Shown: positions 1 to 64,000 of the stretch, piece by piece
How the letters are laid out: each line of letters begins with the position of its first letter
Numbering within the stretch: the first letter of the stretch is position 1
DNA from: Oscillospiraceae bacterium
GTDB taxonomy: Bacteria; Bacillota; Clostridia; Oscillospirales; Ruminococcaceae
DNA: 64,000 nucleotides
Assembly: GCA_017481565.1 (NCBI GenBank)
Contig: JAFUOZ010000007.1
Location: 1-64,000 of the forward strand
Direction of reading: 5' to 3'
Position numbers and translations under genes: made by a program
Notes under the pieces: model-generated
The model's database searches: none
The model's input: the letters and a program-made list of their open reading frames with translations, nothing else
Told to the model about the DNA's origin: nothing

Positions 1-1142
1 ATATCAACAGTACGCATGATATGCTCAAGCCATGGAGCCTCAACATAGAATACAGCGTCGTCCCCTCTTGTGATCTCAAAACGTTCACCCATGCCTGCAC
101 TTTCATCAAGCATAACAGGAAGGGGTTCTGCTTCATATTCCTTGATCGGAGGAAGCTTGTCAAGCTCCGTCGCAACAGCAGACATAAGCTCCTTTGTACC
201 CATAGTTGTAGCCGCTGATATCTCAAAGAGACGATATCCCTTTTCCTCAACAAATTTTCTGAAATCGGCAAGCTGCTCCTCTGAAGCCATATCGCATTTA
301 TTTGCAGCAACTATCTGAGGTCTTTCCGCAAGCTCCTCGCTGAAATTTTCAAGCTCACGGTTTATTATCTCAAAATCCTCCTTGGGATCTCTTCCCTCGC
401 AGCCCGAAACATCAACCACATGAATAATAAGTCTGCATCTGTCAACGTGTCTTAAAAACTCATGTCCGAGACCTATACCGTCGGAAGCACCCTCGATAAG
501 TCCGGGAATATCCGCCATTACAAAGGACTTGTTCTCCGCTGCCCTTACAACTCCAAGCACGGGAGTAAGGGTCGTAAAATGATAATTTGCTATCTTGGGT
601 TTTGCCGCTGAAACAACGGAAATAAGTGTGGATTTTCCTACATTGGGAAATCCTACAAGACCCACATCTGCAAGAAGCTTAAGCTCCAGCGAAACTTCAA
701 ATTCCTCGCCCATAAAGCCCGGCTTTGAAAACTTCGGTATCTGTCTTGTGGGGGTGGCAAAGTGATAATTTCCTTTTCCGCCCTTGCCCCCTCTGCATAT
801 TATCTTTGGCTCATCGGAGGACATATCTGCAATTATCCTGCCGCTTTCGTTATCCTTTACAACCGTTCCTCTGGGTACCTTAACGATAAGGTCGGGAGCA
901 TTTCTTCCTGTACACTTTCCCGCACCTCCGTTCTGACCCTTTTCGGCAATATATTTTCTCTTATATCTGAAATCCAGCAAGGTAGACATACCGTCGTCAA
1001 CTACAAAAACAACATTTCCGCCCTTGCCGCCGTCTCCGCCGTCGGGACCGCCTGCCGCAACATATTTTTCACGGTGGAAGGACACCGCACCGTCTCCGCC
1101 GTCGCCGGCCTTGACACGTATCACAGCCTTATCCACAAACAT
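1..1142 (-). CDS. obgE: Obg family GTPase ObgE/CgtA (3' end outside window)
   Basis: Ribosome-associated GTPase of the Obg family, involved in late 50S assembly and stress control. The frame opens with MFVDKAVIRVKAGDGGDG, the glycine-rich Obg fold. The G domain shows GFPNVGKST (G1), DIPGLIEGAS (G3), ANKCD (G4) and a SAAT-type G5. The C-terminal OCT domain follows (VEAPWLEHIMRTVD) and is cut by the left edge, so about 40 residues of a usual ~425 are missing. The start at 1142 has a GAAGGGTGG ribosome site 6-8 bases upstream. It lies downstream of, and is separated by a terminator from, the EAL gene. Confidence 0.95.
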   Translation of the reverse strand, partial: MFVDKAVIRVKAGDGGDGAVSFHREKYVAAGGPDGGDGGKGGNVVFVVDDGMSTLLDFRYKRKYIAEKGQNGGAGKCTGRNAPDLIVKVPRGTVVKDNESGRIIADMSSDEPKIICRGGKGGKGNYHFATPTRQIPKFSKPGFMGEEFEVSLELKLLADVGLVGFPNVGKSTLISVVSAAKPKIANYHFTTLTPVLGVVRAAENKSFVMADIPGLIEGASDGIGLGHEFLRHVDRCRLIIHVVDVSGCEGRDPKEDFEIINRELENFSEELAERPQIVAANKCDMASEEQLADFRKFVEEKGYRLFEISAATTMGTKELMSAVATELDKLPPIKEYEAEPLPVMLDESAGMGERFEITRGDDAVFYVEAPWLEHIMRTVD

Positions 1143-1258
1143 TTATATAACCACCCTTCTCTTTATTTTCTGTATTATAAATCATAGTATTATAAGCATA
1201 CATTTTTATTATAGCACATATACCTACCGTTGTCAAATATTTTTATAAGCAAATATAA

Positions 1259-1290
1259 AACCGCCGCATGAAAATTTCATACGGCGGCTT
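1259..1290 (-). terminator. Intrinsic terminator after the EAL gene
   Basis: CCGCCGCATGAAA pairs with TTTCATACGGCGG with almost no loop. Read on the minus strand, it is followed by TTTTATATTTG. It ends the 1322-3271 transcript before obgE. Confidence 0.75.
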
Positions 1291-1321
1291 TGAACTGCAT
1301 TTGTATAATATCAGATAATCA

Positions 1322-3271
1322 TCAACTTGCAAACCCGGAATTCACAAGACTTATAAAATCGTTTTCGGGTATAGGCTTTGAATAATAATAGCCCTGAAGA
1401 TATTCACAGCCAAGCTCGGTAAGCTTATTTACATGAGCTTCATTTTCAACACCTTCAACAACTATTTCAAGTCCTAAGCTGTGAGCAAGTGTTACAATAT
1501 TTTCGATAACTATCATGGCTCTCTGACTTTCAAAAGCCTTCCACAGTATCGACTTATCTATCTTTACAATGCTGAAGGGCATACTGTAAAGATAATTCAT
1601 GTTGGAATATCCTGTACCGTAATCGTCCATTGCAAAGGATATTCCCAGTTCGGAAAGTGATGAGATATTATCCTTGAAGGTATCGTTGAATACCGCCTCG
1701 GAGGTCTCGGTTATCTCAAGATTTATCCAGCCCGGCTTTATATCGTATGAGGACATTATCTTTGAAAGGCTTTCGCTTAAATTGCTCTGTAAGCATTGTA
1801 CCGTTGAAAGATTTATCTCAATGTGCTTAAGCCCCTTTTCAATAAGATTCTGCTCCCTGATATATCTGCACACGGAACGGAATACAAACTCACCGATCCT
1901 GATAATACTTCCCTGCTCCTCGGCAATAGGAATAAATTCCTCGGGAGAAACAAAGCCAAGTTCAGTATTGTTAAGCCTGATAAGTGCCTCAGCCGAAATG
2001 ATACTTCCGTCCTTTGAAGAAATTATCGGCTGATAATATACCTCAAAGCCGCCATGCTCGGAAGCGTCGGAAACGATTTCCTTTATCTTTCTTCTGCGCC
2101 TTATTCTTTCAATATCCACCTTGTCTGCATCGATCACCAGCTCATTTACATTAGCTGTATAATCCTTTACGGCATATACAAAATCCTTTATTGCCGATAT
2201 GCTTTCGATATCCTCGGGACACCTTGCACAGCCGATGACTGCCTTTATCTTTACGTTGTTTTCTCCTACCTGCCAGATACCCTTAAACTGCTCTGCAAGC
2301 TCGGATTTTATCTGAGCATACTGCTCCTCATCGCTGCTGCGGACAGTCATAATAAACATACTGTAGGAATAATGGAAAAGATTAGCCTTCGGATATTTTT
2401 CATCAAAATATTCAATGATACATCTGAAAAGATTAGCCACATATTTTCTTCCGAATGCCTTGTTGATACCGTTAAGCTCCTGAAGCTTGATACAGAACAT
2501 CATAAAACCCGAATCGGTATTGATACAGTTCTCCGCAAGACACTCAAATCCCTTTGCATTGAGCACATCATACCCCGAATCAACAAATTCCTCAGGGTGT
2601 TCAATGGCTATATAGATAGTCATAAGCGTAAGCGACGCTCCGAATGCCTCGATCAGCAGATATGGATATACATACTGAATTATTACGCACAGCGCATTTA
2701 TTATAAGAAACAGATAACAGGTAAACTTTCTTAATTTTCCTATTCCCGAATCAGCTGAATGAATACGCATTGCCGCCATGATCAGATAGAACGCCGCTGA
2801 CCCGTAAAATACAAATACAAGCGGTCCGCGGTGATATTTAAGATCATCATCAAAATAAAACAGCTTGTGTATAAACGGATTAATCGTTACTATAACCGCA
2901 TCAATAAGCGCCGGAAGCATTATCAACGTTTTATACTTTACCGATTGCTTTTTCATGGATTTTGAAAAAGCATTGCAGTACAGATAAAATGCGATTACGG
3001 TTGACATATGAGTAATATAATACATCATATGTGAAAATTCCATTACCATGATCCTGTTAGGAAAATCAAGCACCTGCAGGACTACATTGGAAAAATCAAA
3101 AAATGCCGTCAGAAGATTTGTTATAAATAATGTAAGCAGCATTTTATTCTGATATGTATCAAGATGACGTCCCGTAACATATGCGCCTACAAGAACTATC
3201 ATTATAAATACAGCGCCTATATCGAAATTTATATTGTAATCAAAGAATTTATTAAAATCAAGATAATCCAT
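1322..3271 (-). CDS. Membrane-anchored EAL-domain c-di-GMP phosphodiesterase with degenerate GGDEF
   Basis: Predicted cyclic-di-GMP hydrolase of the inner membrane. Residues ~15-220 form about seven hydrophobic segments. Residues ~235-385 look like a GGDEF fold without a GGDEF motif, so cyclase activity is unlikely. The C-terminal ~250 residues are an EAL domain with the expected catalytic set: EALIRL (near residue 427), INLS, LEITET, DDYGTGYSN (near 550), VKIDKS, VEGVE and QGYYYSKP. All residues normally needed for metal binding and catalysis appear present, so an active enzyme is likely. It is a paralogue of the gene at 38342-40192, with the same architecture but an altered loop there. It appears to be a single-gene transcript. 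The signal sensed by the membrane part cannot be read from sequence. Confidence 0.88.
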   Translation of the reverse strand: MDYLDFNKFFDYNINFDIGAVFIMIVLVGAYVTGRHLDTYQNKMLLTLFITNLLTAFFDFSNVVLQVLDFPNRIMVMEFSHMMYYITHMSTVIAFYLYCNAFSKSMKKQSVKYKTLIMLPALIDAVIVTINPFIHKLFYFDDDLKYHRGPLVFVFYGSAAFYLIMAAMRIHSADSGIGKLRKFTCYLFLIINALCVIIQYVYPYLLIEAFGASLTLMTIYIAIEHPEEFVDSGYDVLNAKGFECLAENCINTDSGFMMFCIKLQELNGINKAFGRKYVANLFRCIIEYFDEKYPKANLFHYSYSMFIMTVRSSDEEQYAQIKSELAEQFKGIWQVGENNVKIKAVIGCARCPEDIESISAIKDFVYAVKDYTANVNELVIDADKVDIERIRRRRKIKEIVSDASEHGGFEVYYQPIISSKDGSIISAEALIRLNNTELGFVSPEEFIPIAEEQGSIIRIGEFVFRSVCRYIREQNLIEKGLKHIEINLSTVQCLQSNLSESLSKIMSSYDIKPGWINLEITETSEAVFNDTFKDNISSLSELGISFAMDDYGTGYSNMNYLYSMPFSIVKIDKSILWKAFESQRAMIVIENIVTLAHSLGLEIVVEGVENEAHVNKLTELGCEYLQGYYYSKPIPENDFISLVNSGFAS

Positions 3272-3382
3272 AATACCCTCCGTTTCTGTTATCGGTAAGC
3301 ACTATATAACTATTATACCATATTTTCAAGTGAAATAGTTGTATATATCATGACTGATTTGTGTCTGAATCACATCCGTTTT

Positions 3383-4360
3383 TCATCTGCAAAGCCGTGC
3401 CGATACAGCACAGGCAGCAGCATTCATATTAATATTTGCACTTATTGAGCACCAGCCGCGGGCACGCGCAAGAAATTCATGTATACTCTCAATAGCAGAA
3501 CGTGTAAGCCTTGCGGAAAGTGCCCTTGCATTTTCGGTACAGCAGGATACAAGCTCAGCTTCCGCTCCCTTTACACGATAAACAAGAGCGTCTCTTATAA
3601 CATCGTCCAGCATATCCAGTACCTGCTTCATAGCGTCTCTGTTCTTCACAGCCGAAAGCTGCTTTAATATCTCATATTCATTATTCTGTATCATTGCCGA
3701 GGAAATACAGCGTACAGTATCACAAAGGGAATAGTATTCTCCCTTTTCCAGATAATCCATACATCTGCCGATATTTCCGTGATAAGCGCTTACCGCTTCG
3801 GAAATATCCTCAGGGGTAAATTTACCTTCTGCCGAAAGTGCCTCTGTACATTCAGCTTCGCTGCATTCACCTATGGCAATACTTGTAACTCTTGAAAGTA
3901 TAGTAGGCAGAAAGACAGCCTTATTTAACGCTGTAAAAATAAAATAAACATGGTCGGGCGGCTCTTCGATTATTTTAAGCAGTGCATTCTGCGCTGTCTG
4001 ATTTATATTATTGCAGTCAGGAAAAATATATATTTTCCGTAGTCCGTCATTTGGTGCGATATAGCAGTCCTCAATAGTACTGCGGACTGTATCTGCTGAA
4101 TAGCTCTGCGTTTTTCCCGTTTTTTCAGGGTATATCACATCGGGATGGATATCTCTCAGTACACGTGAGCAGTTACGGCATTTTCCGCAGGGGAGACCGT
4201 TCTGCTTTTCCTCACAAAGAAGCCACATGGCAGTATATTTCGCCGATACCTTTTTCCCTGCTCCGTCAGCTCCGCTCATAAGCCAGCTGTGAGCAACACG
4301 GCCTGTTCTTTCCATTCCCGTCAGAGTTTTTTCAAGATTGTTTTTTCCGTATAATTTCAT
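3383..4360 (-). CDS. holB: DNA polymerase III subunit delta'
   Basis: Clamp-loader subunit that helps open the sliding clamp during replication. The protein starts MKLYGKNNLEKTLTGM. The P-loop is GADGAGKK, and a four-cysteine zinc knuckle follows (CEEKQNGLPCGKCRNC). KIIEEPP and LPTILSRV mark the AAA+ core; the usual SRC box reads SRV here. The start at 4360 is preferred over the in-frame codon at 4384, because GGGA lies 8-10 bases upstream and the gene then begins 4 bases after the decarboxylase stop. The length (~325 aa) matches Bacillus HolB. In Bacillus the order is yaaO-tmk-yaaQ-yaaR-holB; here the decarboxylase and holB are directly adjacent. Confidence 0.93.
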   Translation of the reverse strand: MKLYGKNNLEKTLTGMERTGRVAHSWLMSGADGAGKKVSAKYTAMWLLCEEKQNGLPCGKCRNCSRVLRDIHPDVIYPEKTGKTQSYSADTVRSTIEDCYIAPNDGLRKIYIFPDCNNINQTAQNALLKIIEEPPDHVYFIFTALNKAVFLPTILSRVTSIAIGECSEAECTEALSAEGKFTPEDISEAVSAYHGNIGRCMDYLEKGEYYSLCDTVRCISSAMIQNNEYEILKQLSAVKNRDAMKQVLDMLDDVIRDALVYRVKGAEAELVSCCTENARALSARLTRSAIESIHEFLARARGWCSISANINMNAAACAVSARLCR

Positions 4361-4364
4361 TATA

Positions 4365-5699
4365 TCATTCCCAATCAGAATCAAGGATCACATTTATTTC
4401 GGTTATGCCAAGCTTAAAAAGTGCTTCTGCAGCCTCATCGGAAATACGCTCACCCGGTACGGCGGCGGCAATCCCCGGGGGACATACGGTAACGGCACGT
4501 CCGCAGATCTTTCCTGCCGCTTCCTTTACGGGAACAAGCCTGCATTCCGAAAATGCCGCTTCCCTTATGCTTACAGCCTGCTCCATTTGAGGAAGCTTTA
4601 CATGAGGAGTATTTATCAATAGCTTAGGCATTCTCACTTTTTCAAGGGCATTTCTCAGCCTTGACAGATCATCATCACTGTTTTTCGGAGACAGCATAAA
4701 AACAATATGAGTGCTGTCTGCATATTCACATTCAATATTATCCTGTCTCAGAATATCCGCAAGCTCATAGCCGTAAAGCCCCGATGATACTGTATGTATC
4801 ACCAGCTTAAGAGGCTCGCTTATACATATATCCCACACAGCAGACAGCCGCTCCTTAAGCTCCGTAACTTTCTGACAGGTCACCGCAAGCTCCTCCGAAA
4901 AGGCACCTGCAAGATAAGCATTGCACATATCAAGGGACTGCAGAATAAGATATGAAGGACTTGTAGAGCAGAACATTGACATATATTCCTTAGCCTGTCC
5001 CACAAGCTTTTCATTATTTACATGAAGATATGCTCCCCCCGTAAGCACAGGCAAGGTCTTGTGTGCGCTGTCACAGCACATATCCGCGCCAAGCCTTACA
5101 GGGTGGATATTCTCCTTTAAAAAGGCAGTGTATGCACCGTGAGCATTGTCACAAAGAAGATATGCATTATATCTTCGGCATACCTGAGATATCTCCTTAA
5201 TATCGGAAATATGCCCCAGATAATCGGGAGAGGTGATATAAACAGCGTCCGCATCATATTCCGAAAGTGCCTTTCCGACCGCAGCGGCAGTAATATCACC
5301 CGAAACGATACTGTCAGAATATACGGGATATATCCACTTTACATCAATATCAAGCAGTGCACAGGAATTTATAAACGCCCTGTGAGCATTCCTTGCGGCG
5401 ATTATCCTTTTTTTCTTTCTGCAGGCACACGCAAGCATTGTCTGTATGCAGGCGGTAGAGCCTCCGCAGGAATATACCGTTTCAGCCGCTCCGAAAAGCT
5501 CAGCTGCATTTTTCTCACTTTCAAGGATTATTCCGTCCGCTTCAAAAAGAGCGTCCGCTCCCTTTATTTCGGTTATATCATATTCATATGCCGCTCCGAA
5601 GCCACATTCCTGTGACGCTCCCTTATGCCCCGGCATATGAGCCCTTACGGGAGACTTTTCAATGTAACCCCTTACAAAATCATATACAGGTGTAGTCAT
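4365..5699 (-). CDS. Orn/Lys/Arg decarboxylase-family PLP enzyme (YaaO/SpeA-like)
   Basis: Cytoplasmic PLP-dependent amino-acid decarboxylase of the fold-type I Orn/Lys/Arg group, probably making a polyamine precursor such as agmatine or cadaverine. The N-terminus has VRAHMPGHKG. SCGGSTACIQTML and ITSPDYLGHISD are family motifs, and the PLP lysine is in DSAHKTLPVLTGGAYL near residue 212. The ~440 aa length matches the short Gram-positive form lacking the wing domain. It leads a two-gene operon with holB. A consensus promoter lies at 5745-5773. Substrate cannot be assigned from sequence alone. Confidence 0.88.
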   Translation of the reverse strand: MTTPVYDFVRGYIEKSPVRAHMPGHKGASQECGFGAAYEYDITEIKGADALFEADGIILESEKNAAELFGAAETVYSCGGSTACIQTMLACACRKKKRIIAARNAHRAFINSCALLDIDVKWIYPVYSDSIVSGDITAAAVGKALSEYDADAVYITSPDYLGHISDIKEISQVCRRYNAYLLCDNAHGAYTAFLKENIHPVRLGADMCCDSAHKTLPVLTGGAYLHVNNEKLVGQAKEYMSMFCSTSPSYLILQSLDMCNAYLAGAFSEELAVTCQKVTELKERLSAVWDICISEPLKLVIHTVSSGLYGYELADILRQDNIECEYADSTHIVFMLSPKNSDDDLSRLRNALEKVRMPKLLINTPHVKLPQMEQAVSIREAAFSECRLVPVKEAAGKICGRAVTVCPPGIAAAVPGERISDEAAEALFKLGITEINVILDSDWE

Positions 5700-5744
5700 A
5701 ATTTACATACCATTTTTTTATTTATTTGAACACATCTGTATTTA

Positions 5745-5773
5745 ATTATAGTATATTCCCGATAATTTGTCAA
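5745..5773 (-). promoter_or_regulatory. Sigma-A promoter for the decarboxylase-holB operon
   Basis: On the minus strand TTGACA (5773-5768), a 17-base spacer and TATAAT (5750-5745) match consensus exactly. The start codon lies about 40 bases downstream. Confidence 0.85.
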
Positions 5774-5796
5774 TAACCGTCATTACAAATTATATA

Positions 5797-5828
5797 GACT
5801 TACTGTACGTTTTATTGTACAGTAAGTC
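5797..5828. other. Isolated 12-bp inverted repeat between divergent genes
   Basis: GACTTACTGTAC (5797-5808) and GTACAGTAAGTC (5817-5828) form a perfect stem with an 8-base loop. It lies between the divergent decarboxylase and TfoX-like promoters, and on the + strand ATCGTTTTTATT follows. It could be an operator or the terminator of a very short transcript. Confidence 0.5.
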
Positions 5829-5902
5829 ATCGTTTTTATTACAAGTTCTGCATTATATACTGTTTCATCACTGTTATTGTATCATGTATTTTTTTATTTG
5901 TA

Positions 5903-5931
5903 TTGACATTCCGTTTTTCACATGATACAAT
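5903..5931 (+). promoter_or_regulatory. Sigma-A promoter for the TfoX-like gene
   Basis: TTGACA (5903-5908), a 17-base spacer and TACAAT (5926-5931), preceded by an extended -10 TGA. Confidence 0.8.
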
Positions 5932-5961
5932 AAACCTGATGATATAAACAAAGGAGTGCCT

Positions 5962-6285
5962 ATGTCAACAACAAAAGAATACCTTTCCTACATACTCGGA
6001 CAGCTTTCGGGACTTGACGGAATTTCCCACCGTCAGATGATGGGAGAATATATCATATATTACAATGGTAAAATAACTGCATATCTGTGCGATAACCGCT
6101 TTCTTGCAAAGCCAGTGCCGAGTGCGGTAAAAATGCTGCCTGACGCAGTATATGAGCCGCCATACGAAGGCGCAAAGGATATGCTTTTAGTGGAAAATAC
6201 CGATGACTGCGATTTTTTAAAGTCACTTATCATCGCTATGTATGATGAGCTTCCGCCACCGAAACCCAAGAAAAAGAAAGTATAA
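5962..6285 (+). CDS. TfoX N-terminal-domain protein
   Basis: Small cytoplasmic protein made only of the TfoX/Sxy N-terminal fold: SYILGQLSGLDGISHRQMMGEY, then a beta-rich core with LCDNRFLAKP and a PPYEGAKDMLL segment, ending in a lysine-rich tail. TfoX/Sxy in gamma-proteobacteria is a competence regulator with two domains; the single-domain Firmicute versions have no established role. The start at 5962 has AAGGAG five bases upstream; the GTG at 5956 overlaps that site and is rejected. It is a single-gene transcript with its own promoter and terminator. Confidence 0.8.
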   Translation: MSTTKEYLSYILGQLSGLDGISHRQMMGEYIIYYNGKITAYLCDNRFLAKPVPSAVKMLPDAVYEPPYEGAKDMLLVENTDDCDFLKSLIIAMYDELPPPKPKKKKV

Positions 6286-6288
6286 AAA

Positions 6289-6334
6289 ATCCTTACAGCA
6301 GTACCGTAAACTGTATGCTGTAAGGATCTTTTTT
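6289..6334. terminator. Bidirectional terminator between convergent genes
   Basis: ATCCTTACAGCA (6289-6300) pairs with TGCTGTAAGGAT (6316-6327). A T-run follows on the + strand and an A-run precedes it, so it can end both the TfoX-like gene and the minus-strand gene at 6340. Confidence 0.88.
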
Positions 6335-6339
6335 CATTA

Positions 6340-6660
6340 TCAGGGAATAACAGATGTTCCCTCCATAAAAAAGCTTTCAGGATAATCATCGGAACAGGGT
6401 GCGGCAAGATAGGTATCCTCTATCCATTTTACCATATCCCTGTGACCCTCCTCGGTAATGGGGAATGATCTTGATTCCTTTTCCTCTGTCTTGTCGAGAC
6501 AAAGCTTTCCGTACCATATGTAGCAGGTCATTTCTTCCTTTGAGGGTATCACCTTATAATTGAAGCTTTTATCATATTTGCCGCCGCTGTATATACCGCC
6601 CTCGGTGAATAAAAACAGCTTGGGTATCTCCATTATCTTTGAGCATGAGGACGATGCCAT
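6340..6660 (-). CDS. Hypothetical protein downstream of cysteine desulfurase
   Basis: A 106-residue soluble protein I do not recognise. It begins MASSSCSKIMEIPKLFLFTEGG and has a mixed alpha/beta composition with several aromatic residues (CYIWYGKLCLD, MVKWIEDTYLAAP). There is no signal peptide or membrane segment. It starts 12 bases after the nifS-like stop, so it is very likely the last gene of that operon, and it ends at a bidirectional terminator. It has four cysteines but no clear metal motif. Confidence 0.7.
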   Translation of the reverse strand: MASSSCSKIMEIPKLFLFTEGGIYSGGKYDKSFNYKVIPSKEEMTCYIWYGKLCLDKTEEKESRSFPITEEGHRDMVKWIEDTYLAAPCSDDYPESFFMEGTSVIP

Positions 6661-6672
6661 ATTATTCCCCCT

Positions 6673-7812
6673 TTATTTTACCTTTGCAAGCTGGGATCTT
6701 CCGTCAGCTATTGCGGAAAGAAGAATATCTATCTCTCCCTTGGTGGATGTACGGCTCAGAGATACTCTCAGAGCACTGTCCGCAAGCTTGTCACTGATCC
6801 CCATTGCACTTAAAACCGAGCTGTGAGCGCCCTTTGAACACGCCGAGCCGCTTGATACAAATATGTTCCTGCTTTCAAGATAATGAAGCATTATCTCCGA
6901 GCGTATGCCCTCAACGGAAAAATTAACGATATAGGGTGAACGGTTTTCCGCAATGGAATTTACCGTTATATAATCCAGCTTGTTAAGCTTTTCAATAAGA
7001 TAGCTGCTTAAATATTCAGCATTTTCATGCGCAGAGGACATAGTAGGCATCATTGCTCTTACAGCCGCTCCGAATGCTGCAATAAGCGGAACCGATTCTG
7101 TACCGGGACGCATATCCTTTTCCTGTCCTCCGCCGAAGGTATGGGGAGGGATACGCACACCCTTCTTTATGTACATAGCGCCTGCGCCCTTTATGGCATG
7201 AACCTTATGACCGCTTACCGTAATAAAATCCGCACACAGATCGGACGCTTTCACGGGAATTTTCATAAAGCCCTGAACAGCGTCGCAGTGGGTCATGCAG
7301 TCGGGATATTCCCTTTTGATACGTGAAAATATCCTTCTTACAGGCATGATCGCTCCCGTTTCGTTATTTACCAGCATACATGAGGCAAAGAAGGTATTTT
7401 CATCAACAGCTGCACAGAATTCCTCTGCGTCTATCTCACCGCTTCTGCCCGGCTTTACTCTTACCACAGTAAATCCCATATCCTCAAGATGCTTTACGGG
7501 AGCAGCTACAGAAGGGTGCTCCAGTGCGGAAATAACGATTTTCTTTTTCCTTTTTCCGAATCTTTCAGCCGCTCCGAAGATGATGATATTATTGCTTTCG
7601 GTCGCTCCCGATGTAAAGGTTATACATTCGGGACTGCATACCAGAGCCGCTGCGATCGCCTTTCTTGCTTCCGTTACAGCAGCCTCTGCCTTTACGCCTG
7701 CACTATGCAGACTTGACGGATTGCCGTACTGCTCCACCATATTGTAAAAGCACGCCGAAACTGCAGGCTCACATGGCTTTGTGGTCGCAGCATTGTCAAG
7801 ATATATTTCCAT
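6673..7812 (-). CDS. Cysteine desulfurase (NifS/IscS family)
   Basis: PLP enzyme that takes sulfur from cysteine as a persulfide for Fe-S clusters or thiolation. The protein opens MEIYLDNAATTKP. The PLP lysine is in VSGHKVHAIKGAGAMY (near residue 201), and the catalytic cysteine is in SSGSACSKGAHSS (near 323), on a short IscS/NifS-type loop. The 379 aa length is normal. It lies in a minus-strand run with the CNNM-type protein upstream (17-base gap) and the small unknown protein downstream. No iscU or thiI is adjacent, so the sulfur acceptor is unknown. Confidence 0.93.
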   Translation of the reverse strand: MEIYLDNAATTKPCEPAVSACFYNMVEQYGNPSSLHSAGVKAEAAVTEARKAIAAALVCSPECITFTSGATESNNIIIFGAAERFGKRKKKIVISALEHPSVAAPVKHLEDMGFTVVRVKPGRSGEIDAEEFCAAVDENTFFASCMLVNNETGAIMPVRRIFSRIKREYPDCMTHCDAVQGFMKIPVKASDLCADFITVSGHKVHAIKGAGAMYIKKGVRIPPHTFGGGQEKDMRPGTESVPLIAAFGAAVRAMMPTMSSAHENAEYLSSYLIEKLNKLDYITVNSIAENRSPYIVNFSVEGIRSEIMLHYLESRNIFVSSGSACSKGAHSSVLSAMGISDKLADSALRVSLSRTSTKGEIDILLSAIADGRSQLAKVK

Positions 7813-7829
7813 TCCGATTATCTCCTGTT

Positions 7830-9077
7830 CTATTCTTTATTTCCGGGCTTTTCGCATTTCACCATGATCCGCTCCACATGGCTTTCATCTGCAGAAAGTA
7901 TTTTAACGGTGAATATTCCGTCCTTTACCGTTTCTCCCGTTTCGGGGATCCTGCCGAAAAGCTCCATTGTCCAGCCGCCTGCCGTGTTGCTGTCACTTCG
8001 GATTATGTCCTGCGGGATATCCATTTTCTCTGCCATATCGGAAATTGCAAGAAACGCCGATACCTCATAACAGCCTCCGCCCAGATCGGTAAAGGAATTA
8101 TCCGCTTCGTCACTTTCGTCATAGATCTCGCCTACAAGCTCCTCGATTATATCCTCCATGGTTATAATACCGCAGGTGCCGCCGTACTGATCGTTCACTA
8201 CAGCTATATGCTGCTTGCATTTCTGCATTTCCTTAAGCACTTCAGATATACGCATGAATTCGGTGATATGAAGTGCTTTTTTTATTATTTTATCCACATT
8301 CACAGGCGTATCATTTCCGGTAATAAGCCTGAAAAAATCCTTCTCTGTGATTATTCCGACAATATCATCAATAGTACGGTCATAAACGGGCATTCTCGAA
8401 TAGCCCTCTGTAAGAAATTTATTCTTTATTTCCTCTATTGAAGCATTTTTTTCAACAGCGCATACCCTTACTCTCGGGACAAGTATCTGCTCGGCGGTGG
8501 TCTCGTCAAAATCGAGAGCACTTCTTACAAGATCGCTTTCCTGCTCCTCAAGAACGCCCTCCTCTTCTATCTCACTGATGATATATTTCAGCTCGTCCTC
8601 GGTAACGCTGGGCTGTGATGATGATTTATAAAGCCTTGAAACAGCTTTTTTCAGAAGCATGAATACCGCCGAAAGAGGACTTATCAGCTTGATGATAAAG
8701 CCTAAGATACCTGCCGCCGCAAGCGAAAGCTTTTCCGCATTTTCCTTGGCTATGCTTTTGGGAAGTATCTCTCCGAAGATAAGCACCAGCACAGTCATTA
8801 CAGCTGTTGAAATACCTACTCCCGCTTCTCCGAAAAGCTCTGTAAAAATAATGGTTCCCAGAGAAGCGGACAGGATATTCACAATATTGTTTCCGATAAG
8901 GATAGTAGTCAGGGTCTTATCAAAATTTTCCGCTATGTGAAGTGCTCTTGCGGCGGTTTTGTTGCCCTTATCCGCATCATGCTTAAGTCGTATCTTGTTT
9001 ACCGATGAATATGCCGTTTCAACAGCCGAAAAAAAGGCTGACATCATAAGCAGAACGGCTATTGCTGCATACTGCAT
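7830..9077 (-). CDS. CNNM/HlyC-CorC family membrane protein (DUF21-CBS-CBS-CorC_C)
   Basis: Integral membrane protein of the CNNM/CorC group, implicated in Mg2+ or other divalent ion transport; older names call it hemolysin-like. Residues 1-~170 form the DUF21 domain, with hydrophobic helices and SAVETAYSSVNKIRLKHDADKGN. A CBS pair occupies ~190-310 (ILVPRVRVCAVEKNASI; SRMPVYDRTIDDIVG; GTCGIITMEDIIEELVGEI). The CorC/HlyC C-terminal domain ends the protein. It lies 15 bases after ppk and 17 bases before nifS, apparently in one operon. Confidence 0.9.
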   Translation of the reverse strand: MQYAAIAVLLMMSAFFSAVETAYSSVNKIRLKHDADKGNKTAARALHIAENFDKTLTTILIGNNIVNILSASLGTIIFTELFGEAGVGISTAVMTVLVLIFGEILPKSIAKENAEKLSLAAAGILGFIIKLISPLSAVFMLLKKAVSRLYKSSSQPSVTEDELKYIISEIEEEGVLEEQESDLVRSALDFDETTAEQILVPRVRVCAVEKNASIEEIKNKFLTEGYSRMPVYDRTIDDIVGIITEKDFFRLITGNDTPVNVDKIIKKALHITEFMRISEVLKEMQKCKQHIAVVNDQYGGTCGIITMEDIIEELVGEIYDESDEADNSFTDLGGGCYEVSAFLAISDMAEKMDIPQDIIRSDSNTAGGWTMELFGRIPETGETVKDGIFTVKILSADESHVERIMVKCEKPGNKE

Positions 9078-9092
9078 AAAGTTATTTCCTTT

Positions 9093-11198
9093 TTAATTCT
9101 TATATTTTCTTACCCTGACCTTTACAGGCTTTTTATTGACACGGGAATATGCTTCCTCAATGAAATGATCCTGACAGCTGAGCGGTTCTGCCTCGGCTGC
9201 GTCCTGATCGATATTTCTTCTGTACTCATATGTGCTGTCAGGCAGCTGCATACGTGATTTTACATTGTCGGAAAGCATTATCTCAAATATTCCGAAAATG
9301 CGCTTTTTCAGTGCTGCACTGTAAACGGGAGCTGCCACCTCAACTCGTCTGAGGGTATTTCTTGTCATAAAATCAGCCGAGGATATATAAAGCTTCATAC
9401 CCTCTCCCCTGCCGAAAATATATATTCTTGAATGTTCAAGATATCTTCCCACAACGCTTCTTACGGTGATATTTTCTGTATATCCCTTAACGCCTGCAAC
9501 CAGACAGCAGATCCCTCTTATGACCATATCTATTTTAACGCCTGCATTTGACGCTTCGATAAGCTTATCCATAAGTGCCTTATCTGTAAGGGAATTGAGC
9601 TTGAGACCTATATATGCGTCCTCTCCTCTGCCTGCCGCTGCAATCTCATAGTCAATAAGCTCGATTATCTTGTTCTGCAGACAAAGAGGCGCTACAAGAA
9701 GATGCTGTGTATTTTCAACCAGTGTACCTATAGAAAGGGCATTGAAAACAGTTCCCGCTTCCGAGCCTATCCTCATATCAGATGTCATTATGGAAAGGTC
9801 GGTATAAAGCGCAGAGGTCTTTTCGTTATAATTTCCCGTTCCTATCTGGGTTATATACTGGAGACCCGATTTTGTCTTTCTTGTGATAAGCAGCAGCTTT
9901 GAATGTACCTTAAGGCTCTGAGGTCCGTATATAACGGTACAGCCTGCTTCTTCAAGACGCTTTGACCATTCGATATTGTTTTCCTCGTCAAATCTTGCAC
10001 GCAGCTCAACAAGAACAAATACCTCCTTGCCGTTTTCAGCCGCATTTATAAGTGCTTCCACTATCTTTGAATTGGAGGCTACTCTATAAAGAGTGATCTT
10101 TACGGATACTACCTCAGGATCATCCGCCGCCTCATTAAGCAGTGAGATAAAGGGCTTTATACTCTCGTAAGGATATGAAAGCATAAGATCCTTTTTCAGT
10201 ATCTGAGGGATAAGCTTTGTATTCTTCTGAAAATCGGGACTGTCCTGCGGCTTTGCAGGCTTATAGAAAAGCTCTGGGTGCTTTTCCTCAAGACGGGAAC
10301 GGAGCTGGAATACAAAGGAAAGCTCCAAAGGAGTTGAGCTGACAAATACCTGATTCTGTCTCAGCTCCAGCTTATCGCATAAAAAGCCTACAGCATCGGA
10401 GTTCATCTTTGAGGTAAGCTCCAGACGGACAGGTGAAAGCTTCTTTCTCTTTTTCAGAAGTGCTTCCATAACATCTCTCAGATCCACATCATGATCATAA
10501 AGTGCCTCTTCCATATTTATATCGGCATTTCTTGTTACCCTCATAATGCTCTTTGTTATGATATTGTAATTTTCAAAAACCGATGAGGCATAATGGAGAA
10601 TAAGATCCTCTGCCAGAAGAAATCTTATCTTTGACTGACAGGGCAGGAAAATAAGTCTTGAAAAGCTGCCGCTTGCTGGTATAATACCCATTTTGACGGA
10701 ATTTTTCGCTTCCAGATGCGCCGCAATATAAGTACCCTTATTTGTAAGGAACGGGAAGGGATGTCTCTTATCCACCACCTGAGGACTTATCAGAGGACGT
10801 ATCTCCGAATTGAAATAAGCCGAAAGATATGCCTCCTCTTCCTTGGAAAGCTTTTTAAGATCCACCTGCTCTATTCCGTATTCCTGAAGCTGCTTCATTA
10901 TGCCCTTATAGGTCTCGTCTCTTACAGGGATAAGTCCCGCAACTCTTTTATATATCTCCTCAAGCTGCTCTCCTGCCGTCATACCCGTTTTATTTTCCTT
11001 CACATTGCTGTGAACAAGGGTCTGGTCGTAAAGAGAACCTACTCTTATCATAAAGAATTCATCAAGATTGGACTGATATATCTGAGCAAAAAGAAGTCTT
11101 TCGCATAAGGGAACATTTCCGTCCCTTGCCTCTTCCATAACTCTTTCGTTGAATTTGAGCCAGCTGAGCTCACGGTTATCATAGCACTTATTCATCAT
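9093..11198 (-). CDS. ppk1: Polyphosphate kinase 1
   Basis: Reversible ATP:polyphosphate phosphotransferase that makes inorganic polyphosphate. The full four-domain PPK1 is present: N-terminal CYDNRELSWLKFNERVMEEA, a head domain, and two PLD-like C-terminal domains. The autophosphorylated histidine is in LKVHSKLLLITR (near residue 432), and the second conserved histidine is in RYLEHSRIYIFGRG (near 588). RARFDEENNIEWSKRLEEAG is the family arginine region. The 701 aa length is typical. The start at 11198 has AGAGGAG five bases upstream. No ppx neighbour is seen. Confidence 0.96.
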   Translation of the reverse strand: MMNKCYDNRELSWLKFNERVMEEARDGNVPLCERLLFAQIYQSNLDEFFMIRVGSLYDQTLVHSNVKENKTGMTAGEQLEEIYKRVAGLIPVRDETYKGIMKQLQEYGIEQVDLKKLSKEEEAYLSAYFNSEIRPLISPQVVDKRHPFPFLTNKGTYIAAHLEAKNSVKMGIIPASGSFSRLIFLPCQSKIRFLLAEDLILHYASSVFENYNIITKSIMRVTRNADINMEEALYDHDVDLRDVMEALLKKRKKLSPVRLELTSKMNSDAVGFLCDKLELRQNQVFVSSTPLELSFVFQLRSRLEEKHPELFYKPAKPQDSPDFQKNTKLIPQILKKDLMLSYPYESIKPFISLLNEAADDPEVVSVKITLYRVASNSKIVEALINAAENGKEVFVLVELRARFDEENNIEWSKRLEEAGCTVIYGPQSLKVHSKLLLITRKTKSGLQYITQIGTGNYNEKTSALYTDLSIMTSDMRIGSEAGTVFNALSIGTLVENTQHLLVAPLCLQNKIIELIDYEIAAAGRGEDAYIGLKLNSLTDKALMDKLIEASNAGVKIDMVIRGICCLVAGVKGYTENITVRSVVGRYLEHSRIYIFGRGEGMKLYISSADFMTRNTLRRVEVAAPVYSAALKKRIFGIFEIMLSDNVKSRMQLPDSTYEYRRNIDQDAAEAEPLSCQDHFIEEAYSRVNKKPVKVRVRKYKN

Positions 11199-11212
11199 TT
11201 ACTCTCCTCTCA

Positions 11213-11653
11213 TTATAATATCTGTAATACCGCCGATACTGCAACAGCGGCTATCAATGTAAATACCAAAAATCCAAGAACGATACAGCTTACCGCATTT
11301 TTATCAAGCACAAGGTCCTTTTTCTTCACCAGTCTTACGCCGACCTCTTTTCCTTTCTTGTAGATAATATCCCTCATTACAAATTCAGCAGGAAGCGCAC
11401 AGGGATATTCCCGTCCCTCTATCATATAATAAGCCCTGTCAAAGCTTTGCTTATCGCCCTTGTATGTCCTGACGAACTCTCCCTTTTTACCCACCGAGCG
11501 CAGAAGCAGAGTCATTGCATAAATAAAGAATATATATATCAGAAGTGCCGCAAGCCCTAATGCACCCAAAACAACTCCGATAATGATATTTCTGCTTACT
11601 CCCAGACATATCATTATTACTATAAGTACGATAAATCCTATAATATATTCCAT
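11213..11653 (-). CDS. Hypothetical three-helix membrane protein
   Basis: A 146-residue protein of unknown function. Two strongly hydrophobic helices sit near residues 1-23 and 28-50. A soluble basic stretch of about 65 residues follows (VRTYKGDKQSFDRAYYMIEG), and a last helix lies at ~118-143. The layout resembles small signalling or stress membrane proteins such as DUF3592 types, but I cannot assign a family. It lies 14 bases upstream of ppk1 and 15 bases after the 11669 gene, so it is probably co-transcribed with both. Confidence 0.7.
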   Translation of the reverse strand: MEYIIGFIVLIVIMICLGVSRNIIIGVVLGALGLAALLIYIFFIYAMTLLLRSVGKKGEFVRTYKGDKQSFDRAYYMIEGREYPCALPAEFVMRDIIYKKGKEVGVRLVKKKDLVLDKNAVSCIVLGFLVFTLIAAVAVSAVLQIL

Positions 11654-11668
11654 ATCACATCACCTGTC

Positions 11669-12220
11669 TCATACGGTTTTCAGATATTCATTGTATGCAT
11701 TATCTATAATATGCTCAAAATCGTGATAATCCTCCCATGAATCAGTAAATTCACAGGGCAGGTCACAAAGCTCATTGATAACCCAGCGGATATACTGCTT
11801 TACATAGCCGCCCTCTTCGTCTTTGTAGTAGCATTCTACAAAGGTATATATCTCATCGGAAAATTCCTCCGATGTAACTGCCTCACCGCAGAAATCTATA
11901 ACAAATTCCGCAGAGGACATTTTTTCAGCCTTTACAGCCTGAGCCGCTTTTCTTTTTTCATCGGGATAATCCGCTTCAAAGCCGTGCTTTATTATCCATG
12001 CCATAAAAAAGCCCATATGCACCGAAGCGGCTCTGTAAACCTGACGCATTTTCTCCTCCGAAGGTTCCTCAGCGGAGGGGATATCCGATAAAAAATATTC
12101 CATAGCTTTATCTGACCAATAATCTGTCTTATCAAAGACCTTATATTCCTTGCCGGAAATTTTTGCATTGTTTCTTTTATTTTCTTCATTAAGCTGTCTT
12201 ACAGCTTCAGACAGTTCCAT
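11669..12220 (-). CDS. Hypothetical acidic cytoplasmic protein
   Basis: A 183-residue acidic, helix-rich soluble protein that I do not recognise. It begins MELSEAVRQLNEENKRNN. Tryptophan and aspartate/glutamate clusters (CYYKDEEGGYVKQYIRWVIN; DSWEDYHDFEHII) suggest a fold similar to small immunity-type or SMI1-like proteins, but this is only an impression. The start at 12220 is preferred over 12274 because GGGGTGAG lies 4-11 bases upstream. It is the first gene of the run leading to ppk1. A palindromic repeat lies about 60 bases upstream of its start. Confidence 0.65.
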   Translation of the reverse strand: MELSEAVRQLNEENKRNNAKISGKEYKVFDKTDYWSDKAMEYFLSDIPSAEEPSEEKMRQVYRAASVHMGFFMAWIIKHGFEADYPDEKRKAAQAVKAEKMSSAEFVIDFCGEAVTSEEFSDEIYTFVECYYKDEEGGYVKQYIRWVINELCDLPCEFTDSWEDYHDFEHIIDNAYNEYLKTV

Positions 12221-12281
12221 CACACTCACCCCGATAATATCCGATATTATTCCGTATAAACAGCACATCAACAATAACCGC

Positions 12282-12372
12282 GGGAAGCGCTGATCAAATC
12301 ATTTCAAGCTCCTTTGAATAAAGCCTTGTCGCAGGTCTGAAACAATGCCTGCGGCGTTAATCAGTGCTTCCC
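12282..12372. repeat. Palindromic dispersed repeat, copy A
   Basis: A 91-bp imperfect palindrome. The left arm GGGAAGCGCTGAT and the right arm ATCAGTGCTTCCC are inverted, followed inward by related TTTCA/TGAAAC segments. It matches copy B at 19593-19699 in both arms, with a different centre. It is non-coding and lies upstream of the 11669-12220 gene. Confidence 0.8.
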
Positions 12373-12458
12373 TTAAACACTTATTATAGTTTGTGCAGCT
12401 CTGACTGCTATTATTATACCACTCATAAGCTCACAAGTCAAGTTTTGTCAGAACATGA

Positions 12459-12590
12459 ATATCTTTCATTTTATATATTGAAACGGCTCGAATGTTATTG
12501 GGTCATGCAAACATAAGCACCACACAGATATATGTTCATTCCTCGTTTGAGAAAATGCAAGCTGCCGCCGACAGACTGAAATTCGATTAA
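12459..12590 (+). pseudogene. Tyrosine recombinase (phage integrase) C-terminal remnant
   Basis: An open frame of 43 codons between stops ends ARMLLGHANISTTQIYVHSS and then FEKMQAAADRLKFD. This is the classic box II of XerC/D-like and phage integrases: the LLGH histidine, the TTQIY nucleophile tyrosine and the trailing helix. No start codon, N-terminal domain or box I arginine lies upstream, so it is a fragment of a lost integrase gene. It lies about 100 bases from the 3' end of tRNA-Leu, where such integrases usually insert. Confidence 0.8.
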
Positions 12591-12605
12591 AAATACTGTA
12601 ACCGC

Positions 12606-12630
12606 ACTAGACCCCAAAAAATAGTGCGAC
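12606..12630. other. Short inverted repeat with A-rich loop
   Basis: GCACTA and TAGTGC flank GACCCCAAAAAA. The inner sequence resembles the outer end of some IS3-family elements, but no second end or transposase is present. It may only be a leftover of the integrated element whose recombinase remnant ends at 12590. Confidence 0.35.
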
Positions 12631-12631
12631 A

Positions 12632-12670
12632 AAAAACCCCTCTGCATAATTATATGCAAAGGGGTTTAAA
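12632..12670 (-). terminator. Terminator of tRNA-Leu
   Basis: AAACCCCTCTGCATA and TATGCAAAGGGGTTT form a long stem. On the minus strand TTTTTTGTCG follows. It lies 17 bases after the tRNA 3' end. Confidence 0.85.
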
Positions 12671-12686
12671 AGTACGTAAATACGTA

Positions 12687-12773
12687 TGGTGCGGATAATG
12701 TGACTTGAACACACACGGTATTGCTACCACTAGAACCTGAATCTAGCGCGTCTGCCGATTCCGCCATATCCGC
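12687..12773 (-). tRNA. tRNA-Leu (anticodon CAG)
   Basis: The acceptor stem GCGGATA/TATCCGC is closed by an encoded ACCA end. The anticodon stem CTAGA/TCTAG encloses the loop TTCAGGT, which gives anticodon CAG. A class II variable arm (GGTA-GCAA-TACC) and a T arm with TTCAAGT are present. The total is 87 bases including CCA. Its own consensus promoter lies at 12810-12838 and a terminator follows. Confidence 0.96.
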
Positions 12774-12809
12774 TTGACTTATTTACGATTTACAACTTAC
12801 AACTATTAT

Positions 12810-12838
12810 ATTATAATACATCAGACGTAATTTGTCAA
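12810..12838 (-). promoter_or_regulatory. Promoter of tRNA-Leu
   Basis: On the minus strand TTGACA (12838-12833), a 17-base spacer and TATAAT (12815-12810) match consensus exactly. Confidence 0.9.
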
Positions 12839-12872
12839 GGGATATTCTTCAAAAAAGCGAAACTTTAACTAT

Positions 12873-13022
12873 TTATTCACAATAATCAATAATTAATTCA
12901 TCATCTTCCGATTCCTGAGCTGCACGCTTTTTGGTAATACTTTTTCCGATACATCTTGCGATAATTGTTAATACAGCTAATACTGCCGCCGCTGCTGAAA
13001 TAATAAACGCTGTTTTTTTCAT
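12873..13022 (-). CDS. Small single-pass membrane peptide, 49 aa
   Basis: The peptide MKKTAFIISAAAAVLAVL continues into a basic loop (GKSITKKRAAQ) and an acidic tail ending in ESEDDELIIDYCE. It has one membrane helix with K-K at the front and a charged C-terminus. The start at 13022 has AAAGGA upstream. It lies 16 bases after the 39-aa peptide gene and shares its layout of one helix plus an acid-rich tail. The function is not known. Candidates are a membrane regulator, or a substrate of the radical-SAM-like protein encoded upstream. Confidence 0.6.
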   Translation of the reverse strand: MKKTAFIISAAAAVLAVLTIIARCIGKSITKKRAAQESEDDELIIDYCE

Positions 13023-13038
13023 AGATATGACCGTCCTT

Positions 13039-13158
13039 TCAGTTAATAATGCTGTCATCGTCATGGGAAGGATCTGAATCAACAGCTACGCCTACATTAC
13101 TGTAATAAATCGAGGCTGCAACGCTTACTGCTGCACCGATAATAATAATTGCTGTCAT
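13039..13158 (-). CDS. Small membrane peptide, 39 aa
   Basis: The peptide starts MTAIIIIGAAVSVAASIYY, one hydrophobic helix, then a polar tail with DSDPSHDDDSIIN. AAGGAG lies 11 bases before the ATG at 13158. It is followed 16 bases later by the 49-aa peptide gene, and a 57-bp element shared with the radical-SAM-like gene lies about 92 bases upstream. Too short for a family call. The good ribosome site and shared promoter element make it a likely real gene. Confidence 0.6.
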   Translation of the reverse strand: MTAIIIIGAAVSVAASIYYSNVGVAVDSDPSHDDDSIIN

Positions 13159-13250
13159 ATAATTCACGCTCCTTCTTTTTATTTGTTCAGGCTTTATCAT
13201 ACATCAGTCTAAATTGCATCATTTCTTTTACTGTCTACATTATAACTCCA

Positions 13251-13307
13251 TATTGTTTGAATTTTGCTAAAGTTATATTAGAATCTGATTAGAATTTTTT
13301 ACATCAG
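13251..13307 (-). repeat. Duplicated 57-bp upstream element, copy A
   Basis: 49 of 57 bases match copy B at 14438-14494 by direct alignment. On the minus strand it carries two TTCTAAT blocks with an 11-base period, overlapping a TATAAC -10-like hexamer. It lies upstream of the two small membrane peptide genes. Confidence 0.75.
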
Positions 13308-13393
13308 AATAAAAATAAATTCGCAAAAACCGTCAGTCATTCAATACCTCCATCTATTATTTGATATCAATATGACAACTGTTATACACCGTA

Positions 13394-14419
13394 TTACGTT
13401 TTGCCGTATTTTTCACACAACATTTCATATATTTCATTTCTGGATAAACTATGTTTAACTGCAAGCTGCCTATGTTTATAATACCTTTTAATATTTTTCA
13501 GGAAAGCAGTTATCTTTTCACAGGCGTATATTCCTGCTTTTGAATTTGTTTTATCATAATATTCATCGGGATCATCCGAGGGAATAAAAACATAAAGTTC
13601 ATCAATATCCTTTTTAATACTGTCAGATAAAAGCTTTTCATCACATACTCCGTTTGTAATCCCTATTACTTTGATATCAGATTTATTTTTTATATAATTC
13701 AATAAACTTCCGCAATCAGATGTAATCGGATCATAACCAACTCCAACAAACAAATACTCTATTCCCGTTATATCTGTTAAATCAAAAGCTTTAGTATACA
13801 TAAAACCATAACCACGAAATGGATAAGCTTCTTTATTTTTCTTACAGTCAGGGCATTTATTGATACAGTTATTCTTCATTTTCAATAAAAGTATATTTTT
13901 GTATTTTTCATGGATATAAAAATAATCATCAGGCTTACCCTCTAAGGTATATTCGTCAGTGTGATGTTCCTTATAGTTTTCCCATGATTTTTTATAAACA
14001 TATGTCTTGTATACTTTTCCATATTTATAAAAAGCGTTTTCTTTCAGTAATCTGACACACTTATTATACCAGCTTATAAAAAGTTCATCTGAATAATAAG
14101 GACTCAGATAACTATTCCAATAAATGCGTCCTTTAGGTGGTATACCTTTTGTACCGCAAAAAAATTCTATTAAAGGCAGTTCATGTAATTCTGTTGAACT
14201 CTTAAAGCAAGTCTTATCCAATTTGAAATCAGTGTTCCACAAATAATACCAACCGCTCATATTATTTTTCTCAGTTTCTTCTGTTTCAACAAGTGTCACC
14301 ATCTCATCTGCCTGTTTTTCGGATAGTATCTTGATTTTACCTTTCATCTTAATGTTTAATATTTTTATAAATTCAGCTACATCTTCTGTGGTCATGCTAA
14401 ATTCAACTTGCCTTCCCAT
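13394..14419 (-). CDS. Radical-SAM-like protein with unknown N-terminal domain
   Basis: A 341-residue soluble protein. Residues 1-~170 are unrecognised and rich in tyrosine and lysine. Around residues 183-190 is CINKCPDC, a CX3CX2C motif of the radical SAM 4Fe-4S type, preceded by a strand (NILLLKMKNN). After it come ITGIEYLFVGVGYDP, where canonical enzymes have a GGEP-like motif, then IKVIGITNG and a strand IDELYVFIPSDDP. This order matches a short (NrdG/Fer4_12-like) radical SAM core, with the GGE motif degraded. The start at 14419 has GGAGG nine bases upstream. Its promoter element is duplicated upstream of the two small peptides that follow. The assignment rests on motifs only. Confidence 0.55.
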   Translation of the reverse strand: MGRQVEFSMTTEDVAEFIKILNIKMKGKIKILSEKQADEMVTLVETEETEKNNMSGWYYLWNTDFKLDKTCFKSSTELHELPLIEFFCGTKGIPPKGRIYWNSYLSPYYSDELFISWYNKCVRLLKENAFYKYGKVYKTYVYKKSWENYKEHHTDEYTLEGKPDDYFYIHEKYKNILLLKMKNNCINKCPDCKKNKEAYPFRGYGFMYTKAFDLTDITGIEYLFVGVGYDPITSDCGSLLNYIKNKSDIKVIGITNGVCDEKLLSDSIKKDIDELYVFIPSDDPDEYYDKTNSKAGIYACEKITAFLKNIKRYYKHRQLAVKHSLSRNEIYEMLCEKYGKT

Positions 14420-14437
14420 TTATTTTCCTCCGTATCC

Positions 14438-14494
14438 TATTGTTTGAATTTTGCTATGGCTATATCAGAAACTGAACAGAATTTTTTATATCAG
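14438..14494 (-). repeat. Duplicated 57-bp upstream element, copy B
   Basis: Copy of the 13251-13307 element, lying directly before the radical-SAM-like gene and overlapping the end of the gene at 14486. On the minus strand it has TTCTGTT and TTCTGAT blocks with an 11-base period next to TATAGC. Confidence 0.75.
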
Positions 14495-14872
14495 CATTGT
14501 ATAATAATCAAATTCAAACAAGCATAGCGACAACAGGGGATATACTGCATAAATAAATACTCCGACAATAAACAGATATCCCATTTCTCGTTTCACCGTA
14601 AAATCATCGCCTGCACTCTTTGCTCCGATAAAGCCCCCTAACCAGCCTCCGAATACAGACAGTATCATACATAAAACTGCGTTTCCTCTGCCTGCGCTTT
14701 TATAAGCAAAATAATTCATAAGAATAAATAACGGTATAGAAATAACTCCCAGCATAAAACCAAATAAAAGAGCTATATAAAACATCCACGCAAGATCTCT
14801 TATAATAAAAAGAAGTACAACGCCTATAAGCATTATCGATATTACTATTACATAATCAGAATTTTTCTTCAT
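14486..14872 (-). CDS. Small multi-pass membrane protein, possibly DUF1294-like
   Basis: A 129-residue protein with four hydrophobic helices. The segment LMNYFAYKSAGRGNAVL, followed by a glycine-rich helix FGGWLGGFIGAKSAG, loosely resembles DUF1294 membrane proteins, which have no known function. The start at 14872 is preferred over 14878 because AAAGGA is then 8 bases away. It begins 18 bases after the GNAT-RibD stop, so the two are co-transcribed, and it is followed by the radical-SAM-like gene. It could be a membrane partner of the small peptides, but nothing in the sequence proves this. Confidence 0.6.
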   Translation of the reverse strand: MKKNSDYVIVISIMLIGVVLLFIIRDLAWMFYIALLFGFMLGVISIPLFILMNYFAYKSAGRGNAVLCMILSVFGGWLGGFIGAKSAGDDFTVKREMGYLFIVGVFIYAVYPLLSLCLFEFDYYTMLI

Positions 14873-14890
14873 TGTCATTATCCTTTCTAA

Positions 14891-15823
14891 TTACTCATAC
14901 CTGAGCCATACTGCACCGTGCGCCATTACCTCTGCACTGCACAGCTGATATTCCCTCATTTCCGATTCTGCAAACAGCGGCTTATCATCAATTCCGCCCA
15001 CTATCGGAGCTGTGACTATACTCAGCATATCAACAACTCCCGCTCTCTGAAATGCACCGTTGATAATACTTCCGCCTTCAAGAAGCAGCTTTTTAATACC
15101 GAAAAGCTTGTACAGCTTATTAAGTGCAAGCTTTATATCAATATCCTCTTTACCTGCGAAAATATACGATACACCGATACTTTTATAATATGCAAGCATT
15201 TCCTTGGGTGCTTTTTCGGTCAGTACCTCAATTATATGACAATCATCATAACCCACATCTTCATCATGTATCCTGCTGTCAGTCCAGCCCACTTTTCCGC
15301 AGCGGTCAAAGGAAACCGCATAGTAATCATGCTTTTTTGCTATATAGTCCTCAAAGGGAATATCCGCTCCCGAAAATTCCGAAAGGTCGGGACTAAAGCC
15401 GTTTGTAAAGCTGCTTTCCATTGTGACTCTTCCGCAAGCAAAAGCATCTCCCTTAAGCTGACGGTTGATATCATAATATACCTCGCTTACCTGCATACCC
15501 TTTTCACCGAAAAGAAAATCTCCCGTGACCTTGCCGTCGATACTTGTTACCATGTGACATATCACAACAGGGCGAAGTCCGTTCTTTTCTACATATTTTC
15601 TTGCATAGGAACAGCTTGTTCTGATATTTCCCCCACGGAGATTTATCTGATTTATTGCACGTTTTACAAGCTGTGCCGCAACTCCCCTGCCCTGCATACT
15701 TTCATCAACAAAGGTATGGTTTATATCAAATACGCCTTTTTCGGTTTCGGGAAAATCAATTTCTCCTGCCTTTTTTTCATTTTCAATGCATATTATTTTT
15801 TCTGCTTCTGTTTTAAAAATCAT
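14891..15823 (-). CDS. GNAT_C acetyltransferase fused to RibD C-terminal-like reductase
   Basis: A two-domain protein. Residues 1-~82 are a minimal GNAT of the YjdJ/PF14542 type: GEIDFPETEKGVFDINHTFV, then QGRGVAAQLV, the acetyl-CoA loop, and CSYARKYVEKN. Residues ~85-310 are a dihydrofolate-reductase-like RibD_C domain: CHMVTSIDGKVTGDF, FACGRVTMES, and KLLLEGGSIINGAF with the GGxxxN NADPH-binding motif. Stand-alone versions of both are common; this fusion is not one I know. The start at 15823 has AAAGGA upstream. The RibD-like domain probably reduces a pyrimidine- or pterin-like substrate. What the acetyltransferase part acts on is unknown. Confidence 0.8.
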   Translation of the reverse strand: MIFKTEAEKIICIENEKKAGEIDFPETEKGVFDINHTFVDESMQGRGVAAQLVKRAINQINLRGGNIRTSCSYARKYVEKNGLRPVVICHMVTSIDGKVTGDFLFGEKGMQVSEVYYDINRQLKGDAFACGRVTMESSFTNGFSPDLSEFSGADIPFEDYIAKKHDYYAVSFDRCGKVGWTDSRIHDEDVGYDDCHIIEVLTEKAPKEMLAYYKSIGVSYIFAGKEDIDIKLALNKLYKLFGIKKLLLEGGSIINGAFQRAGVVDMLSIVTAPIVGGIDDKPLFAESEMREYQLCSAEVMAHGAVWLRYE

Positions 15824-15898
15824 AATAATTATCCTTTCATGTTCATCTGCTTATAAACAGTATTTTTACTGCACATTATAATAAAATGAATTATAAAA

Positions 15899-15935
15899 AC
15901 AAAGAAGTACCATAATAAAATGATACTTCTCTGTT
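15899..15935 (-). terminator. Terminator after the 15993 gene
   Basis: AGAAGTAT and TACTTCT arms form a stem on the minus strand and are followed by TTGTTTTTATAA. Confidence 0.7.
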
Positions 15936-15992
15936 GATCTTTATTTTATCCGCATCAAAGCTTTTTATAAATTATGACCTGATACTGATATT

Positions 15993-16508
15993 TTAGAAAT
16001 TGATACCCCATGCGGAGCTGAGCTTCTTATACATCTTCATCTTGACATTTGATTTTGATTTCTTATAGAAAACAATGCCAAGACCGATAGATACAACAGT
16101 AGCAACTGCAGCGATAATTATTGATAATGCACCATCAAGGAAATATATGCAGCAGAACCAGATCGCAGCAATAAGTATGATAAGAACAGGGAGAGTACTT
16201 GTCGCAAAGGTTTTATTCTGTGCAGAAATATACTTAACGATCTCCTCCTTCTTGAACTTCTCATAATTTCTTGCAATAAACTGATCGGGACGTGCCCACT
16301 TGCTGAAATCCTTTATATGATGAAATTCAATCTGAAAATCCTGACCTGTGCTTGTAATACGGTAATCAACCACAAAATTTCCCGCAGAGTTTGTTGTTGC
16401 ACCCATAATATGTACAAGTGTTCCTACTTCTGCCTGATTTTTCACATTTTTAGTAACAAGAAACTTCCCGTCAACCGCATCATTAATATCGTTAAGCTTA
16501 TATACCAC
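15993..16508 (-). CDS. Hypothetical protein with two C-terminal membrane helices
   Basis: A 171-residue protein with a soluble N-terminal half (~110 residues, beta-rich; VGTLVHIMGATTNSAGNFVV) and a helical hairpin at ~118-162 (LPVLIILIAAIWFCCIYFL and SIIIAAVATVVSIGLG). It ends in a short basic tail. The start is a GTG at 16508 with AAAGGAAG eight bases upstream, and stops lie just before it. The function is unknown. It is a single gene with its own terminator. Confidence 0.65.
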   Translation of the reverse strand: MVYKLNDINDAVDGKFLVTKNVKNQAEVGTLVHIMGATTNSAGNFVVDYRITSTGQDFQIEFHHIKDFSKWARPDQFIARNYEKFKKEEIVKYISAQNKTFATSTLPVLIILIAAIWFCCIYFLDGALSIIIAAVATVVSIGLGIVFYKKSKSNVKMKMYKKLSSAWGINF

Positions 16509-16638
16509 TTTTTCATCTTCCTTTCATTAACAAAAGCACATAATTCACACTATCAATATAATTATATAACATAATCGGCAATAAATCAATAGCGAAAAAT
16601 TACTTTACATTTTGTACAAAGCATCTTAACAAAATGCA

Positions 16639-18321
16639 TTACTGCTGAGTGCTCTTTTCAAGAGTACTATTCAGTTCATTGATAATATCAGAGATCTGAC
16701 TGATAGAATTATTGATAGTCTCGGAGCTGTCTGCAGTGATCTTAACATTTTCATCAAGAACGCTGAATGCCTTGATAGTTGCTTCAAGGATCTTTGTCAG
16801 CTGATCAACAGTTGCCTTATCCATTACAGGATTATTATTGCAGAATACAACTACATTCTTAAGCAGGTCGTTTACGACTGTTGCTCTTTCCTTGGTCTTT
16901 GAGTTGGACTCGTTGATAGTGGACATATTTGCTGTAATATCCTTGATATCGCCTGCAAGCTTATCGGAAAGTGCGATACATTCATTTGTGATCTTGGAAA
17001 TCCTTTCGTCACGGTCTTCAAGCACATGATTATTGGAAAGAAGAACTGACTTGGCATGAACGATACAGTTTTCCGGTGTATTCTGTCCTCTGAATATCGC
17101 TGTTGCCATCTGCTGACATGATGCATATCCGCAGGCACGGCAATCGTATGAGCGCTCCTCCTGAGTGAATTTGCCCATAGATTCAAATATAGGATCAAGA
17201 TCCTTTGCTGTGGGAATTACCGAAGGCTTTGCAGGCTTATAGCCTCTTATGAAGTTGGACATATCAAGCTCATCGTCAAACTTCTTGAAAAGATCATCAT
17301 TTCCCGAACGGAAAAGACCTTTTGATTTTGGCTTGTTTTTCAGCTCATTATTTATCTGACGGATATATGACATTGCTTCAAAGCCTGTCTGCTTCCTGCC
17401 TGTTGCGGGTCCTACATTACAGCCGTATTCGCAGGAAAGAACGTCAAATATCTGAGGACGCTTTGCAATATTCATATTGGCATACTGTTCAAGCTCACGG
17501 TAAACCTTCTGTACACCCTCGGAATTTACTATATTTACTGTAGGATCCTTCTGGAGAATACATTCTTTAAGTCCGCCCGGTGTGGAATAGATCGAGCCGT
17601 ACTGACCCTGACCGTATTCAAACTCATATTCAAATTCAAATGAATCGGTGGAGGGAATCCTGATATCGTTCTTCTCGAAGTATTCCATAAGCTTCTTGAA
17701 GGTCACATTATACTGGATAAGACCTGTTTCCTCGCACTCCATCTTCTTGGCGATACAAGGGGAAAAAAGTGCCATGGGATTTGGTCTCTTAAGATAATTC
17801 TTGATATATATCGCCATACAAGCTGCAGGACTGTGGATAGGAGACAGGCTCTGGAGAAGCTTGGGCTGATACATTTCTATGTAGTTTACAATAGCGGCAC
17901 AGGGCTGGCTTATAACATTATTCAGCTTATTGAATTCCATAGCCTTAAGATGTACCCAGCTGCAGATATCCGCACCGAAGGAAACGTCATATACAAGGCA
18001 GCCCTTTTTCTTGAACCAGTTGAGTATTTCCTTCCACTGTGTAGGATAAGCTACCTTTATAGAAGGTGTTGCAAGAACGATCATCTTTTCCTGAGAAACT
18101 CTTGACATGAATTCCTCGGTATCGTCAATATAATCACGGGCACCGTATTTACAGTTCTTTACACATTCACCGCAGGCGATACATTTTTCTGTATTTACAT
18201 TGGTGATGAATTTCCCGTTATCAAGCATTTTTGTAATGTTGGCTTCGGGAGCGGGACATCCTCTGACGCAGGCATTACAGCCGGTACATTTATCCGGCTT
18301 TACTATGATAAGATTGTTCAT
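16639..18321 (-). CDS. Sensory-type [FeFe]-hydrogenase-like protein with C-terminal coiled coil
   Basis: Probable H2 or redox sensor. Residues ~8-65 are a 2x[4Fe-4S] ferredoxin domain (CTGCNACVRGCPAPE; CIACGECVKNCKYG). The hydrogenase large-subunit-like domain has the H-cluster cysteines: ISQPCAAIV (loop 1, near 141), FSPCIAKKMECEE (loop 2, near 188) and LSCEYGCNVGP (loop 3, near 298). The catalytic proton-relay cysteine before the loop 1 ligand is proline, as expected for a slow sensory enzyme. A further 4Fe-4S motif, CRACGYASC with NC, lies near 385-415. The last ~115 residues are a coiled coil like that of chemoreceptor signalling domains. The gene follows a DivIVA-like gene by 56 bases, probably in one operon. 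Confidence 0.85.
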   Translation of the reverse strand: MNNLIIVKPDKCTGCNACVRGCPAPEANITKMLDNGKFITNVNTEKCIACGECVKNCKYGARDYIDDTEEFMSRVSQEKMIVLATPSIKVAYPTQWKEILNWFKKKGCLVYDVSFGADICSWVHLKAMEFNKLNNVISQPCAAIVNYIEMYQPKLLQSLSPIHSPAACMAIYIKNYLKRPNPMALFSPCIAKKMECEETGLIQYNVTFKKLMEYFEKNDIRIPSTDSFEFEYEFEYGQGQYGSIYSTPGGLKECILQKDPTVNIVNSEGVQKVYRELEQYANMNIAKRPQIFDVLSCEYGCNVGPATGRKQTGFEAMSYIRQINNELKNKPKSKGLFRSGNDDLFKKFDDELDMSNFIRGYKPAKPSVIPTAKDLDPIFESMGKFTQEERSYDCRACGYASCQQMATAIFRGQNTPENCIVHAKSVLLSNNHVLEDRDERISKITNECIALSDKLAGDIKDITANMSTINESNSKTKERATVVNDLLKNVVVFCNNNPVMDKATVDQLTKILEATIKAFSVLDENVKITADSSETINNSISQISDIINELNSTLEKSTQQ

Positions 18322-18377
18322 TATATTTTCTTTCTCCTTATTTTTGATTATCTGTATATGCTGCAGTCAGCGGCACA

Positions 18378-19430
18378 TCAGGATTCAAGAGCATTTGCCA
18401 TTCTTGTAAGTGCTTCAAGGTCGATTCCGCCGTTTGATGCAGGCTTTTCCTCAGCAGGTGCGGAAGCTTCCTCTGCAGGTGCGCTGCTGTCATCGGACAG
18501 TGAATCAGCCATAGCCATAAGCTTATCAAGGTCGTCGCTGCGCTTTTCCTCCTCTTCGGGAGCAGCCTTGCTTTCGGGAGCACTTTCGATATATGTATCA
18601 TCGGTCTTCTGATATACGGGAGCTTCGGGCATTGCTGCTTCGATCTTTTCGGGCATTCTGAATACAGGGATACCTCCGCTGCTGATACGGTCTGTTGTAT
18701 CGCTCAGGAGCTTTTCCGATTCACTTACCTTTGCAAGAGCAGCTTCAAAAACGGCCTTTGCCTTTGCAAGATCATCGGAAATGACCTTTACGTCCTCAAA
18801 GAGAACTGCCTTAAGATTATCGGAGGTCACCTTCATCTGAGCTTCATTTTCAGCAAGCTTTGCATTTACAGCTGCTGCTTCTCTTTCAGCGTCATATACG
18901 ATTCGTGCTGCTTCGTTATTTGCGTCGATTATCATATTATCGGCAAGCTTCTTTGCGTTTGCTTCAAGATCCGCTGCCTGCTTCTTGGCATCCTCAACCA
19001 GCATATCGGCTGATTTCTGGGCTTCGATAAATACCTTGCTGAGTGATGCGGCACCGTTTCCGTCGCTGAGACCCATGATCTGCTTGTTGGCCTCTTCAAG
19101 CTCCTCGGTAAGCTTCTTTACCTGTTCCTTAAGAGCTTCGTTTTCAGCGGTAACAGCCTTACATTCCTCTCTGTATTCCTTTACATTGTTGGTAAGGGTC
19201 TCGTTCTGTACCTGAACCATTGTCAGCTTTGCACGTTCAGCGGAAAGAACGGTATCCTCTGCCTTTGCCGCATCGGCACCCTTGCCTGTTTCCTCATTGA
19301 ACTGCTTAAGCTCACGGAGCTCGTTCTTAAGCTCAAAAACCTGTGAATAAAGATAATTCAGTCTGTTTTTAACATCATTTTTGTCATATCCTCCGAAGGT
19401 CACAGTTTTGATATAATTTGTCTCAGCCAT
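18378..19430 (-). CDS. DivIVA-like coiled-coil protein
   Basis: A cytoplasmic, mostly coiled-coil protein. The N-terminus NYIKTVTFGGYDKNDVKNRL is the DivIVA-type membrane-binding/cell-pole motif (GYD..DV). A continuous coiled coil covers ~25-245. The C-terminal ~80 residues are low-complexity with two related short motifs, LDKLMAMADSLSDDS and LEALTRMANALES. The start at 19430 has GGAGGG seven bases upstream; the upstream TTG is rejected. It lies directly before the sensory-hydrogenase gene, suggesting a scaffold or positioning partner. DivIVA proteins classically organise division or pole growth; this divergent version could do something else. Confidence 0.75.
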   Translation of the reverse strand: MAETNYIKTVTFGGYDKNDVKNRLNYLYSQVFELKNELRELKQFNEETGKGADAAKAEDTVLSAERAKLTMVQVQNETLTNNVKEYREECKAVTAENEALKEQVKKLTEELEEANKQIMGLSDGNGAASLSKVFIEAQKSADMLVEDAKKQAADLEANAKKLADNMIIDANNEAARIVYDAEREAAAVNAKLAENEAQMKVTSDNLKAVLFEDVKVISDDLAKAKAVFEAALAKVSESEKLLSDTTDRISSGGIPVFRMPEKIEAAMPEAPVYQKTDDTYIESAPESKAAPEEEEKRSDDLDKLMAMADSLSDDSSAPAEEASAPAEEKPASNGGIDLEALTRMANALES

Positions 19431-19592
19431 TGCCAATCCCTCCAAAATTAATATATCACAGAAACTTTACTTCTCCGGGTCATATGACTGAAAATACGGG
19501 ATATATAAAGCCTTACATTATATATCGTCATAAATGCCCCGAAATAAATAGTAATATATGCTAAAAAACACATTGAAAAACACGATACTTAT

Positions 19593-19699
19593 GGAACCGC
19601 TGATTAAATCGTTTCACGACCCACTCAGTCAATTTTGCCGCTGCGGCAAAGGATTTTCGTGGGTCTGAAACGATGCCTACGGCTTTAATCAGCGCTTCC
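19593..19699. repeat. Palindromic dispersed repeat, copy B
   Basis: A 107-bp imperfect palindrome. The outer arms are GGAACCGCTGATTAAA and TTTAATCAGCGCTTCC. Inside are GACCCAC/GTGGGTC and TTTGCCGCTGCGGCAAA, so the whole element can fold into one long hairpin. The arms match copy A at 12282-12372. Confidence 0.8.
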
Positions 19700-19791
19700 T
19701 TATATATACTATTATTTTACTACAGAATTAATATTTTGTCAATAGAACTATAGCTATTTTTTGCGAAAAAATATAGAAAAATTTTAATAAA

Positions 19792-19834
19792 TTTACAGGC
19801 AGTACCCCACGATCCCTGTGCAGTACTGCCTGTA
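19792..19834 (-). terminator. Terminator after the DUF218 gene
   Basis: TTACAGGCAGTAC (19792-19804) and GTACTGCCTGTAA (19822-19834) form a 13-bp stem. On the minus strand an AT-rich tail with ATTTATT follows. Confidence 0.7.
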
Positions 19835-19854
19835 AGCATAAATATTTGTTATTT

Positions 19855-20562
19855 TTATAAAAATTCCTTATCATTGGTAAGATCTCCGCTGCCGCTTATT
19901 GGAATAACCTCTCCAAGATAGGTAGGCTCAGGCTTTATGATCGACATGAAAAAATCCTTGTCCCGTGCAAGTATCTCACGGAGATCGTAAATGTCCTGTT
20001 TGATATAATACTGCAGATCGGAATTTACTCCGTAGGCTTCCATGCCAAGCTGTTCGGCAACATATATCGAACGGTAAAGATGATAATTCTGGGTGACGAT
20101 TATCACCTTTTCAGCCTGAAATATCTCCTTTGCCCGATACATACTTTCATATGTGGAAAAGCCTGCATGATCCATGAATACGTCCTCGGAGGGAACGCCT
20201 TTATTCAGGGCAAACTGTTTCATGGCGTTTACCTCGTCATAGTCCTTTCTGCCGTGATCTCCCGACATAAGAAGCTTTGGTGCCGCTCCCGACTGCCATA
20301 CCTCTACGCCTCTTGTAAGACGGTCGCTGAGCATGGGTGACGGGGTGATATCATTTACTCTGCAGCCAAGCACGATTATACAGTCGATATCCTTAAGCTG
20401 TGCAGCCTGTTCGACGGTAAGTATCTTGTCATCGGAATAATGCTTTACGTATTCACTTATTCCTACGGCTGCCGCTATGCCAAGTATTGCCAGCGCAACA
20501 AGTATAAGCATAAGTTTAAACAACCTTCTCAGTATTTTATTGTTTCTGATCCTTTCCGGCAT
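19855..20562 (-). CDS. YdcF/SanA family (DUF218) membrane protein
   Basis: An envelope protein with one N-terminal membrane helix (LFKLMLILVALAILGIAAAV) and a DUF218 domain: CIIVLGCRVNDITPSPMLSDRL, LLMSGDHGRKDYDEVNAM and KVIIVTQNYHLYRSIYVAEQLG. In E. coli, SanA and ElyC of this group affect envelope integrity and peptidoglycan; the enzymatic role is unclear. The start at 20562 (MPERIRNN) has GAAAGGA upstream. It overlaps the TetR gene by 26 bases, so the two are translationally linked, and it is the last gene of the fructokinase-TetR-DUF218 run. Confidence 0.85.
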   Translation of the reverse strand: MPERIRNNKILRRLFKLMLILVALAILGIAAAVGISEYVKHYSDDKILTVEQAAQLKDIDCIIVLGCRVNDITPSPMLSDRLTRGVEVWQSGAAPKLLMSGDHGRKDYDEVNAMKQFALNKGVPSEDVFMDHAGFSTYESMYRAKEIFQAEKVIIVTQNYHLYRSIYVAEQLGMEAYGVNSDLQYYIKQDIYDLREILARDKDFFMSIIKPEPTYLGEVIPISGSGDLTNDKEFL

Positions 20563-21223
20563 ATTGTATCGTCCTTTCAAAACCGCCCGGGACCTCAACA
20601 GCGGCGTGTATTCTGTTTCCTGTAATGCAGTTGATGATTATTTCTACATTATGCTTTGCGCATTCCTCGTCTGCCTGATGAGTAAGCAGATGGATTATTG
20701 AAGAAACACTCTGGTGTGCAAGCCAGTGCAGAACATAATCATTTATCTGTCCGCCGTGGAGACGAAGACACATTTTTTCCGCAAAGCTTCTGTAGCATCG
20801 TTCCATAAGCTCCACAAAGCGTTCAATACAATCTGAATATTCAGATCCTTCCGAGCCGTTTATGAGAATAAGAAATTCCTTTTTATTTTCATAAAGCAGA
20901 CGTATAAGCTCATCTCCGAATTTTGATGATATGGGACGGAAATTAATTGAAGGCAGAGAACGTACATCGGCGGAAATGACTTCATATTCGCTTTTGGCAA
21001 AATATTTGCTTATAAGATCTATCAGCTCATAATAGGGCGGCGATACGATCTCCGAAAAAAGCTCTGCTTTATCCTTGAAGAAGAAATAAAGCGCTCCTGT
21101 TGTGACTCCCGCATTGGCGCATATTTTGCGCAGTGACGCTTTGGTATAGCCCTTTGCAAAGAATTCCTCCCTTGCACATTCCATAAGGCGTTCTTTGGCG
21201 GATCTTCCGTTCGTCTGTGACAT
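20537..21223 (-). CDS. TetR/AcrR family transcriptional regulator
   Basis: A DNA-binding regulator of 228 residues. The N-terminal helix-turn-helix is typical: AREEFFAKGYTKASLRKICA, then NAGVTTGALYFFFKDKAELFSEI. The C-terminal ligand domain is poorly conserved and unassigned. It lies 18 bases after the fructokinase stop and overlaps the DUF218 gene, so it probably controls its own operon. The ligand is unknown. Confidence 0.9.
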   Translation of the reverse strand: MSQTNGRSAKERLMECAREEFFAKGYTKASLRKICANAGVTTGALYFFFKDKAELFSEIVSPPYYELIDLISKYFAKSEYEVISADVRSLPSINFRPISSKFGDELIRLLYENKKEFLILINGSEGSEYSDCIERFVELMERCYRSFAEKMCLRLHGGQINDYVLHWLAHQSVSSIIHLLTHQADEECAKHNVEIIINCITGNRIHAAVEVPGGFERTIQYAGKDQKQ

Positions 21224-21241
21224 TATTCCACACCCTTTTTG

Positions 21242-22207
21242 TCATCTTAATAATTCGTGTTCTGACATGAATTTACGTATCTGCTCCGAATCGGGCATTG
21301 CAGGGATAGCTCCTACCTTTGTAGATGTATATGAGCCGCAGGCATTTGCAAAATATGCCATTTCCTTGAATTCATCGGCGGTAAGCTCGGTTATATCCTT
21401 GCTCTTTTCAAGAAGCTTGTATAAAAATCCGCCGAAGAAGCTGTCTCCCGAGCCTAAGGTATCCACTGTTTTGGCATTGTAGGTAGGATATCTTTCGATA
21501 ATTCCCTTTGCGGCGATTATACAGCCCTTGGCACCCTGGGTTATACAGATTATCTTTATGCCCATTCCGAGAAGCTTTGCTATTGCAGGGAGCATCGTTC
21601 CGCAGTCGGTTATCAGCTGCAGCTCCTCCTCCGATACCTTCAGTATGTCAACATACCTGAGAACGCTGGTCATTGTACGTATCGCCATTTCCCTTGACTG
21701 CCACAGCAGAGGACGCCAGTTAGGGTCATAGGATATTATCTTGCCCTGTGACTTTGCATATTCCACAGCGTTTACGGTAGCTGACCTGGAAGGTTCGGCA
21801 GTAAGGGAAAGTGAGCCGAAATGGAATATTTTGCATTTATCTATAAGACTTTTATCTATCTCACTGAATTTCAGATCAAGATCGGCGGTGTTTTTGCGGA
21901 AGAATACATAATCCCTTTCACCGTCACCCCGATTGCTTATGAATGCAAGTGTTGTGGAATGTTCTTTATCGAGGATAAGTCCCTTTGTATCAACTTTTTT
22001 ATCGTCAAGTATCTTTTTCAGATATTTTCCGAACATATCGTCTCCCACTTTTCCGATAAGACCTGTTGACGCACCAAGTCCTGCTGCCATACAGACAACA
22101 TTTGCGGGAGCACCGCCTGCATTCCTTTTATAATATACCTCGCCGTCATCGCCTGTCATTGCGGTAAGGTCAATAAGCAGCTCGCCTATTGCAAGTATAT
22201 CAGCCAT
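21242..22207 (-). CDS. Fructokinase (PfkB/ribokinase family)
   Basis: An ATP-dependent sugar kinase of the PfkB family, most like bacterial fructokinases: ILAIGELLIDL at the N-terminus, NAGGAPANVVCMAAGLG for sugar binding, and DTLGSGDSFFGGFLYKLLE with the catalytic aspartate and anion hole. The length of 321 residues is normal. The start at 22207 has AGGGGAG upstream. A TATAAT hexamer lies about 35 bases before the start. It is the first gene of the operon with TetR and DUF218. Confidence 0.88.
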   Translation of the reverse strand: MADILAIGELLIDLTAMTGDDGEVYYKRNAGGAPANVVCMAAGLGASTGLIGKVGDDMFGKYLKKILDDKKVDTKGLILDKEHSTTLAFISNRGDGERDYVFFRKNTADLDLKFSEIDKSLIDKCKIFHFGSLSLTAEPSRSATVNAVEYAKSQGKIISYDPNWRPLLWQSREMAIRTMTSVLRYVDILKVSEEELQLITDCGTMLPAIAKLLGMGIKIICITQGAKGCIIAAKGIIERYPTYNAKTVDTLGSGDSFFGGFLYKLLEKSKDITELTADEFKEMAYFANACGSYTSTKVGAIPAMPDSEQIRKFMSEHELLR

Positions 22208-22325
22208 ATACAACTCCCCTTTCATCAACACTTCAATTATATCACACCATTTCGGGATTTAGCACATATTTTTGTTATCTCTGTATGAAAAATGTGTTAA
22301 GACAGTAACAGTCAGTTTAAAAGGC

Positions 22326-23924
22326 TCAGTCATTATTTATAATCTCTATGGTGTCTGCAAGTACGTTATCCCATTCAAGACGGTTTTCGTATGAATACAC
22401 ATCTTCGCAGTTTTTACTTATCATACGACGTTTTTCAAGACTTTCAACATTCAGACGGGAATATATATCAGGCGCTGTACCATACAGCGAATTTGATGTT
22501 CCGTCGGGATTTTCGGTATAAAACGGAACATATTTTATGCAAAGTCCGCTTTTTTTAAGGGGTACTACATATCCTCCGCTGTAAACTCCCAGCCCTTCGC
22601 CTGCGGTGTTGTCACCTATGATAGTTCCCGCACCACCCGCTTTTACCATTGCTGAAAGGGTGTCTGCGGCAGAACAGGTCATATGTGATGTAAGTACATA
22701 TACATTTCTTTGTGTTTCCGAGTTGCCGAAATAATTTGTTGTTTCGGCATATATGATTTCATTATCTTTTTCTTCAAGCAATTTGAAGAACCCGGAATAG
22801 TTATCAACGATCTGATCGGTATAGTCGCTTTTATACAGTACCGACTGTGATTCAATTATAGATGATCTGTAAAACAACGGAGGATAAACCACATTCATGA
22901 CATAATCGGGAACTCCGCCTGTGTTATAGCGCAGGTCGAGAATTACATTTCCGATATCCTCGGGGATATTGTTTATTTCATCTGCAAACGCAGTATTTTC
23001 GGTGCTTACATCCATAGAATTCAATTCAATATAGCAAAGATCGTTTTCCGTATCGCAGTAAATGCTGTAATTATCGGGTTCTTCCGTGTCATCGCTTTCT
23101 TCTGCATTATCTTCATTTATAAGATGATAATAGCGCATTGCCAGCTCCGCGCGGAAGCTTATGTAAGCATCTGATGTAAGCTCCTTTCCGCTGCTGTCCG
23201 AAAGTGTGAGAACAACCTTTTTTTCACCTTCGTTTTTGTCAAATACGATCGAATCTCTGTATGCTTTTTTCAGAACATGATCATAATTTATCTTCCATAC
23301 AGACATATTGTCCTTGATATAGCTGTCAACAGGGATACCGTCTACGCTTACAAGGGTGAAGAACTCATCGGTTTCCGACTCCGTTGATACATAGCTGCCG
23401 TCACAGTAATTAAAGCGTGTCAGGCTGCTGTCATATCCGTTCACCGTGTTTTTCAGCTCATCATACCAGTAATCCGTATATTTATATACCGATGTATCTG
23501 AAGAGGCGATATATCCGTTAAGAAAGTCGGGATAACCTGATATATCGGGAAGCATCAGGTCCGTATGAGCGCTCTGAAACTCGGAAAGTACAGCATCGAT
23601 CACATAAAAATACTCTATGTTTGACTTTGCCTGTGCAGCACGTTCTATATATTCGTCTGCTCTTTCGGAATAATCGATCCCTGTCAGTTCATTTCCGTTC
23701 ATTGCTTCGTGAAAGCTTGTCAGAAGCATATCCATAATATATTCCATTTCAGCTGTACGCTGTTTCTCTGTAAGCTCGGGAAGCTCGGCTGCTTTTACAA
23801 ATTTCTCATTGAATTCATTCTTTATGAGAATATCAAGTCTTAAATAAATAAAAAGTGATATAATAGAATAAATCAAGAATGACAAGGCAATGAGCCCGAG
23901 GATTTTTATTTTTTTGCTTATCAT
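22326..23924 (-). CDS. S41 family peptidase, membrane-anchored
   Basis: A 532-residue extracellular-facing protein with one N-terminal anchor (ILGLIALSFLIYSIISLFIYL). The S41 (C-terminal/tail-specific protease) core is in the second half: DIGNVILDLRYNTGG, then YVLTSHMTCSAADTLSAM with the probable nucleophile serine, and GTIIGDNTAGEGLG. No clear PDZ domain is visible. Its targets are unknown. It seems to be transcribed alone, between the fructokinase operon and the giant reductase gene. Confidence 0.82.
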   Translation of the reverse strand: MISKKIKILGLIALSFLIYSIISLFIYLRLDILIKNEFNEKFVKAAELPELTEKQRTAEMEYIMDMLLTSFHEAMNGNELTGIDYSERADEYIERAAQAKSNIEYFYVIDAVLSEFQSAHTDLMLPDISGYPDFLNGYIASSDTSVYKYTDYWYDELKNTVNGYDSSLTRFNYCDGSYVSTESETDEFFTLVSVDGIPVDSYIKDNMSVWKINYDHVLKKAYRDSIVFDKNEGEKKVVLTLSDSSGKELTSDAYISFRAELAMRYYHLINEDNAEESDDTEEPDNYSIYCDTENDLCYIELNSMDVSTENTAFADEINNIPEDIGNVILDLRYNTGGVPDYVMNVVYPPLFYRSSIIESQSVLYKSDYTDQIVDNYSGFFKLLEEKDNEIIYAETTNYFGNSETQRNVYVLTSHMTCSAADTLSAMVKAGGAGTIIGDNTAGEGLGVYSGGYVVPLKKSGLCIKYVPFYTENPDGTSNSLYGTAPDIYSRLNVESLEKRRMISKNCEDVYSYENRLEWDNVLADTIEIINND

Positions 23925-23952
23925 GTTTGTCCTGCTCCTTCAATAATAAAAT

Positions 23953-23974
23953 CGGCTCTCCGTTAAGAGAGCCG
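23953..23974 (-). terminator. Terminator after the giant reductase gene
   Basis: CGGCTCTC (23953-23960) and GAGAGCCG (23967-23974) form a stem. On the minus strand ATTTTATTATT follows. Confidence 0.82.
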
Positions 23975-23989
23975 CTGACTATGCGTTAA

Positions 23990-24012
23990 GGAATTGCTGA
24001 TAAAAGCGTTTC
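23990..24012. repeat. Possible half copy of the palindromic repeat
   Basis: GGAATTGCTGATAAAAGCG and then TTTC resemble the left arm of repeats A and B (GGAACCGCTGATTAAATCG). Only one arm is present, between the terminator and the stop of the giant gene. Confidence 0.4.
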
Positions 24013-24027
24013 GGGGAGCAGCTTATA

Positions 24028-27000
24028 TCATGTCAGATATTCCTTGATAAATGTCTTAAGCTCATCGTCTCCGAATGGCTTGGGATAACCTGTTACACGT
24101 ACCTCGTCCTGAGCCTTGCGTACTATCTCGTCAATATCCTCAGGCTTTACCTTGACAGATGTCACATCTATTCCCACAGCGGAAATAAGGTCATCTGCTG
24201 CATCAAGGAAGGCTTCAGGCTTTTCTTCAAGACCGCAAGCCTTTGCCAGTGCGGAAAGCGCATTGTCCGTATATGGACGGGAAGCACTTAAAACAGGTGT
24301 AAGCACAGAAGCAATAGCAAGTCCGTGAGGAATATGGTATATCTCGCCCAGACGATGTGCAATGGCATGAATATAGCCTGTGCTTGTACGGCGGAATGCT
24401 ATTCCCGCTTCATGAGACGCTGAAAGAAGTGCGCTTCTTGCATCTGCATTATCAGGCTCCTTTACAGCTGTTTCAAGGCTTGCCATTATATCTGCGGCAG
24501 CCTGTGCTGCATTTGCCAGATCATCATAGAATGCAGGCGCATAAAGGCTTACAGATGCTTCGATGATATGGCTGAGCGCATCAATGCCTGTATAGGCTGT
24601 TGTTGCGGCAGGAACGCTTACTGTAAGCTCGCCGTCAAGGAGGATCATCTGAGGAATGAATTTTGTGCTGATAAAGGGCTTCTTATTACCCTCTTCATCG
24701 CCTATCACCGCATAGATAGTAGCCTCTGAGCCTGTACCTGCGGTTGTGGGAACGGCAATAAAGGGAACACAGCGGTTTGCTTTTGAGTCTATCTTGCATA
24801 TACTGTCAATATCCGCATCGGGATTTCCTGCACGGAGAGCGGTTATCTTTGAAACGTCAAGCACTGAGCCGCCGCCTATGGCGATAACGCCGTCACAGCC
24901 TTCGGAATTATACATATCAAGAGCTGCATCTGCTTCCGTCAATGTGGGTTCACCCTTGATATCGGTGAATACGGTATATGAGGGCAGCTTATCCAGAGCA
25001 GATTTTATCTTCGGATTTGAAAGAGCAGGCTCAAAGGTGATGACAAAGGGCTTTTTCGTTGAAAGCTTTTCCGCAAATTCGGGGAGACGTTCAATGCAGC
25101 CCCATTCATTTACAGTTTCGCTTTCGGGTATATCTGCACCACGGAGAACGCTGAGGAACAGATTCTGGATATGTGACATTGTGCCGCCTGTGCTTCTCAT
25201 GGGGTGTTTTTCATATGGCTCATATCCCAGACAGTGATCTCCCAGCTTAAGATAACGCTCATCAGGCTGACCCCATTCAAAGCCGCAAGCCTTAAGTGCA
25301 TTTACGGTAAAGTCGGTCTTTACATTGACATTTTCGCTTCGTGCGGAAATGAGGGAATAGAACTTAAGCACCATAACATCACGGTCCTTGGAGTTTGCCG
25401 CAACAGTTTCTATGGTCTCAAGTGAGGACACCTGTCTGCAGGGAACATCAAGGAGACGGAACATATCAGCCATAGGCAGATAGTTGGGGTTGATGATATG
25501 ATAGATATTATTGATATCCTCGGTCAGTGAAAGCAGGACTACTGCATCTGCTGATTCGTCGATAGCGGTAAGGTCCATAGGATATTTATCCATATTATCG
25601 TTTATGATACCTAATTTCAGTGTAGCTCTTATACGGTGAAGGAAGCCGTTATCCTCGGAATTCTTCTGGAATACACCGTCGCTGCTGCGCCATGTGAGAT
25701 TTCCCATACGGAAGATATTGGCTTTGAGTCCTTCCTTACGTGCATTGAGAACAGCTCGTTCAGCTTCATATTTACTGTGGATATATACGTTATCTGTATA
25801 GTGCTGTCCGATATAGAGGGTGAATTCGTCAAAATCGGCATCTCTGCGGTCCTCGATAACGGTGCCTGCTCCGTGAAGGCTTACCGTAGATGTATGCTGG
25901 AGCACGGCATCTGCCTTCATTGCAAATCTTATCACACGGTTCGTACCGTCAACATTTGTACGTGCAAGGTCGGAATAGTCACCTGCATGATGAACGTTTG
26001 CGGCGGTATGGATAACTGTATCTATTTTCTCCGCAAGCTCTCTGTAAAGCTCGGAGGTAAGTCCGAAATGCTTTACCTCGATATCGCCGATGATCACCTT
26101 TATGTTGTCAAGGGAAATATCGCCGAAGTAATATTTCATGCGGTTATAGAAACGCTCCTTGCTTCTTACCAGAACATATACCGTTACGTCCTCCTTAAGC
26201 AGACGGTAAAGTACGTGTGCGCCGAGGAAGCCTGTTGCACCTGTGAGAAGGATATTCTGTGCCTTGTCGGAGCGTGTGCCGCCCTTTGTTTCATTGATAA
26301 GGCTGTTTACCTCCTCTTCGTTTTCAACATCGGCAGAGCATTTCATTTCATCGATAGCCTGTGCGAGAAGTCCTAAGAAGGGCTTGTCATAGATAAGCTG
26401 AGGCTCGATATTAAGTGCGAGGGCAAATTCAACTGCGGAAAGGCTGTCTCCGCCCAGAGCGAAGAAATTGTCGTCGATACCAACCTCCTTAAGCATAAGC
26501 TGCTGAGCCGCAGCACTGCATACAAGCTTTTCGGTAGGTGTTACGGGAGCAGTTATCTTACGTTCAGACTTCATATGCTCATCTGTACGGATTATCTTCA
26601 TTGAGGCGTTGCGCTTGAAGGGCACGGGACGGATAACATACCGTGAGATCCTCTGGAATGAAGCAAGTCCGCTGTTTACGTGCTGGAGAACGTTTATCAT
26701 ATATGCATCGGGATCGGTGATGTTGTTTTCCTTAAGGAACTCTGTATCAAGGAATACCTCTGCAATAATTGCATTTCCTTCGCCGTAGCAGACTACTTCC
26801 TTTACCGCAACCTCGCCTGCAAAGCGTTCCTCAAGCTGTTCGGCGGATACATTTTCGCCGTTATCCAGAAGAATAAGGTTCTTGCATCGTCCTGTAAGGA
26901 ATAAGAATCCGTCATTATCAAAATAGCCTAAGTCGCCTGTTTTGAAGTAGCCGTCCTCGGTGAATGCTTCGGCGGTCGCTTCGGGATTTTTATAGTATCC

Positions 27001-28113
27001 CTTGAATACGGAGGGACCTTTTACAAGTACCTGTCCGTCACGGATTATCGTATCCATGCAGGAGATAGGCTTTCCTACAGAGCCGGGGCGGTTTCCGTCG
27101 ATAGCGTTATTTGAAATGGCGGGGGCACATTCTGTCATGCCGTAGCCGTTGAGTACGGGAACGCCTGTTCCTGCAAAGCGGATAACGTGCTCCGCTTCCA
27201 TAGGTGCGCCTCCCGATACGATATTTACCAGCTTTCCGCCGAAAAATGCCTTGACAGCCTGCTGCTCGGTAAGGTCGTTTCTCATGGAAGCAAATTTAAG
27301 TGCGCCGAACATAAGCTTCTTTGCAAGCTGGGGAACAACCGAGATGGATTCGGGGCGGAAAAGGCGCAGATTATCCAGAACGTTGGGCAGACCGTCGTTT
27401 ATGAATATCTGTTTTCCGTCAACAACCGACTTTGTAAGACTGGCTGTGAAGGCAAAGCAGTGGCTTAAAGGCAGAACACACATTTCTGTACGTGTGGGAA
27501 TTGATGTATGTACACAGGTAGCGGAAAGCACGAAATTTCGGTGGGTGAGCATTACGCCTTTGGGGAAGCCTGTTGTTCCCGAGGTGAACACGATAGCACA
27601 CAGGGAATCTCCGTCAGGCTCTTCGGTATATGAGCCTGCATACTCCTTTACGATATCACTGAGGGCAAGAGAGCCTTCAGCTGCTTCGCCGTCGGTTATG
27701 ATGATATACTCCACCTGCGGAGCGGCGTTTTTTATGGCAGGTATCATGCCCTTATGAAGCGTATCAAGGAATACTACCTTACAGTCTGCATAAGCAATAA
27801 GCTCGATAAGCCGTTCGGGAGTTTCGTTTGCGGCAAGCGGTACCATTACAGAGCCGCAGTTTACTGTTCCGAAATAGGATACTATCCACTGATATGAGTT
27901 TATGGAAATAAGTGCTGCATGTGCGCCCTTCAGTCCGTTTTCAACAAAAAAGCGGCTGAGTGCCTCTGTTTCCTGCTGAAGCTCCAGATATGTACGGCTT
28001 ACAAGTCCGTCGGGCGTTTTGTAGGTCACAGCAGGGTCGGAGGCATGGTCTGAAACGGCATAGTCCAGCATATGCTTAAGGCTGCGCAGGGTGGTGCGGT
28101 CTTCGATTATCAT
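24028..28113 (-). CDS. Fused adenylation-carrier-thioester reductase-iron alcohol dehydrogenase (1361 aa)
   Basis: A four-domain enzyme predicted to activate a carboxylic acid and reduce it to an alcohol. Residues 1-~515 form an acyl-CoA-synthetase-like adenylation domain (AIVFTSGTTGFPKG at 173, GYGMTECAP at 323, YFKTGDLGYF at 389, catalytic lysine in NASMKIIR at 506). Residues ~525-590 are a carrier domain (DNFFALGGDSLSAV, phosphopantetheine serine ~557). Residues ~615-960 are a Lys2/CAR-type thioester reductase (LLTGATGFLGAHVL; YIHSKYEAE with Y777 and K781). Residues ~1000-1361 are a group III Fe-alcohol dehydrogenase (GGGSVLDVSK; metal ligands D1178, H1182, H1249, H1263). There are no condensation domains. 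It is a single gene with its own consensus promoter. Its substrate is unknown. Confidence 0.88.
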   Translation of the reverse strand: MIIEDRTTLRSLKHMLDYAVSDHASDPAVTYKTPDGLVSRTYLELQQETEALSRFFVENGLKGAHAALISINSYQWIVSYFGTVNCGSVMVPLAANETPERLIELIAYADCKVVFLDTLHKGMIPAIKNAAPQVEYIIITDGEAAEGSLALSDIVKEYAGSYTEEPDGDSLCAIVFTSGTTGFPKGVMLTHRNFVLSATCVHTSIPTRTEMCVLPLSHCFAFTASLTKSVVDGKQIFINDGLPNVLDNLRLFRPESISVVPQLAKKLMFGALKFASMRNDLTEQQAVKAFFGGKLVNIVSGGAPMEAEHVIRFAGTGVPVLNGYGMTECAPAISNNAIDGNRPGSVGKPISCMDTIIRDGQVLVKGPSVFKGYYKNPEATAEAFTEDGYFKTGDLGYFDNDGFLFLTGRCKNLILLDNGENVSAEQLEERFAGEVAVKEVVCYGEGNAIIAEVFLDTEFLKENNITDPDAYMINVLQHVNSGLASFQRISRYVIRPVPFKRNASMKIIRTDEHMKSERKITAPVTPTEKLVCSAAAQQLMLKEVGIDDNFFALGGDSLSAVEFALALNIEPQLIYDKPFLGLLAQAIDEMKCSADVENEEEVNSLINETKGGTRSDKAQNILLTGATGFLGAHVLYRLLKEDVTVYVLVRSKERFYNRMKYYFGDISLDNIKVIIGDIEVKHFGLTSELYRELAEKIDTVIHTAANVHHAGDYSDLARTNVDGTNRVIRFAMKADAVLQHTSTVSLHGAGTVIEDRRDADFDEFTLYIGQHYTDNVYIHSKYEAERAVLNARKEGLKANIFRMGNLTWRSSDGVFQKNSEDNGFLHRIRATLKLGIINDNMDKYPMDLTAIDESADAVVLLSLTEDINNIYHIINPNYLPMADMFRLLDVPCRQVSSLETIETVAANSKDRDVMVLKFYSLISARSENVNVKTDFTVNALKACGFEWGQPDERYLKLGDHCLGYEPYEKHPMRSTGGTMSHIQNLFLSVLRGADIPESETVNEWGCIERLPEFAEKLSTKKPFVITFEPALSNPKIKSALDKLPSYTVFTDIKGEPTLTEADAALDMYNSEGCDGVIAIGGGSVLDVSKITALRAGNPDADIDSICKIDSKANRCVPFIAVPTTAGTGSEATIYAVIGDEEGNKKPFISTKFIPQMILLDGELTVSVPAATTAYTGIDALSHIIEASVSLYAPAFYDDLANAAQAAADIMASLETAVKEPDNADARSALLSASHEAGIAFRRTSTGYIHAIAHRLGEIYHIPHGLAIASVLTPVLSASRPYTDNALSALAKACGLEEKPEAFLDAADDLISAVGIDVTSVKVKPEDIDEIVRKAQDEVRVTGYPKPFGDDELKTFIKEYLT

Positions 28114-28194
28114 TTTTATTTATCCTTTCATATTTAAATAAATGCATATAAATTCTACAATATATAACAAAAAATTATTACTGCATACGATTTT

Positions 28195-28223
28195 ATTATA
28201 TACTGTGTTACAATTTTTGTCAA
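28195..28223 (-). promoter_or_regulatory. Promoter of the giant reductase gene
   Basis: On the minus strand TTGACA (28223-28218), a 17-base spacer and TATAAT (28200-28195). The leader to the start codon is about 75 bases. Confidence 0.88.
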
Positions 28224-28458
28224 GGATATTTAATTGTTTTATATATTCTTGGTATATATAAATAATAGTGATTTTTTTATGCATTTACACAATAAACAAC
28301 TGTTTTCTGATTCGGTGGGGTATTGTGTGTATTTTTTATTTATCCGATATTGCGAACATGTATTTTTTGTGTGCTCGGAAATGAACAAATATTTTCTGAA
28401 AATCAGCGGTTCCCTAGCCATAATATCCGCTGTTTCCGTATTTATTTACAAAAAACGG

Positions 28459-28487
28459 TTGACTTTCCGATGAAAATATGTTATTTT
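28459..28487 (+). promoter_or_regulatory. Probable promoter of hydG
   Basis: TTGACT (28459-28464), a 17-base spacer and TATTTT (28482-28487). The predicted transcript has a leader of about 235 bases before hydG. Confidence 0.55.
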
Positions 28488-28493
28488 TATATT

Positions 28494-28728
28494 ATTGAAG
28501 TTTGATCTGTCTAACAGCGGATTATCACATAAGGCGGAAGCTTTTCCTGACGCCGAATGTGCATAATATCAGACGTTCCCTAAACCGAGGATATGCTCCG
28601 AGGTCATGGCTGCGGCACTATATCTGTCTGTATATCTTACGGTATACGGAGCTTTTGCCGCACCTTTACAAAAGGTGCGTTTTTATTTGATCGGATTTCA
28701 AAATCTATTTTATAAAGGAATGAGCTTT
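28494..28728 (+). promoter_or_regulatory. Structured hydG leader with attenuator-like hairpin
   Basis: This non-coding leader has a long hairpin at 28521-28567, with ATTATCACAT pairing with ATGTGCATAAT around an inner GGCG/CGCC stem. Downstream, GCGGCA (28612-28617) can pair with TGCCGC (28656-28661). An intrinsic terminator CGCACCTTT-ACA-AAAGGTGCG followed by TTTTTATTT occupies 28659-28689. The TGCCGC arm overlaps the terminator stem by three bases, so the two structures compete. This is the layout of a riboswitch or attenuator; I do not recognise the class. Confidence 0.6.
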
Positions 28729-30153
28729 ATGGCAATCTACAATCCAAAATCAAAAACGGCAGAGGAATTTATCAATCATGAGGAAATTTTAGATACCCTT
28801 GACTATGCCGAAAAGAACAAGAGCAATGCCGAGGTAATAGACAAGGTGCTTGAAAAGGCAAGGCTAAAAAAAGGTCTTACTCACCGTGAAGCAGCTATAC
28901 TTTTAGACTGTGATATCCCCGAAAAAAATGCGGAGATCTTTGCTCTTGCCGAGCAGATCAAAAAGGATTATTACGGAAACAGAATAGTTCTTTTCGCTCC
29001 CCTCTATCTCTCAAACTACTGCGTAAACAGCTGCGTATATTGTCCTTATCATATCAAAAACAAGAATATCAGCCGCAAAAAGCTTACTCAGGAGGAAATA
29101 CGCAGAGAGGTAATAGCTCTGCAGGATATGGGTCATAAGAGACTTGCTCTTGAAACAGGCGAGGACCCTGTTCATAATCCTATTGAATATGTTCTTGAAA
29201 GTATTGAGACTATCTACGGAATAAAGCACCGCAACGGCGCTATCAGAAGAGTAAATGTAAATATTGCGGCAACTACCGTTGAAAATTACCGCCGTCTCAG
29301 AGATGCGGGAATAGGTACATATATTCTCTTTCAGGAAACATACCACAAGGAAAGCTATTTAAAGCTTCACCCTGCAGGACCCAAGCATGATTATGATTAT
29401 CACACCGAGGCTATGGACCGTGCAATGGAAGGCGGCATTGACGATGTAGGCTGCGGAGTTCTTTTCGGTCTGGAATTATACCGCTATGAATTTGCGGGAC
29501 TTCTTATGCACGCTGAGCATCTTGAAGCAGTTTACGGAGTAGGTCCTCACACAATAAGCGTACCCAGAATACGCCGTGCAGACGATATAGACCCCTCAAC
29601 CTTTGATAATGGCATAGATGACGATACCTTTGCAAAGATCGTTGCCTGTATCAGAATTGCCGTGCCCTACACAGGCATGATCGTTTCCACAAGAGAAAGC
29701 CGCAAGGTAAGGGAAAGAGTTCTCCATTTAGGCGTATCCCAGATAAGCGGCGGCTCACGCACCAGCGTAGGCGGTTATGCAGAGGAGGAAGAGCCTGAGG
29801 ATAATTCCGCTCAGTTTGATGTAAGCGATACACGTACCCTTGACCAGATAGTAAACTGGCTTATGAAAATGGATTATATCCCCTCATTCTGTACAGCCTG
29901 CTACCGTGAGGGAAGAACAGGCGACAGATTTATGGCACTCTGCAAGAATATGCAGATACTCAACTGCTGTCACCCCAATGCACTTATGACTCTTAAGGAA
30001 TATCTCGGCGACTATGCTTCCGAGGATACAAGAAATGTAGGTCTTAAGCTTATCGAAAAGGAGCTTCTCAATGTTCCCAACGAAAAGGTAAGAAATATAT
30101 GCGCCGAAAATCTTATGAAGATATCGGAAGGCTCAAGAGATTTCAGATTCTGA
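28729..30153 (+). CDS. hydG: [FeFe]-hydrogenase maturase HydG
   Basis: A radical SAM tyrosine lyase that makes CO and cyanide for the H-cluster. The CX3CX2C motif is CVNSCVYCPYH (near residue 98). The C-terminal second-cluster cysteines are in FCTACYREGRTGDRFMALCK and NCCHPNALMTLKEY. The family segment SGGSRTSVGGY is present. The length of 474 residues is normal. The start at 28729 (MAIYNPKSK) has AAAGGA nine bases upstream; the ATG at 28720 touches that site and is rejected. It leads hydG-hydF-TM1266 behind a structured leader. HydE, the third maturase, is not in this window. Confidence 0.96.
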   Translation: MAIYNPKSKTAEEFINHEEILDTLDYAEKNKSNAEVIDKVLEKARLKKGLTHREAAILLDCDIPEKNAEIFALAEQIKKDYYGNRIVLFAPLYLSNYCVNSCVYCPYHIKNKNISRKKLTQEEIRREVIALQDMGHKRLALETGEDPVHNPIEYVLESIETIYGIKHRNGAIRRVNVNIAATTVENYRRLRDAGIGTYILFQETYHKESYLKLHPAGPKHDYDYHTEAMDRAMEGGIDDVGCGVLFGLELYRYEFAGLLMHAEHLEAVYGVGPHTISVPRIRRADDIDPSTFDNGIDDDTFAKIVACIRIAVPYTGMIVSTRESRKVRERVLHLGVSQISGGSRTSVGGYAEEEEPEDNSAQFDVSDTRTLDQIVNWLMKMDYIPSFCTACYREGRTGDRFMALCKNMQILNCCHPNALMTLKEYLGDYASEDTRNVGLKLIEKELLNVPNEKVRNICAENLMKISEGSRDFRF

Positions 30154-30169
30154 TAAAGGAGGCTTATCA

Positions 30170-31369
30170 ATGGCAGCACCTCTTAACGGTACACCCTCAG
30201 CCGAAAGAATACATATCGGCTTTTTCGGAAAAATGAACAGCGGTAAATCATCACTTATAAACGCTGTTACGGGACAGGGCATATCTATCGTATCCGATAC
30301 TCCCGGCACTACCACAGACCCTGTAAGCAAGGCTATGGAAATTTCGGGGCTGGGAGCCTGTCTGCTGACCGATACGGCAGGCTTTGACGATACCTCCGAG
30401 CTTGGCGGAATGCGTGTGGAGAAAACCTCTGCCGCCGCTATGAAAACAGATATTGCAGTTGTTGTTTTCTCAGATGAAAATATTGATATGCCTCTTGAAT
30501 GGTACAACAGATTCAGGGAAAAGAAAATAAATACCCTTGCGGTCACATCTAAATATGATACCGCTGAGGGAAAGGCTGTTTCCAAAAAGCTTACCGATAT
30601 GAATATCCCTCATATAAAGACCTCCGCTGCTGACAGAACGGGCATAGACGAGCTTATAAAGGAGCTTGCACGTATTGCCGCAGACAATGAGGAAAAGCTT
30701 TTTATCACAGGAGATCTTGTTTCCGAAGGAGATACCGTTCTGCTTGTAATGCCCCAGGATATACAGGCTCCCAAGGGCAGACTGATACTTCCGCAGGTAC
30801 AGACCACACGAGAGCTTCTTGACAGAAAGTGCACCGTTATAAGCACAACTGCCGATATGCTTGACAATGCGCTTAAAGCGCTTTCCGCTCCCCCCGATCT
30901 GATCATCACCGATTCACAGGTATTCAGAACCGTATATGACAAAAAGCCCTCCGAAAGCAGACTTACTTCCTTTTCAACTCTTTTTGCCGCTTACAAGGGA
31001 GATATTAAAAGCTATATAAAGGGAGCGGCTGCCATAAACAAGCTTACAGAAAGCTCCCGTGTGCTTATTGCGGAATGCTGTACCCATGCTCCCAAGGAGG
31101 AGGATATCGGACGGGTAAAGCTGCCCCGTCTGCTCCGAAAAAAAGCAGGCGAGGGTCTTACAGTGGATATCGTCGGAGGAGCGGATTTCCCCGAAGTGCT
31201 TACCGATTATGACCTTATCATACAGTGCGGTGCCTGTATGTTCAACCGCCGTCATGTGCTTTCCAGGATAGAACGTGCAGCTTCCCAGAATGTACCTATA
31301 ACAAATTACGGCATAGCTATTGCCCATATAAGCGGAATACTTGACAAGGTGGAGATAACAAATCTATGA
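30170..31369 (+). CDS. hydF: [FeFe]-hydrogenase maturation GTPase HydF
   Basis: A GTPase scaffold that carries the H-cluster precursor to the hydrogenase. The N-terminal G domain has FGKMNSGKSSLINAV (P-loop) and LLTDTAGFDD. The 4Fe-4S ligands are CCTHAPKEEDIGRVKLP and, later, IQCGACMFNRRHVLSRI. The 399-residue length is typical. The start at 30170 has AAAGGAGG eight bases upstream, 16 bases after hydG. The stop overlaps the next start (ATGA). Confidence 0.96.
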   Translation: MAAPLNGTPSAERIHIGFFGKMNSGKSSLINAVTGQGISIVSDTPGTTTDPVSKAMEISGLGACLLTDTAGFDDTSELGGMRVEKTSAAAMKTDIAVVVFSDENIDMPLEWYNRFREKKINTLAVTSKYDTAEGKAVSKKLTDMNIPHIKTSAADRTGIDELIKELARIAADNEEKLFITGDLVSEGDTVLLVMPQDIQAPKGRLILPQVQTTRELLDRKCTVISTTADMLDNALKALSAPPDLIITDSQVFRTVYDKKPSESRLTSFSTLFAAYKGDIKSYIKGAAAINKLTESSRVLIAECCTHAPKEEDIGRVKLPRLLRKKAGEGLTVDIVGGADFPEVLTDYDLIIQCGACMFNRRHVLSRIERAASQNVPITNYGIAIAHISGILDKVEITNL

Positions 31370-31629
31370 TACAGAATACACCCGATGATACAAGAGTAGC
31401 GGTAATTTCACTTATCGTTGAAAAAAAGGAACGTGCCGAGGATATAAACCGTATTCTCCATGAATACAGCGGATATATCATCGGCAGAATGGGTATACCA
31501 TATCAAAAAAAGGATATTTCTGTCATAAGCGTTGCTGTGGACGCACCTGCCGATATAATAAGCGGACTTTCGGGAAAGCTGGGCAGGCTTGACGGTATAT
31601 CCGCAAAGACAGCATATTCAAAGCTGTAA
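31366..31629 (+). CDS. TM1266-family iron-only hydrogenase system regulator
   Basis: An 87-residue ACT-like protein: RVAVISLIVEKKERAEDIN, IIGRMGIPYQKKDISVIS and a C-terminal LGRLDGISAKTAYSKL. Members of this family are consistently encoded with hydrogenase maturases and thought to regulate them; the mechanism is not known. It overlaps hydF by four bases and is followed 10 bases later by a response regulator gene, so the maturase operon may read into the two-component operon. Confidence 0.9.
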   Translation: MIQNTPDDTRVAVISLIVEKKERAEDINRILHEYSGYIIGRMGIPYQKKDISVISVAVDAPADIISGLSGKLGRLDGISAKTAYSKL

Positions 31630-31639
31630 GGAGAACATC

Positions 31640-32320
31640 ATGAAGAAGATACTTATTGTTGAGGACGACAATGAAATCCGCTGTCTGCTTTCGGAATATC
31701 TTTCTCAGCTGGGATATTCCCCTCTTACTGCGGAAAACGGTCTCGACGGACTTAAATCTGCACGTGACAATGAGGAGCTTTCACTTATAATACTTGACCT
31801 TATGCTCCCCTATCAGAGCGGAGATTCGGTGCTGAAAAAGCTCCGTGAATTTACCGATATCCCTGTGATAATCCTGTCTGCCAAAAGCATGGTACAGTCA
31901 AAGATAGACCTTATAAAAGCAGGTGCTGACGATTATATGACAAAGCCCTTCGATCTTGACGAGCTTGCAGTAAGGATAGAAGCACTTCTCCGCAGAAGCG
32001 GCAGAAACAACAAAAAGCAGTCGGACTTCCTGACATATAAAAAGCTTACTCTCGATACGGAAAACAAGACCGCATCGGTAAACGGAAATACCCTTGTGCT
32101 TACAAGCAAGGAATATGCTATCTTAGAGCTTATGCTTTCAAATCCTGCCAAGCTTTTTTCAAAGTCAAATATCTTTGAAAGTATATGGAACGAGGAATAT
32201 CTGTGCGATGACAATACCGTAAAGGTACATATAAGCAATTTAAGAAACAAGATCAAAAAATATGATCCCGATGAGGAATATATCTGCACCGTATGGGGCA
32301 TGGGATATAAGCTGGCTTGA
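31640..32320 (+). CDS. OmpR-family response regulator
   Basis: A transcription factor with an N-terminal receiver domain: KKILIVEDDNEI, the phospho-accepting aspartate in LIILDLMLPYQSG (near residue 54), and lysine in DDYMTKPFDLDE. The C-terminal winged helix is SKEYAILELMLSNPAKLFSK and NTVKVHISNLRNKI. The start at 31640 has AAGGAG upstream. It is encoded with an ABC transporter and a histidine kinase. Three direct repeats directly after the gene look like its own binding site. Confidence 0.93.
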   Translation: MKKILIVEDDNEIRCLLSEYLSQLGYSPLTAENGLDGLKSARDNEELSLIILDLMLPYQSGDSVLKKLREFTDIPVIILSAKSMVQSKIDLIKAGADDYMTKPFDLDELAVRIEALLRRSGRNNKKQSDFLTYKKLTLDTENKTASVNGNTLVLTSKEYAILELMLSNPAKLFSKSNIFESIWNEEYLCDDNTVKVHISNLRNKIKKYDPDEEYICTVWGMGYKLA

Positions 32321-32323
32321 TAT

Positions 32324-32357
32324 TTAACCTTTTCTTAACCTTTTCCTTAACCTTTTC
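32324..32357 (+). promoter_or_regulatory. Triple direct repeat, likely response-regulator operator
   Basis: TTAACCTTTTC occurs three times, at 32324, 32335 and 32347, with 11- and 12-base periods. It lies directly upstream of a promoter with a good TATAAT (32378-32383) but a poor -35. OmpR-type regulators typically bind direct repeats with an 11-base period at such sites. Confidence 0.65.
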
Positions 32358-32383
32358 TTTACACATAGGAATTATCATATAAT
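32355..32383 (+). promoter_or_regulatory. Probable activator-dependent promoter for the ABC genes
   Basis: TATAAT at 32378-32383 with only TTCTTT at the -35 position 17 bases upstream. The -35 overlaps the repeat array. Confidence 0.5.
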
Positions 32384-32413
32384 CAAAGAAAAACAGCGAA
32401 AGGAAAATTGCTT

Positions 32414-33169
32414 ATGTCTGATAATGTATTACGGCTTGACAAGCTTACAAAGGTCTATAAGGAAACAAAAGCGGTCACCGATTTTGATCTTAACGTTAAA
32501 AGGGGTCATATATGCGGACTTATCGGTCCTAATGGAGCGGGAAAGACCACCATTATGAAAATGACCGCAGGACTTATCCACCCCACATCGGGAAAAATGG
32601 AATTTTTCGGTGACAGCTCCGATCTGAAAAGCTCACGCAGAAGAATGTGCTTTATGCTGGAGGCTCCCATAATCGAACCTCAGATGACAGCAGAGGAAAA
32701 TATGCAGTATATCCGCTATGCAAAGGGTGTTGCAGACGAAAAAAAGATAGCCGAAACTCTTGATTTTGTAGGTCTGGGAAATACAGGCAAAAAGCTTGCC
32801 GCTAAATTTTCTCTGGGTATGAAGCAGCGTCTCGGAATTGCAATGTCACTTCTGACCGAGCCTGAGATACTTGTTCTTGATGAACCTGTGAACGGACTTG
32901 ATCCAGAGGGGATAGTTGAAATACGCCACATGCTGAAAAGGCTTTCAGATGAAAAAAATGTGACTATAATAATCTCCAGTCATATACTTTCCGAGCTTGC
33001 GGAGCTTTGCAGCGATTTTGCGATAATAAATCACGGCAGGCTTATCGAAAGCTTCAGTGCTTCTGAGCTTAACAATAAATGCAGAACTCATATCGCCATT
33101 AAACAGATAATATCAACAAAACGGCAGCTGTTCTTGAGGACAGGCTTTCCGTCAGTGATTATACGGTGA
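32414..33169 (+). CDS. ABC transporter ATP-binding protein, frameshifted near the C-terminus
   Basis: ATPase of a NatA/Bcr-like exporter. Walker A is GLIGPNGAGKTTIMKMTAG, the signature is KFSLGMKQRLGIAM, and Walker B is ILVLDEPVNGLDPEG, with a switch histidine in IIISSHILSELA. The start at 32414 has AAAGGA upstream; the TTG at 32408 is rejected. After NNKCRTHIAIK the frame leaves the conserved path and ends at 33169. In the -1 frame, translation continues DNINKTAAVLEDRLSVSDY to a stop at 33327, which overlaps the permease start. One A appears missing from the run at 33101-33103. The core ATPase is intact; about 75 C-terminal residues are replaced. Confidence 0.85.
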   Translation: MSDNVLRLDKLTKVYKETKAVTDFDLNVKRGHICGLIGPNGAGKTTIMKMTAGLIHPTSGKMEFFGDSSDLKSSRRRMCFMLEAPIIEPQMTAEENMQYIRYAKGVADEKKIAETLDFVGLGNTGKKLAAKFSLGMKQRLGIAMSLLTEPEILVLDEPVNGLDPEGIVEIRHMLKRLSDEKNVTIIISSHILSELAELCSDFAIINHGRLIESFSASELNNKCRTHIAIKQIISTKRQLFLRTGFPSVIIR

Positions 33170-33319
33170 TCCACGGAGATGAAATTCATCTTTATGAATA
33201 TACCGATGATATAGCTATAGTATCAAGGACCGTCACAGGAAGCGGTCTTACCATAACAAAGCTTGTTTCAGAGGGCGAAAGCCTTGAGGATTATTATCTT
33301 TCAAAGGTAGGTGGCGAAA

Positions 33320-34060
33320 ATGAGTAAGCATATAAAAGCGGAATGGTACAGGATCACTCATACACAGCCTTATTTCAGGTGGTATGTGATCGTTGGAATA
33401 CTAATTGTGATCATGCCTGTGCTTGCCTTTCCGAAGGCATTTGAAAACGATCTGTGTACCGCTCTTATGAACAGCCTGGGCGGAATGGGATTTATAATGT
33501 CAGCATTACTGAGTGTTATCACAGCAGTTATGACAGCAAACATATATATGTCAAGACTTCATTATTATGAGGTCATGGACGGTGCGTCCGTTCATAAAAT
33601 AATACTCAGCAAGCTTATTACGCATTTTTCGGTAATAACTGTATTTTATGTTCTGCCGTCCTGTATACTTTTCGGTATAATATACGGTCTTAACGGCGGC
33701 GGTGAGATGAAAAGCGTACCTCTTTTCTTTCTGTTATATATCATCAATATGTATCACCTTTCATTAAGATCTGTCCTGCTTTCAATAATAGTCAGAAGCT
33801 TCAACGGAAGCATGCTGGTATCATATATACCTATTATTCTGGAGCTTATGCCCTACATGCTGCTTATAAACCTGATGCCGGAACATTTGGAGACAATACA
33901 GAAAATATTTAATTTCTTCCCCACTATACAGCTTATGTGTCTTCCGATGCCCGAATATACTTCACAGTTTACAGCTGCAGTAATAATCGGATTTTTAGTG
34001 AGCATGACAGCACTTTATGCGCTTGCTTACTATGTATATTCAAAAACGGATTTTAAATAA
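33320..34060 (+). CDS. ABC transporter permease
   Basis: An integral membrane partner of the ATPase: 246 residues with about six hydrophobic helices and a short basic N-terminus (MSKHIKAEWYRITHTQPYF). It resembles permeases of lantibiotic-immunity and antimicrobial-peptide exporters (ABC-2 type). The start at 33320 overlaps the ancestral stop of the ATPase frame (ATGAGTAA), so coupling would be lost with the frameshift. It lies between the ATPase and histidine kinase genes. Confidence 0.8.
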   Translation: MSKHIKAEWYRITHTQPYFRWYVIVGILIVIMPVLAFPKAFENDLCTALMNSLGGMGFIMSALLSVITAVMTANIYMSRLHYYEVMDGASVHKIILSKLITHFSVITVFYVLPSCILFGIIYGLNGGGEMKSVPLFFLLYIINMYHLSLRSVLLSIIVRSFNGSMLVSYIPIILELMPYMLLINLMPEHLETIQKIFNFFPTIQLMCLPMPEYTSQFTAAVIIGFLVSMTALYALAYYVYSKTDFK

Positions 34061-34091
34061 TATTTCAAATAATAAAAGGAGGCGTACCGCT

Positions 34092-35003
34092 ATGGAAATT
34101 ATTATGCTCATAGCCGCAGTATGCCTTCTTGTTTTATTTCTTGTATTTCTTATTAAATATACCATACTGAAAAAGCAGATAAAAAGCTTTTCAGAACAGG
34201 TAAAAAAACGTGAGGATAAGGATTATGACCAGCCAATAAAGGTAGATACCTTTGATAATGACATTATAGAGCTTGCAGCCGCACTTAACAGACATACGGA
34301 AATACAGAGGAACACTGCCCGTGAATATGAAAAAACACGGAACAAATTAAACGGCGTTATTTCGGGAATATCCCACGATTTCAGGACTCCGCTTACATCT
34401 GCACTGGGATATCTGCAGATGCTTGAAAAAAGCAGCGGCTTTACCGATAAGCAGGCAGAATATCTTTCTCTTGCAATAAGCAAAAGCATCTATTTAAAGG
34501 AGCTTTCCGATGACTTTTTCGAACTTTCAAAAACAGCGGACGAAAACAGCTTTTCCTCCGAAAAGATCAATCTGAGCAATATGCTTTCCGATAAGCTGCT
34601 TGAGCTTTACAATGAGCTTGACACAGAAAAAATATCCGCCGAAATAAATATTGACGACGGGATCATTATTTATTCCGATCCTCATTGTATTGAGCGAATG
34701 ATAGAAAATATCCTTTCAAATTCAAGAAAATATATGCTTTCCCTGTTCGGTGCAAGGCTTTATGTAAGGGACGATAAAATTATTCTTTCGATATATAACG
34801 ACATCGACAGCAGTATGAGCATTGACCCCGACAGCGTATTTGATCGCTTTTACCGCTCAGACCCAAGAAGCAAAAACGGCAGCGGAATAGGTCTTTATGT
34901 GGTTCGTCAGCTTGCGGATTCTCTGAATATAAAAACAGAAGCATTTTTTGATGATAAGGGATATTTTACGATACAGCTTACTTTTAATAATTTCAATATA
35001 TAA
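34092..35003 (+). CDS. Sensor histidine kinase
   Basis: A membrane-anchored kinase with one N-terminal helix (IIMLIAAVCLLVLFLVFLI), a short HAMP-like linker, an H-box ISGISHDFRTPLTSALGYL, and an ATP domain with NILSNSRKY (N box) and NGSGIGLYVVRQLAD (G box). It has almost no extracellular loop, like the intramembrane-sensing kinases that work with ABC transporters. The start at 34092 has AGGAGG upstream. The order regulator-ATPase-permease-kinase suggests transporter-linked sensing of an antimicrobial or envelope stress. Confidence 0.92.
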   Translation: MEIIMLIAAVCLLVLFLVFLIKYTILKKQIKSFSEQVKKREDKDYDQPIKVDTFDNDIIELAAALNRHTEIQRNTAREYEKTRNKLNGVISGISHDFRTPLTSALGYLQMLEKSSGFTDKQAEYLSLAISKSIYLKELSDDFFELSKTADENSFSSEKINLSNMLSDKLLELYNELDTEKISAEINIDDGIIIYSDPHCIERMIENILSNSRKYMLSLFGARLYVRDDKIILSIYNDIDSSMSIDPDSVFDRFYRSDPRSKNGSGIGLYVVRQLADSLNIKTEAFFDDKGYFTIQLTFNNFNI

Positions 35004-35038
35004 AAGCAGACCATTTTATATAAAAATGATCTGCTTTT
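35002..35038. terminator. Bidirectional terminator
   Basis: AAAAGCAGA (35002-35010) pairs with TCTGCTTTT (35030-35038), with further pairing of CATTTT and AAAATG inside. It ends the kinase operon and the converging nif3 gene. Confidence 0.85.
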
Positions 35039-35040
35039 CT

Positions 35041-35820
35041 TTATAGTGTTCTGATGTAGCCTTTTCCGTGATCCGAGGAATACACGGCAAGCTGATGAAA
35101 TTTTTCGGAAAGATATTCAGCTGTTTTATCCGCAAAGGGAATTTCTGTTCCGTAGTGAGTACAGTCAAAAAGGGCAAGTCCTCTGTTTTCCGCTTCAACA
35201 AAACGGTCATGCTTTACATCACCTGTTATGAGAGCGTCACATTCTGCCGCTGCCGCTTCTTCAAGGAGACTTCCTCCCGAACCGCTGCAGAAAGCAAGCC
35301 TGCGTATTTTTTTATCGGGAGCCGTATATTTTATTGGACAGCCTTTATAGATCGTACCTAATTTTTCCGCAAGCTCATCGGGAGATATTTCAGTGCAGCC
35401 GCATATCCAGCCGATACCGCTTCCGTCGGGACATACGGGGTCAAGCACTGTTCTTTCACCGAGAGACAGTATGTCCTTCATCATATCATAAGCGATACCG
35501 TTTGTTCCGCAGTCGGCAATATCCGCATTTGTATGACAGCATATGGCCGATATACCATATCTTATAAGCCTATATACAACGCTTTCTGATGTAACTGTTT
35601 TGACAGGGTCAAATATGACCGGGTGATGACTTATTATAAGCTGAACACCTAAGCTGTGCGCCTCCTCAACTGCTGCCGCGGTAATATCCAGACAGGTCAT
35701 TATTCCCGTTGCCTCTGCATTTTTATCCCCGACGATAAGACCGCTGTTATCCCATTTTTCCTGAGCGGAAAAGGGCATTATCTCATCAAGATAATCATAG
35801 ATATCCTGTACTGTAAGCAT
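35041..35820 (-). CDS. Nif3-like dinuclear metal centre protein
   Basis: A member of the conserved Nif3/YbgI/YqfO family, with a two-metal site: LIISHHPVIF, CHTNADIADCGTNGIAYDM, and a C-terminal GLALFDCTHYGTEIPF. The 259-residue length matches the short form without the inserted PII-like domain. Some homologues act as GTP cyclohydrolase-like or hydrolase enzymes; the role is unsettled. Its ATG starts one base after the trmK stop, so the pair is translationally coupled, as in many Firmicutes. Confidence 0.92.
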   Translation of the reverse strand: MLTVQDIYDYLDEIMPFSAQEKWDNSGLIVGDKNAEATGIMTCLDITAAAVEEAHSLGVQLIISHHPVIFDPVKTVTSESVVYRLIRYGISAICCHTNADIADCGTNGIAYDMMKDILSLGERTVLDPVCPDGSGIGWICGCTEISPDELAEKLGTIYKGCPIKYTAPDKKIRRLAFCSGSGGSLLEEAAAAECDALITGDVKHDRFVEAENRGLALFDCTHYGTEIPFADKTAEYLSEKFHQLAVYSSDHGKGYIRTL

Positions 35821-35821
35821 A

Positions 35822-36499
35822 TTATCCCTCCGAAATTTTTACAGGGCATTTTTCCGCAAGTGCAAGATATTCATCAGCCTGCGCCCTGTTTCCCGATTTC
35901 ATTATACCCTTATATGTATCATAAAGCCGCTTTGCACGGTCAAGTGCATATCTCCGTGCCGCTTCATCGGAATAGTCCATAAAGCCGTATTCCGCTTTCA
36001 CATCGTCACATTCGGTAACGGTGCCGTTATGTACCGCACGGATAACGTTATATCCGAAACGGCCGTCATATACTGCCCTTTCCTCCGTTATCTCAAAGCC
36101 GTTTGCGCAGAGATATCTTCTCAGCACCGACGCACGGGTCATAGGCTGTAAAACAAGTCCCATACGGGAACTTATTTTTCCTTTTTCAACACCTCTCGAA
36201 AGTATATCGGAAATAAGCTCACCGCCCATTCCCGCAATTACAATATCGGTCACTCCCTCAGTATCAAGATCGTCCAGACCGTCGGAAAGCTGTATCTTTA
36301 TTTTATCGGATAGCTCATATTTTTTTACAGTTGCTTCCGCAAAGCCAAGGGGTTTTTCATTTATATCGGCGGCTGTAGCACGGCTGCATTTTCCCGATGA
36401 AACAAGCTCGCAGGGAAGATAACCGTGATCGGTACCTATATCGCATACATTATCACCTGTGACCATACGGGCGCACATGGCAAGTCGTTTATCAAGCAT
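35822..36499 (-). CDS. trmK: tRNA (adenine22-N1)-methyltransferase TrmK
   Basis: A SAM-dependent methyltransferase that makes m1A22 in tRNA. The SAM site is CDIGTDHGYLPCEL, and the family motif VIAGMGGELISDIL follows. RYLCANGFEITEERAVYDGRFGYNVI is typical of YqfN/TrmK. The 225-residue length is normal. The start at 36499 has GGAG upstream. It is paired with nif3, as in Bacillus. Confidence 0.93.
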   Translation of the reverse strand: MLDKRLAMCARMVTGDNVCDIGTDHGYLPCELVSSGKCSRATAADINEKPLGFAEATVKKYELSDKIKIQLSDGLDDLDTEGVTDIVIAGMGGELISDILSRGVEKGKISSRMGLVLQPMTRASVLRRYLCANGFEITEERAVYDGRFGYNVIRAVHNGTVTECDDVKAEYGFMDYSDEAARRYALDRAKRLYDTYKGIMKSGNRAQADEYLALAEKCPVKISEG

Positions 36500-36522
36500 A
36501 GTTTATTATCTCCATAGAAAAC

Positions 36523-36555
36523 AATAACGCTCCGAAGCTTTTCCGAAGCGTTATT
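36523..36555 (-). terminator. Terminator after the DUF1858 gene
   Basis: AATAACGCT (36523-36531) and AGCGTTATT (36547-36555), with additional inner pairing. On the minus strand GTTTTCT follows. Confidence 0.75.
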
Positions 36556-36569
36556 TCATGATCATACGA

Positions 36570-36770
36570 TTACTTATTTGCAAAGTGCTTATTGAGAGTT
36601 TCGATAAGCTCGTTTACATCTGTACCGTGAACTGCGCAGGCATCAGCGATAGACTCGCCTCTTGATGCGGGACAGCCGAGACAGTGCATACCCATTGCAA
36701 GAAAATAAGGTGCTGTATCTGCATCAGCGTCAAGGATATCACCGATAACTGTATTTTCTGTAACTACCAT
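36570..36770 (-). CDS. DUF1858 domain protein
   Basis: A 66-residue cytoplasmic protein with VIGDILDADADTAPYFLAMG, MHCLGCPASRGESIADACAVHG and a C-terminal helix. This is the DUF1858 (hybrid-cluster-associated ScdA-N-like) fold, with the CXXC cysteines that may bind a metal or carry redox activity. It is common in strict anaerobes. It is a single gene with its own terminator. Confidence 0.88.
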   Translation of the reverse strand: MVVTENTVIGDILDADADTAPYFLAMGMHCLGCPASRGESIADACAVHGTDVNELIETLNKHFANK

Positions 36771-36857
36771 TGCTTTTTTGCTCCTTTCGGTTTAGTATAA
36801 CATATTTATTATACCACATATTTTTATATATTGCAACTGTATTTTCAAAAAAATATC

Positions 36858-38093
36858 TTATCCCTTTATAACACCTATTGTAAACAGCTTCTTTACAGGC
36901 TCGGTAAGCTCGGTCTGATTTGACATGACCTGATCGATATCCTTATATGCAAAGCGTGATTCCTCCGCAACATCCGACTTGTTATGCTTTGAAAGCACAA
37001 CCCCCTGTGCCTTAAGATCACACATTACCGACTCAACGGAAAAGGTCTTTACTGCCGCTGTTCTTGAATAAAGCCTTCCCGCACCGTGAGATGAGGACAT
37101 AAAGCTTTCGGGATTTCCCTTTCCCCTTACAATATAGCTGTATGAACCCATTGCACCGGGAATTATGGCAAGCTCGCCCTCGCCTGCCCTTATAGCACCC
37201 TTTCTGTGTACAAAAACGTCCTTTCCGAAATGATTTTCAAGTGCCGCATAATTGTGATGACAATTTATCTCCATGGAATATTCAGGCTCGATACCCGTAT
37301 TTTTGAATACGTGCCTTGTGAATATCTCCTTTACCGCATTAAGCATCGCCGAACGATTCTCATAAGCAAAATCCATTGAAAGCTGCATCCAGTTAAGATA
37401 TCTTTTTCCCTCGTCCGTATCAACGGGGAGAAAATGCAGACGCCACTCGGGATCAACCGAGGAATACCACCTTGCATTAAGCTCTGCGGCTATCCTGTTA
37501 AAATGCTGACCAACTATATTTCCGAAGTGACGGCTTCCCGAATGAAGCATTATACAGCACATTCCCTCCTCGTCCTCCTGAAGCTCGATAAAGTGATTTC
37601 CTCCGCCGAGAGTACCTATCTGATAATATCCGTCATCTATCTGAGGAATAAGCTCAGCGTCCGCCTCATATTTGCCGCCCTCCTCCTTTGCACGGTCAAG
37701 CACTGCAGACGGACGTGGCTTTTTAAAATGATTAAAGCCTGTGGGAACATTTCTTAAAATATCTCCGCATATAGTCTGAACAAGATTACCGCTGCCCGTA
37801 ACTGTCTCACGAAGCATTGCAGCAGGAATATTTGTCCTGATAAAGCCCATTCCGCAGCCGATATCAACGCCTACCGCATTGGGAATAATAACTCCGTCAC
37901 AGGCGATGACTCCGCCTATGGGCATACCCTTTCCGGCGTGTGCGTCCGGCATAAGTGCTATCCACTTATATGCAAAGGGAAGCTGTGATAAATGTACCGC
38001 CTGTTCAATGCATATCTCATCAAGCGACTCAAGTGATGACTGCCATATCTTTACAGGCAGCTTATCGGAATTCTTCTTATAATGTACAAACAT
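36858..38093 (-). CDS. rtcB: RtcB-family RNA ligase
   Basis: A GTP- and Mn2+-dependent RNA ligase joining 2',3'-cyclic-phosphate or 3'-phosphate ends to 5'-OH ends. MPDAHAGKGMPIGG, AVGVDIGCGMGFIR (metal cysteine), HSGSRHFGNIVG, NCHHNYAALE and SSSHGAGRLYSR (histidine that becomes GMP-linked) are all present. The 411 aa length corresponds to the bacterial short form. AGGAGG lies before the start. No rtcA or archease is adjacent, so it may act in RNA repair on its own. Confidence 0.94.
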   Translation of the reverse strand: MFVHYKKNSDKLPVKIWQSSLESLDEICIEQAVHLSQLPFAYKWIALMPDAHAGKGMPIGGVIACDGVIIPNAVGVDIGCGMGFIRTNIPAAMLRETVTGSGNLVQTICGDILRNVPTGFNHFKKPRPSAVLDRAKEEGGKYEADAELIPQIDDGYYQIGTLGGGNHFIELQEDEEGMCCIMLHSGSRHFGNIVGQHFNRIAAELNARWYSSVDPEWRLHFLPVDTDEGKRYLNWMQLSMDFAYENRSAMLNAVKEIFTRHVFKNTGIEPEYSMEINCHHNYAALENHFGKDVFVHRKGAIRAGEGELAIIPGAMGSYSYIVRGKGNPESFMSSSHGAGRLYSRTAAVKTFSVESVMCDLKAQGVVLSKHNKSDVAEESRFAYKDIDQVMSNQTELTEPVKKLFTIGVIKG

Positions 38094-38172
38094 TTCAATT
38101 ACCTCCTGTTTTTATCATGCTTTGAGTATATCATATATTTTCGGGTAAATCATTTGTTTTTTTCTGCGAACA

Positions 38173-38214
38173 AAGCCTTGTTTGTAAAGATATCCACTTT
38201 ACAAACAAAGGCTT
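38173..38214. other. Long inverted repeat upstream of the second EAL gene
   Basis: AAGCCTTGTTTGTAAAG (38173-38189) and CTTTACAAACAAAGGCTT (38197-38214) pair over 17 bases with a single bulge. The repeat lies between divergent promoters and has no T-run on either side, so it is more likely a binding site or RNA element than a terminator. Confidence 0.6.
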
Positions 38215-38250
38215 AAAATAATTAATCAACTAATATTTATCATTAATTAC

Positions 38251-38279
38251 TTGACTTTTTTACTTAATTATCGTATTAT
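38251..38279 (+). promoter_or_regulatory. Promoter of the second EAL gene
   Basis: TTGACT (38251-38256), a 17-base spacer and TATTAT (38274-38279). Confidence 0.75.
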
Positions 38280-38341
38280 GTATATATAGATTCAGCTATG
38301 CCGATAAATATACAATTCATACGAAACAGGTGATAATCAAT

Positions 38342-40192
38342 ATGAATATACAGATACAGACCTATGGTCTTATCATCTTATTTATGATATACGTTTTCTA
38401 CAAATCCCACAATACCCTTAAGCTGTACACGGAACAGATATTCATGCGCACCATGTATATCTCAATCGCCAATCTGATACTTGACATTTCCTCTCTGGTA
38501 TTTATTGCACACATGGACAGCCTGCCGATATATACAGTCAAGCTTTTCTGTAAGCTGTATATAGTTTCTCTTATATGGGTGACCGAATCTGCACTGCTAT
38601 ATGTAATGACCGATGTTTATCCCGAAGAACAACACCGTAAGAAAACACGGCTTCTTTATACTGTTGCAGCTGTTCAGAGCCTGATAGTGCTCCTGCTGCC
38701 GATAAATATTTATTCCGATGCGATAACATCATATACATACGGTCCGTCGGTAATTCTGGTATACTGCTTTGCGGTAGCATATATCCTTTCGGTACTGCTG
38801 TTATGTATTTTCAACAAAAATCTGAGCAGACGGCGAAGCTTTGCTGTTATCCTGTGGATGTGCCTGTGGCTTACTGCAGCGGCAATACAGTTCATGTTCA
38901 ATAATCTGCTTCTGGTAGGCTTTGCGCTTGCACTGGGAATACTTATAGTTTTCGTTATCATGGAAAATCCCGAAGCAAACCTGGACAGACGGCTTGGCTG
39001 CTTCAATTCCTATGCACTTGTTGAATACCTCAGACGGCTTTACAGCAGACATATGGAATTTTCGGTAATGAAAATAGGTCTTTCCGATGTTCTTGATGAA
39101 AAATTAGGCTCACGCTCCGATGAGATACTTCTTGAGCTTGTCCGTATACTTACAAAAAGAGACGATATTTATGTATTCCGTAATGTAGACTCGGATATAA
39201 CAGTGGTATGCAATGTGGGTACAGACCTTACGGAGCTTGCAGAGCAGGCTACAGAGCTGCTTAATAAAAAGCATATCTCACTGAAAAAGCTTACCTCTGT
39301 GATAATTCCTCATGGTCATGTTTTTTCCGACCGTGAAGAGCTTATGAGCTTTTTCGGATATGTATCGGACAGACATTCGGACGGTGCAATAGTTACTGCT
39401 GACGAACAGCTGATAAATAAGTACACCGAAAAGAAGGTAGTTCATCAGGAAATACTTGACGCACTTGCAGAGGACAGAGTTGAGGTATTCCTGCAGCCTA
39501 TCTACAGCAACAGTGAGCAGTGCTTTACCTCTGCAGAGGCTCTCGTAAGAATACGACAGAAGGACGGCAGTATGCTCTCCCCCGGATTATTTATTCCCGT
39601 AGCGGAGGAAAGCGGTCTTATAGTTGAACTGGGCGACAGGATATTTGAAAAGGTATGTATTTTCCTTACCTCTCCCGATGTGGTATCTATCGGTATACAC
39701 TATGTGGAAATAAATCTTTCCGTTGTTCAGTTTGAAAGAGTTGACCTTGCGGACAGACTTATAGGAATAACAGAAAAGCATGGTGTAGATCCTCATCTTA
39801 TCAATCTGGAAATTACAGAAACAGCCTCTGTAACGGCACGAACAACGCTGCTCGGAAACATGAAGCGACTTATTGACTATGGCTTCACCTTCTCACTTGA
39901 CGATTTCGGAAAGGGCGAATCCAACCTTATGTATGTTGTTGAAATGCCTGTATCAATAATCAAGCTTGATTATGATATGAGCAAGGCTTTCTTCAAATCG
40001 GAAAAGGCAAAGCAGGTAGTTCATGCAGTTGTGGGAATGGCTCATGGAATGAATCTTAAGCTTGTTGCGGAGGGTATCGAAACAAAGGACGAGATCGACG
40101 GAATGCTTGAAGCTGAAATCGACTATATCCAGGGATATTATTACTCACGCCCACTGCCTATGCCCGAATTTCTTGAATTTATAAGAAAATAA
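38342..40192 (+). CDS. Membrane EAL-domain protein with degenerate GGDEF and altered loop 6
   Basis: Same layout as the 1322-3271 gene: about seven hydrophobic segments, a GGDEF-like region without the motif, then an EAL domain. SAEALVRI, INLSVVQFE, LEITETASV, IIKLDYDM, VAEGIET and QGYYYSRP are present, but the loop 6 motif is DDFGKGESN instead of DDFGTGYS. Loop 6 controls metal coordination and dimer activation in EAL enzymes, so activity may be reduced or differently regulated. The start at 38342 has AGGTGAT upstream; the GTG at 38330 overlaps it. It is a single gene, ending at the terminator at 40195. Confidence 0.87.
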   Translation: MNIQIQTYGLIILFMIYVFYKSHNTLKLYTEQIFMRTMYISIANLILDISSLVFIAHMDSLPIYTVKLFCKLYIVSLIWVTESALLYVMTDVYPEEQHRKKTRLLYTVAAVQSLIVLLLPINIYSDAITSYTYGPSVILVYCFAVAYILSVLLLCIFNKNLSRRRSFAVILWMCLWLTAAAIQFMFNNLLLVGFALALGILIVFVIMENPEANLDRRLGCFNSYALVEYLRRLYSRHMEFSVMKIGLSDVLDEKLGSRSDEILLELVRILTKRDDIYVFRNVDSDITVVCNVGTDLTELAEQATELLNKKHISLKKLTSVIIPHGHVFSDREELMSFFGYVSDRHSDGAIVTADEQLINKYTEKKVVHQEILDALAEDRVEVFLQPIYSNSEQCFTSAEALVRIRQKDGSMLSPGLFIPVAEESGLIVELGDRIFEKVCIFLTSPDVVSIGIHYVEINLSVVQFERVDLADRLIGITEKHGVDPHLINLEITETASVTARTTLLGNMKRLIDYGFTFSLDDFGKGESNLMYVVEMPVSIIKLDYDMSKAFFKSEKAKQVVHAVVGMAHGMNLKLVAEGIETKDEIDGMLEAEIDYIQGYYYSRPLPMPEFLEFIRK

Positions 40193-40194
40193 AT

Positions 40195-40228
40195 AACAGC
40201 GGAGATTTTTCGGATCTCCGCTGTTTTA
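40195..40228. terminator. Terminator between convergent genes
   Basis: AACAGCGGAGAT and ATCTCCGCTGTT form a 12-bp stem, followed by TTATG on the + strand. It can serve the EAL gene and the converging transglutaminase gene. Confidence 0.85.
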
Positions 40229-40246
40229 TGTTTATATCAGTATAAT

Positions 40247-42451
40247 TCAGTGAAACAGAAGCATTATTCTGTAGCGCAGCTTTCCCTTATAAATAAGGCT
40301 GCGCAGAACGCTGTTCGTCCGCTCCGCACTTTCAATATGTCCTTCGGATATTTTAAGCTCGGAATATATCATATTCTCATAATATGATATAAAATCAAGG
40401 TATTCCTTAAGCTCATGCTCCTGTGAGCTGCATATTCTGTTTTTGTATTCCGTCAGTGTTTCTCCCTGTCCTATCCTATATCCGATATATCCTAAAAAGC
40501 GCATATTCTCCCTGATAAGATATCGGAATTTTTCGTCATTTTCCATGCGTCCATATCTGAGCCTTGAAAAAATTCTGCTGAATATATAAAGAACGATCAT
40601 AAAACCAAAAGCAGAAAGAACAGAAATTATAATTACAGATGTATCAAAAGAAGCTGCTTTTTCCTTGTCTCTGTCATCGGTTTTTTCAGATATTTCCTCA
40701 TCGGTATACTCTTCCTCATATTCATCGTAATAATCGGAATAGTATGCGCTGCGTTCATCGGAGGTTATCCAGCCGCTGCCCGAAGAATATCCGGGAGTAG
40801 GCTCAAAGGGTACCCAGCCCACATTATCAAAATACACCTCGGGCCATGCATGAGCCTGACTCTGCTTTACGGTGATATTTCCCGTAGGCTTTGTATTTAT
40901 GTAATATCCCTGAACATATCTGCAGGGAACGCCCAGCTCCCTTGCCATAAGCACAAATGCCGTTGCATAATGTATACAGTACCCCTTACGTGACGACAGC
41001 AGAAAATGATCCAGATAGCCTGTGCTGTCCTGCACATTTTCGGGAACATCACCGTCGGAAGTGGAATATTCCATACCTCCCAGATACTCCTCCAATGCCT
41101 TCATCATTTCATATCTGCCTTGTATATCGGTGGTTATCTCATCGAGAATTTTTCTTACCTCCTCAGATACTCCCTCAGAACAGCCGTATTTTTCGTAAAT
41201 ACCGCTTTTATATTCCATATAATCGGAATAGGAATATCCCGTTTTACCGTTCATTGCCTCCTTTGCGGTATTCTCCCATTCCGTCTCTGTAATGGGTGAC
41301 GCATTGTTTAAAAGGGTTATCAGTTCCTCATTTTCGGAATTGAAGGTATAATGTGAAAAGATATATGTATCGCTGTAGGTCATTCTCTTTTCCGTTATCA
41401 GACTGTTATTACATTCCCTGTACTCAGGATTATCATTTGAAGCCGCCTCGGTCTGCATTTTTGAAGGTGCAAACATAAATTTAGTATTCGGGAGCAGATT
41501 TTCATAATGAAGATTTGTTTTTAAAATATAGTCGAACTGATGCTCCTCATCATATTTACGGACAGCGCATAAGGTCTCAAGAGTATCTGTCATTCTGTCG
41601 CTGCTTTCCGTTTCCGTATCAAAGCTCCACTGCATATCCTCAAATTCTCCGCTGATACAGCCTGTAAGTCTCAGCTCGGTAAGCTTTCCCGTACTGCATG
41701 AAATATTCAGTACGTCCTTATCCTCTGAGCTTATATTGTCATAAAAGCCGCTGCTGTCGGAAAATCCGATATTTACATATTCCTCACGGGGATGAGTAAT
41801 AAAGCTGACCGCTCTGCTTATATAAAGGGAAGCACTGTTATATATGTTCTTTACAAACTGCCAGTCATAAGGCTTATCCGATGCGGGAAGCATATACACC
41901 GCTATGCACAGCACTAAAAGTACAGGCGATGTTCTTGCAATATGCTCCTTTATATCGGAATAACCCTCTTTTTTCCAACCATGCTGTACTTCCGCCGCCA
42001 TATATATGCATATCATAAACAGCAGGATAACAAACAGAGTCTTGCTTATCTCCTTATTCAAGATCATTGATATAATACAGAACAACATCAGCGACAATGC
42101 AGCAAGCCTTCTTATCCATACATTCTTTTCGATCAATATTCCGACAGCAAAGGAAGCAGCGGAAATTCCGATAACTATCCACAGATAATTATATTCGGAT
42201 AAAAATATCTGCCGTCCCTCTTTGCCGGCGGCAAGCCATGCTCCGAAGCAGGCAGCAGCCGCTATTCCGATAGTGCGTAATTTATTTTTTCTGCTCATGT
42301 GACGAAGAAATATCATCAGGACACAAACAGACACATTGACTGTATATCCGATAATACTGTTATCGGGAATGCCTGCGGTACTGCCTGAAAGCATCATGAT
42401 AAAGAGCGCTATGGGCAGGATATTTATTATATCAAACAAAATATTTATCAT
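40247..42451 (-). CDS. TgpA-like transglutaminase-domain membrane protein
   Basis: A 734-residue membrane protein. About eight helices fill residues 1-~200, then comes an extracellular segment with a transglutaminase-like core: GYCIHYATAFVLMAREL (catalytic Cys near 491), VPCRYVQGYY and SQAHAWPEVYFDNVGW (His near 533). The third triad position, usually Asp in a DPT motif, is Glu in FEPTPGYS. Another helix and a cytoplasmic tail follow (~600-734). It overlaps the DUF58 gene by four bases. The MoxR-DUF58-TgpA operon is a conserved set of unclear function, often linked to envelope assembly. Confidence 0.88.
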   Translation of the reverse strand: MINILFDIINILPIALFIMMLSGSTAGIPDNSIIGYTVNVSVCVLMIFLRHMSRKNKLRTIGIAAAACFGAWLAAGKEGRQIFLSEYNYLWIVIGISAASFAVGILIEKNVWIRRLAALSLMLFCIISMILNKEISKTLFVILLFMICIYMAAEVQHGWKKEGYSDIKEHIARTSPVLLVLCIAVYMLPASDKPYDWQFVKNIYNSASLYISRAVSFITHPREEYVNIGFSDSSGFYDNISSEDKDVLNISCSTGKLTELRLTGCISGEFEDMQWSFDTETESSDRMTDTLETLCAVRKYDEEHQFDYILKTNLHYENLLPNTKFMFAPSKMQTEAASNDNPEYRECNNSLITEKRMTYSDTYIFSHYTFNSENEELITLLNNASPITETEWENTAKEAMNGKTGYSYSDYMEYKSGIYEKYGCSEGVSEEVRKILDEITTDIQGRYEMMKALEEYLGGMEYSTSDGDVPENVQDSTGYLDHFLLSSRKGYCIHYATAFVLMARELGVPCRYVQGYYINTKPTGNITVKQSQAHAWPEVYFDNVGWVPFEPTPGYSSGSGWITSDERSAYYSDYYDEYEEEYTDEEISEKTDDRDKEKAASFDTSVIIISVLSAFGFMIVLYIFSRIFSRLRYGRMENDEKFRYLIRENMRFLGYIGYRIGQGETLTEYKNRICSSQEHELKEYLDFISYYENMIYSELKISEGHIESAERTNSVLRSLIYKGKLRYRIMLLFH

Positions 42452-43611
42452 TCCATAACCTCCGTCAAAGCGTCATAAGGCGAAACTGTTATCAGCCTTG
42501 AACGGTTATGACCCGAAAGATCGGGAACAGCTTTTTCATCATCGGTCACAAGATATATCACCGTATAAAGCTCGTTCTTTTCAAGAATATCTATTATTCT
42601 CTCAGCCTCACTGTCCCATGAGGACAGGATAAAAAATACCATTGAGCTGCTGAAGATATCTGTTCTTCCCGTAACAGCCTCATACAATCGGTTATGATCG
42701 TAGCTGCGGTCAAAAAAAGCCGAAGAAAGCGTTTCATAAAATTCATCAAAGCCCGATCTGCTGCCTGCCGATGCCCTGTTCATCTGCTGTTGATAAAAAT
42801 AAGCGGCAAAGGCTATATTGTTTCTGCTGAAATAATAGGAAAGCGCAAGAGAAAGCTCTAAAACACGATTTTCCGACGGAATAAAAACGGAACGGTCATC
42901 GGTGTTTCTGAATGTATCCATTATTACCGCTATTTCATTATGATTTGTTCCGATACGTGTTCTTGTCATAAGTGTGCCTGTTCTTGCAGACTGGCTCCAG
43001 TTGATAAATCTGGGATCATCTCCCGAAACATATTCACGGCTTAAAATATCCGGATCGGTCCTATTATGCTCCGAGCTTCTGACCGCCTCGGAAAGCTCTA
43101 TGCCGCCGATATTATCAATGCATAACAGCTGCGGCTTTACAATAGCCTGTACACATCTTCTGTTGCGGTACGTTATCCTGAATAATCTGAAATGATCCTG
43201 TATTTCTATTTCCTTTATACCAACCTCATATTCTCCTCTGTAGCGACATATCAGAGTTGTTTCCCTTTCGATACGTGTGCCCGGCTGCAGCTCATATTCA
43301 GGCTCATCATCAAGTGTGGTAATAGATGAAAATGCAGAGTAGAATTTCACACGTATTCCCGAAAAAAGCAGCGGACATTCATTTACAAGCGCAAAATGAT
43401 AATGTATCGGTTCATTGACCGTTACATATCTGCGGTCAAGCTTCTGATATATATGAAAAAGGATATACACTGCCAGAAGATATAATAAGGACAAAAACGG
43501 AACAATAGTCAGTGCGGCAAAAATACCGTAACTTACTGCGCCTCCTCTGAAGCTTATACCAACTATGGATAATATCCACATACAAAACCAAATTATCCTG
43601 TTTCTTTTCAT
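42448..43611 (-). CDS. DUF58 domain protein
   Basis: A 387-residue protein with two N-terminal helices and a DUF58/vWA-like core: LSREYVSGDDPRFINWSQSARTG contains the family motif (GDDpR.InW..sA), followed by a vWA-type fold (IAVIMDTFRNTDDRSVF). Partner proteins of MoxR ATPases. It overlaps the transglutaminase gene (ATGA) and lies 57 bases after the MoxR stop. Confidence 0.88.
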   Translation of the reverse strand: MKRNRIIWFCMWILSIVGISFRGGAVSYGIFAALTIVPFLSLLYLLAVYILFHIYQKLDRRYVTVNEPIHYHFALVNECPLLFSGIRVKFYSAFSSITTLDDEPEYELQPGTRIERETTLICRYRGEYEVGIKEIEIQDHFRLFRITYRNRRCVQAIVKPQLLCIDNIGGIELSEAVRSSEHNRTDPDILSREYVSGDDPRFINWSQSARTGTLMTRTRIGTNHNEIAVIMDTFRNTDDRSVFIPSENRVLELSLALSYYFSRNNIAFAAYFYQQQMNRASAGSRSGFDEFYETLSSAFFDRSYDHNRLYEAVTGRTDIFSSSMVFFILSSWDSEAERIIDILEKNELYTVIYLVTDDEKAVPDLSGHNRSRLITVSPYDALTEVME

Positions 43612-43668
43612 AAAAACCCCTTTCTGTTATCGTTTGTCATGTCATGTGAACTGATAAACAGCTTTTTA

Positions 43669-44586
43669 TCAGATAGGGATCTTTATTTTATGGATAAGCT
43701 GTCTGATGATATCTTCCTTGTTTTCCTTGGCTATTTTTGCTTCCGAGGTAAGATTTAATCTGTGACACAGCACATATGGAGCTGTCCCCTTTATATCATC
43801 GGGCTTTACATAATCCCGTCCGTCAATAAATGCCTTTGCCTGTGAGGCACGTACAAGGGTAAGCACTGCTCTGGGGCTTGCTCCTAAAACAAATCTGCTT
43901 TCCGTTCTTGTAGCTGATACGATACTCTGTGCATATCGTATCATGTTTTCCTTTACAGTGACCTGCTTTACCTTGCTTTTTATATCAAGTATATCCTGTG
44001 CGGTCATAACGCTTTTTACTGCGGCTGTAAGCTTGCCCGAAAGCATATTTTGCGTCATTCTGATCTCTTCATCTTCATCGGGATAGCTTAATGTCAGCTG
44101 CATCATAAATCTGTCTATCTGCGCTTCGGGGAGCTGATATGTACCGATAAATTCAGTGGGATTCTGTGTTGCGATGACCATAAAGGGCTCGGGCAGCTTA
44201 TGTTTTACGCCGCTTACCGTGGTCTGTCCCTCTGCCATTGCTTCGAGAAGTGCCGCCTGTGTCTTCGGTGATGTGCGGTTTATCTCGTCTGCAAGTATTA
44301 TCTGATGCATTATTGCACCTTCGCGGTATTCAAATTCTCCTGTTTTCATGTTGAATATCTCGGTGCCCATAACGTCGGTGGGAAGCGTATCGGGGGTGAA
44401 CTGGATCCTGCCGAAATCACATTCCACCGAGCCTGCAAGGGTCGATGCAAGGGTAGTTTTTCCTACTCCCGGAACTCCTTCAAGCAGAATATGTCCTCCT
44501 GCGAAAAGGCATATCATCAGATTTTCTATGATATCTTCCTTTCCCACAAAATATTCCGATATGTTTTTTTTGAGTCTGCTGACCAT
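43669..44586 (-). CDS. MoxR-family AAA+ ATPase
   Basis: A chaperone-like ATPase of 305 residues. Walker A is LEGVPGVGKTTLA, Walker B is ILADEINRTSPKTQAALLEAM, sensor 1 is VIATQNPTEF, and ASPRAVLTLVRAS is the sensor 2 region. It probably activates or remodels proteins bearing vWA domains such as its DUF58 neighbour. The start at 44586 has AAAGGAG upstream. The promoter lies at 44631-44659. Confidence 0.93.
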   Translation of the reverse strand: MVSRLKKNISEYFVGKEDIIENLMICLFAGGHILLEGVPGVGKTTLASTLAGSVECDFGRIQFTPDTLPTDVMGTEIFNMKTGEFEYREGAIMHQIILADEINRTSPKTQAALLEAMAEGQTTVSGVKHKLPEPFMVIATQNPTEFIGTYQLPEAQIDRFMMQLTLSYPDEDEEIRMTQNMLSGKLTAAVKSVMTAQDILDIKSKVKQVTVKENMIRYAQSIVSATRTESRFVLGASPRAVLTLVRASQAKAFIDGRDYVKPDDIKGTAPYVLCHRLNLTSEAKIAKENKEDIIRQLIHKIKIPI

Positions 44587-44630
44587 CTGAATTGTTCTCC
44601 TTTGTTGGATTTTGTTATGATTTGATAATG

Positions 44631-44659
44631 ATTATATCATACATTAGCATATATTTCAA
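44631..44659 (-). promoter_or_regulatory. Promoter of the MoxR operon
   Basis: On the minus strand TTGAAA (44659-44654), a 17-base spacer and TATAAT (44636-44631). Confidence 0.75.
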
Positions 44660-44742
44660 TAGAAAAATACATAAAACTTCATAATAATAATAGCTTTTTC
44701 AAATTATCTTAATCTTTTTTATGGGTGTTTTTCTATAATAAA

Positions 44743-44770
44743 AAGCGATCGTGTTTTTTCACGATCGCTT
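44743..44770 (-). terminator. Terminator after the small zinc-ribbon gene
   Basis: AAGCGATCGTG (44743-44753) and CACGATCGCTT (44760-44770). On the minus strand TTTTATTATAG follows. Confidence 0.85.
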
Positions 44771-44847
44771 GATCTGTTTATTGCGTTTTTTCTTTCCGAT
44801 GATATTTTGGGGAAAATTATAAACGGCAAGGTTTATTCGGAATATTA

Positions 44848-45024
44848 TTATTCAATATTAATTATCGGGTCAATGTGAATAAAATTGTTACAGCTTTCAT
44901 TTGAACAATTAAAGTTATGTGCTTTATCAGCTGATGTATTATACGGAATATAATATCCATTTTTACAAACCTCACACAGAACCTGTTCCCCATTTCTGAG
45001 TTTTTCAATGCGATCTTCTTCCAT
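44848..45024 (-). CDS. Small zinc-ribbon-like protein, 58 aa
   Basis: MEEDRIEKLRNGEQVLCEV leads into a four-cysteine pattern: CEVC, then CSNESC about 20 residues on, consistent with a small zinc ribbon. The ATG at 45024 has GAAAGG upstream, and the gene ends at its own terminator. Homologous pattern to many tiny phage- or toxin-associated zinc proteins; no specific function can be given. A longer open frame over the same bases (to 45116) is a shadow. Confidence 0.65.
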   Translation of the reverse strand: MEEDRIEKLRNGEQVLCEVCKNGYYIPYNTSADKAHNFNCSNESCNNFIHIDPIINIE

Positions 45025-45092
45025 TTATAATACTTTCCTTTCTCTGATTTATTTCGGGTATTTTCTTTGGTTTTATTTCCTTCAAGTATCAA

Positions 45093-45126
45093 TAAAGCAC
45101 CTGAATATATCTTCAAGGTGCTTTAT
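45093..45126. terminator. Hairpin between two small genes
   Basis: AAAGCACCTGAA and TTCAAGGTGCTTT form a stem between the 43-aa gene and the zinc-ribbon gene, with AT-rich flanks. It is likely the terminator of the 43-aa gene. Confidence 0.65.
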
Positions 45127-45148
45127 CTGTTGTTTGACTGATATGCTT

Positions 45149-45280
45149 TTATATTATATTTTTTTGCGGCTTTTCGATCTCATGCTTAAACCATAAGTTA
45201 TTATTATAGCGCTCTTTCATATATCGGTCTCGTCCCGGATTCTGAGCAGCTTTGATTTCAATTTCTTCATTGTATGTCAT
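45149..45280 (-). CDS. Small hypothetical protein, 43 aa
   Basis: MTYNEEIEIKAAQNPGRDRY continues into MKERYNNNLWFKHEIEKPQ. The start has a perfect GGAGG and a promoter cassette at 45338-45365 similar to the one at 45771-45798. The protein is charged and soluble. The function is unknown; it lies in a cluster of tiny genes upstream of which is a YezG-like immunity gene. Confidence 0.6.
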   Translation of the reverse strand: MTYNEEIEIKAAQNPGRDRYMKERYNNNLWFKHEIEKPQKNII

Positions 45281-45337
45281 TTTATTAACCTCCAATATGA
45301 TACACTATAATTATATTCATATATTCAATAGTTTTTC

Positions 45338-45365
45338 ATTTTACATCTTTCGACCGATTTGTCAA
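45338..45365 (-). promoter_or_regulatory. Promoter cassette copy 1
   Basis: TTGACA (45365-45360), a 16-base spacer and TAAAAT (45343-45338). The surrounding ~45 bases closely match those at 45771-45798. Confidence 0.6.
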
Positions 45366-45408
45366 ATGGTTTGGAAGTTAATATTTTCATCATGCAAAGT
45401 ATTTTTGA

Positions 45409-45609
45409 TTAATCGCTTTTTTCAGTATATTCAATGTTTTCGGGTTCAAAACCTATACCGTTATTGCAGTCGATACAAGTTTCATAGCTGATATATGCCA
45501 GTTTCATTTCAGGTATACCATCGGGGAATGCCTTGCATCTTGCTGAATAATCTCTCAGCTCACCGTCAATGTAGTTTTTACATCTCATACAAATATGTTT
45601 TCCAATCAT
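45409..45609 (-). CDS. Small CXXC-rich protein, 66 aa
   Basis: MIGKHICMRCKNYIDGELRD, then ARCKAFPDGIPEMKL, ETCIDCNNGIGFEPENIEYT. The pattern CXXC - CKAFPDGIP - NGIxFEP is one I know from small uncharacterised Firmicute proteins, thought to bind a metal. AGGGG lies before the ATG. Its start overlaps the stop of the broken frame upstream (ATGA). Confidence 0.75.
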   Translation of the reverse strand: MIGKHICMRCKNYIDGELRDYSARCKAFPDGIPEMKLAYISYETCIDCNNGIGFEPENIEYTEKSD

Positions 45610-45749
45610 ATTTTCACCCCTTTACTTGTCAGATAATCTATTGTAGTTTGTATATTATCTGATATTCTGATATGGTCTGCAATATACTGTTCAATGCCAT
45701 TATTTGCCCAATCTCACAGAATATCAGTAAGTGCATCGGATCGATACAT
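45606..45749 (-). pseudogene. Small gene interrupted by an in-frame TGA
   Basis: Starting at the ATG at 45749, the frame reads MYRSDALTDIL, a TGA stop, then DWANNGIEQYIADHIRISDN and on to KGVKI, ending in a TGA that overlaps the next ATG. Reading through the single stop restores a 47-codon protein with a consensus promoter cassette about 20 bases upstream. The likely lost codon is CGA or TGG. No strong ribosome site is seen. Confidence 0.55.
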
Positions 45750-45770
45750 TCAGAGTATTTTTATAGACAT

Positions 45771-45798
45771 ATTATATCACTTTCGCCCGATTTGTCAA
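45771..45798 (-). promoter_or_regulatory. Promoter cassette copy 2
   Basis: TTGACA (45798-45793), a 16-base spacer and TATAAT (45776-45771). The flanks match the cassette at 45338-45365 (TTTCGNCCGATTTGTCAA on the + strand). Confidence 0.75.
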
Positions 45799-45881
45799 GC
45801 GGTTCGGGAGTAAATATTTGTACTGTCTTTTTATAGTTCAAAGCGGTCCGAATCCATAAGATTATCATTTTAATGCAGAAA

Positions 45882-45916
45882 CGGCTGAAACCATGCATTT
45901 ATACCTGTTTCAGCCG
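45882..45916 (-). terminator. Terminator after the DUF600 gene
   Basis: CGGCTGAAAC and GTTTCAGCCG form a 10-bp stem followed on the minus strand by TTTCTG. Confidence 0.7.
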
Positions 45917-45950
45917 TTTTCAAAATATTACTTCTATATTTTAATTATTT

Positions 45951-46406
45951 TTATGAACGTAACATATCAACAGTAATTCTTGGAGGCATTATTCCTAAAT
46001 GCTCCATACACCATTTTTCTCTTCTTTCCTGTAAACTGCCTATTGGTTTTTCATAAGAAAATGATATATTAAATGTTCCGTTACTATTAAGTTGATATGT
46101 TATAGCATACCAGCATTTATCAAAAGCGGATATATATTCTTTTTGAAGTTTTTGAACATCATGAATAATATTATTCATGGAATTTTCATACAATAACATA
46201 TCGTTTATTATGATGTCTTTTCTTTCTTCAAGACCATCTGCCGGAATAACATTTCCAGTAGATGCGTCAATATAACAGAACCAAAACGATGGAGCAACGC
46301 CGGGTCCCAATTCATATATTACCCATGCTTTTTCATATTCTGTTGGAATCATTGCATCTAAATTAATGCCTATATCTTCCTGTAACTCATTAATTTTGTT
46401 TGTCAT
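45951..46406 (-). CDS. DUF600/YezG-like immunity protein
   Basis: A 151-residue acidic protein: IPTEYEKAWVIYELGPGVAPS, FWFCYIDASTGNVIPADGLE, and a C-terminal FNISFSYEKPIGSLQERREKW. This matches the YezG/DUF600 family, in which characterised Bacillus members neutralise YeeF-type polymorphic toxins. No toxin gene with an LXG or WapA-like domain is in this window, so it is an orphan immunity gene. A perfect AGGAGG precedes the start. Confidence 0.8.
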   Translation of the reverse strand: MTNKINELQEDIGINLDAMIPTEYEKAWVIYELGPGVAPSFWFCYIDASTGNVIPADGLEERKDIIINDMLLYENSMNNIIHDVQKLQKEYISAFDKCWYAITYQLNSNGTFNISFSYEKPIGSLQERREKWCMEHLGIMPPRITVDMLRS

Positions 46407-46466
46407 TTATTTTACCTCCTTTAATATATCAAAAAAATCAAAAGCTTGAAATTATTTCTATTTTAA

Positions 46467-47879
46467 TTATGCTTTTTTTGTCACCTTTGTACCCTGTCTT
46501 GTTTCCTCAACGATATATCCAAGCTCGGATATTTTATCTCTGATGCTGTCTGCAAGTGCAAAATCCTTTGCCTTTCTTGCTGCCTTTCTCTGCTCGATAA
46601 GCTGGGCTATCTCCGCAGGAATATCCTCGGATCCGTCACTTTCGGCACCAAGCTTTGCCGCTGCTTCGATAAGACCTATAGAAAGCACCTTATCAAATTC
46701 CTTTATAAGTGCAAGCTTTGTATTGCCGCTTGCTTCAGATTTAAGTACATCATATAAAACTGTTATTGCCTGTGCTGTATTAAGATCGTTATCCATAGCG
46801 TCGGTAAAGCACTGAATAAGACGGTCATATTCTTTCTTGTCAATTTCGCCCTCTGCATTTATACGTGCGATCTTTGAAACAAGCTTTTTATATGCAACAG
46901 CCGCATTATCAAGATTTTCATAGGAAAATACAAGGGAACGGCGGTAATGTGAGGACAGGCAGAACATACGGTAAACCAGCGGATCATAGCCCTTTTCTTC
47001 AAGAAGTGAAACGGTCAGGAACTCACCCTTTGACTTGCTCATCTTGCCGCCTGTTGTATTCAGATGATGTACATGGAACCAGTAATTGCACCACTCATGA
47101 CCAAGATAAGCCTCACTCTGTGCGATCTCGTTGGTATGATGCGGGAATGCATTGTCGATACCGCCGCAGTGAAGGTCAAGATATTCTCCCAGATGCTTCA
47201 TGCTGATGCAGGAGCACTCGATATGCCAGCCGGGATAGCCGATACCCCATGGACTTTCCCACTTAAGCTCCTGATCGTCAAATTTTGACTTGGTAAACCA
47301 GAGAACAAAGTCTGCCTTGTTTCTCTTGTTTCCGTCCTCTTCAACGCCCTCTCTTACACCTACTTCAAGATCCTCCTCGCTTACATCACCGAAAACATAG
47401 TATTTTTCAAGCTTTGATGTATCAAAGTAGATATTTCCGCCTGCTTCATAGGCATAACCCTTTTCTATAAGTGAAGCTGTTACCCTGATAAATTCATCTA
47501 TGCATGATGTGGCAGGCTCTACTACATCGGGAGTCTTTATGTTCAGCTTCTTACAGTCTGCAAAGAATGCGTCGGTATAGAATTTTGCGATCTCCATTAC
47601 TGTTTTATGCTCACGCCTTGCGCCCTTGAGCATCTTGTCATCGCCTGTATCACCGTCACTTGTAAGGTGTCCTACGTCGGTGATGTTCATTACACGGGTA
47701 ACGTCAAGTCCTGTAAAGCGCAGGTATTTTTCAAGTACGTCCTCCATGATATAGCTTCTCAGATTTCCGATATGGGCATAATGATACACTGTAGGTCCGC
47801 AGGTATACATACTTACCTTGCCCTCTGTTCTTGGAATAAATTCCTGCTTATCATGTGTAAGAGAATTAAAAAGCTTCAT
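46467..47879 (-). CDS. cysS: Cysteinyl-tRNA synthetase
   Basis: Charges tRNA-Cys. The zinc cysteine is in MYTCGPTVYHYAHIGNLRSY, with the HIGN motif. WHIECSCISMKHLGEYLDLHCGGID and PHHTNEIAQSEA carry the other zinc ligands, and the KMSKS loop is GGKMSKSKGEFLTV. The length of 470 is normal. It follows cysE by 14 bases; both are under a T-box with a cysteine specifier. Confidence 0.97.
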   Translation of the reverse strand: MKLFNSLTHDKQEFIPRTEGKVSMYTCGPTVYHYAHIGNLRSYIMEDVLEKYLRFTGLDVTRVMNITDVGHLTSDGDTGDDKMLKGARREHKTVMEIAKFYTDAFFADCKKLNIKTPDVVEPATSCIDEFIRVTASLIEKGYAYEAGGNIYFDTSKLEKYYVFGDVSEEDLEVGVREGVEEDGNKRNKADFVLWFTKSKFDDQELKWESPWGIGYPGWHIECSCISMKHLGEYLDLHCGGIDNAFPHHTNEIAQSEAYLGHEWCNYWFHVHHLNTTGGKMSKSKGEFLTVSLLEEKGYDPLVYRMFCLSSHYRRSLVFSYENLDNAAVAYKKLVSKIARINAEGEIDKKEYDRLIQCFTDAMDNDLNTAQAITVLYDVLKSEASGNTKLALIKEFDKVLSIGLIEAAAKLGAESDGSEDIPAEIAQLIEQRKAARKAKDFALADSIRDKISELGYIVEETRQGTKVTKKA

Positions 47880-47893
47880 ATTGATCTATCCTT

Positions 47894-48559
47894 TCATTTT
47901 TCATTATTGGTATTATTTAACAGTTCATCAAGCTTTTTTTCAAGTGCTTCAATTTTTATACGCTGTCTGCAAAGCTCCTGTGCTACAGGGTCGGGAATGT
48001 GTACCTGATCCAGCAGCTCACAGGCATCTGTTTTTACTCCCTTTCGGCGCACTACCCTTGCGGGAACGCCTACCGCTGTTGAGTCGGGGGGGATCTCGGA
48101 AAGCACTACAGCATTTGCGGCGATCTTGGCATTATCCCCTACCTTAAAGGGTCCAAGCACTCTTGCTCCCGATCCTACCATAACATTATTGCCTAAGGTG
48201 GGGTGTCGCTTGCCCTTATCCTTGCCCGTTCCGCCGAGAGTAACTCCCTGATATATCAGACAGTTATCTCCTATCTCGGCAGTTTCACCGATAACAACGC
48301 CCATTCCGTGATCTATGAAAAAGCCCTTGCCTATCTTTGCTCCCGGGTGGATCTCTATACCTGTGAAAAATCTTGCTGTCTGGGATATCATTCTTGCGGG
48401 AGTATACAGCTTTTTCTGATACAAAGCATGAGCCGCTCTGTATGCAAGCACTGCATGAAGTCCCGAATAGGTAAGCACTATCTCAAAAGCGTTTCTTGCC
48501 GCAGGGTCACGGCGCTTTACGGATTCTATTTCTTCTCTGAATTGTCCCATGATGCCCAT
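47894..48559 (-). CDS. cysE: Serine O-acetyltransferase
   Basis: Makes O-acetylserine, the precursor of cysteine. N-terminal helices (AARNAFEIVLTYSGLHAVLAYR) and a left-handed beta-helix of hexapeptide repeats with GIEIHPGAKIGKGFFIDHGMG, VVIGETAEIGDNCLIYQGVTLGGTGKD and RHPTLGNNVMVGSGARVLG. The catalytic histidines are in IDHGMG and KRHPTL. The 221 aa length corresponds to the short Gram-positive EpsC/CysE. It is directly downstream of a T-box. Confidence 0.95.
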   Translation of the reverse strand: MGIMGQFREEIESVKRRDPAARNAFEIVLTYSGLHAVLAYRAAHALYQKKLYTPARMISQTARFFTGIEIHPGAKIGKGFFIDHGMGVVIGETAEIGDNCLIYQGVTLGGTGKDKGKRHPTLGNNVMVGSGARVLGPFKVGDNAKIAANAVVLSEIPPDSTAVGVPARVVRRKGVKTDACELLDQVHIPDPVAQELCRQRIKIEALEKKLDELLNNTNNEK

Positions 48560-48581
48560 ATAAAAATCATTCCCTTCCGAA

Positions 48582-48866
48582 AATAAAAAATCCTTCGGAG
48601 GATCGCAGAAAGCACGATTCTCCGAAGGCGATATATAATCACGGTCCCACTTCGGTTGAATATCACGGGGATATTCATCTCATTTCTCTTATAACGGAGA
48701 GTACCCGTGCGGAGATACACATATTATAATATATAATACTTCCCACCGCAGACTGACGGCCGCACTTCACTGCACCGATCTGCGCCGTCACACCCTACCG
48801 ACGCTCTCTGTAAGATCTGCACACAGCTACTCTTGCCGCTATGCCTTTACTCTATTATTTTTATTA
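48582..48866 (-). promoter_or_regulatory. T-box leader (cysteine) of cysE-cysS
   Basis: On the minus strand, AGAGAG (stem I region) is followed by a GAAGTGC segment in the usual specifier position (TGC = Cys, 48764-48762). The T-box antiterminator motif AAGTGGGACCGTG lies at 48653-48640. An intrinsic terminator CCTTCGGAG/CTCCGAAGG (48628-48592) is followed by ATTTTTTATTTT. Uncharged tRNA-Cys would favour read-through into cysE-cysS. Confidence 0.88.
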
Positions 48867-48872
48867 TATGCT

Positions 48873-48901
48873 ATTATACCACATCGGTCAAAAAAATGCA
48901 A
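48873..48901 (-). promoter_or_regulatory. Promoter of the cysE-cysS T-box transcript
   Basis: On the minus strand TTGCAT (48901-48896), a 17-base spacer and TATAAT (48878-48873). Confidence 0.7.
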
Positions 48902-48930
48902 TAGGTTTGAAAAAAATATATCTGCATGAA

Positions 48931-49938
48931 TTATGACAGTATGATTGAATTGGTATATGCTCTTGTAATATCCGCTCCCTCGGAGAAAAATTCGTCAAGA
49001 TTGCCGAGGGTAGTTTCTGCTATGCCCTTAAGTGCTTCCGACGTAAGATATGCCTGATGTGAGGTTATGATAACATTGGGCATTGATACAAGAAGCGATA
49101 AGGTATCATCGGTAATGATATCGGAGGAGCAATCCTCAAAAAAGAAATCGGCTTCTTCTTCATATACATCAAGACCCGCACCGCCTATGCGTCGGTCACG
49201 GAGTGCCTTTAAAAGCTCGTCACTGTCGATAAGCTTTCCTCTGGATGTATTGATTATCAGTGCTCCCTTTTTCATAAGCTTAAGACTTTCATGTCCGATA
49301 ATATAGCGGTTTTCCCTTGTAAGCGGACAATGCAGGGAAACTATATCGCTTTCGGAAAATACCTCCTCCTTATCTCCGTAGCAGTATCCCTTTTCGGCAG
49401 CTGCTTTTTTATCGGGGTAGGGGTCATAGGCGATAACGTGCATACCGAAGCCTCGGCAGATGTCAATAAATGCCTGTCCTATCTTTCCTGTACCGATAAC
49501 ACCTGCGGTTTTTCCGTGAAGGTCAAAGCCTGTAAGATTTACAAGGCTGAAATTGAAATCTCTTGTGCGCAGATAGGATTTGTGTATCTTACGGTTGAGC
49601 ATAAGCACTAATGCCATTGCATGCTCAGCCACCGCATAGGGTGAATAACATGGCACACGCATTACAGCAAGCTTTCCTGCGGCATATCTTAAATCAATAT
49701 TATTATAGCCCGCACAGCGCATAACTACCGCCTTTACTCCGATATCCTTAAGGCTGTCTATAACGTCCCTGTCAAGAGTATCATTCACAAAGGCACATAC
49801 CGCACTGCACCCCTCAGCAAATTTTGCTGTCCTGCGGTTCAGCTTATCCTCATAATAATTTATTTTATATCGGTCATTTATTTTATCAAAGCTTTCCATA
49901 TCGTATGGCTTTGCATCATAAAAAGCTATTTCTTCCAT
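48931..49938 (-). CDS. D-lactate dehydrogenase-like 2-hydroxyacid dehydrogenase
   Basis: An NAD-dependent dehydrogenase of the D-LDH group, probably reducing pyruvate to D-lactate in fermentation. VMRCAGYNNIDL, AVIRVP-like CYSPYAVAEHAM, the NAD loop AGVIGTGKIGQAF, the catalytic arginine in INTSRGKLID, glutamate in GLDVYEEEADFF and histidine in SHQAYLTSEAL are all seen. The 335-residue length fits LdhA. Single gene, convergent with nothing close, 60 bases from the AraC gene. Confidence 0.9.
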   Translation of the reverse strand: MEEIAFYDAKPYDMESFDKINDRYKINYYEDKLNRRTAKFAEGCSAVCAFVNDTLDRDVIDSLKDIGVKAVVMRCAGYNNIDLRYAAGKLAVMRVPCYSPYAVAEHAMALVLMLNRKIHKSYLRTRDFNFSLVNLTGFDLHGKTAGVIGTGKIGQAFIDICRGFGMHVIAYDPYPDKKAAAEKGYCYGDKEEVFSESDIVSLHCPLTRENRYIIGHESLKLMKKGALIINTSRGKLIDSDELLKALRDRRIGGAGLDVYEEEADFFFEDCSSDIITDDTLSLLVSMPNVIITSHQAYLTSEALKGIAETTLGNLDEFFSEGADITRAYTNSIILS

Positions 49939-49998
49939 ATACGGCTCCTTTTTATTATTTTTATAATAGTATACCGTATATTGCGAAAAATAATGCTG

Positions 49999-50874
49999 TT
50001 ACTTTTTTCCTTTTAAATTGATCCTGAATTGTTTGGGGGTTATTCCCTTGATTTTTTTAAAGCTTTTTATCATATGACTGCAGTCACAGAAGCCTGTCTC
50101 CTGACTGATATAATTCAGATCATGATCGGTAAAGCGAAGAAATTCCTCTGCCTTGAAGATCCGTATTCGCTCGATATATTCCTTACAGCCCATACCGTAA
50201 AGCTGACCGAATTTCGCCGCAAAGCCCGAATAGCTCATTCCGCACATGACCGCAAGCTCAGAAACTCTTATATTATCCTGAATATGCTCGTCGATATATT
50301 CTGTGACTGTATCTATATCATATTCGTCCTTATCGGCAAAGCTTTTTCCGTCAATGACAAGTCCCTTGTCAAGCCAGTATCTTATTATGTTCATCATAAG
50401 ATTATAGATATGCATATCCAGCACCAGATCATATCCGTAATTCTGTGTTTTCATTTCATTTATGCATGAGCTGAAAATTCTTCCGCAGTCCATTTTTACT
50501 GCATCGGTGCTTTCAAAAAAAACTGCCGCATTACTTTTTTCGGCGCATTTGAATATATCACGGAGTCTTGGTGCATAGTCTGAGGTCATTGTAAATCGGT
50601 TGATATCAAATTTCAGAACTGCATAGCGGATAGCACCTCCGCCGTTTGCATAGATGGAATGTACCGATTTTGAATGAAAAAGTATCATATCACCTTCGTT
50701 CAGGATATATCTTTTTTCATTGGAATACATCTCCGCTGAGCCTTCAAGCATATATATTATTTCCTCAAAATAATGCCAGTGGGACTTTACGGGAAAATAC
50801 CGGCAGGAAGCGTCAAAAACAAAACATTCCACCGGAGTATTGAGCGAATCATTCTTTTCAAAAAGATAATGCAT
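49999..50874 (-). CDS. AraC-family transcriptional regulator
   Basis: N-terminal cupin-like sensor domain (KSHWHYFEEIIYMLEGSAEMY, GDMILFHSKSVHSIY) and a C-terminal pair of helix-turn-helix motifs (IRVSELAVMCGMSYSGFAAKF; DLNYISQETGFCDCSHMIKSFKKIKGITPKQFR). It is divergent from the GH113-like gene at 51003, with a shared 128-bp intergenic region, and so probably controls that gene and the exporter in response to a sugar. Confidence 0.92.
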   Translation of the reverse strand: MHYLFEKNDSLNTPVECFVFDASCRYFPVKSHWHYFEEIIYMLEGSAEMYSNEKRYILNEGDMILFHSKSVHSIYANGGGAIRYAVLKFDINRFTMTSDYAPRLRDIFKCAEKSNAAVFFESTDAVKMDCGRIFSSCINEMKTQNYGYDLVLDMHIYNLMMNIIRYWLDKGLVIDGKSFADKDEYDIDTVTEYIDEHIQDNIRVSELAVMCGMSYSGFAAKFGQLYGMGCKEYIERIRIFKAEEFLRFTDHDLNYISQETGFCDCSHMIKSFKKIKGITPKQFRINLKGKK

Positions 50875-51002
50875 AGTATAACCCCCTTTTATTTCAGAGA
50901 TTTGTACGATTTTTTTATATGAATATTATATCATATCCCAAGGATAAATGCTATACTTTCAGACAGAAAATATTTTTCTCATACTCAAAGGGAGGAATCA
51001 CT

Positions 51003-51938
51003 ATGGAATTTAAGTTTATCAAAGGAATAACCTTTGCGCCTTTTGCGGGCAGAAATACATTTACATCGAAGGATACCTTCCGCAGTCTCGATAATCTTGC
51101 GGAAAGGACCAATGCAGATCTTATTATCCTTGTGCCCAACGGCTTACAGGATACGCCTCAGTCGGAAAAAATTGACTATACCTCAGAGGGCTTTATAACC
51201 GATGAGGAGCTTACAAGCTTTATTGACTATGCCCACAAAAAGGGACTCCGTGTTGCCCTCAAGCCTACGGTAAACTGCAGAAACGGCACTTGGAGAGCAC
51301 ATATCAATTTCTTTGATGAGGACGTTCCCTGTGAACCCAAATGGAGAAACTGGTTTGATGCATATACCGGATTTCAGCTTCATTTTGCGGAAATAGCCGA
51401 AAAAACAGGCTGTGAGCTTTTTATTGCAGGCTGTGAAATGGTACAGTCGGAGCGTCGGGAAAATGAGTGGAGAAAGCTTATCTCAGATATACGCACGGTC
51501 TACAGCGGACCTGTTTCATATAATACAGACAAATATCAGGAGCATAATGTAAAATGGTGGGACGCTGTTGATATTATCTCTTCAAGCGGATATTATCCTG
51601 TTGACGACTGGGACAATCAGCTTGACAGGATCGAAAGAGTTATAGAAAAATACAATAAACCGTTTTTCTTTGCGGAATGCGGCTGTATGTCCGTAAGGGG
51701 CGCTTCTCATGTACCTAATGACTGGTCTGTAAGAGGTGACGTATCTCCCTCGGAGCAGGAGGAATGGTACAAGGCAATGTTTGCCGCCTGCGAAAAAAGA
51801 AGCTGGGTCAACGGTTTCGGCGTATGGGACTGGCGTGCAAAGCAGTATCCTCTGTCAAAGGCAGAGGAAAACGGCGGCTACGATATTTACGGAAAGCCTG
51901 CTGAAAGGGTGGTAGCAGAGTATTATGGCAGAAAATAA
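51003..51938 (+). CDS. GH113-like glycoside hydrolase (copy 1)
   Basis: A 311-residue (beta/alpha)8 enzyme with no signal peptide, so cytoplasmic. FIKGITFAPFAGRNTF, GLRVALKPTVNCRNGTWRAH, an acid/base candidate in FIAGCEMVQSERRENEWR, and a nucleophile candidate in FFFAECGCMSVRGASH. The pattern resembles family GH113 (beta-mannanases); the exact substrate is uncertain. The start at 51003 has GGAGG upstream. It overlaps the ABC exporter gene by 14 bases and is a paralogue of 53859-54845. Confidence 0.8.
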   Translation: MEFKFIKGITFAPFAGRNTFTSKDTFRSLDNLAERTNADLIILVPNGLQDTPQSEKIDYTSEGFITDEELTSFIDYAHKKGLRVALKPTVNCRNGTWRAHINFFDEDVPCEPKWRNWFDAYTGFQLHFAEIAEKTGCELFIAGCEMVQSERRENEWRKLISDIRTVYSGPVSYNTDKYQEHNVKWWDAVDIISSSGYYPVDDWDNQLDRIERVIEKYNKPFFFAECGCMSVRGASHVPNDWSVRGDVSPSEQEEWYKAMFAACEKRSWVNGFGVWDWRAKQYPLSKAEENGGYDIYGKPAERVVAEYYGRK

Positions 51939-53742
51939 AGAGCATATATTTAAAGAAAAGCTTACAAAGGGGGAGGATATCGATACGGATATCCTTCTGG
52001 AAAGCTTTAAACAGCACAAAAACAATAATCTTAAGATACTTCTGGGACTGTATAAGGGACAATACTCAAAGCTTCTGGCGGCGGTGCTGTTGTTTGCGGT
52101 AAAGCATACGCCCGTGTGGGTGCTTCCTATCGTTACGGCAAATATTATAAATCATGCCACTGAGCCCGGTGAGGATTATGCGGAAAAGATAATCATCAAT
52201 GTGGTCATAATGGCTGTACTTGTTTTGCAGAATGTATTCACAAACTATTTTCATACATATTTTTATGCAAAGGTCATCAGAAATGTTGAATGCGGTCTGC
52301 GAAGCTCAATGGTAAGAAAGCTGCAGCAGCTTTCCATAACCTATCACAATGAAATGCAGTCGGGACGATTACAGTCAAAGATTATGCGTGATGTTGAGCA
52401 GGTGGAAAATCTTTCGGCACAGATATTTATTTCTATACTCAGCATTATTCTTAATATCATCGTTTCATTTACGGTGGTAATAAGCTCATCGTTTACGGTA
52501 TTTCTTTTCTTCCTTGCGGCAATACCCGTTGCGGTGCTTATCAGAAATGTATTCCGTGACAAGATAAACACACGAAACCGTGATTTCCGCCGTGAAATGG
52601 AGGAAACCTCCGTCAAGGTAATGGAAATGGTGGAGCTTATTCCTGTTACAAGAGCGCACGCACTTGAAGAAACCGAAACCAGAAAGCTTGACAGTCAGCT
52701 GAAAAATGTTGCCGCTCACGGCTTTAAGCTGGATATGATACAGTCCTTTTTCGGCTCGGTAAGCTGGGCTTCCTTTCAGATATTTCAGGTTATATGCCTT
52801 GGCTTTACGGGATATCTTGCGGCAAAGGGCACTATTCGTCCCGGTGATGTTGTAATGTATCAGACCTATTTTTCAACTATCGTAAATCAGGTCAGCGGAA
52901 TTATTACACTGCTTCCGATAATCTCCAAGGGACTTGAATCCGTAAGCTCTATCGGAGATATCCTTCTCTGTGCAGATGTTGAGGACAGAGGTGGCAGGCA
53001 CAGGCTTAAGAAGGTTGACGGAAATATCGAATTCAGGGACGTATGTTTTAAATTTAAAAATGCCGACTCCCCTGTTATCAATAATCTTGACCTTTCCATA
53101 AAAAAAGGCGAGACTATCGCATTTGTAGGTGCATCGGGAGCGGGAAAATCCACTCTTTTAAATCTTGTGATAGGCTTTCTCCGTCCCGATTCGGGTGATA
53201 TACTCATTGACGGAAAAAGCATGAATGATATTGATCTGCAAAGCTACAGAAAGCATATTGCGGTAGTTCCCCAGACACCTATTTTATTTACGGGAACGAT
53301 ACGTGAAAATATCACCTACGGTGCCGACAATATAGATGAGGACTTTTTAAAGCAGGTAATACATTCGGCAAATCTTGACGAGCTTATTGAATCGCTGCCT
53401 GAGGGACTTGACACACCCCTTACCGAGCACGGAGCAAATCTTTCGGGCGGTCAGCGGCAGAGGGTTTCCATTGCAAGAGCCTTTGTCCGCAATCCGAAAA
53501 TACTTATTCTTGATGAAGCCACCTCCGCTCTCGATTCCGTATCGGAAAAGAAAATTCAGGACAGTGTTGACCGTCTTGTAAAGGACCGTACAACTCTTAT
53601 TGTGGCGCATCGTCTTTCCACAATAAGAAATGCAGATAAGATCGCTGTTATCGGTGACGGCGGAGTTATGGAATTCGGTACTTATGATGAGCTTATGACG
53701 AAAAAGGGCGAATTTTTCAAGTTGAAATCACTCCAGCAATGA
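51925..53742 (+). CDS. ABC exporter, half-transporter (TMD-NBD)
   Basis: A 605-residue half-transporter that should work as a homodimer. Six helices cover ~50-330. The nucleotide-binding domain (~345-605) has Walker A FVGASGAGKSTLLNLV, Q loop VVPQTPILFTGTIREN, signature NLSGGQRQRVSIARAF, Walker B ILILDEATSALDSVS and a switch histidine in VAHRLSTIRNAD. Its substrate is unknown. It begins inside the end of the GH113-like gene, so the two are translationally coupled. Confidence 0.94.
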   Translation: MAENKEHIFKEKLTKGEDIDTDILLESFKQHKNNNLKILLGLYKGQYSKLLAAVLLFAVKHTPVWVLPIVTANIINHATEPGEDYAEKIIINVVIMAVLVLQNVFTNYFHTYFYAKVIRNVECGLRSSMVRKLQQLSITYHNEMQSGRLQSKIMRDVEQVENLSAQIFISILSIILNIIVSFTVVISSSFTVFLFFLAAIPVAVLIRNVFRDKINTRNRDFRREMEETSVKVMEMVELIPVTRAHALEETETRKLDSQLKNVAAHGFKLDMIQSFFGSVSWASFQIFQVICLGFTGYLAAKGTIRPGDVVMYQTYFSTIVNQVSGIITLLPIISKGLESVSSIGDILLCADVEDRGGRHRLKKVDGNIEFRDVCFKFKNADSPVINNLDLSIKKGETIAFVGASGAGKSTLLNLVIGFLRPDSGDILIDGKSMNDIDLQSYRKHIAVVPQTPILFTGTIRENITYGADNIDEDFLKQVIHSANLDELIESLPEGLDTPLTEHGANLSGGQRQRVSIARAFVRNPKILILDEATSALDSVSEKKIQDSVDRLVKDRTTLIVAHRLSTIRNADKIAVIGDGGVMEFGTYDELMTKKGEFFKLKSLQQ

Positions 53743-53814
53743 TATTGAAGGATTTACTCAGGCAATGAAGCTTGACAAAATAAAGCGCATAACAATAATA
53801 TCTATTCAAAAAGC

Positions 53815-53860
53815 AAAGCGGTATATGATCCGATTTAAAAGATCATATACCGCTTTTATT
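53815..53860. terminator. Bidirectional terminator
   Basis: AAAGCGGTATATGATC (53815-53830) and GATCATATACCGCTTT (53841-53856) form a 16-bp stem followed by TATT. It separates the converging exporter and second GH113-like genes. Confidence 0.9.
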
Positions 53861-54845
53861 ATTTCAATTTATTGGTATACCAGTCGGTAAGGGTTTTTTC
53901 CGCTTTTTTTCCGTATATTGCAAAGCCTCTCTGATTTCCGGCTTCGTTTATATCATAAAGTCTTGTAGGCCAGTCCCACCAGAAAAATCCGCCGAACCAT
54001 GTCTCATCCTTAAATGCTTCAAGTGCGGAGCTGTAGAATTTATCCTGCTCGTCCTCGTCAAAGGGCAGGTCACGGTGAAGAAAATCCCATGGCATAGAGG
54101 CACAGCCCTCTGCACTGCGGCAGCCTATCTCCATAAAAACTATCTTCTTGTTTCCGAATTTTTCCGAAACAGCCTTAAGTCTCGGCTTTACCTTTTCCCA
54201 GCCTCTCTGCATATCCTCTGCGGTATTGCCTTCTTTTCCCACGGTATAATATGCAGATGTACCGATATAATCAAGTGCATCAAACCACTTTACATTTTCC
54301 TCTGCTCCGTGATTTGTATTATAGATAAGCTTTCCGTGATATATTTTTTTAACATCGTCGATAAGCCTGCGCCAGTACTGCTCCTTATGCTCGGTACCAA
54401 GCATTTCACAGCCTATGCACAGCATCTCACAGCCCATATCCTCCGCAATTTCCGCATAGTGACAGATAAATGCATTGTAACAGGAAAACCACTGCTCCCA
54501 GTAGCTTCCCCGTCTGTTATCTCCCACAGGCGCAAATTCGGTTTCGGGAAAGCTGATACGTGCTCTCCATACACCGTCTGCACAGTTTACAACAGGCTTA
54601 AGGCATACCTTAAGTCCCAGTGATTTCATTCTTTCAACAGCAAGGCATATCTCCCTGTCCGTTACAGTATAGCGATAATCAAAGCCGAAGTGTGTAGATG
54701 AAAAGGTCTCCTGTGCTACTCCGAATGCAAGTGCGACCCAGTCACCGCCCATTGCGGCAAGCCTTTTCATCGAAATAAACGCTTCCTCTGTTTTATACAT
54801 TCCCCTGCGGCCGTCCCAGCCGTAGGTAAAGCCCTTCATAAACAT
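53859..54845 (-). CDS. GH113-like glycoside hydrolase (copy 2)
   Basis: A 328-residue paralogue of the 51003 gene. FMKGFTYGWDGRRGMYK, LKVCLKPVVNCADGVWRAR, an acid/base candidate in LCIGCEMLGTEHKEQYWR, and a nucleophile candidate in IVFMEIGCRSAEGCAS. It also lacks a signal peptide. The start at 54845 has AGGA eight bases upstream. The conserved GCEM and E[IC]GC motifs are the same in both copies. It lies 21 bases after the YbaK stop. Confidence 0.82.
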   Translation of the reverse strand: MFMKGFTYGWDGRRGMYKTEEAFISMKRLAAMGGDWVALAFGVAQETFSSTHFGFDYRYTVTDREICLAVERMKSLGLKVCLKPVVNCADGVWRARISFPETEFAPVGDNRRGSYWEQWFSCYNAFICHYAEIAEDMGCEMLCIGCEMLGTEHKEQYWRRLIDDVKKIYHGKLIYNTNHGAEENVKWFDALDYIGTSAYYTVGKEGNTAEDMQRGWEKVKPRLKAVSEKFGNKKIVFMEIGCRSAEGCASMPWDFLHRDLPFDEDEQDKFYSSALEAFKDETWFGGFFWWDWPTRLYDINEAGNQRGFAIYGKKAEKTLTDWYTNKLK

Positions 54846-54866
54846 AATTTTTGTCCTTCCGTAAGT

Positions 54867-55343
54867 TTATAGAATAATATCTGCGGTAATTCCGTTTACT
54901 GCTCTGATAAGATCATCGGGGGCTGCCTCTATCTGCATACCGATACAGCCTGCACTCACCATGATAGTCTCACAGGGCAGACACTGCTCCGCAAATACGG
55001 TTTTATACTGCTTTTTCATACCCACGGGAGAACAGCCACCCCTGATATATCCCGTAACCGAATTTATCTCGCTTACCTTTATCATTTCAACGGATTTTTC
55101 GCCTACCGCCCTTGCCGCCTTTTTCATATCCAGTTCATGAGCAACAGGCACAACATAAACATAATAAGCCTTTGACGCTCCCCTTGTAACAAGAGTTTTG
55201 AATACTCTGTCAGGATCCTGATTTAAAAGCCTTGCAACGTTCAGTCCGTCAACAGCTTCCTTTCCATGAGGATATTCATGCACGCTGTATGATATTTTTG
55301 CTCTGTCAAGTATTCTCATAGCATTGGTTTTATTTCCTGCCAT
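54867..55343 (-). CDS. ybaK: YbaK/EbsC-type aminoacyl-tRNA deacylase
   Basis: A trans-editing enzyme that removes cysteine from misacylated tRNA-Pro. KISYSVHEYPHGKEAVDGL, VFKTLVTRG (lysine of the active site) and YIRGGCSPVGMKKQYKTVF with the conserved GGxSP-like motif. The length of 158 residues is normal. It lies in a minus-strand pair with the second GH113-like gene. Confidence 0.92.
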   Translation of the reverse strand: MAGNKTNAMRILDRAKISYSVHEYPHGKEAVDGLNVARLLNQDPDRVFKTLVTRGASKAYYVYVVPVAHELDMKKAARAVGEKSVEMIKVSEINSVTGYIRGGCSPVGMKKQYKTVFAEQCLPCETIMVSAGCIGMQIEAAPDDLIRAVNGITADIIL

Positions 55344-55456
55344 AAATGTTCACCGCTTCCTGAAAAATATACTTACTTATTATACATCACTCAGCGGATA
55401 ATTTCAATAGACTATCGGTAAATTTAGGGAATAAAATACAGCGTGCCGTTATTTCA

Positions 55457-58400
55457 TTATTTTATAAATCCGAATGATTTTATATCAAAATTGCTTCCCG
55501 GGAGGAAGGTAAGGGAAACAGTGCATTTTCCCGATATTTCTTCAATGGGGAATATTCTTTCGGTGTAATCCTCACAGCCTTCAAATTCAACGATCATTCT
55601 GCGCTCCGTATCGCCCTTTACAAGAATATTTATACTGTTCACAGGGAGAACGGAACGTCCCGTTACAGCTACCGCTGATGGTGATTTCTCCGAAAAATCA
55701 AAGCTTCCGAATTCAAGTACAACATTATTTCCGATACCTGTTACAGCGTCATCGGTAACTGTAAAGCTGTCGCCGTATATCTTTTCACATTCATTTGCAG
55801 GCAATGATGCAAATTCCTTTTCTCTCTTTTCAAAGAAAAAGCCCTCGATATCATAGCCGTTATCCGATTCAAATGCAATGGTATGGATTCCCTTAAGCGT
55901 CTTTGTAAGCTTATAGGTCTCGGGAATATATGTAAGCCAGATCGATTTTTTCCGGTATGTAAATTCTCCGATAAGCTCTCCGCCCTCGTCGGGAATTCCG
56001 TCATAGACCTTTATTCCCACTGCATTGGTACAGTTTGCAAATATGGGGAAGGTCACCGTATCACTGCCCATATTGCCAAAATCCACATTTTCAAAAGCAA
56101 ACCAGCTTCTGTCATAGGCAAACTTTGCGCCGTGCTTTATACCGTTTCCGATATTATCGCTTGCACGGGTATGAAGTCCGCCCTTTACAAGCTCATAGGG
56201 GTCAAATACGGCTGTGCCGAGTCCCTCTCCCGTTAATTTTACTGCCGAAAGGATATGATATTTATCCGTTCCGTTTTTACATAATGCACGTAAATAAAAT
56301 TCTCCGTCTCCGTTGCAGCGTACAGTAACAACGCCGTTTTCAACCGAAACTATCTCCGCAAGATTTGAATCGATACCCAGTACCGTGGTTATACGGTAAA
56401 CTATCTCATCACGGTAGGAGGCATTTTCGGGGAAAATTTCGGTACGGAATTTAAGCTCTCTGCATTCGGGAATAAATATCTTTTTCTCTCCCGCAAGCGC
56501 TATTTTTCTTACGGGGATATCATTTTCCTCACAGGGACAATCAGCTTCTCTTGCGGTATTTTCCTCAACAGCGGATATACCCTCGGCTATATCACAGGGG
56601 AGCGCCTTAAGCGTAAGAACACTGTCGGGAAGTCCCTTTGAGGATACCTTTACGGTAATATCTCCCGCTTCTGTTTTTGCTCCGATTATGGCAAGGAGCT
56701 TTCCCGAAAACAGTCTGCGTGAGGTGCTCTTATACTGCTCATAATCGGTAGAATCTCCGTTATCAAGTCCGATAAGACGTGCTGCGCCGCTTACGCTTAC
56801 GGTCACACGGTTATTGGCATTTGCTGTATGCTCACCGTCCTTATCGTAAGCGGATATATCAATATAGATAAGGTCTGTACCGTCAGCATTCATGGTATCC
56901 TTTTCCGCTGTAAGACGAAGCTCGGCAGTATCTCCGAAGGAACGTTTTATATCACGGGCGATCTCTGTACCATTTTCATCGTATGCTATTGCGCAAAGCT
57001 CGCCCTTTTCATATTTAATTACAGTATCGAGAGTAAGCTCTTTTCCGTGAAGATGATCTATCTCCTTTGAGGCAATTTCATTTCCGTTAAATAAAAGCTT
57101 TACCAGCGGCGCATTTGATGTGACACGTACATCTATATCCTCTCCCTCGGTATGATCCCAATAAGGAAAAATATGTACAAAGGGAGACTTTTTATAATCG
57201 GTCCATTCCGCACGGAAAACATATGCGCTGTCCTTGGGGAAGCCTGCCGTATCATACTGTCCGAAATAGCTGTTTTTAGTGGAATATGGGGTAGGCTCGC
57301 CTATATAGTCAAAGCCTGTCCAGATAAATTGTCCCGCACAGAATTCTGCGTCACGGTCTGCAATGATACAAGCCTCCGTATTATCCGCTCCCCAGCCTGT
57401 ACAGCAGTTTCCCAAAGACGAACACTGCTCGTCATCGTCTGCAAGCACAGATTGTGATAAGGGGAAATGATATATTCCTCTGCTTTGGATAACGGAAGCT
57501 GTTTCACTGCCGTAGATCATCCAGTCGGGATGCTCACGGTGATGCTGTTCATAAAGCCGCTCCGCATAGTTATAGCCTGCAAGCTTTACGATATCCGCAC
57601 ATTTCTGAGCATTCTCACTCTGCATATAATTTGAACCGATAGTCACATAGCCGTTGCAGCGCGGGTCATGTCTGCGCACATTCATCATAAGCAGTGATGT
57701 GACCTCCTGTCCCCTGTCGCTTGCATGAGTATCATATATTTCATTTCCGATACTCCAGCCTATTATTGACGGATGATTTCTGTCACGGCGTACCCATGAG
57801 GCAACGTCCTTGTCAACCCACTCCGTAAAAAATCTTGCATAGTCATATTCTGTCTTGGGAAGCTCCCACATATCAAAGCCTTCCGAAAGGATAAGAAAGC
57901 CCATTTCATCAGCCAGCTCCATAAGCTCCTTTGCAGGCATATTATGACTTGTACGAATTGCATTTACTCCCATGATACGAAGCTTTTCAAGTCTGCGCTT
58001 TATTGCTGCCCTGTTTACCGCTGCGCCCAGCGCTCCCGAATCATGATGCTCACAGCTGCCGTGGAGCTTTATATGTCTGCCGTTAAGGAAAAATCCCTTA
58101 TCGGAGGTGAATTCAATATCTCTGAAACCGAAACGGTTCTCCTCACGGTCAATGACCGTACCATTGCTTACAAGCTCGGTAACAAGAGTATATAAGCATG
58201 GTGAATCAATATCCCACAGCTCAGGTGATTCTACATTGAGAATATCGTCGTTTACGGTATACTTTCTGTCAGGCTTTCTTATAAATTCGTCAACACAGCT
58301 TCTGTCGTAAGCACAGCAGCCTCTTTCAAGAGCGGCTGCGGCTTTATCTCCGCTATAAATAGTATGTCTTAATACAAGTCCTGCGGCGGATATTCCTTCG

Positions 58401-58903
58401 GGACGCTCCGTTTCGGTTGTTACGGATACGGTACCGTCAATATCTGCGCTTATGTAGATACCATAGGGCACTATCCTGCATTCCGGATATTCCATAAGAT
58501 ATACGGGACGGAAAATTCCCGCTCCCGAATACCACCTTGAATTAGGCTCACGATGATCCACACGCACTGTTATAAGATTATCCCCCTCCTTAAGAAGCTC
58601 CGTTATCTCAAACTCAAAAGAGGAATAACCGTATTTCCATTCCCCTGCAAGTCTGCCGTTTACATAAACCTTACTGTCCATATAAACGCCGTCAAAGCGG
58701 AGAGAAATTATCTTATCATCGGGGATATAGGAAAGCTTTTTCCTGTACCAGCCTGTTGATGTTTCATAAAGATTTTTTGTATCGTAAATCAGCCAGTCAT
58801 GAGGAACATCTATCCTTTTCCATTCAAGATTTTCCGAATACTCCGTATCTATCGGATTTTTTGAAAATTCCCAGTTGTCGCAAAACAGCTTTTTTATACT
58901 CAT
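55457..58903 (-). CDS. GH2 beta-galactosidase-like enzyme, multidomain (1148 aa)
   Basis: An intracellular glycosidase of family GH2. N-terminal sugar-binding and immunoglobulin-like domains (SIKKLFCDNWEFSKNPID; DVPHDWLIYDTKN), a (beta/alpha)8 barrel with HGSCEHHDSGALGAAVN and GWSIGNEIYDTH (acid/base Glu) and MIYGSETASVI (nucleophile Glu), FIWTGFDYIGEPTPY, then Ig-like and DUF4982 domains. The last ~300 residues look like extra beta-sandwich, carbohydrate-binding-type domains. There is no signal peptide. The start at 58903 has AGGAG upstream. It is a single transcript from the promoter at 58935-58963. Confidence 0.9.
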   Translation of the reverse strand: MSIKKLFCDNWEFSKNPIDTEYSENLEWKRIDVPHDWLIYDTKNLYETSTGWYRKKLSYIPDDKIISLRFDGVYMDSKVYVNGRLAGEWKYGYSSFEFEITELLKEGDNLITVRVDHREPNSRWYSGAGIFRPVYLMEYPECRIVPYGIYISADIDGTVSVTTETERPEGISAAGLVLRHTIYSGDKAAAALERGCCAYDRSCVDEFIRKPDRKYTVNDDILNVESPELWDIDSPCLYTLVTELVSNGTVIDREENRFGFRDIEFTSDKGFFLNGRHIKLHGSCEHHDSGALGAAVNRAAIKRRLEKLRIMGVNAIRTSHNMPAKELMELADEMGFLILSEGFDMWELPKTEYDYARFFTEWVDKDVASWVRRDRNHPSIIGWSIGNEIYDTHASDRGQEVTSLLMMNVRRHDPRCNGYVTIGSNYMQSENAQKCADIVKLAGYNYAERLYEQHHREHPDWMIYGSETASVIQSRGIYHFPLSQSVLADDDEQCSSLGNCCTGWGADNTEACIIADRDAEFCAGQFIWTGFDYIGEPTPYSTKNSYFGQYDTAGFPKDSAYVFRAEWTDYKKSPFVHIFPYWDHTEGEDIDVRVTSNAPLVKLLFNGNEIASKEIDHLHGKELTLDTVIKYEKGELCAIAYDENGTEIARDIKRSFGDTAELRLTAEKDTMNADGTDLIYIDISAYDKDGEHTANANNRVTVSVSGAARLIGLDNGDSTDYEQYKSTSRRLFSGKLLAIIGAKTEAGDITVKVSSKGLPDSVLTLKALPCDIAEGISAVEENTAREADCPCEENDIPVRKIALAGEKKIFIPECRELKFRTEIFPENASYRDEIVYRITTVLGIDSNLAEIVSVENGVVTVRCNGDGEFYLRALCKNGTDKYHILSAVKLTGEGLGTAVFDPYELVKGGLHTRASDNIGNGIKHGAKFAYDRSWFAFENVDFGNMGSDTVTFPIFANCTNAVGIKVYDGIPDEGGELIGEFTYRKKSIWLTYIPETYKLTKTLKGIHTIAFESDNGYDIEGFFFEKREKEFASLPANECEKIYGDSFTVTDDAVTGIGNNVVLEFGSFDFSEKSPSAVAVTGRSVLPVNSINILVKGDTERRMIVEFEGCEDYTERIFPIEEISGKCTVSLTFLPGSNFDIKSFGFIK

Positions 58904-58934
58904 ATAAACCGCTCCTATTTTATGGATTTTGTTT

Positions 58935-58963
58935 ATTATATTAAATTCGTGACCATTTGTCAA
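58935..58963 (-). promoter_or_regulatory. Promoter of the GH2 gene
   Basis: On the minus strand TTGACA (58963-58958), a 17-base spacer and TATAAT (58940-58935). Confidence 0.9.
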
Positions 58964-59022
58964 GTTTATATTTTGAACATGAGGAGTATTGTTTTTTTAT
59001 CATCAGCATATATATTGCTCCC

Positions 59023-59124
59023 CCAATTAAACCTTGCCAAAATGTAGAATACAATTTTGGGGAAACTACGTAAAATACAGATTAAAACCTTTTTAGATCA
59101 TCAAAAGTGGCAAGGTTTAATTGG
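59023..59124. mobile_element. MITE-like element with 17-bp terminal inverted repeats
   Basis: CCAATTAAACCTTGCCA (59023-59039) and its exact complement (59108-59124) bound a 102-bp non-coding unit. The inner 68 bp is AT-rich and carries no gene. The size and perfect ends fit a non-autonomous transposon. No clear target duplication is seen. Confidence 0.65.
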
Positions 59125-59158
59125 AACATCAATAGTGCGTACCTGATTAATGTCCATA

Positions 59159-59187
59159 TTGACATAAAATGCTTTTTACTATATAAT
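59159..59187 (+). promoter_or_regulatory. Promoter of the acyltransferase-CapA-SGNH gene
   Basis: TTGACA (59159-59164), a 17-base spacer and TATAAT (59182-59187). Confidence 0.9.
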
Positions 59188-59220
59188 TATGAATGAAAAC
59201 ATAAAAGGTAGGTTATATAT

Positions 59221-62178
59221 ATGAAAACTAACAAAATTGCCGACGGCAGAAGCTGCTATTGGGATAACATAAAAGGAATTCTTATTTTTCTTGTGGTATT
59301 TGCCCATTTTCTGTACAGCTTTCAGCACTTTGAAAATACAGCTCTGCTGACAGATATTATATATACTTTTCATATGCCCGCATTTGTATTTGTTTCGGGT
59401 TATTTCAGCAAAAGCGATAATTCACGCAGTCCCCTGTCACTTTTCAGGCTTGCGGCTGCATATATCCTGTTTAACGGCGGCTGTATGCTGTTTTCTCTGC
59501 CTGACGGTATTTTCTCAGGCTCAGTTCCTTATTATTCCTATTGGTATCTGCTTGCACTTATTATATGGCGTGTTACTGTACCATATATATCAAAGATCGG
59601 ACATATACTGCCGATACTTATCCTGTTTTCTCTGCTGACAGGCTTCTGGGGTGATATCGACAACAGCTTTGCCGCTGCACGTATCATATGCTTCTATCCT
59701 TATTTCATGGCAGGATATTTTATGGATAAGGATAAGGTCAATGCTATTCTTTCTGCAAAAAAATCAAAGAGACTTGTTCTGGGGCTTTCATCTCTTGCGC
59801 TGTTTATTACAGGATCATATCTGGCTGTACGCTTTTTCCGTTACTCCGATGATGCACTGCTTATGGCTGCATATACCGACAGAAACGGCTTATTCGGACG
59901 TATTGCACTTATTGCGGTCGCCTGTCTGGGAATCGCCGCACTTCTTATACTTACAGCAGATAAGCAGATACCCTTGCTTACACAGATAGGCAGAAATTCT
60001 CTTTCGGTATATCTTTGTCACAGAGGAATAACGCTTTTATATGCTGATACATTCCCTGAGCTTCCCGAAAATCTGATGATATCCTCAGCGCTGATATGCA
60101 CTGCCGCAATTATGATAGTTTTCGGCTCTGAAACGGTATCCTCTGTTATAAACAGTTTTCTTACAGTATGCGCAAAGGCTTTTCTGCCCGATAATAAGAA
60201 AAAGCGCATTATAGCAGCAGGTGTTACTCTTGCCGTATATATACTCACACTGAATTTCTTTCCCGCAAAAAAGATATTGTCGATTGCTCCGATAATACCG
60301 CTTACAGACACAGCCGCAGCGGAAAAGCAAAATGAGGATATAATGTACAGAAAAATGTCTGCGGAAACAGCTGAAAAATATGACAATGCCTTTCGTATAC
60401 TCTTTGCAGGAGATCTGATACTTTTAGAGGATCAGGTAAGAAATGCCCGAAACAGCTCAGGGTATGATTTTTCACCTATGTTCGAATATACAAAGGAATA
60501 TATCTCCTCTGCCGATCTTGCGGTAGGTGTTTTCGAGGGTCCTATGGCAGGAGATGAAAACGGCTATTCATCAAGTAATTACGATGACGGAAAGAATTTA
60601 TATCTGAATTTTCCCGATGAATTTGCTTATGCCATAAAGGACGCCGGCTTTGATCTTGTTACTACTGCCAATAATCATCTGCTGGATATGGGAAAAGACG
60701 GCGCTTACCGTACTCTTGATATACTTGATGAATCAGGTCTTGACCATACAGGCTCTTACCGCAGTCCCGAGGAAAAGGCTGCAGACAGGGTAAAGCTGAT
60801 AGAAAAGGACGGTATAAAAATTGCTTTCCTTTCATATACCTACGGCACAAACGGCTATGAAACGGAATACATAATGAATACTGAGGGCTTTTCGCACATA
60901 ACCTCATTTATTACCGATCCCGCAAGCGAATGCTTTGAACAGGCAAAGGAAAATGTCCGTCTTGATTTTGAAGCTGCAAAGGCGCTTTCCCCCGATATTA
61001 TTGCTGTTCTTCCTCATATGGGAACTCAGTTTGAAAATACGCCCGATGATTATCAGAAAACCTGGTGCGATATATTCAGGGAATACGGTGCTGATATTAT
61101 CCTCAGTGATCATACTCATTCGGTACAGCCTGCGGAGATCACTGATAATGGTGATAATACAGTCTATACACTGTATTGCCCCGGAAATTATACGAATATA
61201 TACCGTGAGTACAACGGTGACGCTTCCCTGCTTGCAGAGGTATATATCGACCGTGAAAGCAAGGAAATAATCGGCGGCGGAATAATTCCCATGTATACAT
61301 TATCAACGGTGAACGGAAATTATCGTCCGATCCCTGTGTATGACATTATGACAAATGACCGTGTACGTGATATCATCAGCACCGATGACCTGAAACGTGC
61401 TGAAGAGGTATATGCTCATATAACAAAGATAATGTTCGGGTATGAAATATTCCCGTCCTCTGCCGAAAAAAGACTGCTTTTTGACACGGAGGGATATTTC
61501 CGTCAGGCTGTCTCCCCTGTTACTGTTACGGATGAGATGAAAAACGGAATATTCTATAAAATGCTTACCGAAGCAAAGGGTGTATGCTTTGTGGGCGACA
61601 GTGTAACAGAGGGTACAAAAAACGGCGGATACGGCTGGTATGAACCGTTAGAGGAATACATAAACGGCGGAATATACAATGTATCAAAGGGCAGTACTAC
61701 AATAGGTCTTATTTCAGAACGTTCAGATGAAATGATAAATAATGACGCTGATCTTTATGTTATCGCTGTAGGTACAAATGATGTGCGCTACCGTGATGAA
61801 AGCATCTGTGCCATGACAGCAGAGGATTATTCACAGGCAGTTGACAAGCTTTGCTGTACTGTTGCTGCCGCAAAGCCTCAGGCTGAGTTTATTCTTATCG
61901 CTCCATGGACATCGGTTGACGGAGACAGCGTAAGTGCTCTGGGATATGATCAGAAAATCGCTCTTAACAATGAATATACCGCCGCTCTTGAAAAGCTGTG
62001 CAGCGAAAAGGGCTATATCTTTATTAACGCAAATACCTATATCGAAAGCATAATAGGTCAGAAGGCAGGACGTTATCCGATCTCTGATTATCTGCTTGAT
62101 CATATCCACCCGAATGTACACAAGGGAATTTATCTTTATTCGGAAGCTGTTCTGAAATACGGACTTGACAAAAGCTGA
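59221..62178 (+). CDS. Acyltransferase-3 / CapA metallophosphatase-like / SGNH hydrolase triple fusion (985 aa)
   Basis: A large envelope enzyme. Residues 1-~345 are a 10-helix acyltransferase-3 domain (DNIKGILIFLVVFAHFLYSF with the catalytic-type His; FHMPAFVFVSGY), which usually moves acyl groups across the membrane. Residues ~390-705 are a CapA/PGA_cap domain (ILFAGDLIL, VGVFEGPMAG, TTANNHLLDMG, VLPHMGTQFE, ILSDHTHSVQP). Residues ~785-985 are an SGNH hydrolase/transferase with a complete triad (GDS at S794, GTND at N853, DHIH with D960 and H963). Acyltransferase-SGNH fusions are known; CapA between them is not one I know. It probably modifies a surface polymer. Pnuc follows but has its own promoter. 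Confidence 0.88.
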   Translation: MKTNKIADGRSCYWDNIKGILIFLVVFAHFLYSFQHFENTALLTDIIYTFHMPAFVFVSGYFSKSDNSRSPLSLFRLAAAYILFNGGCMLFSLPDGIFSGSVPYYSYWYLLALIIWRVTVPYISKIGHILPILILFSLLTGFWGDIDNSFAAARIICFYPYFMAGYFMDKDKVNAILSAKKSKRLVLGLSSLALFITGSYLAVRFFRYSDDALLMAAYTDRNGLFGRIALIAVACLGIAALLILTADKQIPLLTQIGRNSLSVYLCHRGITLLYADTFPELPENLMISSALICTAAIMIVFGSETVSSVINSFLTVCAKAFLPDNKKKRIIAAGVTLAVYILTLNFFPAKKILSIAPIIPLTDTAAAEKQNEDIMYRKMSAETAEKYDNAFRILFAGDLILLEDQVRNARNSSGYDFSPMFEYTKEYISSADLAVGVFEGPMAGDENGYSSSNYDDGKNLYLNFPDEFAYAIKDAGFDLVTTANNHLLDMGKDGAYRTLDILDESGLDHTGSYRSPEEKAADRVKLIEKDGIKIAFLSYTYGTNGYETEYIMNTEGFSHITSFITDPASECFEQAKENVRLDFEAAKALSPDIIAVLPHMGTQFENTPDDYQKTWCDIFREYGADIILSDHTHSVQPAEITDNGDNTVYTLYCPGNYTNIYREYNGDASLLAEVYIDRESKEIIGGGIIPMYTLSTVNGNYRPIPVYDIMTNDRVRDIISTDDLKRAEEVYAHITKIMFGYEIFPSSAEKRLLFDTEGYFRQAVSPVTVTDEMKNGIFYKMLTEAKGVCFVGDSVTEGTKNGGYGWYEPLEEYINGGIYNVSKGSTTIGLISERSDEMINNDADLYVIAVGTNDVRYRDESICAMTAEDYSQAVDKLCCTVAAAKPQAEFILIAPWTSVDGDSVSALGYDQKIALNNEYTAALEKLCSEKGYIFINANTYIESIIGQKAGRYPISDYLLDHIHPNVHKGIYLYSEAVLKYGLDKS

Positions 62179-62193
62179 TCATCATGATATAAT
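62165..62193 (+). promoter_or_regulatory. Promoter of pnuC
   Basis: TTGACA (62165-62170), a 17-base spacer and TATAAT (62188-62193), with an extended -10 TGA. It overlaps the 3' end of the upstream gene. Confidence 0.9.
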
Positions 62194-62199
62194 GATACA

Positions 62200-62314
62200 G
62201 TTGAAAATTTCAAATATTATCTGCCACCGGGTAGAAAAATGCAGAAGCATTCGTACGTACATCGTTAGGTCTTTGAAGATGTACGGCGGATGCTTCTTTT
62301 TTGGGAGGATATAT
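62200..62314 (+). promoter_or_regulatory. pnuC leader with riboswitch-like hairpin and attenuator
   Basis: The predicted 115-base leader carries CACCGGGTAGAAAAATGC, then a long hairpin: GAAGCAT (62244-62250) pairs with ATGCTTC (62290-62296), and inside it GTACATC (62257) with GATGTAC (62278). TTTTTT follows, and the ribosome site GGGAGG starts right after it. pnuC genes are often controlled by NAD+ riboswitches (NAD+-II class), and this leader has the right gene and size, but I cannot confirm the class. Confidence 0.55.
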
Positions 62315-63004
62315 ATGAATATCAAAAAATACGCTGATTCTCTTACTAAATTTGAAAAGGGCTTATGGCTTTTGTCGGTTACGGTAATTATCATATCCTA
62401 TATCGTATCGGGCGGAGGCAGTCCCCTGAACGCTATAGCCTCATTGATCGGCGTTACCGCGCTTATTTTTGTTGCAAAGGGATATGTTCTCGGACAGGTG
62501 CTTACCGTTGTATTTGCAGTGTTTTATGGGATAATATCCTTTTATTTCCGATATTACGGAGAAATGATAACATATCTGTGCATGACCGCTCCCATTGCAG
62601 TTATGTCCGTTATCGAGTGGATAAGGCATCCCTACAAGGATTCTGACGAGGTACAGGTAAATCATGTAAACCGAAAGCAGATAATTATCATGAGCATACT
62701 TACGGTCATTGTCACAGCGGCATTTTATTTTATACTGTCTGCTATGGGAAATGCAAACATTCTGTTCAGCACATTTTCAGTGACTACAAGCTTCATTGCT
62801 TCTTATCTGACATTTTTAAGAAGTCCTTATTATGCTATAGGGTATTCCGCAAACGATATTGTACTTATTGTTTTATGGTCACTTGCTTCAATGGAGGACA
62901 GCTCATATATCCCCATGATATTTTGTTTTGTCATGTTTCTGTTCAATGATATTTACGGCTTCTGCAACTGGCGGCGCATGATGAAAAGACAGCAGGCTGC
63001 CTGA
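62315..63004 (+). CDS. pnuC: Nicotinamide riboside transporter PnuC
   Basis: A 229-residue membrane protein of the PnuC family, importing nicotinamide riboside for NAD synthesis. About seven helices; YSANDIVLIVLWSLASMEDSSY and FNDIYGFCNWRRM are typical family motifs (substrate-binding N and the C-terminal NW.RR). The start at 62315 has GGGAGG upstream; the long upstream extension is not coding. It lies behind a riboswitch-like leader. Confidence 0.93.
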   Translation: MNIKKYADSLTKFEKGLWLLSVTVIIISYIVSGGGSPLNAIASLIGVTALIFVAKGYVLGQVLTVVFAVFYGIISFYFRYYGEMITYLCMTAPIAVMSVIEWIRHPYKDSDEVQVNHVNRKQIIIMSILTVIVTAAFYFILSAMGNANILFSTFSVTTSFIASYLTFLRSPYYAIGYSANDIVLIVLWSLASMEDSSYIPMIFCFVMFLFNDIYGFCNWRRMMKRQQAA

Positions 63005-63028
63005 CTGTAAACAAAAAATACAAATAAT

Positions 63029-63076
63029 AAAACCGCAAGGGGCATATCAGTATACTGTACTGACCCTTGCGGTTTT
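63029..63076. terminator. Bidirectional terminator
   Basis: AAAACCGCAAGGG (63029-63041) pairs with CCCTTGCGGTTTT (63064-63076), with T- and A-runs on the two sides. It ends pnuC and the converging GH5 gene. Confidence 0.9.
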
Positions 63077-63079
63077 TTA

Positions 63080-64000
63080 TTATTCAACGCCCTTCATAAG
63101 TGCATCAATTATCTCGGGATATCTCCATGTAAGTTCGGCTCTGTTAAGAAGTCCGAAGGTCTCTCCTGTTACAAAGGCATTGTTATCCCACCATACACAT
63201 GGTATGCCGTATTCCTTTGCCTTCTTTACATAATACTCCGCATGAGCTGTTCTTGCTTCTGTATTGAAACGGTTTCTTGTACCGAATTCACCGATAACAA
63301 CAGGTGTACCGTTCTTTAAGAAACGATCCTCTACTCTTGCCATTACCAAATCAATATCATTTGTATCGGAGGTATTATCAACGCTCCATTCCTTTGTGCC
63401 GTTGTCTGCAAGAGAAAAGCTGTAGGGTGTATATGCATGAACAGATACGATAACTCTGTCATCTTCCGGAACAACAAATTCATCAAGTACCTTTGGCTCT
63501 GAGGAGGCTGCATAGGTGGGTACCATAAGGCTTCTCTTAGGATTATTCTTTCCCGATGCTCTTATTGTATCAACAAAAACCTGATTCAGTTGATTGATAC
63601 AATCACGTGATTCTTCGTCTCCGCCTGTCCACTCAAGAGGTGTTCCCTTAAGTCTTGGTTCGTTCATGCCCTCAAAGATAAGATGCTCATCATAACCGCC
63701 GAAACGTTCCGCTATCTGCTTCCATACAGCCGCAAGCTGAGTCTTTGCGGATTCAAGATTATCATAGGTGGGCATATGCCATTCCTCATGATGCAGATTA
63801 AGTATAACATACATATCATTGTCGATACCGTAGTTTACAACTTCCTGAACACGATCAAGCCATGCTTCGTCAATAGTATACTCGGGAGCCTCGCCGAGAT
63901 GCTGGAACCAGGTCACAGGTACACGGAGAACATTGAAGCCTGCATTCTTTACCATATCTATCATGGTCTTAGTGGTAACGGGATTTCCCCATGCAGTCTC
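63080..64000 (-). CDS. GH5 endoglucanase-like glycoside hydrolase (5' end outside window)
   Basis: A cellulase-type (beta/alpha)8 enzyme. The frame runs off the right edge; the first visible residues are ETAWGNPVTTKTMIDMVKNA. GFNVLRVPVTW, LNLHHEEW, HLIFEGMNEPRLKG (acid/base Glu), IVSVHAYTPYSFS and GTPVVIGEFGTRNRFN (nucleophile Glu) are GH5 motifs. The beginning, including any signal peptide or dockerin, is not in view. The stop at 63080 is followed by a terminator. It suggests cellulose or mannan degradation. Confidence 0.92.
   Translation of the reverse strand, partial: ETAWGNPVTTKTMIDMVKNAGFNVLRVPVTWFQHLGEAPEYTIDEAWLDRVQEVVNYGIDNDMYVILNLHHEEWHMPTYDNLESAKTQLAAVWKQIAERFGGYDEHLIFEGMNEPRLKGTPLEWTGGDEESRDCINQLNQVFVDTIRASGKNNPKRSLMVPTYAASSEPKVLDEFVVPEDDRVIVSVHAYTPYSFSLADNGTKEWSVDNTSDTNDIDLVMARVEDRFLKNGTPVVIGEFGTRNRFNTEARTAHAEYYVKKAKEYGIPCVWWDNNAFVTGETFGLLNRAELTWRYPEIIDALMKGVE

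Follow-up and report, generated by a model that had tools for sequence, protein, structure and literature searches.

The closest described relatives of the protein considered here belong to two radical SAM families: TIGR04100 (rSAM_pair_X), which consists of short proteins of Clostridia of ~200 aa, and TIGR04038, the TatD family nuclease-associated radical SAM proteins. No paper naming either family was found in the literature searched. A GGE-type SAM-binding motif is usual, but not universal, in the radical SAM superfamily. Radical-SAM bacteriocin clusters usually contain a precursor with a leader/GG sequence together with a nearby exporter or peptidase, and thuricin CD is such a bacteriocin with a two-peptide gene pair (PMC3132745). 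We analyzed a stretch of 64,000 nucleotides from an Oscillospiraceae bacterium (contig JAFUOZ010000007.1, positions 1 to 64,000; hereafter the window), in which an earlier note had described a candidate peptide-modification or signalling locus composed of a radical-SAM-like protein and two small membrane peptides. Features of this locus are summarized in Table 1.

Table 1. Features of the locus and its immediate flanks (positions are those of the window).
Feature	Position	Strand	Remarks
tRNA-Leu(CAG)	12687-12773	-	Flank, outside the system; adjoins the peptide genes; Rfam
49-aa single-helix membrane peptide	12873-13022	-	Acidic tail, two Cys; AAAGGA ribosome site
39-aa single-helix membrane peptide	13039-13158	-	Acidic tail; AAGGAG ribosome site before ATG
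Element copy B, 60 nt, promoter-like	13251-13310	-	92 nt before the 39-aa gene
341-aa protein gene	13394-14419	-	ATG start; orphan N-terminal domain and divergent short radical-SAM core
Element copy A, 60 nt, promoter-like	14438-14497	-	18 nt before the 341-aa start codon; overlaps the 3' end of the 130-aa gene
130-aa predicted membrane protein	14486-14878	-	No family, AT-rich

The 341-aa open reading frame is present, as is the CINKCPDC motif attributed to it in the earlier note (residues 185-192). Residues ~1-160 make up the N-terminal domain and residues ~161-341 the core, with no C-terminal extension past it. In NCBIfam, residues 213-332 matched TIGR04100 (E 4.9e-6, 26.3 bits) and residues 173-320 matched TIGR04038 (E 8.6e-4, 19.1 bits), both far below the respective curated cut-offs of 262 and 129.7 bits. 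Within the family and the order, the nearest proteins were TIGR04100/TIGR04038 members of ~200-225 aa with ~25% identity, and hhalign of the protein against 18 relatives gave 98% across 178 columns. The putative cluster cysteines, C185-X3-C189-X2-C192 (CX3CX2C), lie where the first strand ends and align with those of 13 relatives, and N183, G226, G228, T255-N256-G257 and D273 are also unchanged in the protein and these relatives. Among the 48 columns invariant in the 13 relatives, 15 are kept, roughly as the 25% identity predicts; they include the three cysteines, the GxG, the TNG and one aspartate.

The degradation of the GGE motif described in the earlier note was borne out: GVGYDP replaces GYGEP in the SAM-binding motif, with the glutamate lost and an aspartate one residue beyond its position. 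The S-x-S-x-N of beta-4 (the SISLN strand) and the R-x-R of the last strand are changed or absent, and ~9 residues are deleted after the cluster loop. An AlphaFold model built from an alignment with eight relatives had a mean pLDDT of 51, with the N-terminal part mostly below 60, and a single-sequence model was of no use. When this weak model was searched with Foldseek and VIA, the top rows, which cover residues 166-341, were radical SAM enzymes (MoaA, viperin, PFL-AE), in keeping with a partial TIM-barrel fold, and the best VIA row had Z 9.7 and rmsd 3.2 across 154 residues; since radical SAM relatives were in the model's alignment, this agreement in fold does not count as evidence separate from the sequence match. 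Taken together, these results, which answer the earlier suggestion of an HHpred/AlphaFold-type search, give good support to the view that the C-terminal half descends from radical SAM proteins. The radical-SAM-like claim thus stands for that half, by profiles and by a fold search with a weak model, with SAM-pocket residues degraded. Catalysis by the protein is unproven, because the usual SAM-pocket residues are altered or missing.

The first 160 residues had no relative in Pfam, NCBIfam or tblastn of plasmids and phages, and only short chance-like matches were found there and across 298 family and 398 phylum genomes. Membership of an uncharacterised family whose proteins would begin with M-x-R-Q-[IV]-x-[FY]-x-M was considered and rejected after a DNA-pattern scan of 131 genomes gave 14 matches, with no relative among those translated. 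TBP-like folds (for example YwmB, Z ~7), which VIA returned for the N-terminal part, fell below the stated noise level and were also set aside. No full-length homologue with both domains was found in the samples of relatives, family and order (~700 lineage genomes), in viral contigs, plasmids and phages, or in the species genomes, where the scan used near-exact peptide patterns and could pick up only close relatives. Defence-system and phage libraries yielded no match of note; PHROG 4933 (E 0.004) aligned with 50 residues in the radical SAM part and was set aside. An orthodox, intact TIGR04100 gene is present elsewhere in the same genome (G000:C119, L147:7395-8003) and in congeners. This copy sits between nadC-like and aldose-epimerase-like genes, and in its own genome and a congener it follows nadC-like and Sir2-like genes. 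This neighbourhood, with its Sir2-like, nadC-like and aldose-epimerase-like genes (names read by eye from the sequences), is conserved and may hint at an NAD-linked role for the unexplained TIGR04100 family.

The shared upstream element that had been claimed exists, with one copy before each unit, but it measures 60 nt rather than 57 bp, and its copies are identical at 51 of 60 positions (85%). On the coding strand, the two copies read ATNCTGATNTAAAAAATTCTNNTCAGNTTCTNATATANCNNTAGCAAAATTCAAACAATA. They form the sole such pair in the assembly, which is 87% complete (E 4e-13; next match 27 nt, E 0.002), and the best other site in the window agrees at 29 of the 51 positions that the copies share. 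The 27-nt partial match, located elsewhere in the genome where a secreted-protein ORF begins, was judged to be chance. In viral contigs, an 18-nt block of the element had 4 exact matches, without similarity beyond the block. Both copies carry a dyad, TCAGNNNCTRA, with a TATA[A/G]C box immediately after it, in the same orientation and before the start codons. The element contains no -35 match, a sigma-70 scan found no promoter in either copy on the coding strand, folding of RNA transcribed from the element revealed nothing unusual, and Rfam found only the tRNA. In the simplest reading, the element looks like a DNA operator or an activator-dependent promoter. As the assembly has no further copy of the element, the proposed co-regulation of the 341-aa gene and the peptide pair is plausible.

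The 49-aa gene begins 16 nt after the 39-aa gene on the same strand, and it falls outside the interval 13039-14419 to which the earlier note had confined the locus. An alternative in-frame ATG at 13200 would extend the 39-aa product to 53 aa, but is without a ribosome site. Among 2000 dinucleotide-preserving shuffles of positions 12841-13394, two successive ORFs of at least 35 aa with a ribosome site arose in 2, and two hydrophobic ones in 0. Because shuffles rarely give such ORF pairs, both tiny genes are probably real and very unlikely to be chance. Hydropathy (19-aa mean) peaks at 1.9 and 2.5 for the two peptides and both tails are acidic; these values, the ribosome sites and the shuffle test agree with the earlier description of two tiny genes with good ribosome sites, each encoding a hydrophobic helix with an acidic tail. 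Inspection by eye found no leader or GG cleavage site in either peptide, each being a transmembrane helix with an acidic tail. No convincing relative of either was found in 61 genomes, including three congeners, and the 49-aa peptide had no match in viral contigs.

The GC content of the 341-aa gene is 30%, compared to 40-42% in most neighbours, and the 130-aa gene may belong to the same AT-rich stretch. The tRNA-Leu has a strong promoter match of its own (12838-12810), and the gene order around it differs in congeners. Beside it lies a tyrosine-integrase-like C-terminal remnant, named by eye, at 12476-12590 on the plus strand (ORF 12492-12590, HANISTTQIYVHSSFEKM...), and congener G001 has a 296-aa integrase-like gene in the same place (L145:5152-6042); the tRNA-Leu therefore looks like an integration site. 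The lack of full-length relatives in the sets searched, the orphan peptides, the low GC content and the variable tRNA-Leu flanks fit a young locus that is species-specific or recently acquired. At 14891-15823 (minus strand), two domains, a short GNAT acetyltransferase and a RibD_C reductase, are fused in a single 310-aa protein, of which a congener has the GNAT-like part only. At 16639-18321 (minus strand), a 560-aa iron-hydrogenase-like protein with ferredoxin domains adjoins a DivIVA-like gene.

We tentatively favor the view that a divergent Fe-S/radical SAM enzyme and separate membrane microproteins share one regulon. The ORFs, the repeated element, the homology to radical SAM proteins and the cysteines are shown, and the promoter role, cluster binding, catalysis, substrate and role of the peptides are inferred. 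The orphan, AT-rich locus would be co-regulated, each transcription unit starting behind one copy of the element. The first unit would give rise to a two-domain protein, in which the uncharacterised N-terminal domain probably recruits substrate and the shortened radical-SAM core would hold a [4Fe-4S] cluster on CX3CX2C; most likely, this Fe-S/radical-SAM enzyme would act on some substrate that is neither of the two peptides, as part of the same response. The second unit would encode two single-pass membrane microproteins, acting separately in the membrane. We counted in favor of this view the TIGR04100/TIGR04038 matches, the hhalign result, the kept cysteines and TNG, the fold lists, the unique element and the shuffle test, and against it the 15 of 48 columns, the SAM-pocket changes, the deletion, the poor model and the failure to find a two-domain homologue. 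Next in probability, and in our judgement doubtful, is a pseudo-enzyme that lost SAM chemistry, retained the cluster or no more than the radical SAM fold, and now serves as a sensor or binding partner. Such a loss would be consistent with the shifted glutamate (GVGYDP), the missing S-x-S-x-N and R-x-R, the deletion past the cluster loop, the strong divergence and AT-rich composition, and the intact TIGR04100 copy retained in the genome; yet the TNG persists together with the three cluster cysteines, an aspartate lies one residue past the glutamate position, and true radical SAM enzymes also differ from one another in their SAM-pocket residues.

It is unlikely that the 341-aa protein takes part in RiPP-like or membrane-peptide maturation, modifying the 39- and/or 49-aa peptide (at Tyr or Cys, for example) to yield a signal or antimicrobial. 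The RiPP reading draws only on same-strand adjacency and the shared element; some radical-SAM bacteriocins, thuricin CD for one (PMC3132745), also have a two-peptide gene pair, and the tiny genes pass the shuffle test. Opposed to this are the leaderless, transmembrane character of the peptides, the degraded SAM pocket, and the fact that the nearest families are not known peptide maturases. In addition, Pfam and NCBIfam gave no RRE or SPASM/twitch match in the 341-aa protein, whose N-terminal fold was not reliably modelled. No ABC exporter occurs among the Pfam-annotated larger genes at 4.4-24 kb, and no protease lies beside the genes, the nearest peptidase being an S41 gene ~8 kb off. The RiPP claim was accordingly not upheld, and peptide modification is possible but unsupported. 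More improbable still, the large protein and the peptides may be unconnected, the second element being a local promoter duplicate, or the whole a decaying horizontally acquired fragment. The failure to find homologues in the sets searched, the composition of the large gene, the differing tRNA-Leu flanks and the integrase remnant adjoining the tRNA would suit such unrelated neighbours, but the ORFs are unbroken, and the dyad and TATA block are preserved in both copies, which face the same way and precede start codons. The weights given to these four readings are judgements and were not computed. We give slightly less credence again to a new radical-SAM peptide system, in which a new N-terminal domain recruits the substrate and leaderless membrane microproteins, encoded in a second unit under the same operator, are modified.

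If catalytic, as in the reading we favor, the 341-aa protein would reveal how far the usual SAM pocket can be reduced in a radical SAM enzyme, and would do so alongside an N-terminal domain without a counterpart in the sets searched. Were it to act on the peptides, radical SAM peptide chemistry would extend to leaderless membrane microproteins; as a pseudo-enzyme, it would represent an unusual re-use of the radical SAM fold, with an intact relative kept in the same genome.

Compared with thuricin CD and other sactipeptide clusters (PMC3132745), the locus likewise places a radical-SAM-type protein beside two small genes with good ribosome sites, but differs in that no SPASM or RRE, no leader/GG and no adjoining exporter or protease were found, and in that its core is only distantly related. 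It has the same short core as TIGR04038; one relative carries a TatD-like part at its N terminus, whereas the 341-aa protein has no TatD domain. Unlike TIGR04100, it adds a 160-aa N-terminal domain and is without the C-terminal R-x-R strand and the NxTNxCPCxCxFC, GYGEP and SISLNA motifs; in common with TIGR04100, it has the CX3CX2C, the GxG and TNG positions and the strand order, at ~25% identity over 170-180 aa.

Follow-up and report, generated by a model that had tools for sequence, protein, structure and literature searches.

A rare AT3-CapA-SGNH triple-domain fusion in an Oscillospiraceae genome: conservation, predicted architecture and a possible role in modifying an extracytoplasmic polymer

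The 64-kb stretch of DNA analysed here (hereafter the window) comes from a gut bacterium and contains a gene in which an acyltransferase-3 (AT3) domain, a CapA-type module and an SGNH domain are joined in a single reading frame (Table 1). The gene is present in one copy in its own genome (2.45 Mb, 87% complete). It is preceded by a ribosome-binding site and by a perfect sigma-70 consensus promoter, of a form that occurs seven times in the 64-kb window against an expectation of 0.01. One of these promoters, at 62165, begins within the final codons of the fusion gene, and the gene that it would drive is a pnuC-like one downstream; Rfam matches in the pnuC leader were to eukaryotic miRNA models and fell far under the gathering score, and the leader was set aside as a plain hairpin. 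Glycoside hydrolase genes flank the fusion gene (window 53859-58963 and 63080-64000), and include GH113, GH2 with CBM6 and, at the end of the window, a putative cellulase-like gene. The GH2 and fusion genes diverge, and a MITE-like element of about 120 bp (window 59014-59134) lies between them; its arms are inverted repeats (CAATTAAACCTTGCCA) separated by 84 bases, and the element folds with a z of -5.3. Other contigs of the genome have further copies (C23, C90 and C112) or a single arm (C12). A T-box leader (103 bits) was also detected on the minus strand, at window 48621-48850.

Table 1. Positions in the window of the fusion gene, the domains that it encodes and the associated expression signals.
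Feature	Position	Strand	Comment or basis
AT3-CapA-SGNH fusion gene	59221..62178	+	985 aa ORF, no internal stops (0)
Perfect sigma-70 consensus promoter TTGACA-N17-TATAAT	59159..59187	+	Upstream of fusion gene
Ribosome-binding site AAAAGGTAGG	59203..59212	+	8 bases 5' of ATG, from sequence
Perfect TTGACA-N17-TATAAT promoters	1208, 5745, 12810, 28195, 58935, 59159, 62165		64-kb window
AT3 domain, residues 13-300, 10 TM helices	59257..60120	+	Pfam, model, family alignment
TM11, residues 326-346	60196..60258	+	Puts C-terminal part outside; charge count
CapA/PGA_cap metallophosphatase-like module with C-terminal extension, residues 386-758	60376..61494	+	Pfam 393-657, MslH fold over whole length
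SGNH domain, residues 777-980; S794, N853, D960, H963; block II S825	61549..62160	+	Pfam, fold match, alignment

The N-terminal domain is recognised by the Acyl_transf_3 HMM (PF01757; E 1e-20, 74.2 bits against a cut-off of 31), which also matches above its cut-off in the other full-length fusion members scanned. The K/R-x10-H motif, which is universal among AT3 proteins (PMC7448272), takes the form K18-x10-H29 in TM1 and is invariant in all 18 full-length members, as are H51, N259, S260 and H267. In the outer loop between TM3 and TM4, Y105-S106 is invariant (18/18), and in the outer loop between TM7 and TM8, Y218 is present in 17 of the 18; the TM3-4 outer loop of OafA contains S112, which is essential (PMC7448272). 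Judging from the alignment, Y105 and Y218 are perhaps candidate outer-loop acyl carriers. The RXXR of OafA TMH3 was sought in TM3 of the fusion protein (71-91, PLSLFRLAAAYILFNGGCMLF) and is absent there, and a PDB sequence search with the AT3 domain returned zero matches.

The central module is a strong match to PGA_cap (PF09587; E 2e-53, 181.7 bits against a cut-off of 27). Residues D398, E439, N485, H486, D489, H599, H631 and H633 are invariant in the 18 full-length fusions, and the matching columns are also invariant in seven aligned standalone CapA proteins. In an alignment with MslH, E439, N485, H486 and D489 correspond to E44, N87, H88 and D91, and D398 corresponds by position to D11; H599 and H633 are matched to H259 and H295 by way of a standalone homologue and the family alignment, this stretch being weak on its own. 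The mono-Ca site of MslH is formed by E44, N87, H259 and H261 (PMC10406935). In the fusion, the H261 ligand is replaced by Gly601, and the HxH histidine that is missing from MslH is present as H631; the residue set thus corresponds to a YmdB-like site, as set out in PMC10406935, except for YmdB Asn40, which is without a counterpart (Gly440). CapA is the most conserved of the three domains, with 27% invariant columns as compared with 20% for SGNH and 12% for AT3. Strong purifying selection on CapA is seen in one close pair, G158/G066, with a dN/dS of 0.09 as against 0.26 for AT3.

The C-terminal domain matches Lipase_GDSL_2 (PF13472, residues 790-965; E 1e-12, 49.3 bits against a cut-off of 32.9). 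S794, N853, D960 and H963, which include the Ser-Asp-His triad, are invariant in the 18 full-length members. At block II (position 825), the window protein has Ser, as do the two most remote members, and the other 15 of the 18 have Gly; in OatA and PatB, Ser or Asn at this position has been associated with transferase function (PMC12148441). When SGNH-only relatives were sought in 249 genomes of the phylum, fusion proteins were the only matches above 1e-12. The nearest standalone SGNH, which is 46-47% identical to the fusion SGNH and begins at the linker, comes from a distant genome within the phylum (L074:8562-9215, minus strand), where its neighbour is a flagellin gene and neither CapA nor AT3 adjoins it; it has perhaps split off from the fusion. 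An earlier sequence-only reading of this DNA had described an AT3-CapA-SGNH fusion with complete motifs, and the description is borne out by the three Pfam matches, all above cut-off, and by motif residues that are invariant or nearly so, the putative metal-site residues of CapA, present and invariant in the family alignment, among them.

An AlphaFold2 model built with 15 homologues (pLDDT 76) has ten AT3 helices and an eleventh at 326-346, followed by two globular domains. When the model was compared with solved structures, residues 8-314 matched HGSNAT (TmAT fold; Z 16.6, rmsd 4.8, 285 aligned). Residues 386-758 of the full-length model matched MslH over the whole length (Z 28, rmsd 3.4, 313 aligned), and residues 775-982 matched GDSL lipases and acetylxylan esterases (Z about 16.5). 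The CapA-SGNH ectodomain modelled alone gave a pLDDT of 83.8 and a pTM of 0.83, with CapA matching MslH at Z 30. At this pTM, CapA and SGNH are confidently predicted to be packed as a defined unit, not loosely strung together. Short loops contain 12 Lys and Arg residues on the inside and 2 on the outside, and this count, together with TM11, predicts that both CapA and SGNH lie outside the membrane. None of the top 50 structures in the fold searches spanned CapA and SGNH together, and a PDB search with the whole-family profile returned GDSL/SGNH chains only.

Among 396 genomes of the family that were searched, the genome containing the window and 12 others have full-length open copies with the same architecture. 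These 12 homologues are about 47-52% identical across nearly the whole length; full-length homologues overall are about 42-52% identical, and are alike in domain order and length. The same 396 genomes include one with a disrupted copy (G066) and four more with AT3-part remnants or contig-end pieces, and the fusion was found in none of the three other sampled genomes of its own genus. Three named MAG contigs also match, two of them open (L003, L004) and one with an internal stop or frameshift (L002). Beyond the family, full-length fusions were detected in another family of the order (G646), in another lineage of the class (G794) and in another class of the phylum (G1194), where G1047 also has a deleted copy. 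About 3% of genomes in the family have the fusion, and outside the family the figure is about 1% or less. No full-length copy was found on plasmids (0 of 72,556) or in phage records (0 of 50,697), nor was the fusion found on viral contigs. The fusion family is real, conserved across large distances, rare and patchy; a chance ORF or an assembly chimera is ruled out, since the identical three-domain order recurs in independent genomes.

Identity to the window CapA is 50% or more for fusion CapA domains and 38% or less for standalone CapA proteins; identity to the window AT3 is 39% or more for fusion domains and 32% or less for others. In quick trees, for which standalone relatives were sampled in part, the fusion domains form one clade for CapA (SH-aLRT 100; 21 rows against 28 standalone) and one clade for AT3 (SH-aLRT 99; 24 rows against 10 standalone). 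These clades make a single origin likely, and the fusion would then have been made once and afterwards inherited or transferred as a unit; repeated assembly is a poor fit to single CapA and AT3 clades. The insertion of CapA into an existing AT3-SGNH pair, as the sequence-only reading had it, finds no backing here, since no CapA-less close relative was found apart from decayed or truncated alleles. A Rosetta-stone search for separate neighbouring AT3, CapA and SGNH genes also returned none.

Disrupted copies come from draft genomes, and some of them may be assembly faults. The copy in G066 has an early stop and a frameshift; in G358, AT3 is joined in frame to the final SGNH residues; G080 retains AT3 only, at a site that in G326 is syntenic and occupied by the full gene; in G367, a stop lies just inside CapA; and G1047 has a deletion within AT3. 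Decayed alleles were recorded as L020, L021, L017, L018 and L076, and in the first two of these, at syntenic sites, the AT3 part is still open and most of the ectodomain is lost. A stop flagged in G200 (L008) proved to be the normal terminator of an intact ORF. Its frequent absence and occasional decay mark the gene as dispensable, and the pattern would fit a gene for surface modification that is useful without being essential.

The neighbours of the fusion gene vary by genus, and include trp genes, ABC exporters with a TetR-like regulator, tRNA-synthetase genes and glycoside hydrolases, these names being mostly read from the sequences rather than taken from profile matches. No neighbourhood is kept across genera, and no polymer-synthesis cluster lies beside the fusion gene, so that no acceptor is indicated by gene context.

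The preferred reading, in which confidence is evenly divided, is that the fusion is an OatA/OafB-like transmembrane O-acyltransferase with a functional CapA module that acts on the same extracytoplasmic acceptor polymer. Cytosolic acyl-CoA would donate an acyl group, probably an acetyl group, to the 10-TM AT3 domain through the K18/H29 pair; AT3 would then display this group at the outer face, where its carrier is perhaps Y105 or Y218, each a Tyr in an outer loop. S794 of the SGNH domain would then accept the acyl group and hand it to a hydroxyl of the extracytoplasmic polymer. The CapA-type putative metal-dependent module, packed against SGNH, may bind the same polymer or a lipid-linked precursor, where it could trim or transfer a phospho- or amide-linked group, or else hold the chain for acylation. 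The models for such steps are the AT3-SGNH mechanism of OatA, in which acyl-Tyr is followed by acyl-Ser (PMC12148441), and the AT3 pore model of OafB (PMC9833829).

An acyl relay of this kind is favoured by the invariance of the K-x10-H motif, of the SGNH Ser, Asn, Asp and His and of the CapA site residues in 18 members reaching another class of the phylum, as well as by the predicted folds and topology, the strong constraint on CapA and the single fusion clades. The missing OafA RXXR, the lack of a conserved neighbourhood that would point to an acceptor, the dispensability of the gene and the two alleles that keep AT3 without most of the ectodomain are counted against it, and the block II Gly of 15 of the 18 members, being like that of ordinary hydrolases, counts against a transferase reading. 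As regards the CapA module, the conserved metal-site residues would argue for catalysis, and its placement, together with what is known of the extension in OafB, argues for acceptor handling. Coupled trimming or linking plus acylation of one polymer by a single polypeptide, as suggested in the sequence-only reading, would be plausible. The narrower proposal, that a metal-dependent CapA and the AT3-SGNH relay act in turn on one surface polymer that is not gamma-PGA, is possible, if doubtful.

It is somewhat unlikely that the CapA module is instead structural, serving as a non-catalytic spacer or acceptor-binding platform, like an enlarged OafB SGNH extension, in an ordinary AT3-SGNH O-acetyltransferase. 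The segment that precedes SGNH in OafB sets acceptor specificity (PMC7448272), and a comparable role would suit both the prediction of CapA-SGNH as one packed unit and the lack of CapA partner genes. However, the metal-site and acid-dyad residues are invariant in the 18 fusions and in seven standalone CapA proteins, and CapA is the most constrained domain.

A writer-eraser arrangement, in which AT3 alone acylates and SGNH is a de-O-acylase that edits or removes groups together with CapA, is improbable. In those single-chain AT3-SGNH proteins that have been studied, SGNH is the transferase (PMC9558356, PMC12148441), and the window protein has Ser at block II; these points are set against the block II Gly and complete oxyanion set in 15 of the 18 members, the acetyl esterases that are the nearest folds, and the existence of AT3-only acyltransferases (PMC9558356).

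Among solved CapA-type structures, MslH is the nearest (Z 28-30), and might suggest that the CapA module is an MslH-like epimerase acting on an exported peptide, which AT3-SGNH then acylates. The likelihood of this is very low, given that the replacement of H261 by Gly and the presence of the HxH histidine indicate an ordinary YmdB-type site, that the NCBIfam MslH profile gives the fusion protein 23.3 bits against a cut-off of 700, and that an adjacent precursor peptide gene was not noticed.

Finally, a part in poly-gamma-glutamate capsule assembly (the CapA/PgsA role) plus acylation, for which the Pfam name PGA_cap and the CapA homology speak and to which the sequence-only reading had linked the module, has next to no probability and is rejected as far as the genomes allow, since PgsC (PF14102) was found in none of 15 fusion-bearing genomes (a B. 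subtilis control was positive), PgsB (TIGR04012) gave only matches below its cut-off in the same 15, no pgs genes adjoin the fusion gene, and the fusion CapA is the only PGA_cap domain found in its own genome (87% complete).

Each of the three domains is familiar, and it is their AT3-CapA-SGNH combination, a variation on the AT3-SGNH theme, that appears to be new; it may well be that protein databases list the architecture without comment. The sequence-only reading had turned on whether homologues share the fusion and with what function: the close homologues do contain the same fusion, and a known function for it was not found. According to a 2022 review, in which CapA is unmentioned, the common fusion partners of AT3 are SGNH and alanine racemase, and a text search, in which subscription journals were thinly covered, found nothing on AT3 with CapA. 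AT3 proteins decorate many bacterial surface polymers, and the three-part fusion offers a handle on how AT3 hands an acyl group to a distant outer domain, as well as on the roles of CapA-type domains outside gamma-PGA synthesis. The family is small and sharply bounded, and is testable through three active sites.

Comparison with known systems places the fusion protein among several partial relatives. VanT resembles it in having AT3 fused to a non-SGNH C-terminal enzyme domain, the AT3-alanine racemase combination being the second most common AT3 fusion (PMC9558356), but the C-terminal part of VanT is alanine-racemase-like, whereas the fusion has CapA and SGNH. The FN3-CapA-DUF6270 proteins of the same bacterial family (L052:2699-6121 and L053:4661-8047; about 1130 aa) are likewise long proteins in which CapA is joined to another domain, with a weak FN3/Big2-like N-terminus, CapA and a C-terminal DUF6270 (PF19786); they differ in having no AT3, a distant CapA (29-31% identity) and another partner domain. 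One genome, G258, contains both an FN3-CapA-DUF6270 protein and the triple fusion. With CapA/PgsA (PF09587) and MslH, the fusion shares the metallophosphatase-like fold, the YmdB-like D/E/N/H/D/H/H residues and the MslH-type C-terminal extension, but it is membrane-anchored by AT3 and TM11, continues into SGNH, occurs in genomes with no PgsC and no PgsB above cut-off, and is without the MslH H261 ligand. With OatA, OafB and PglI, it shares the N-terminal 10-TM AT3, TM11, the outside C-terminal SGNH with Ser-Asp-His and the K/R-x10-H in TM1; it differs in that its TMH3 is without the RXXR that is essential in OafA and that most members have Gly at block II. In OatA and OafB, SGNH comes directly after TM11 or after a short linker or extension, and from this arrangement the fusion protein departs, with a CapA/MslH-sized module (386-758) between TM11 and SGNH.
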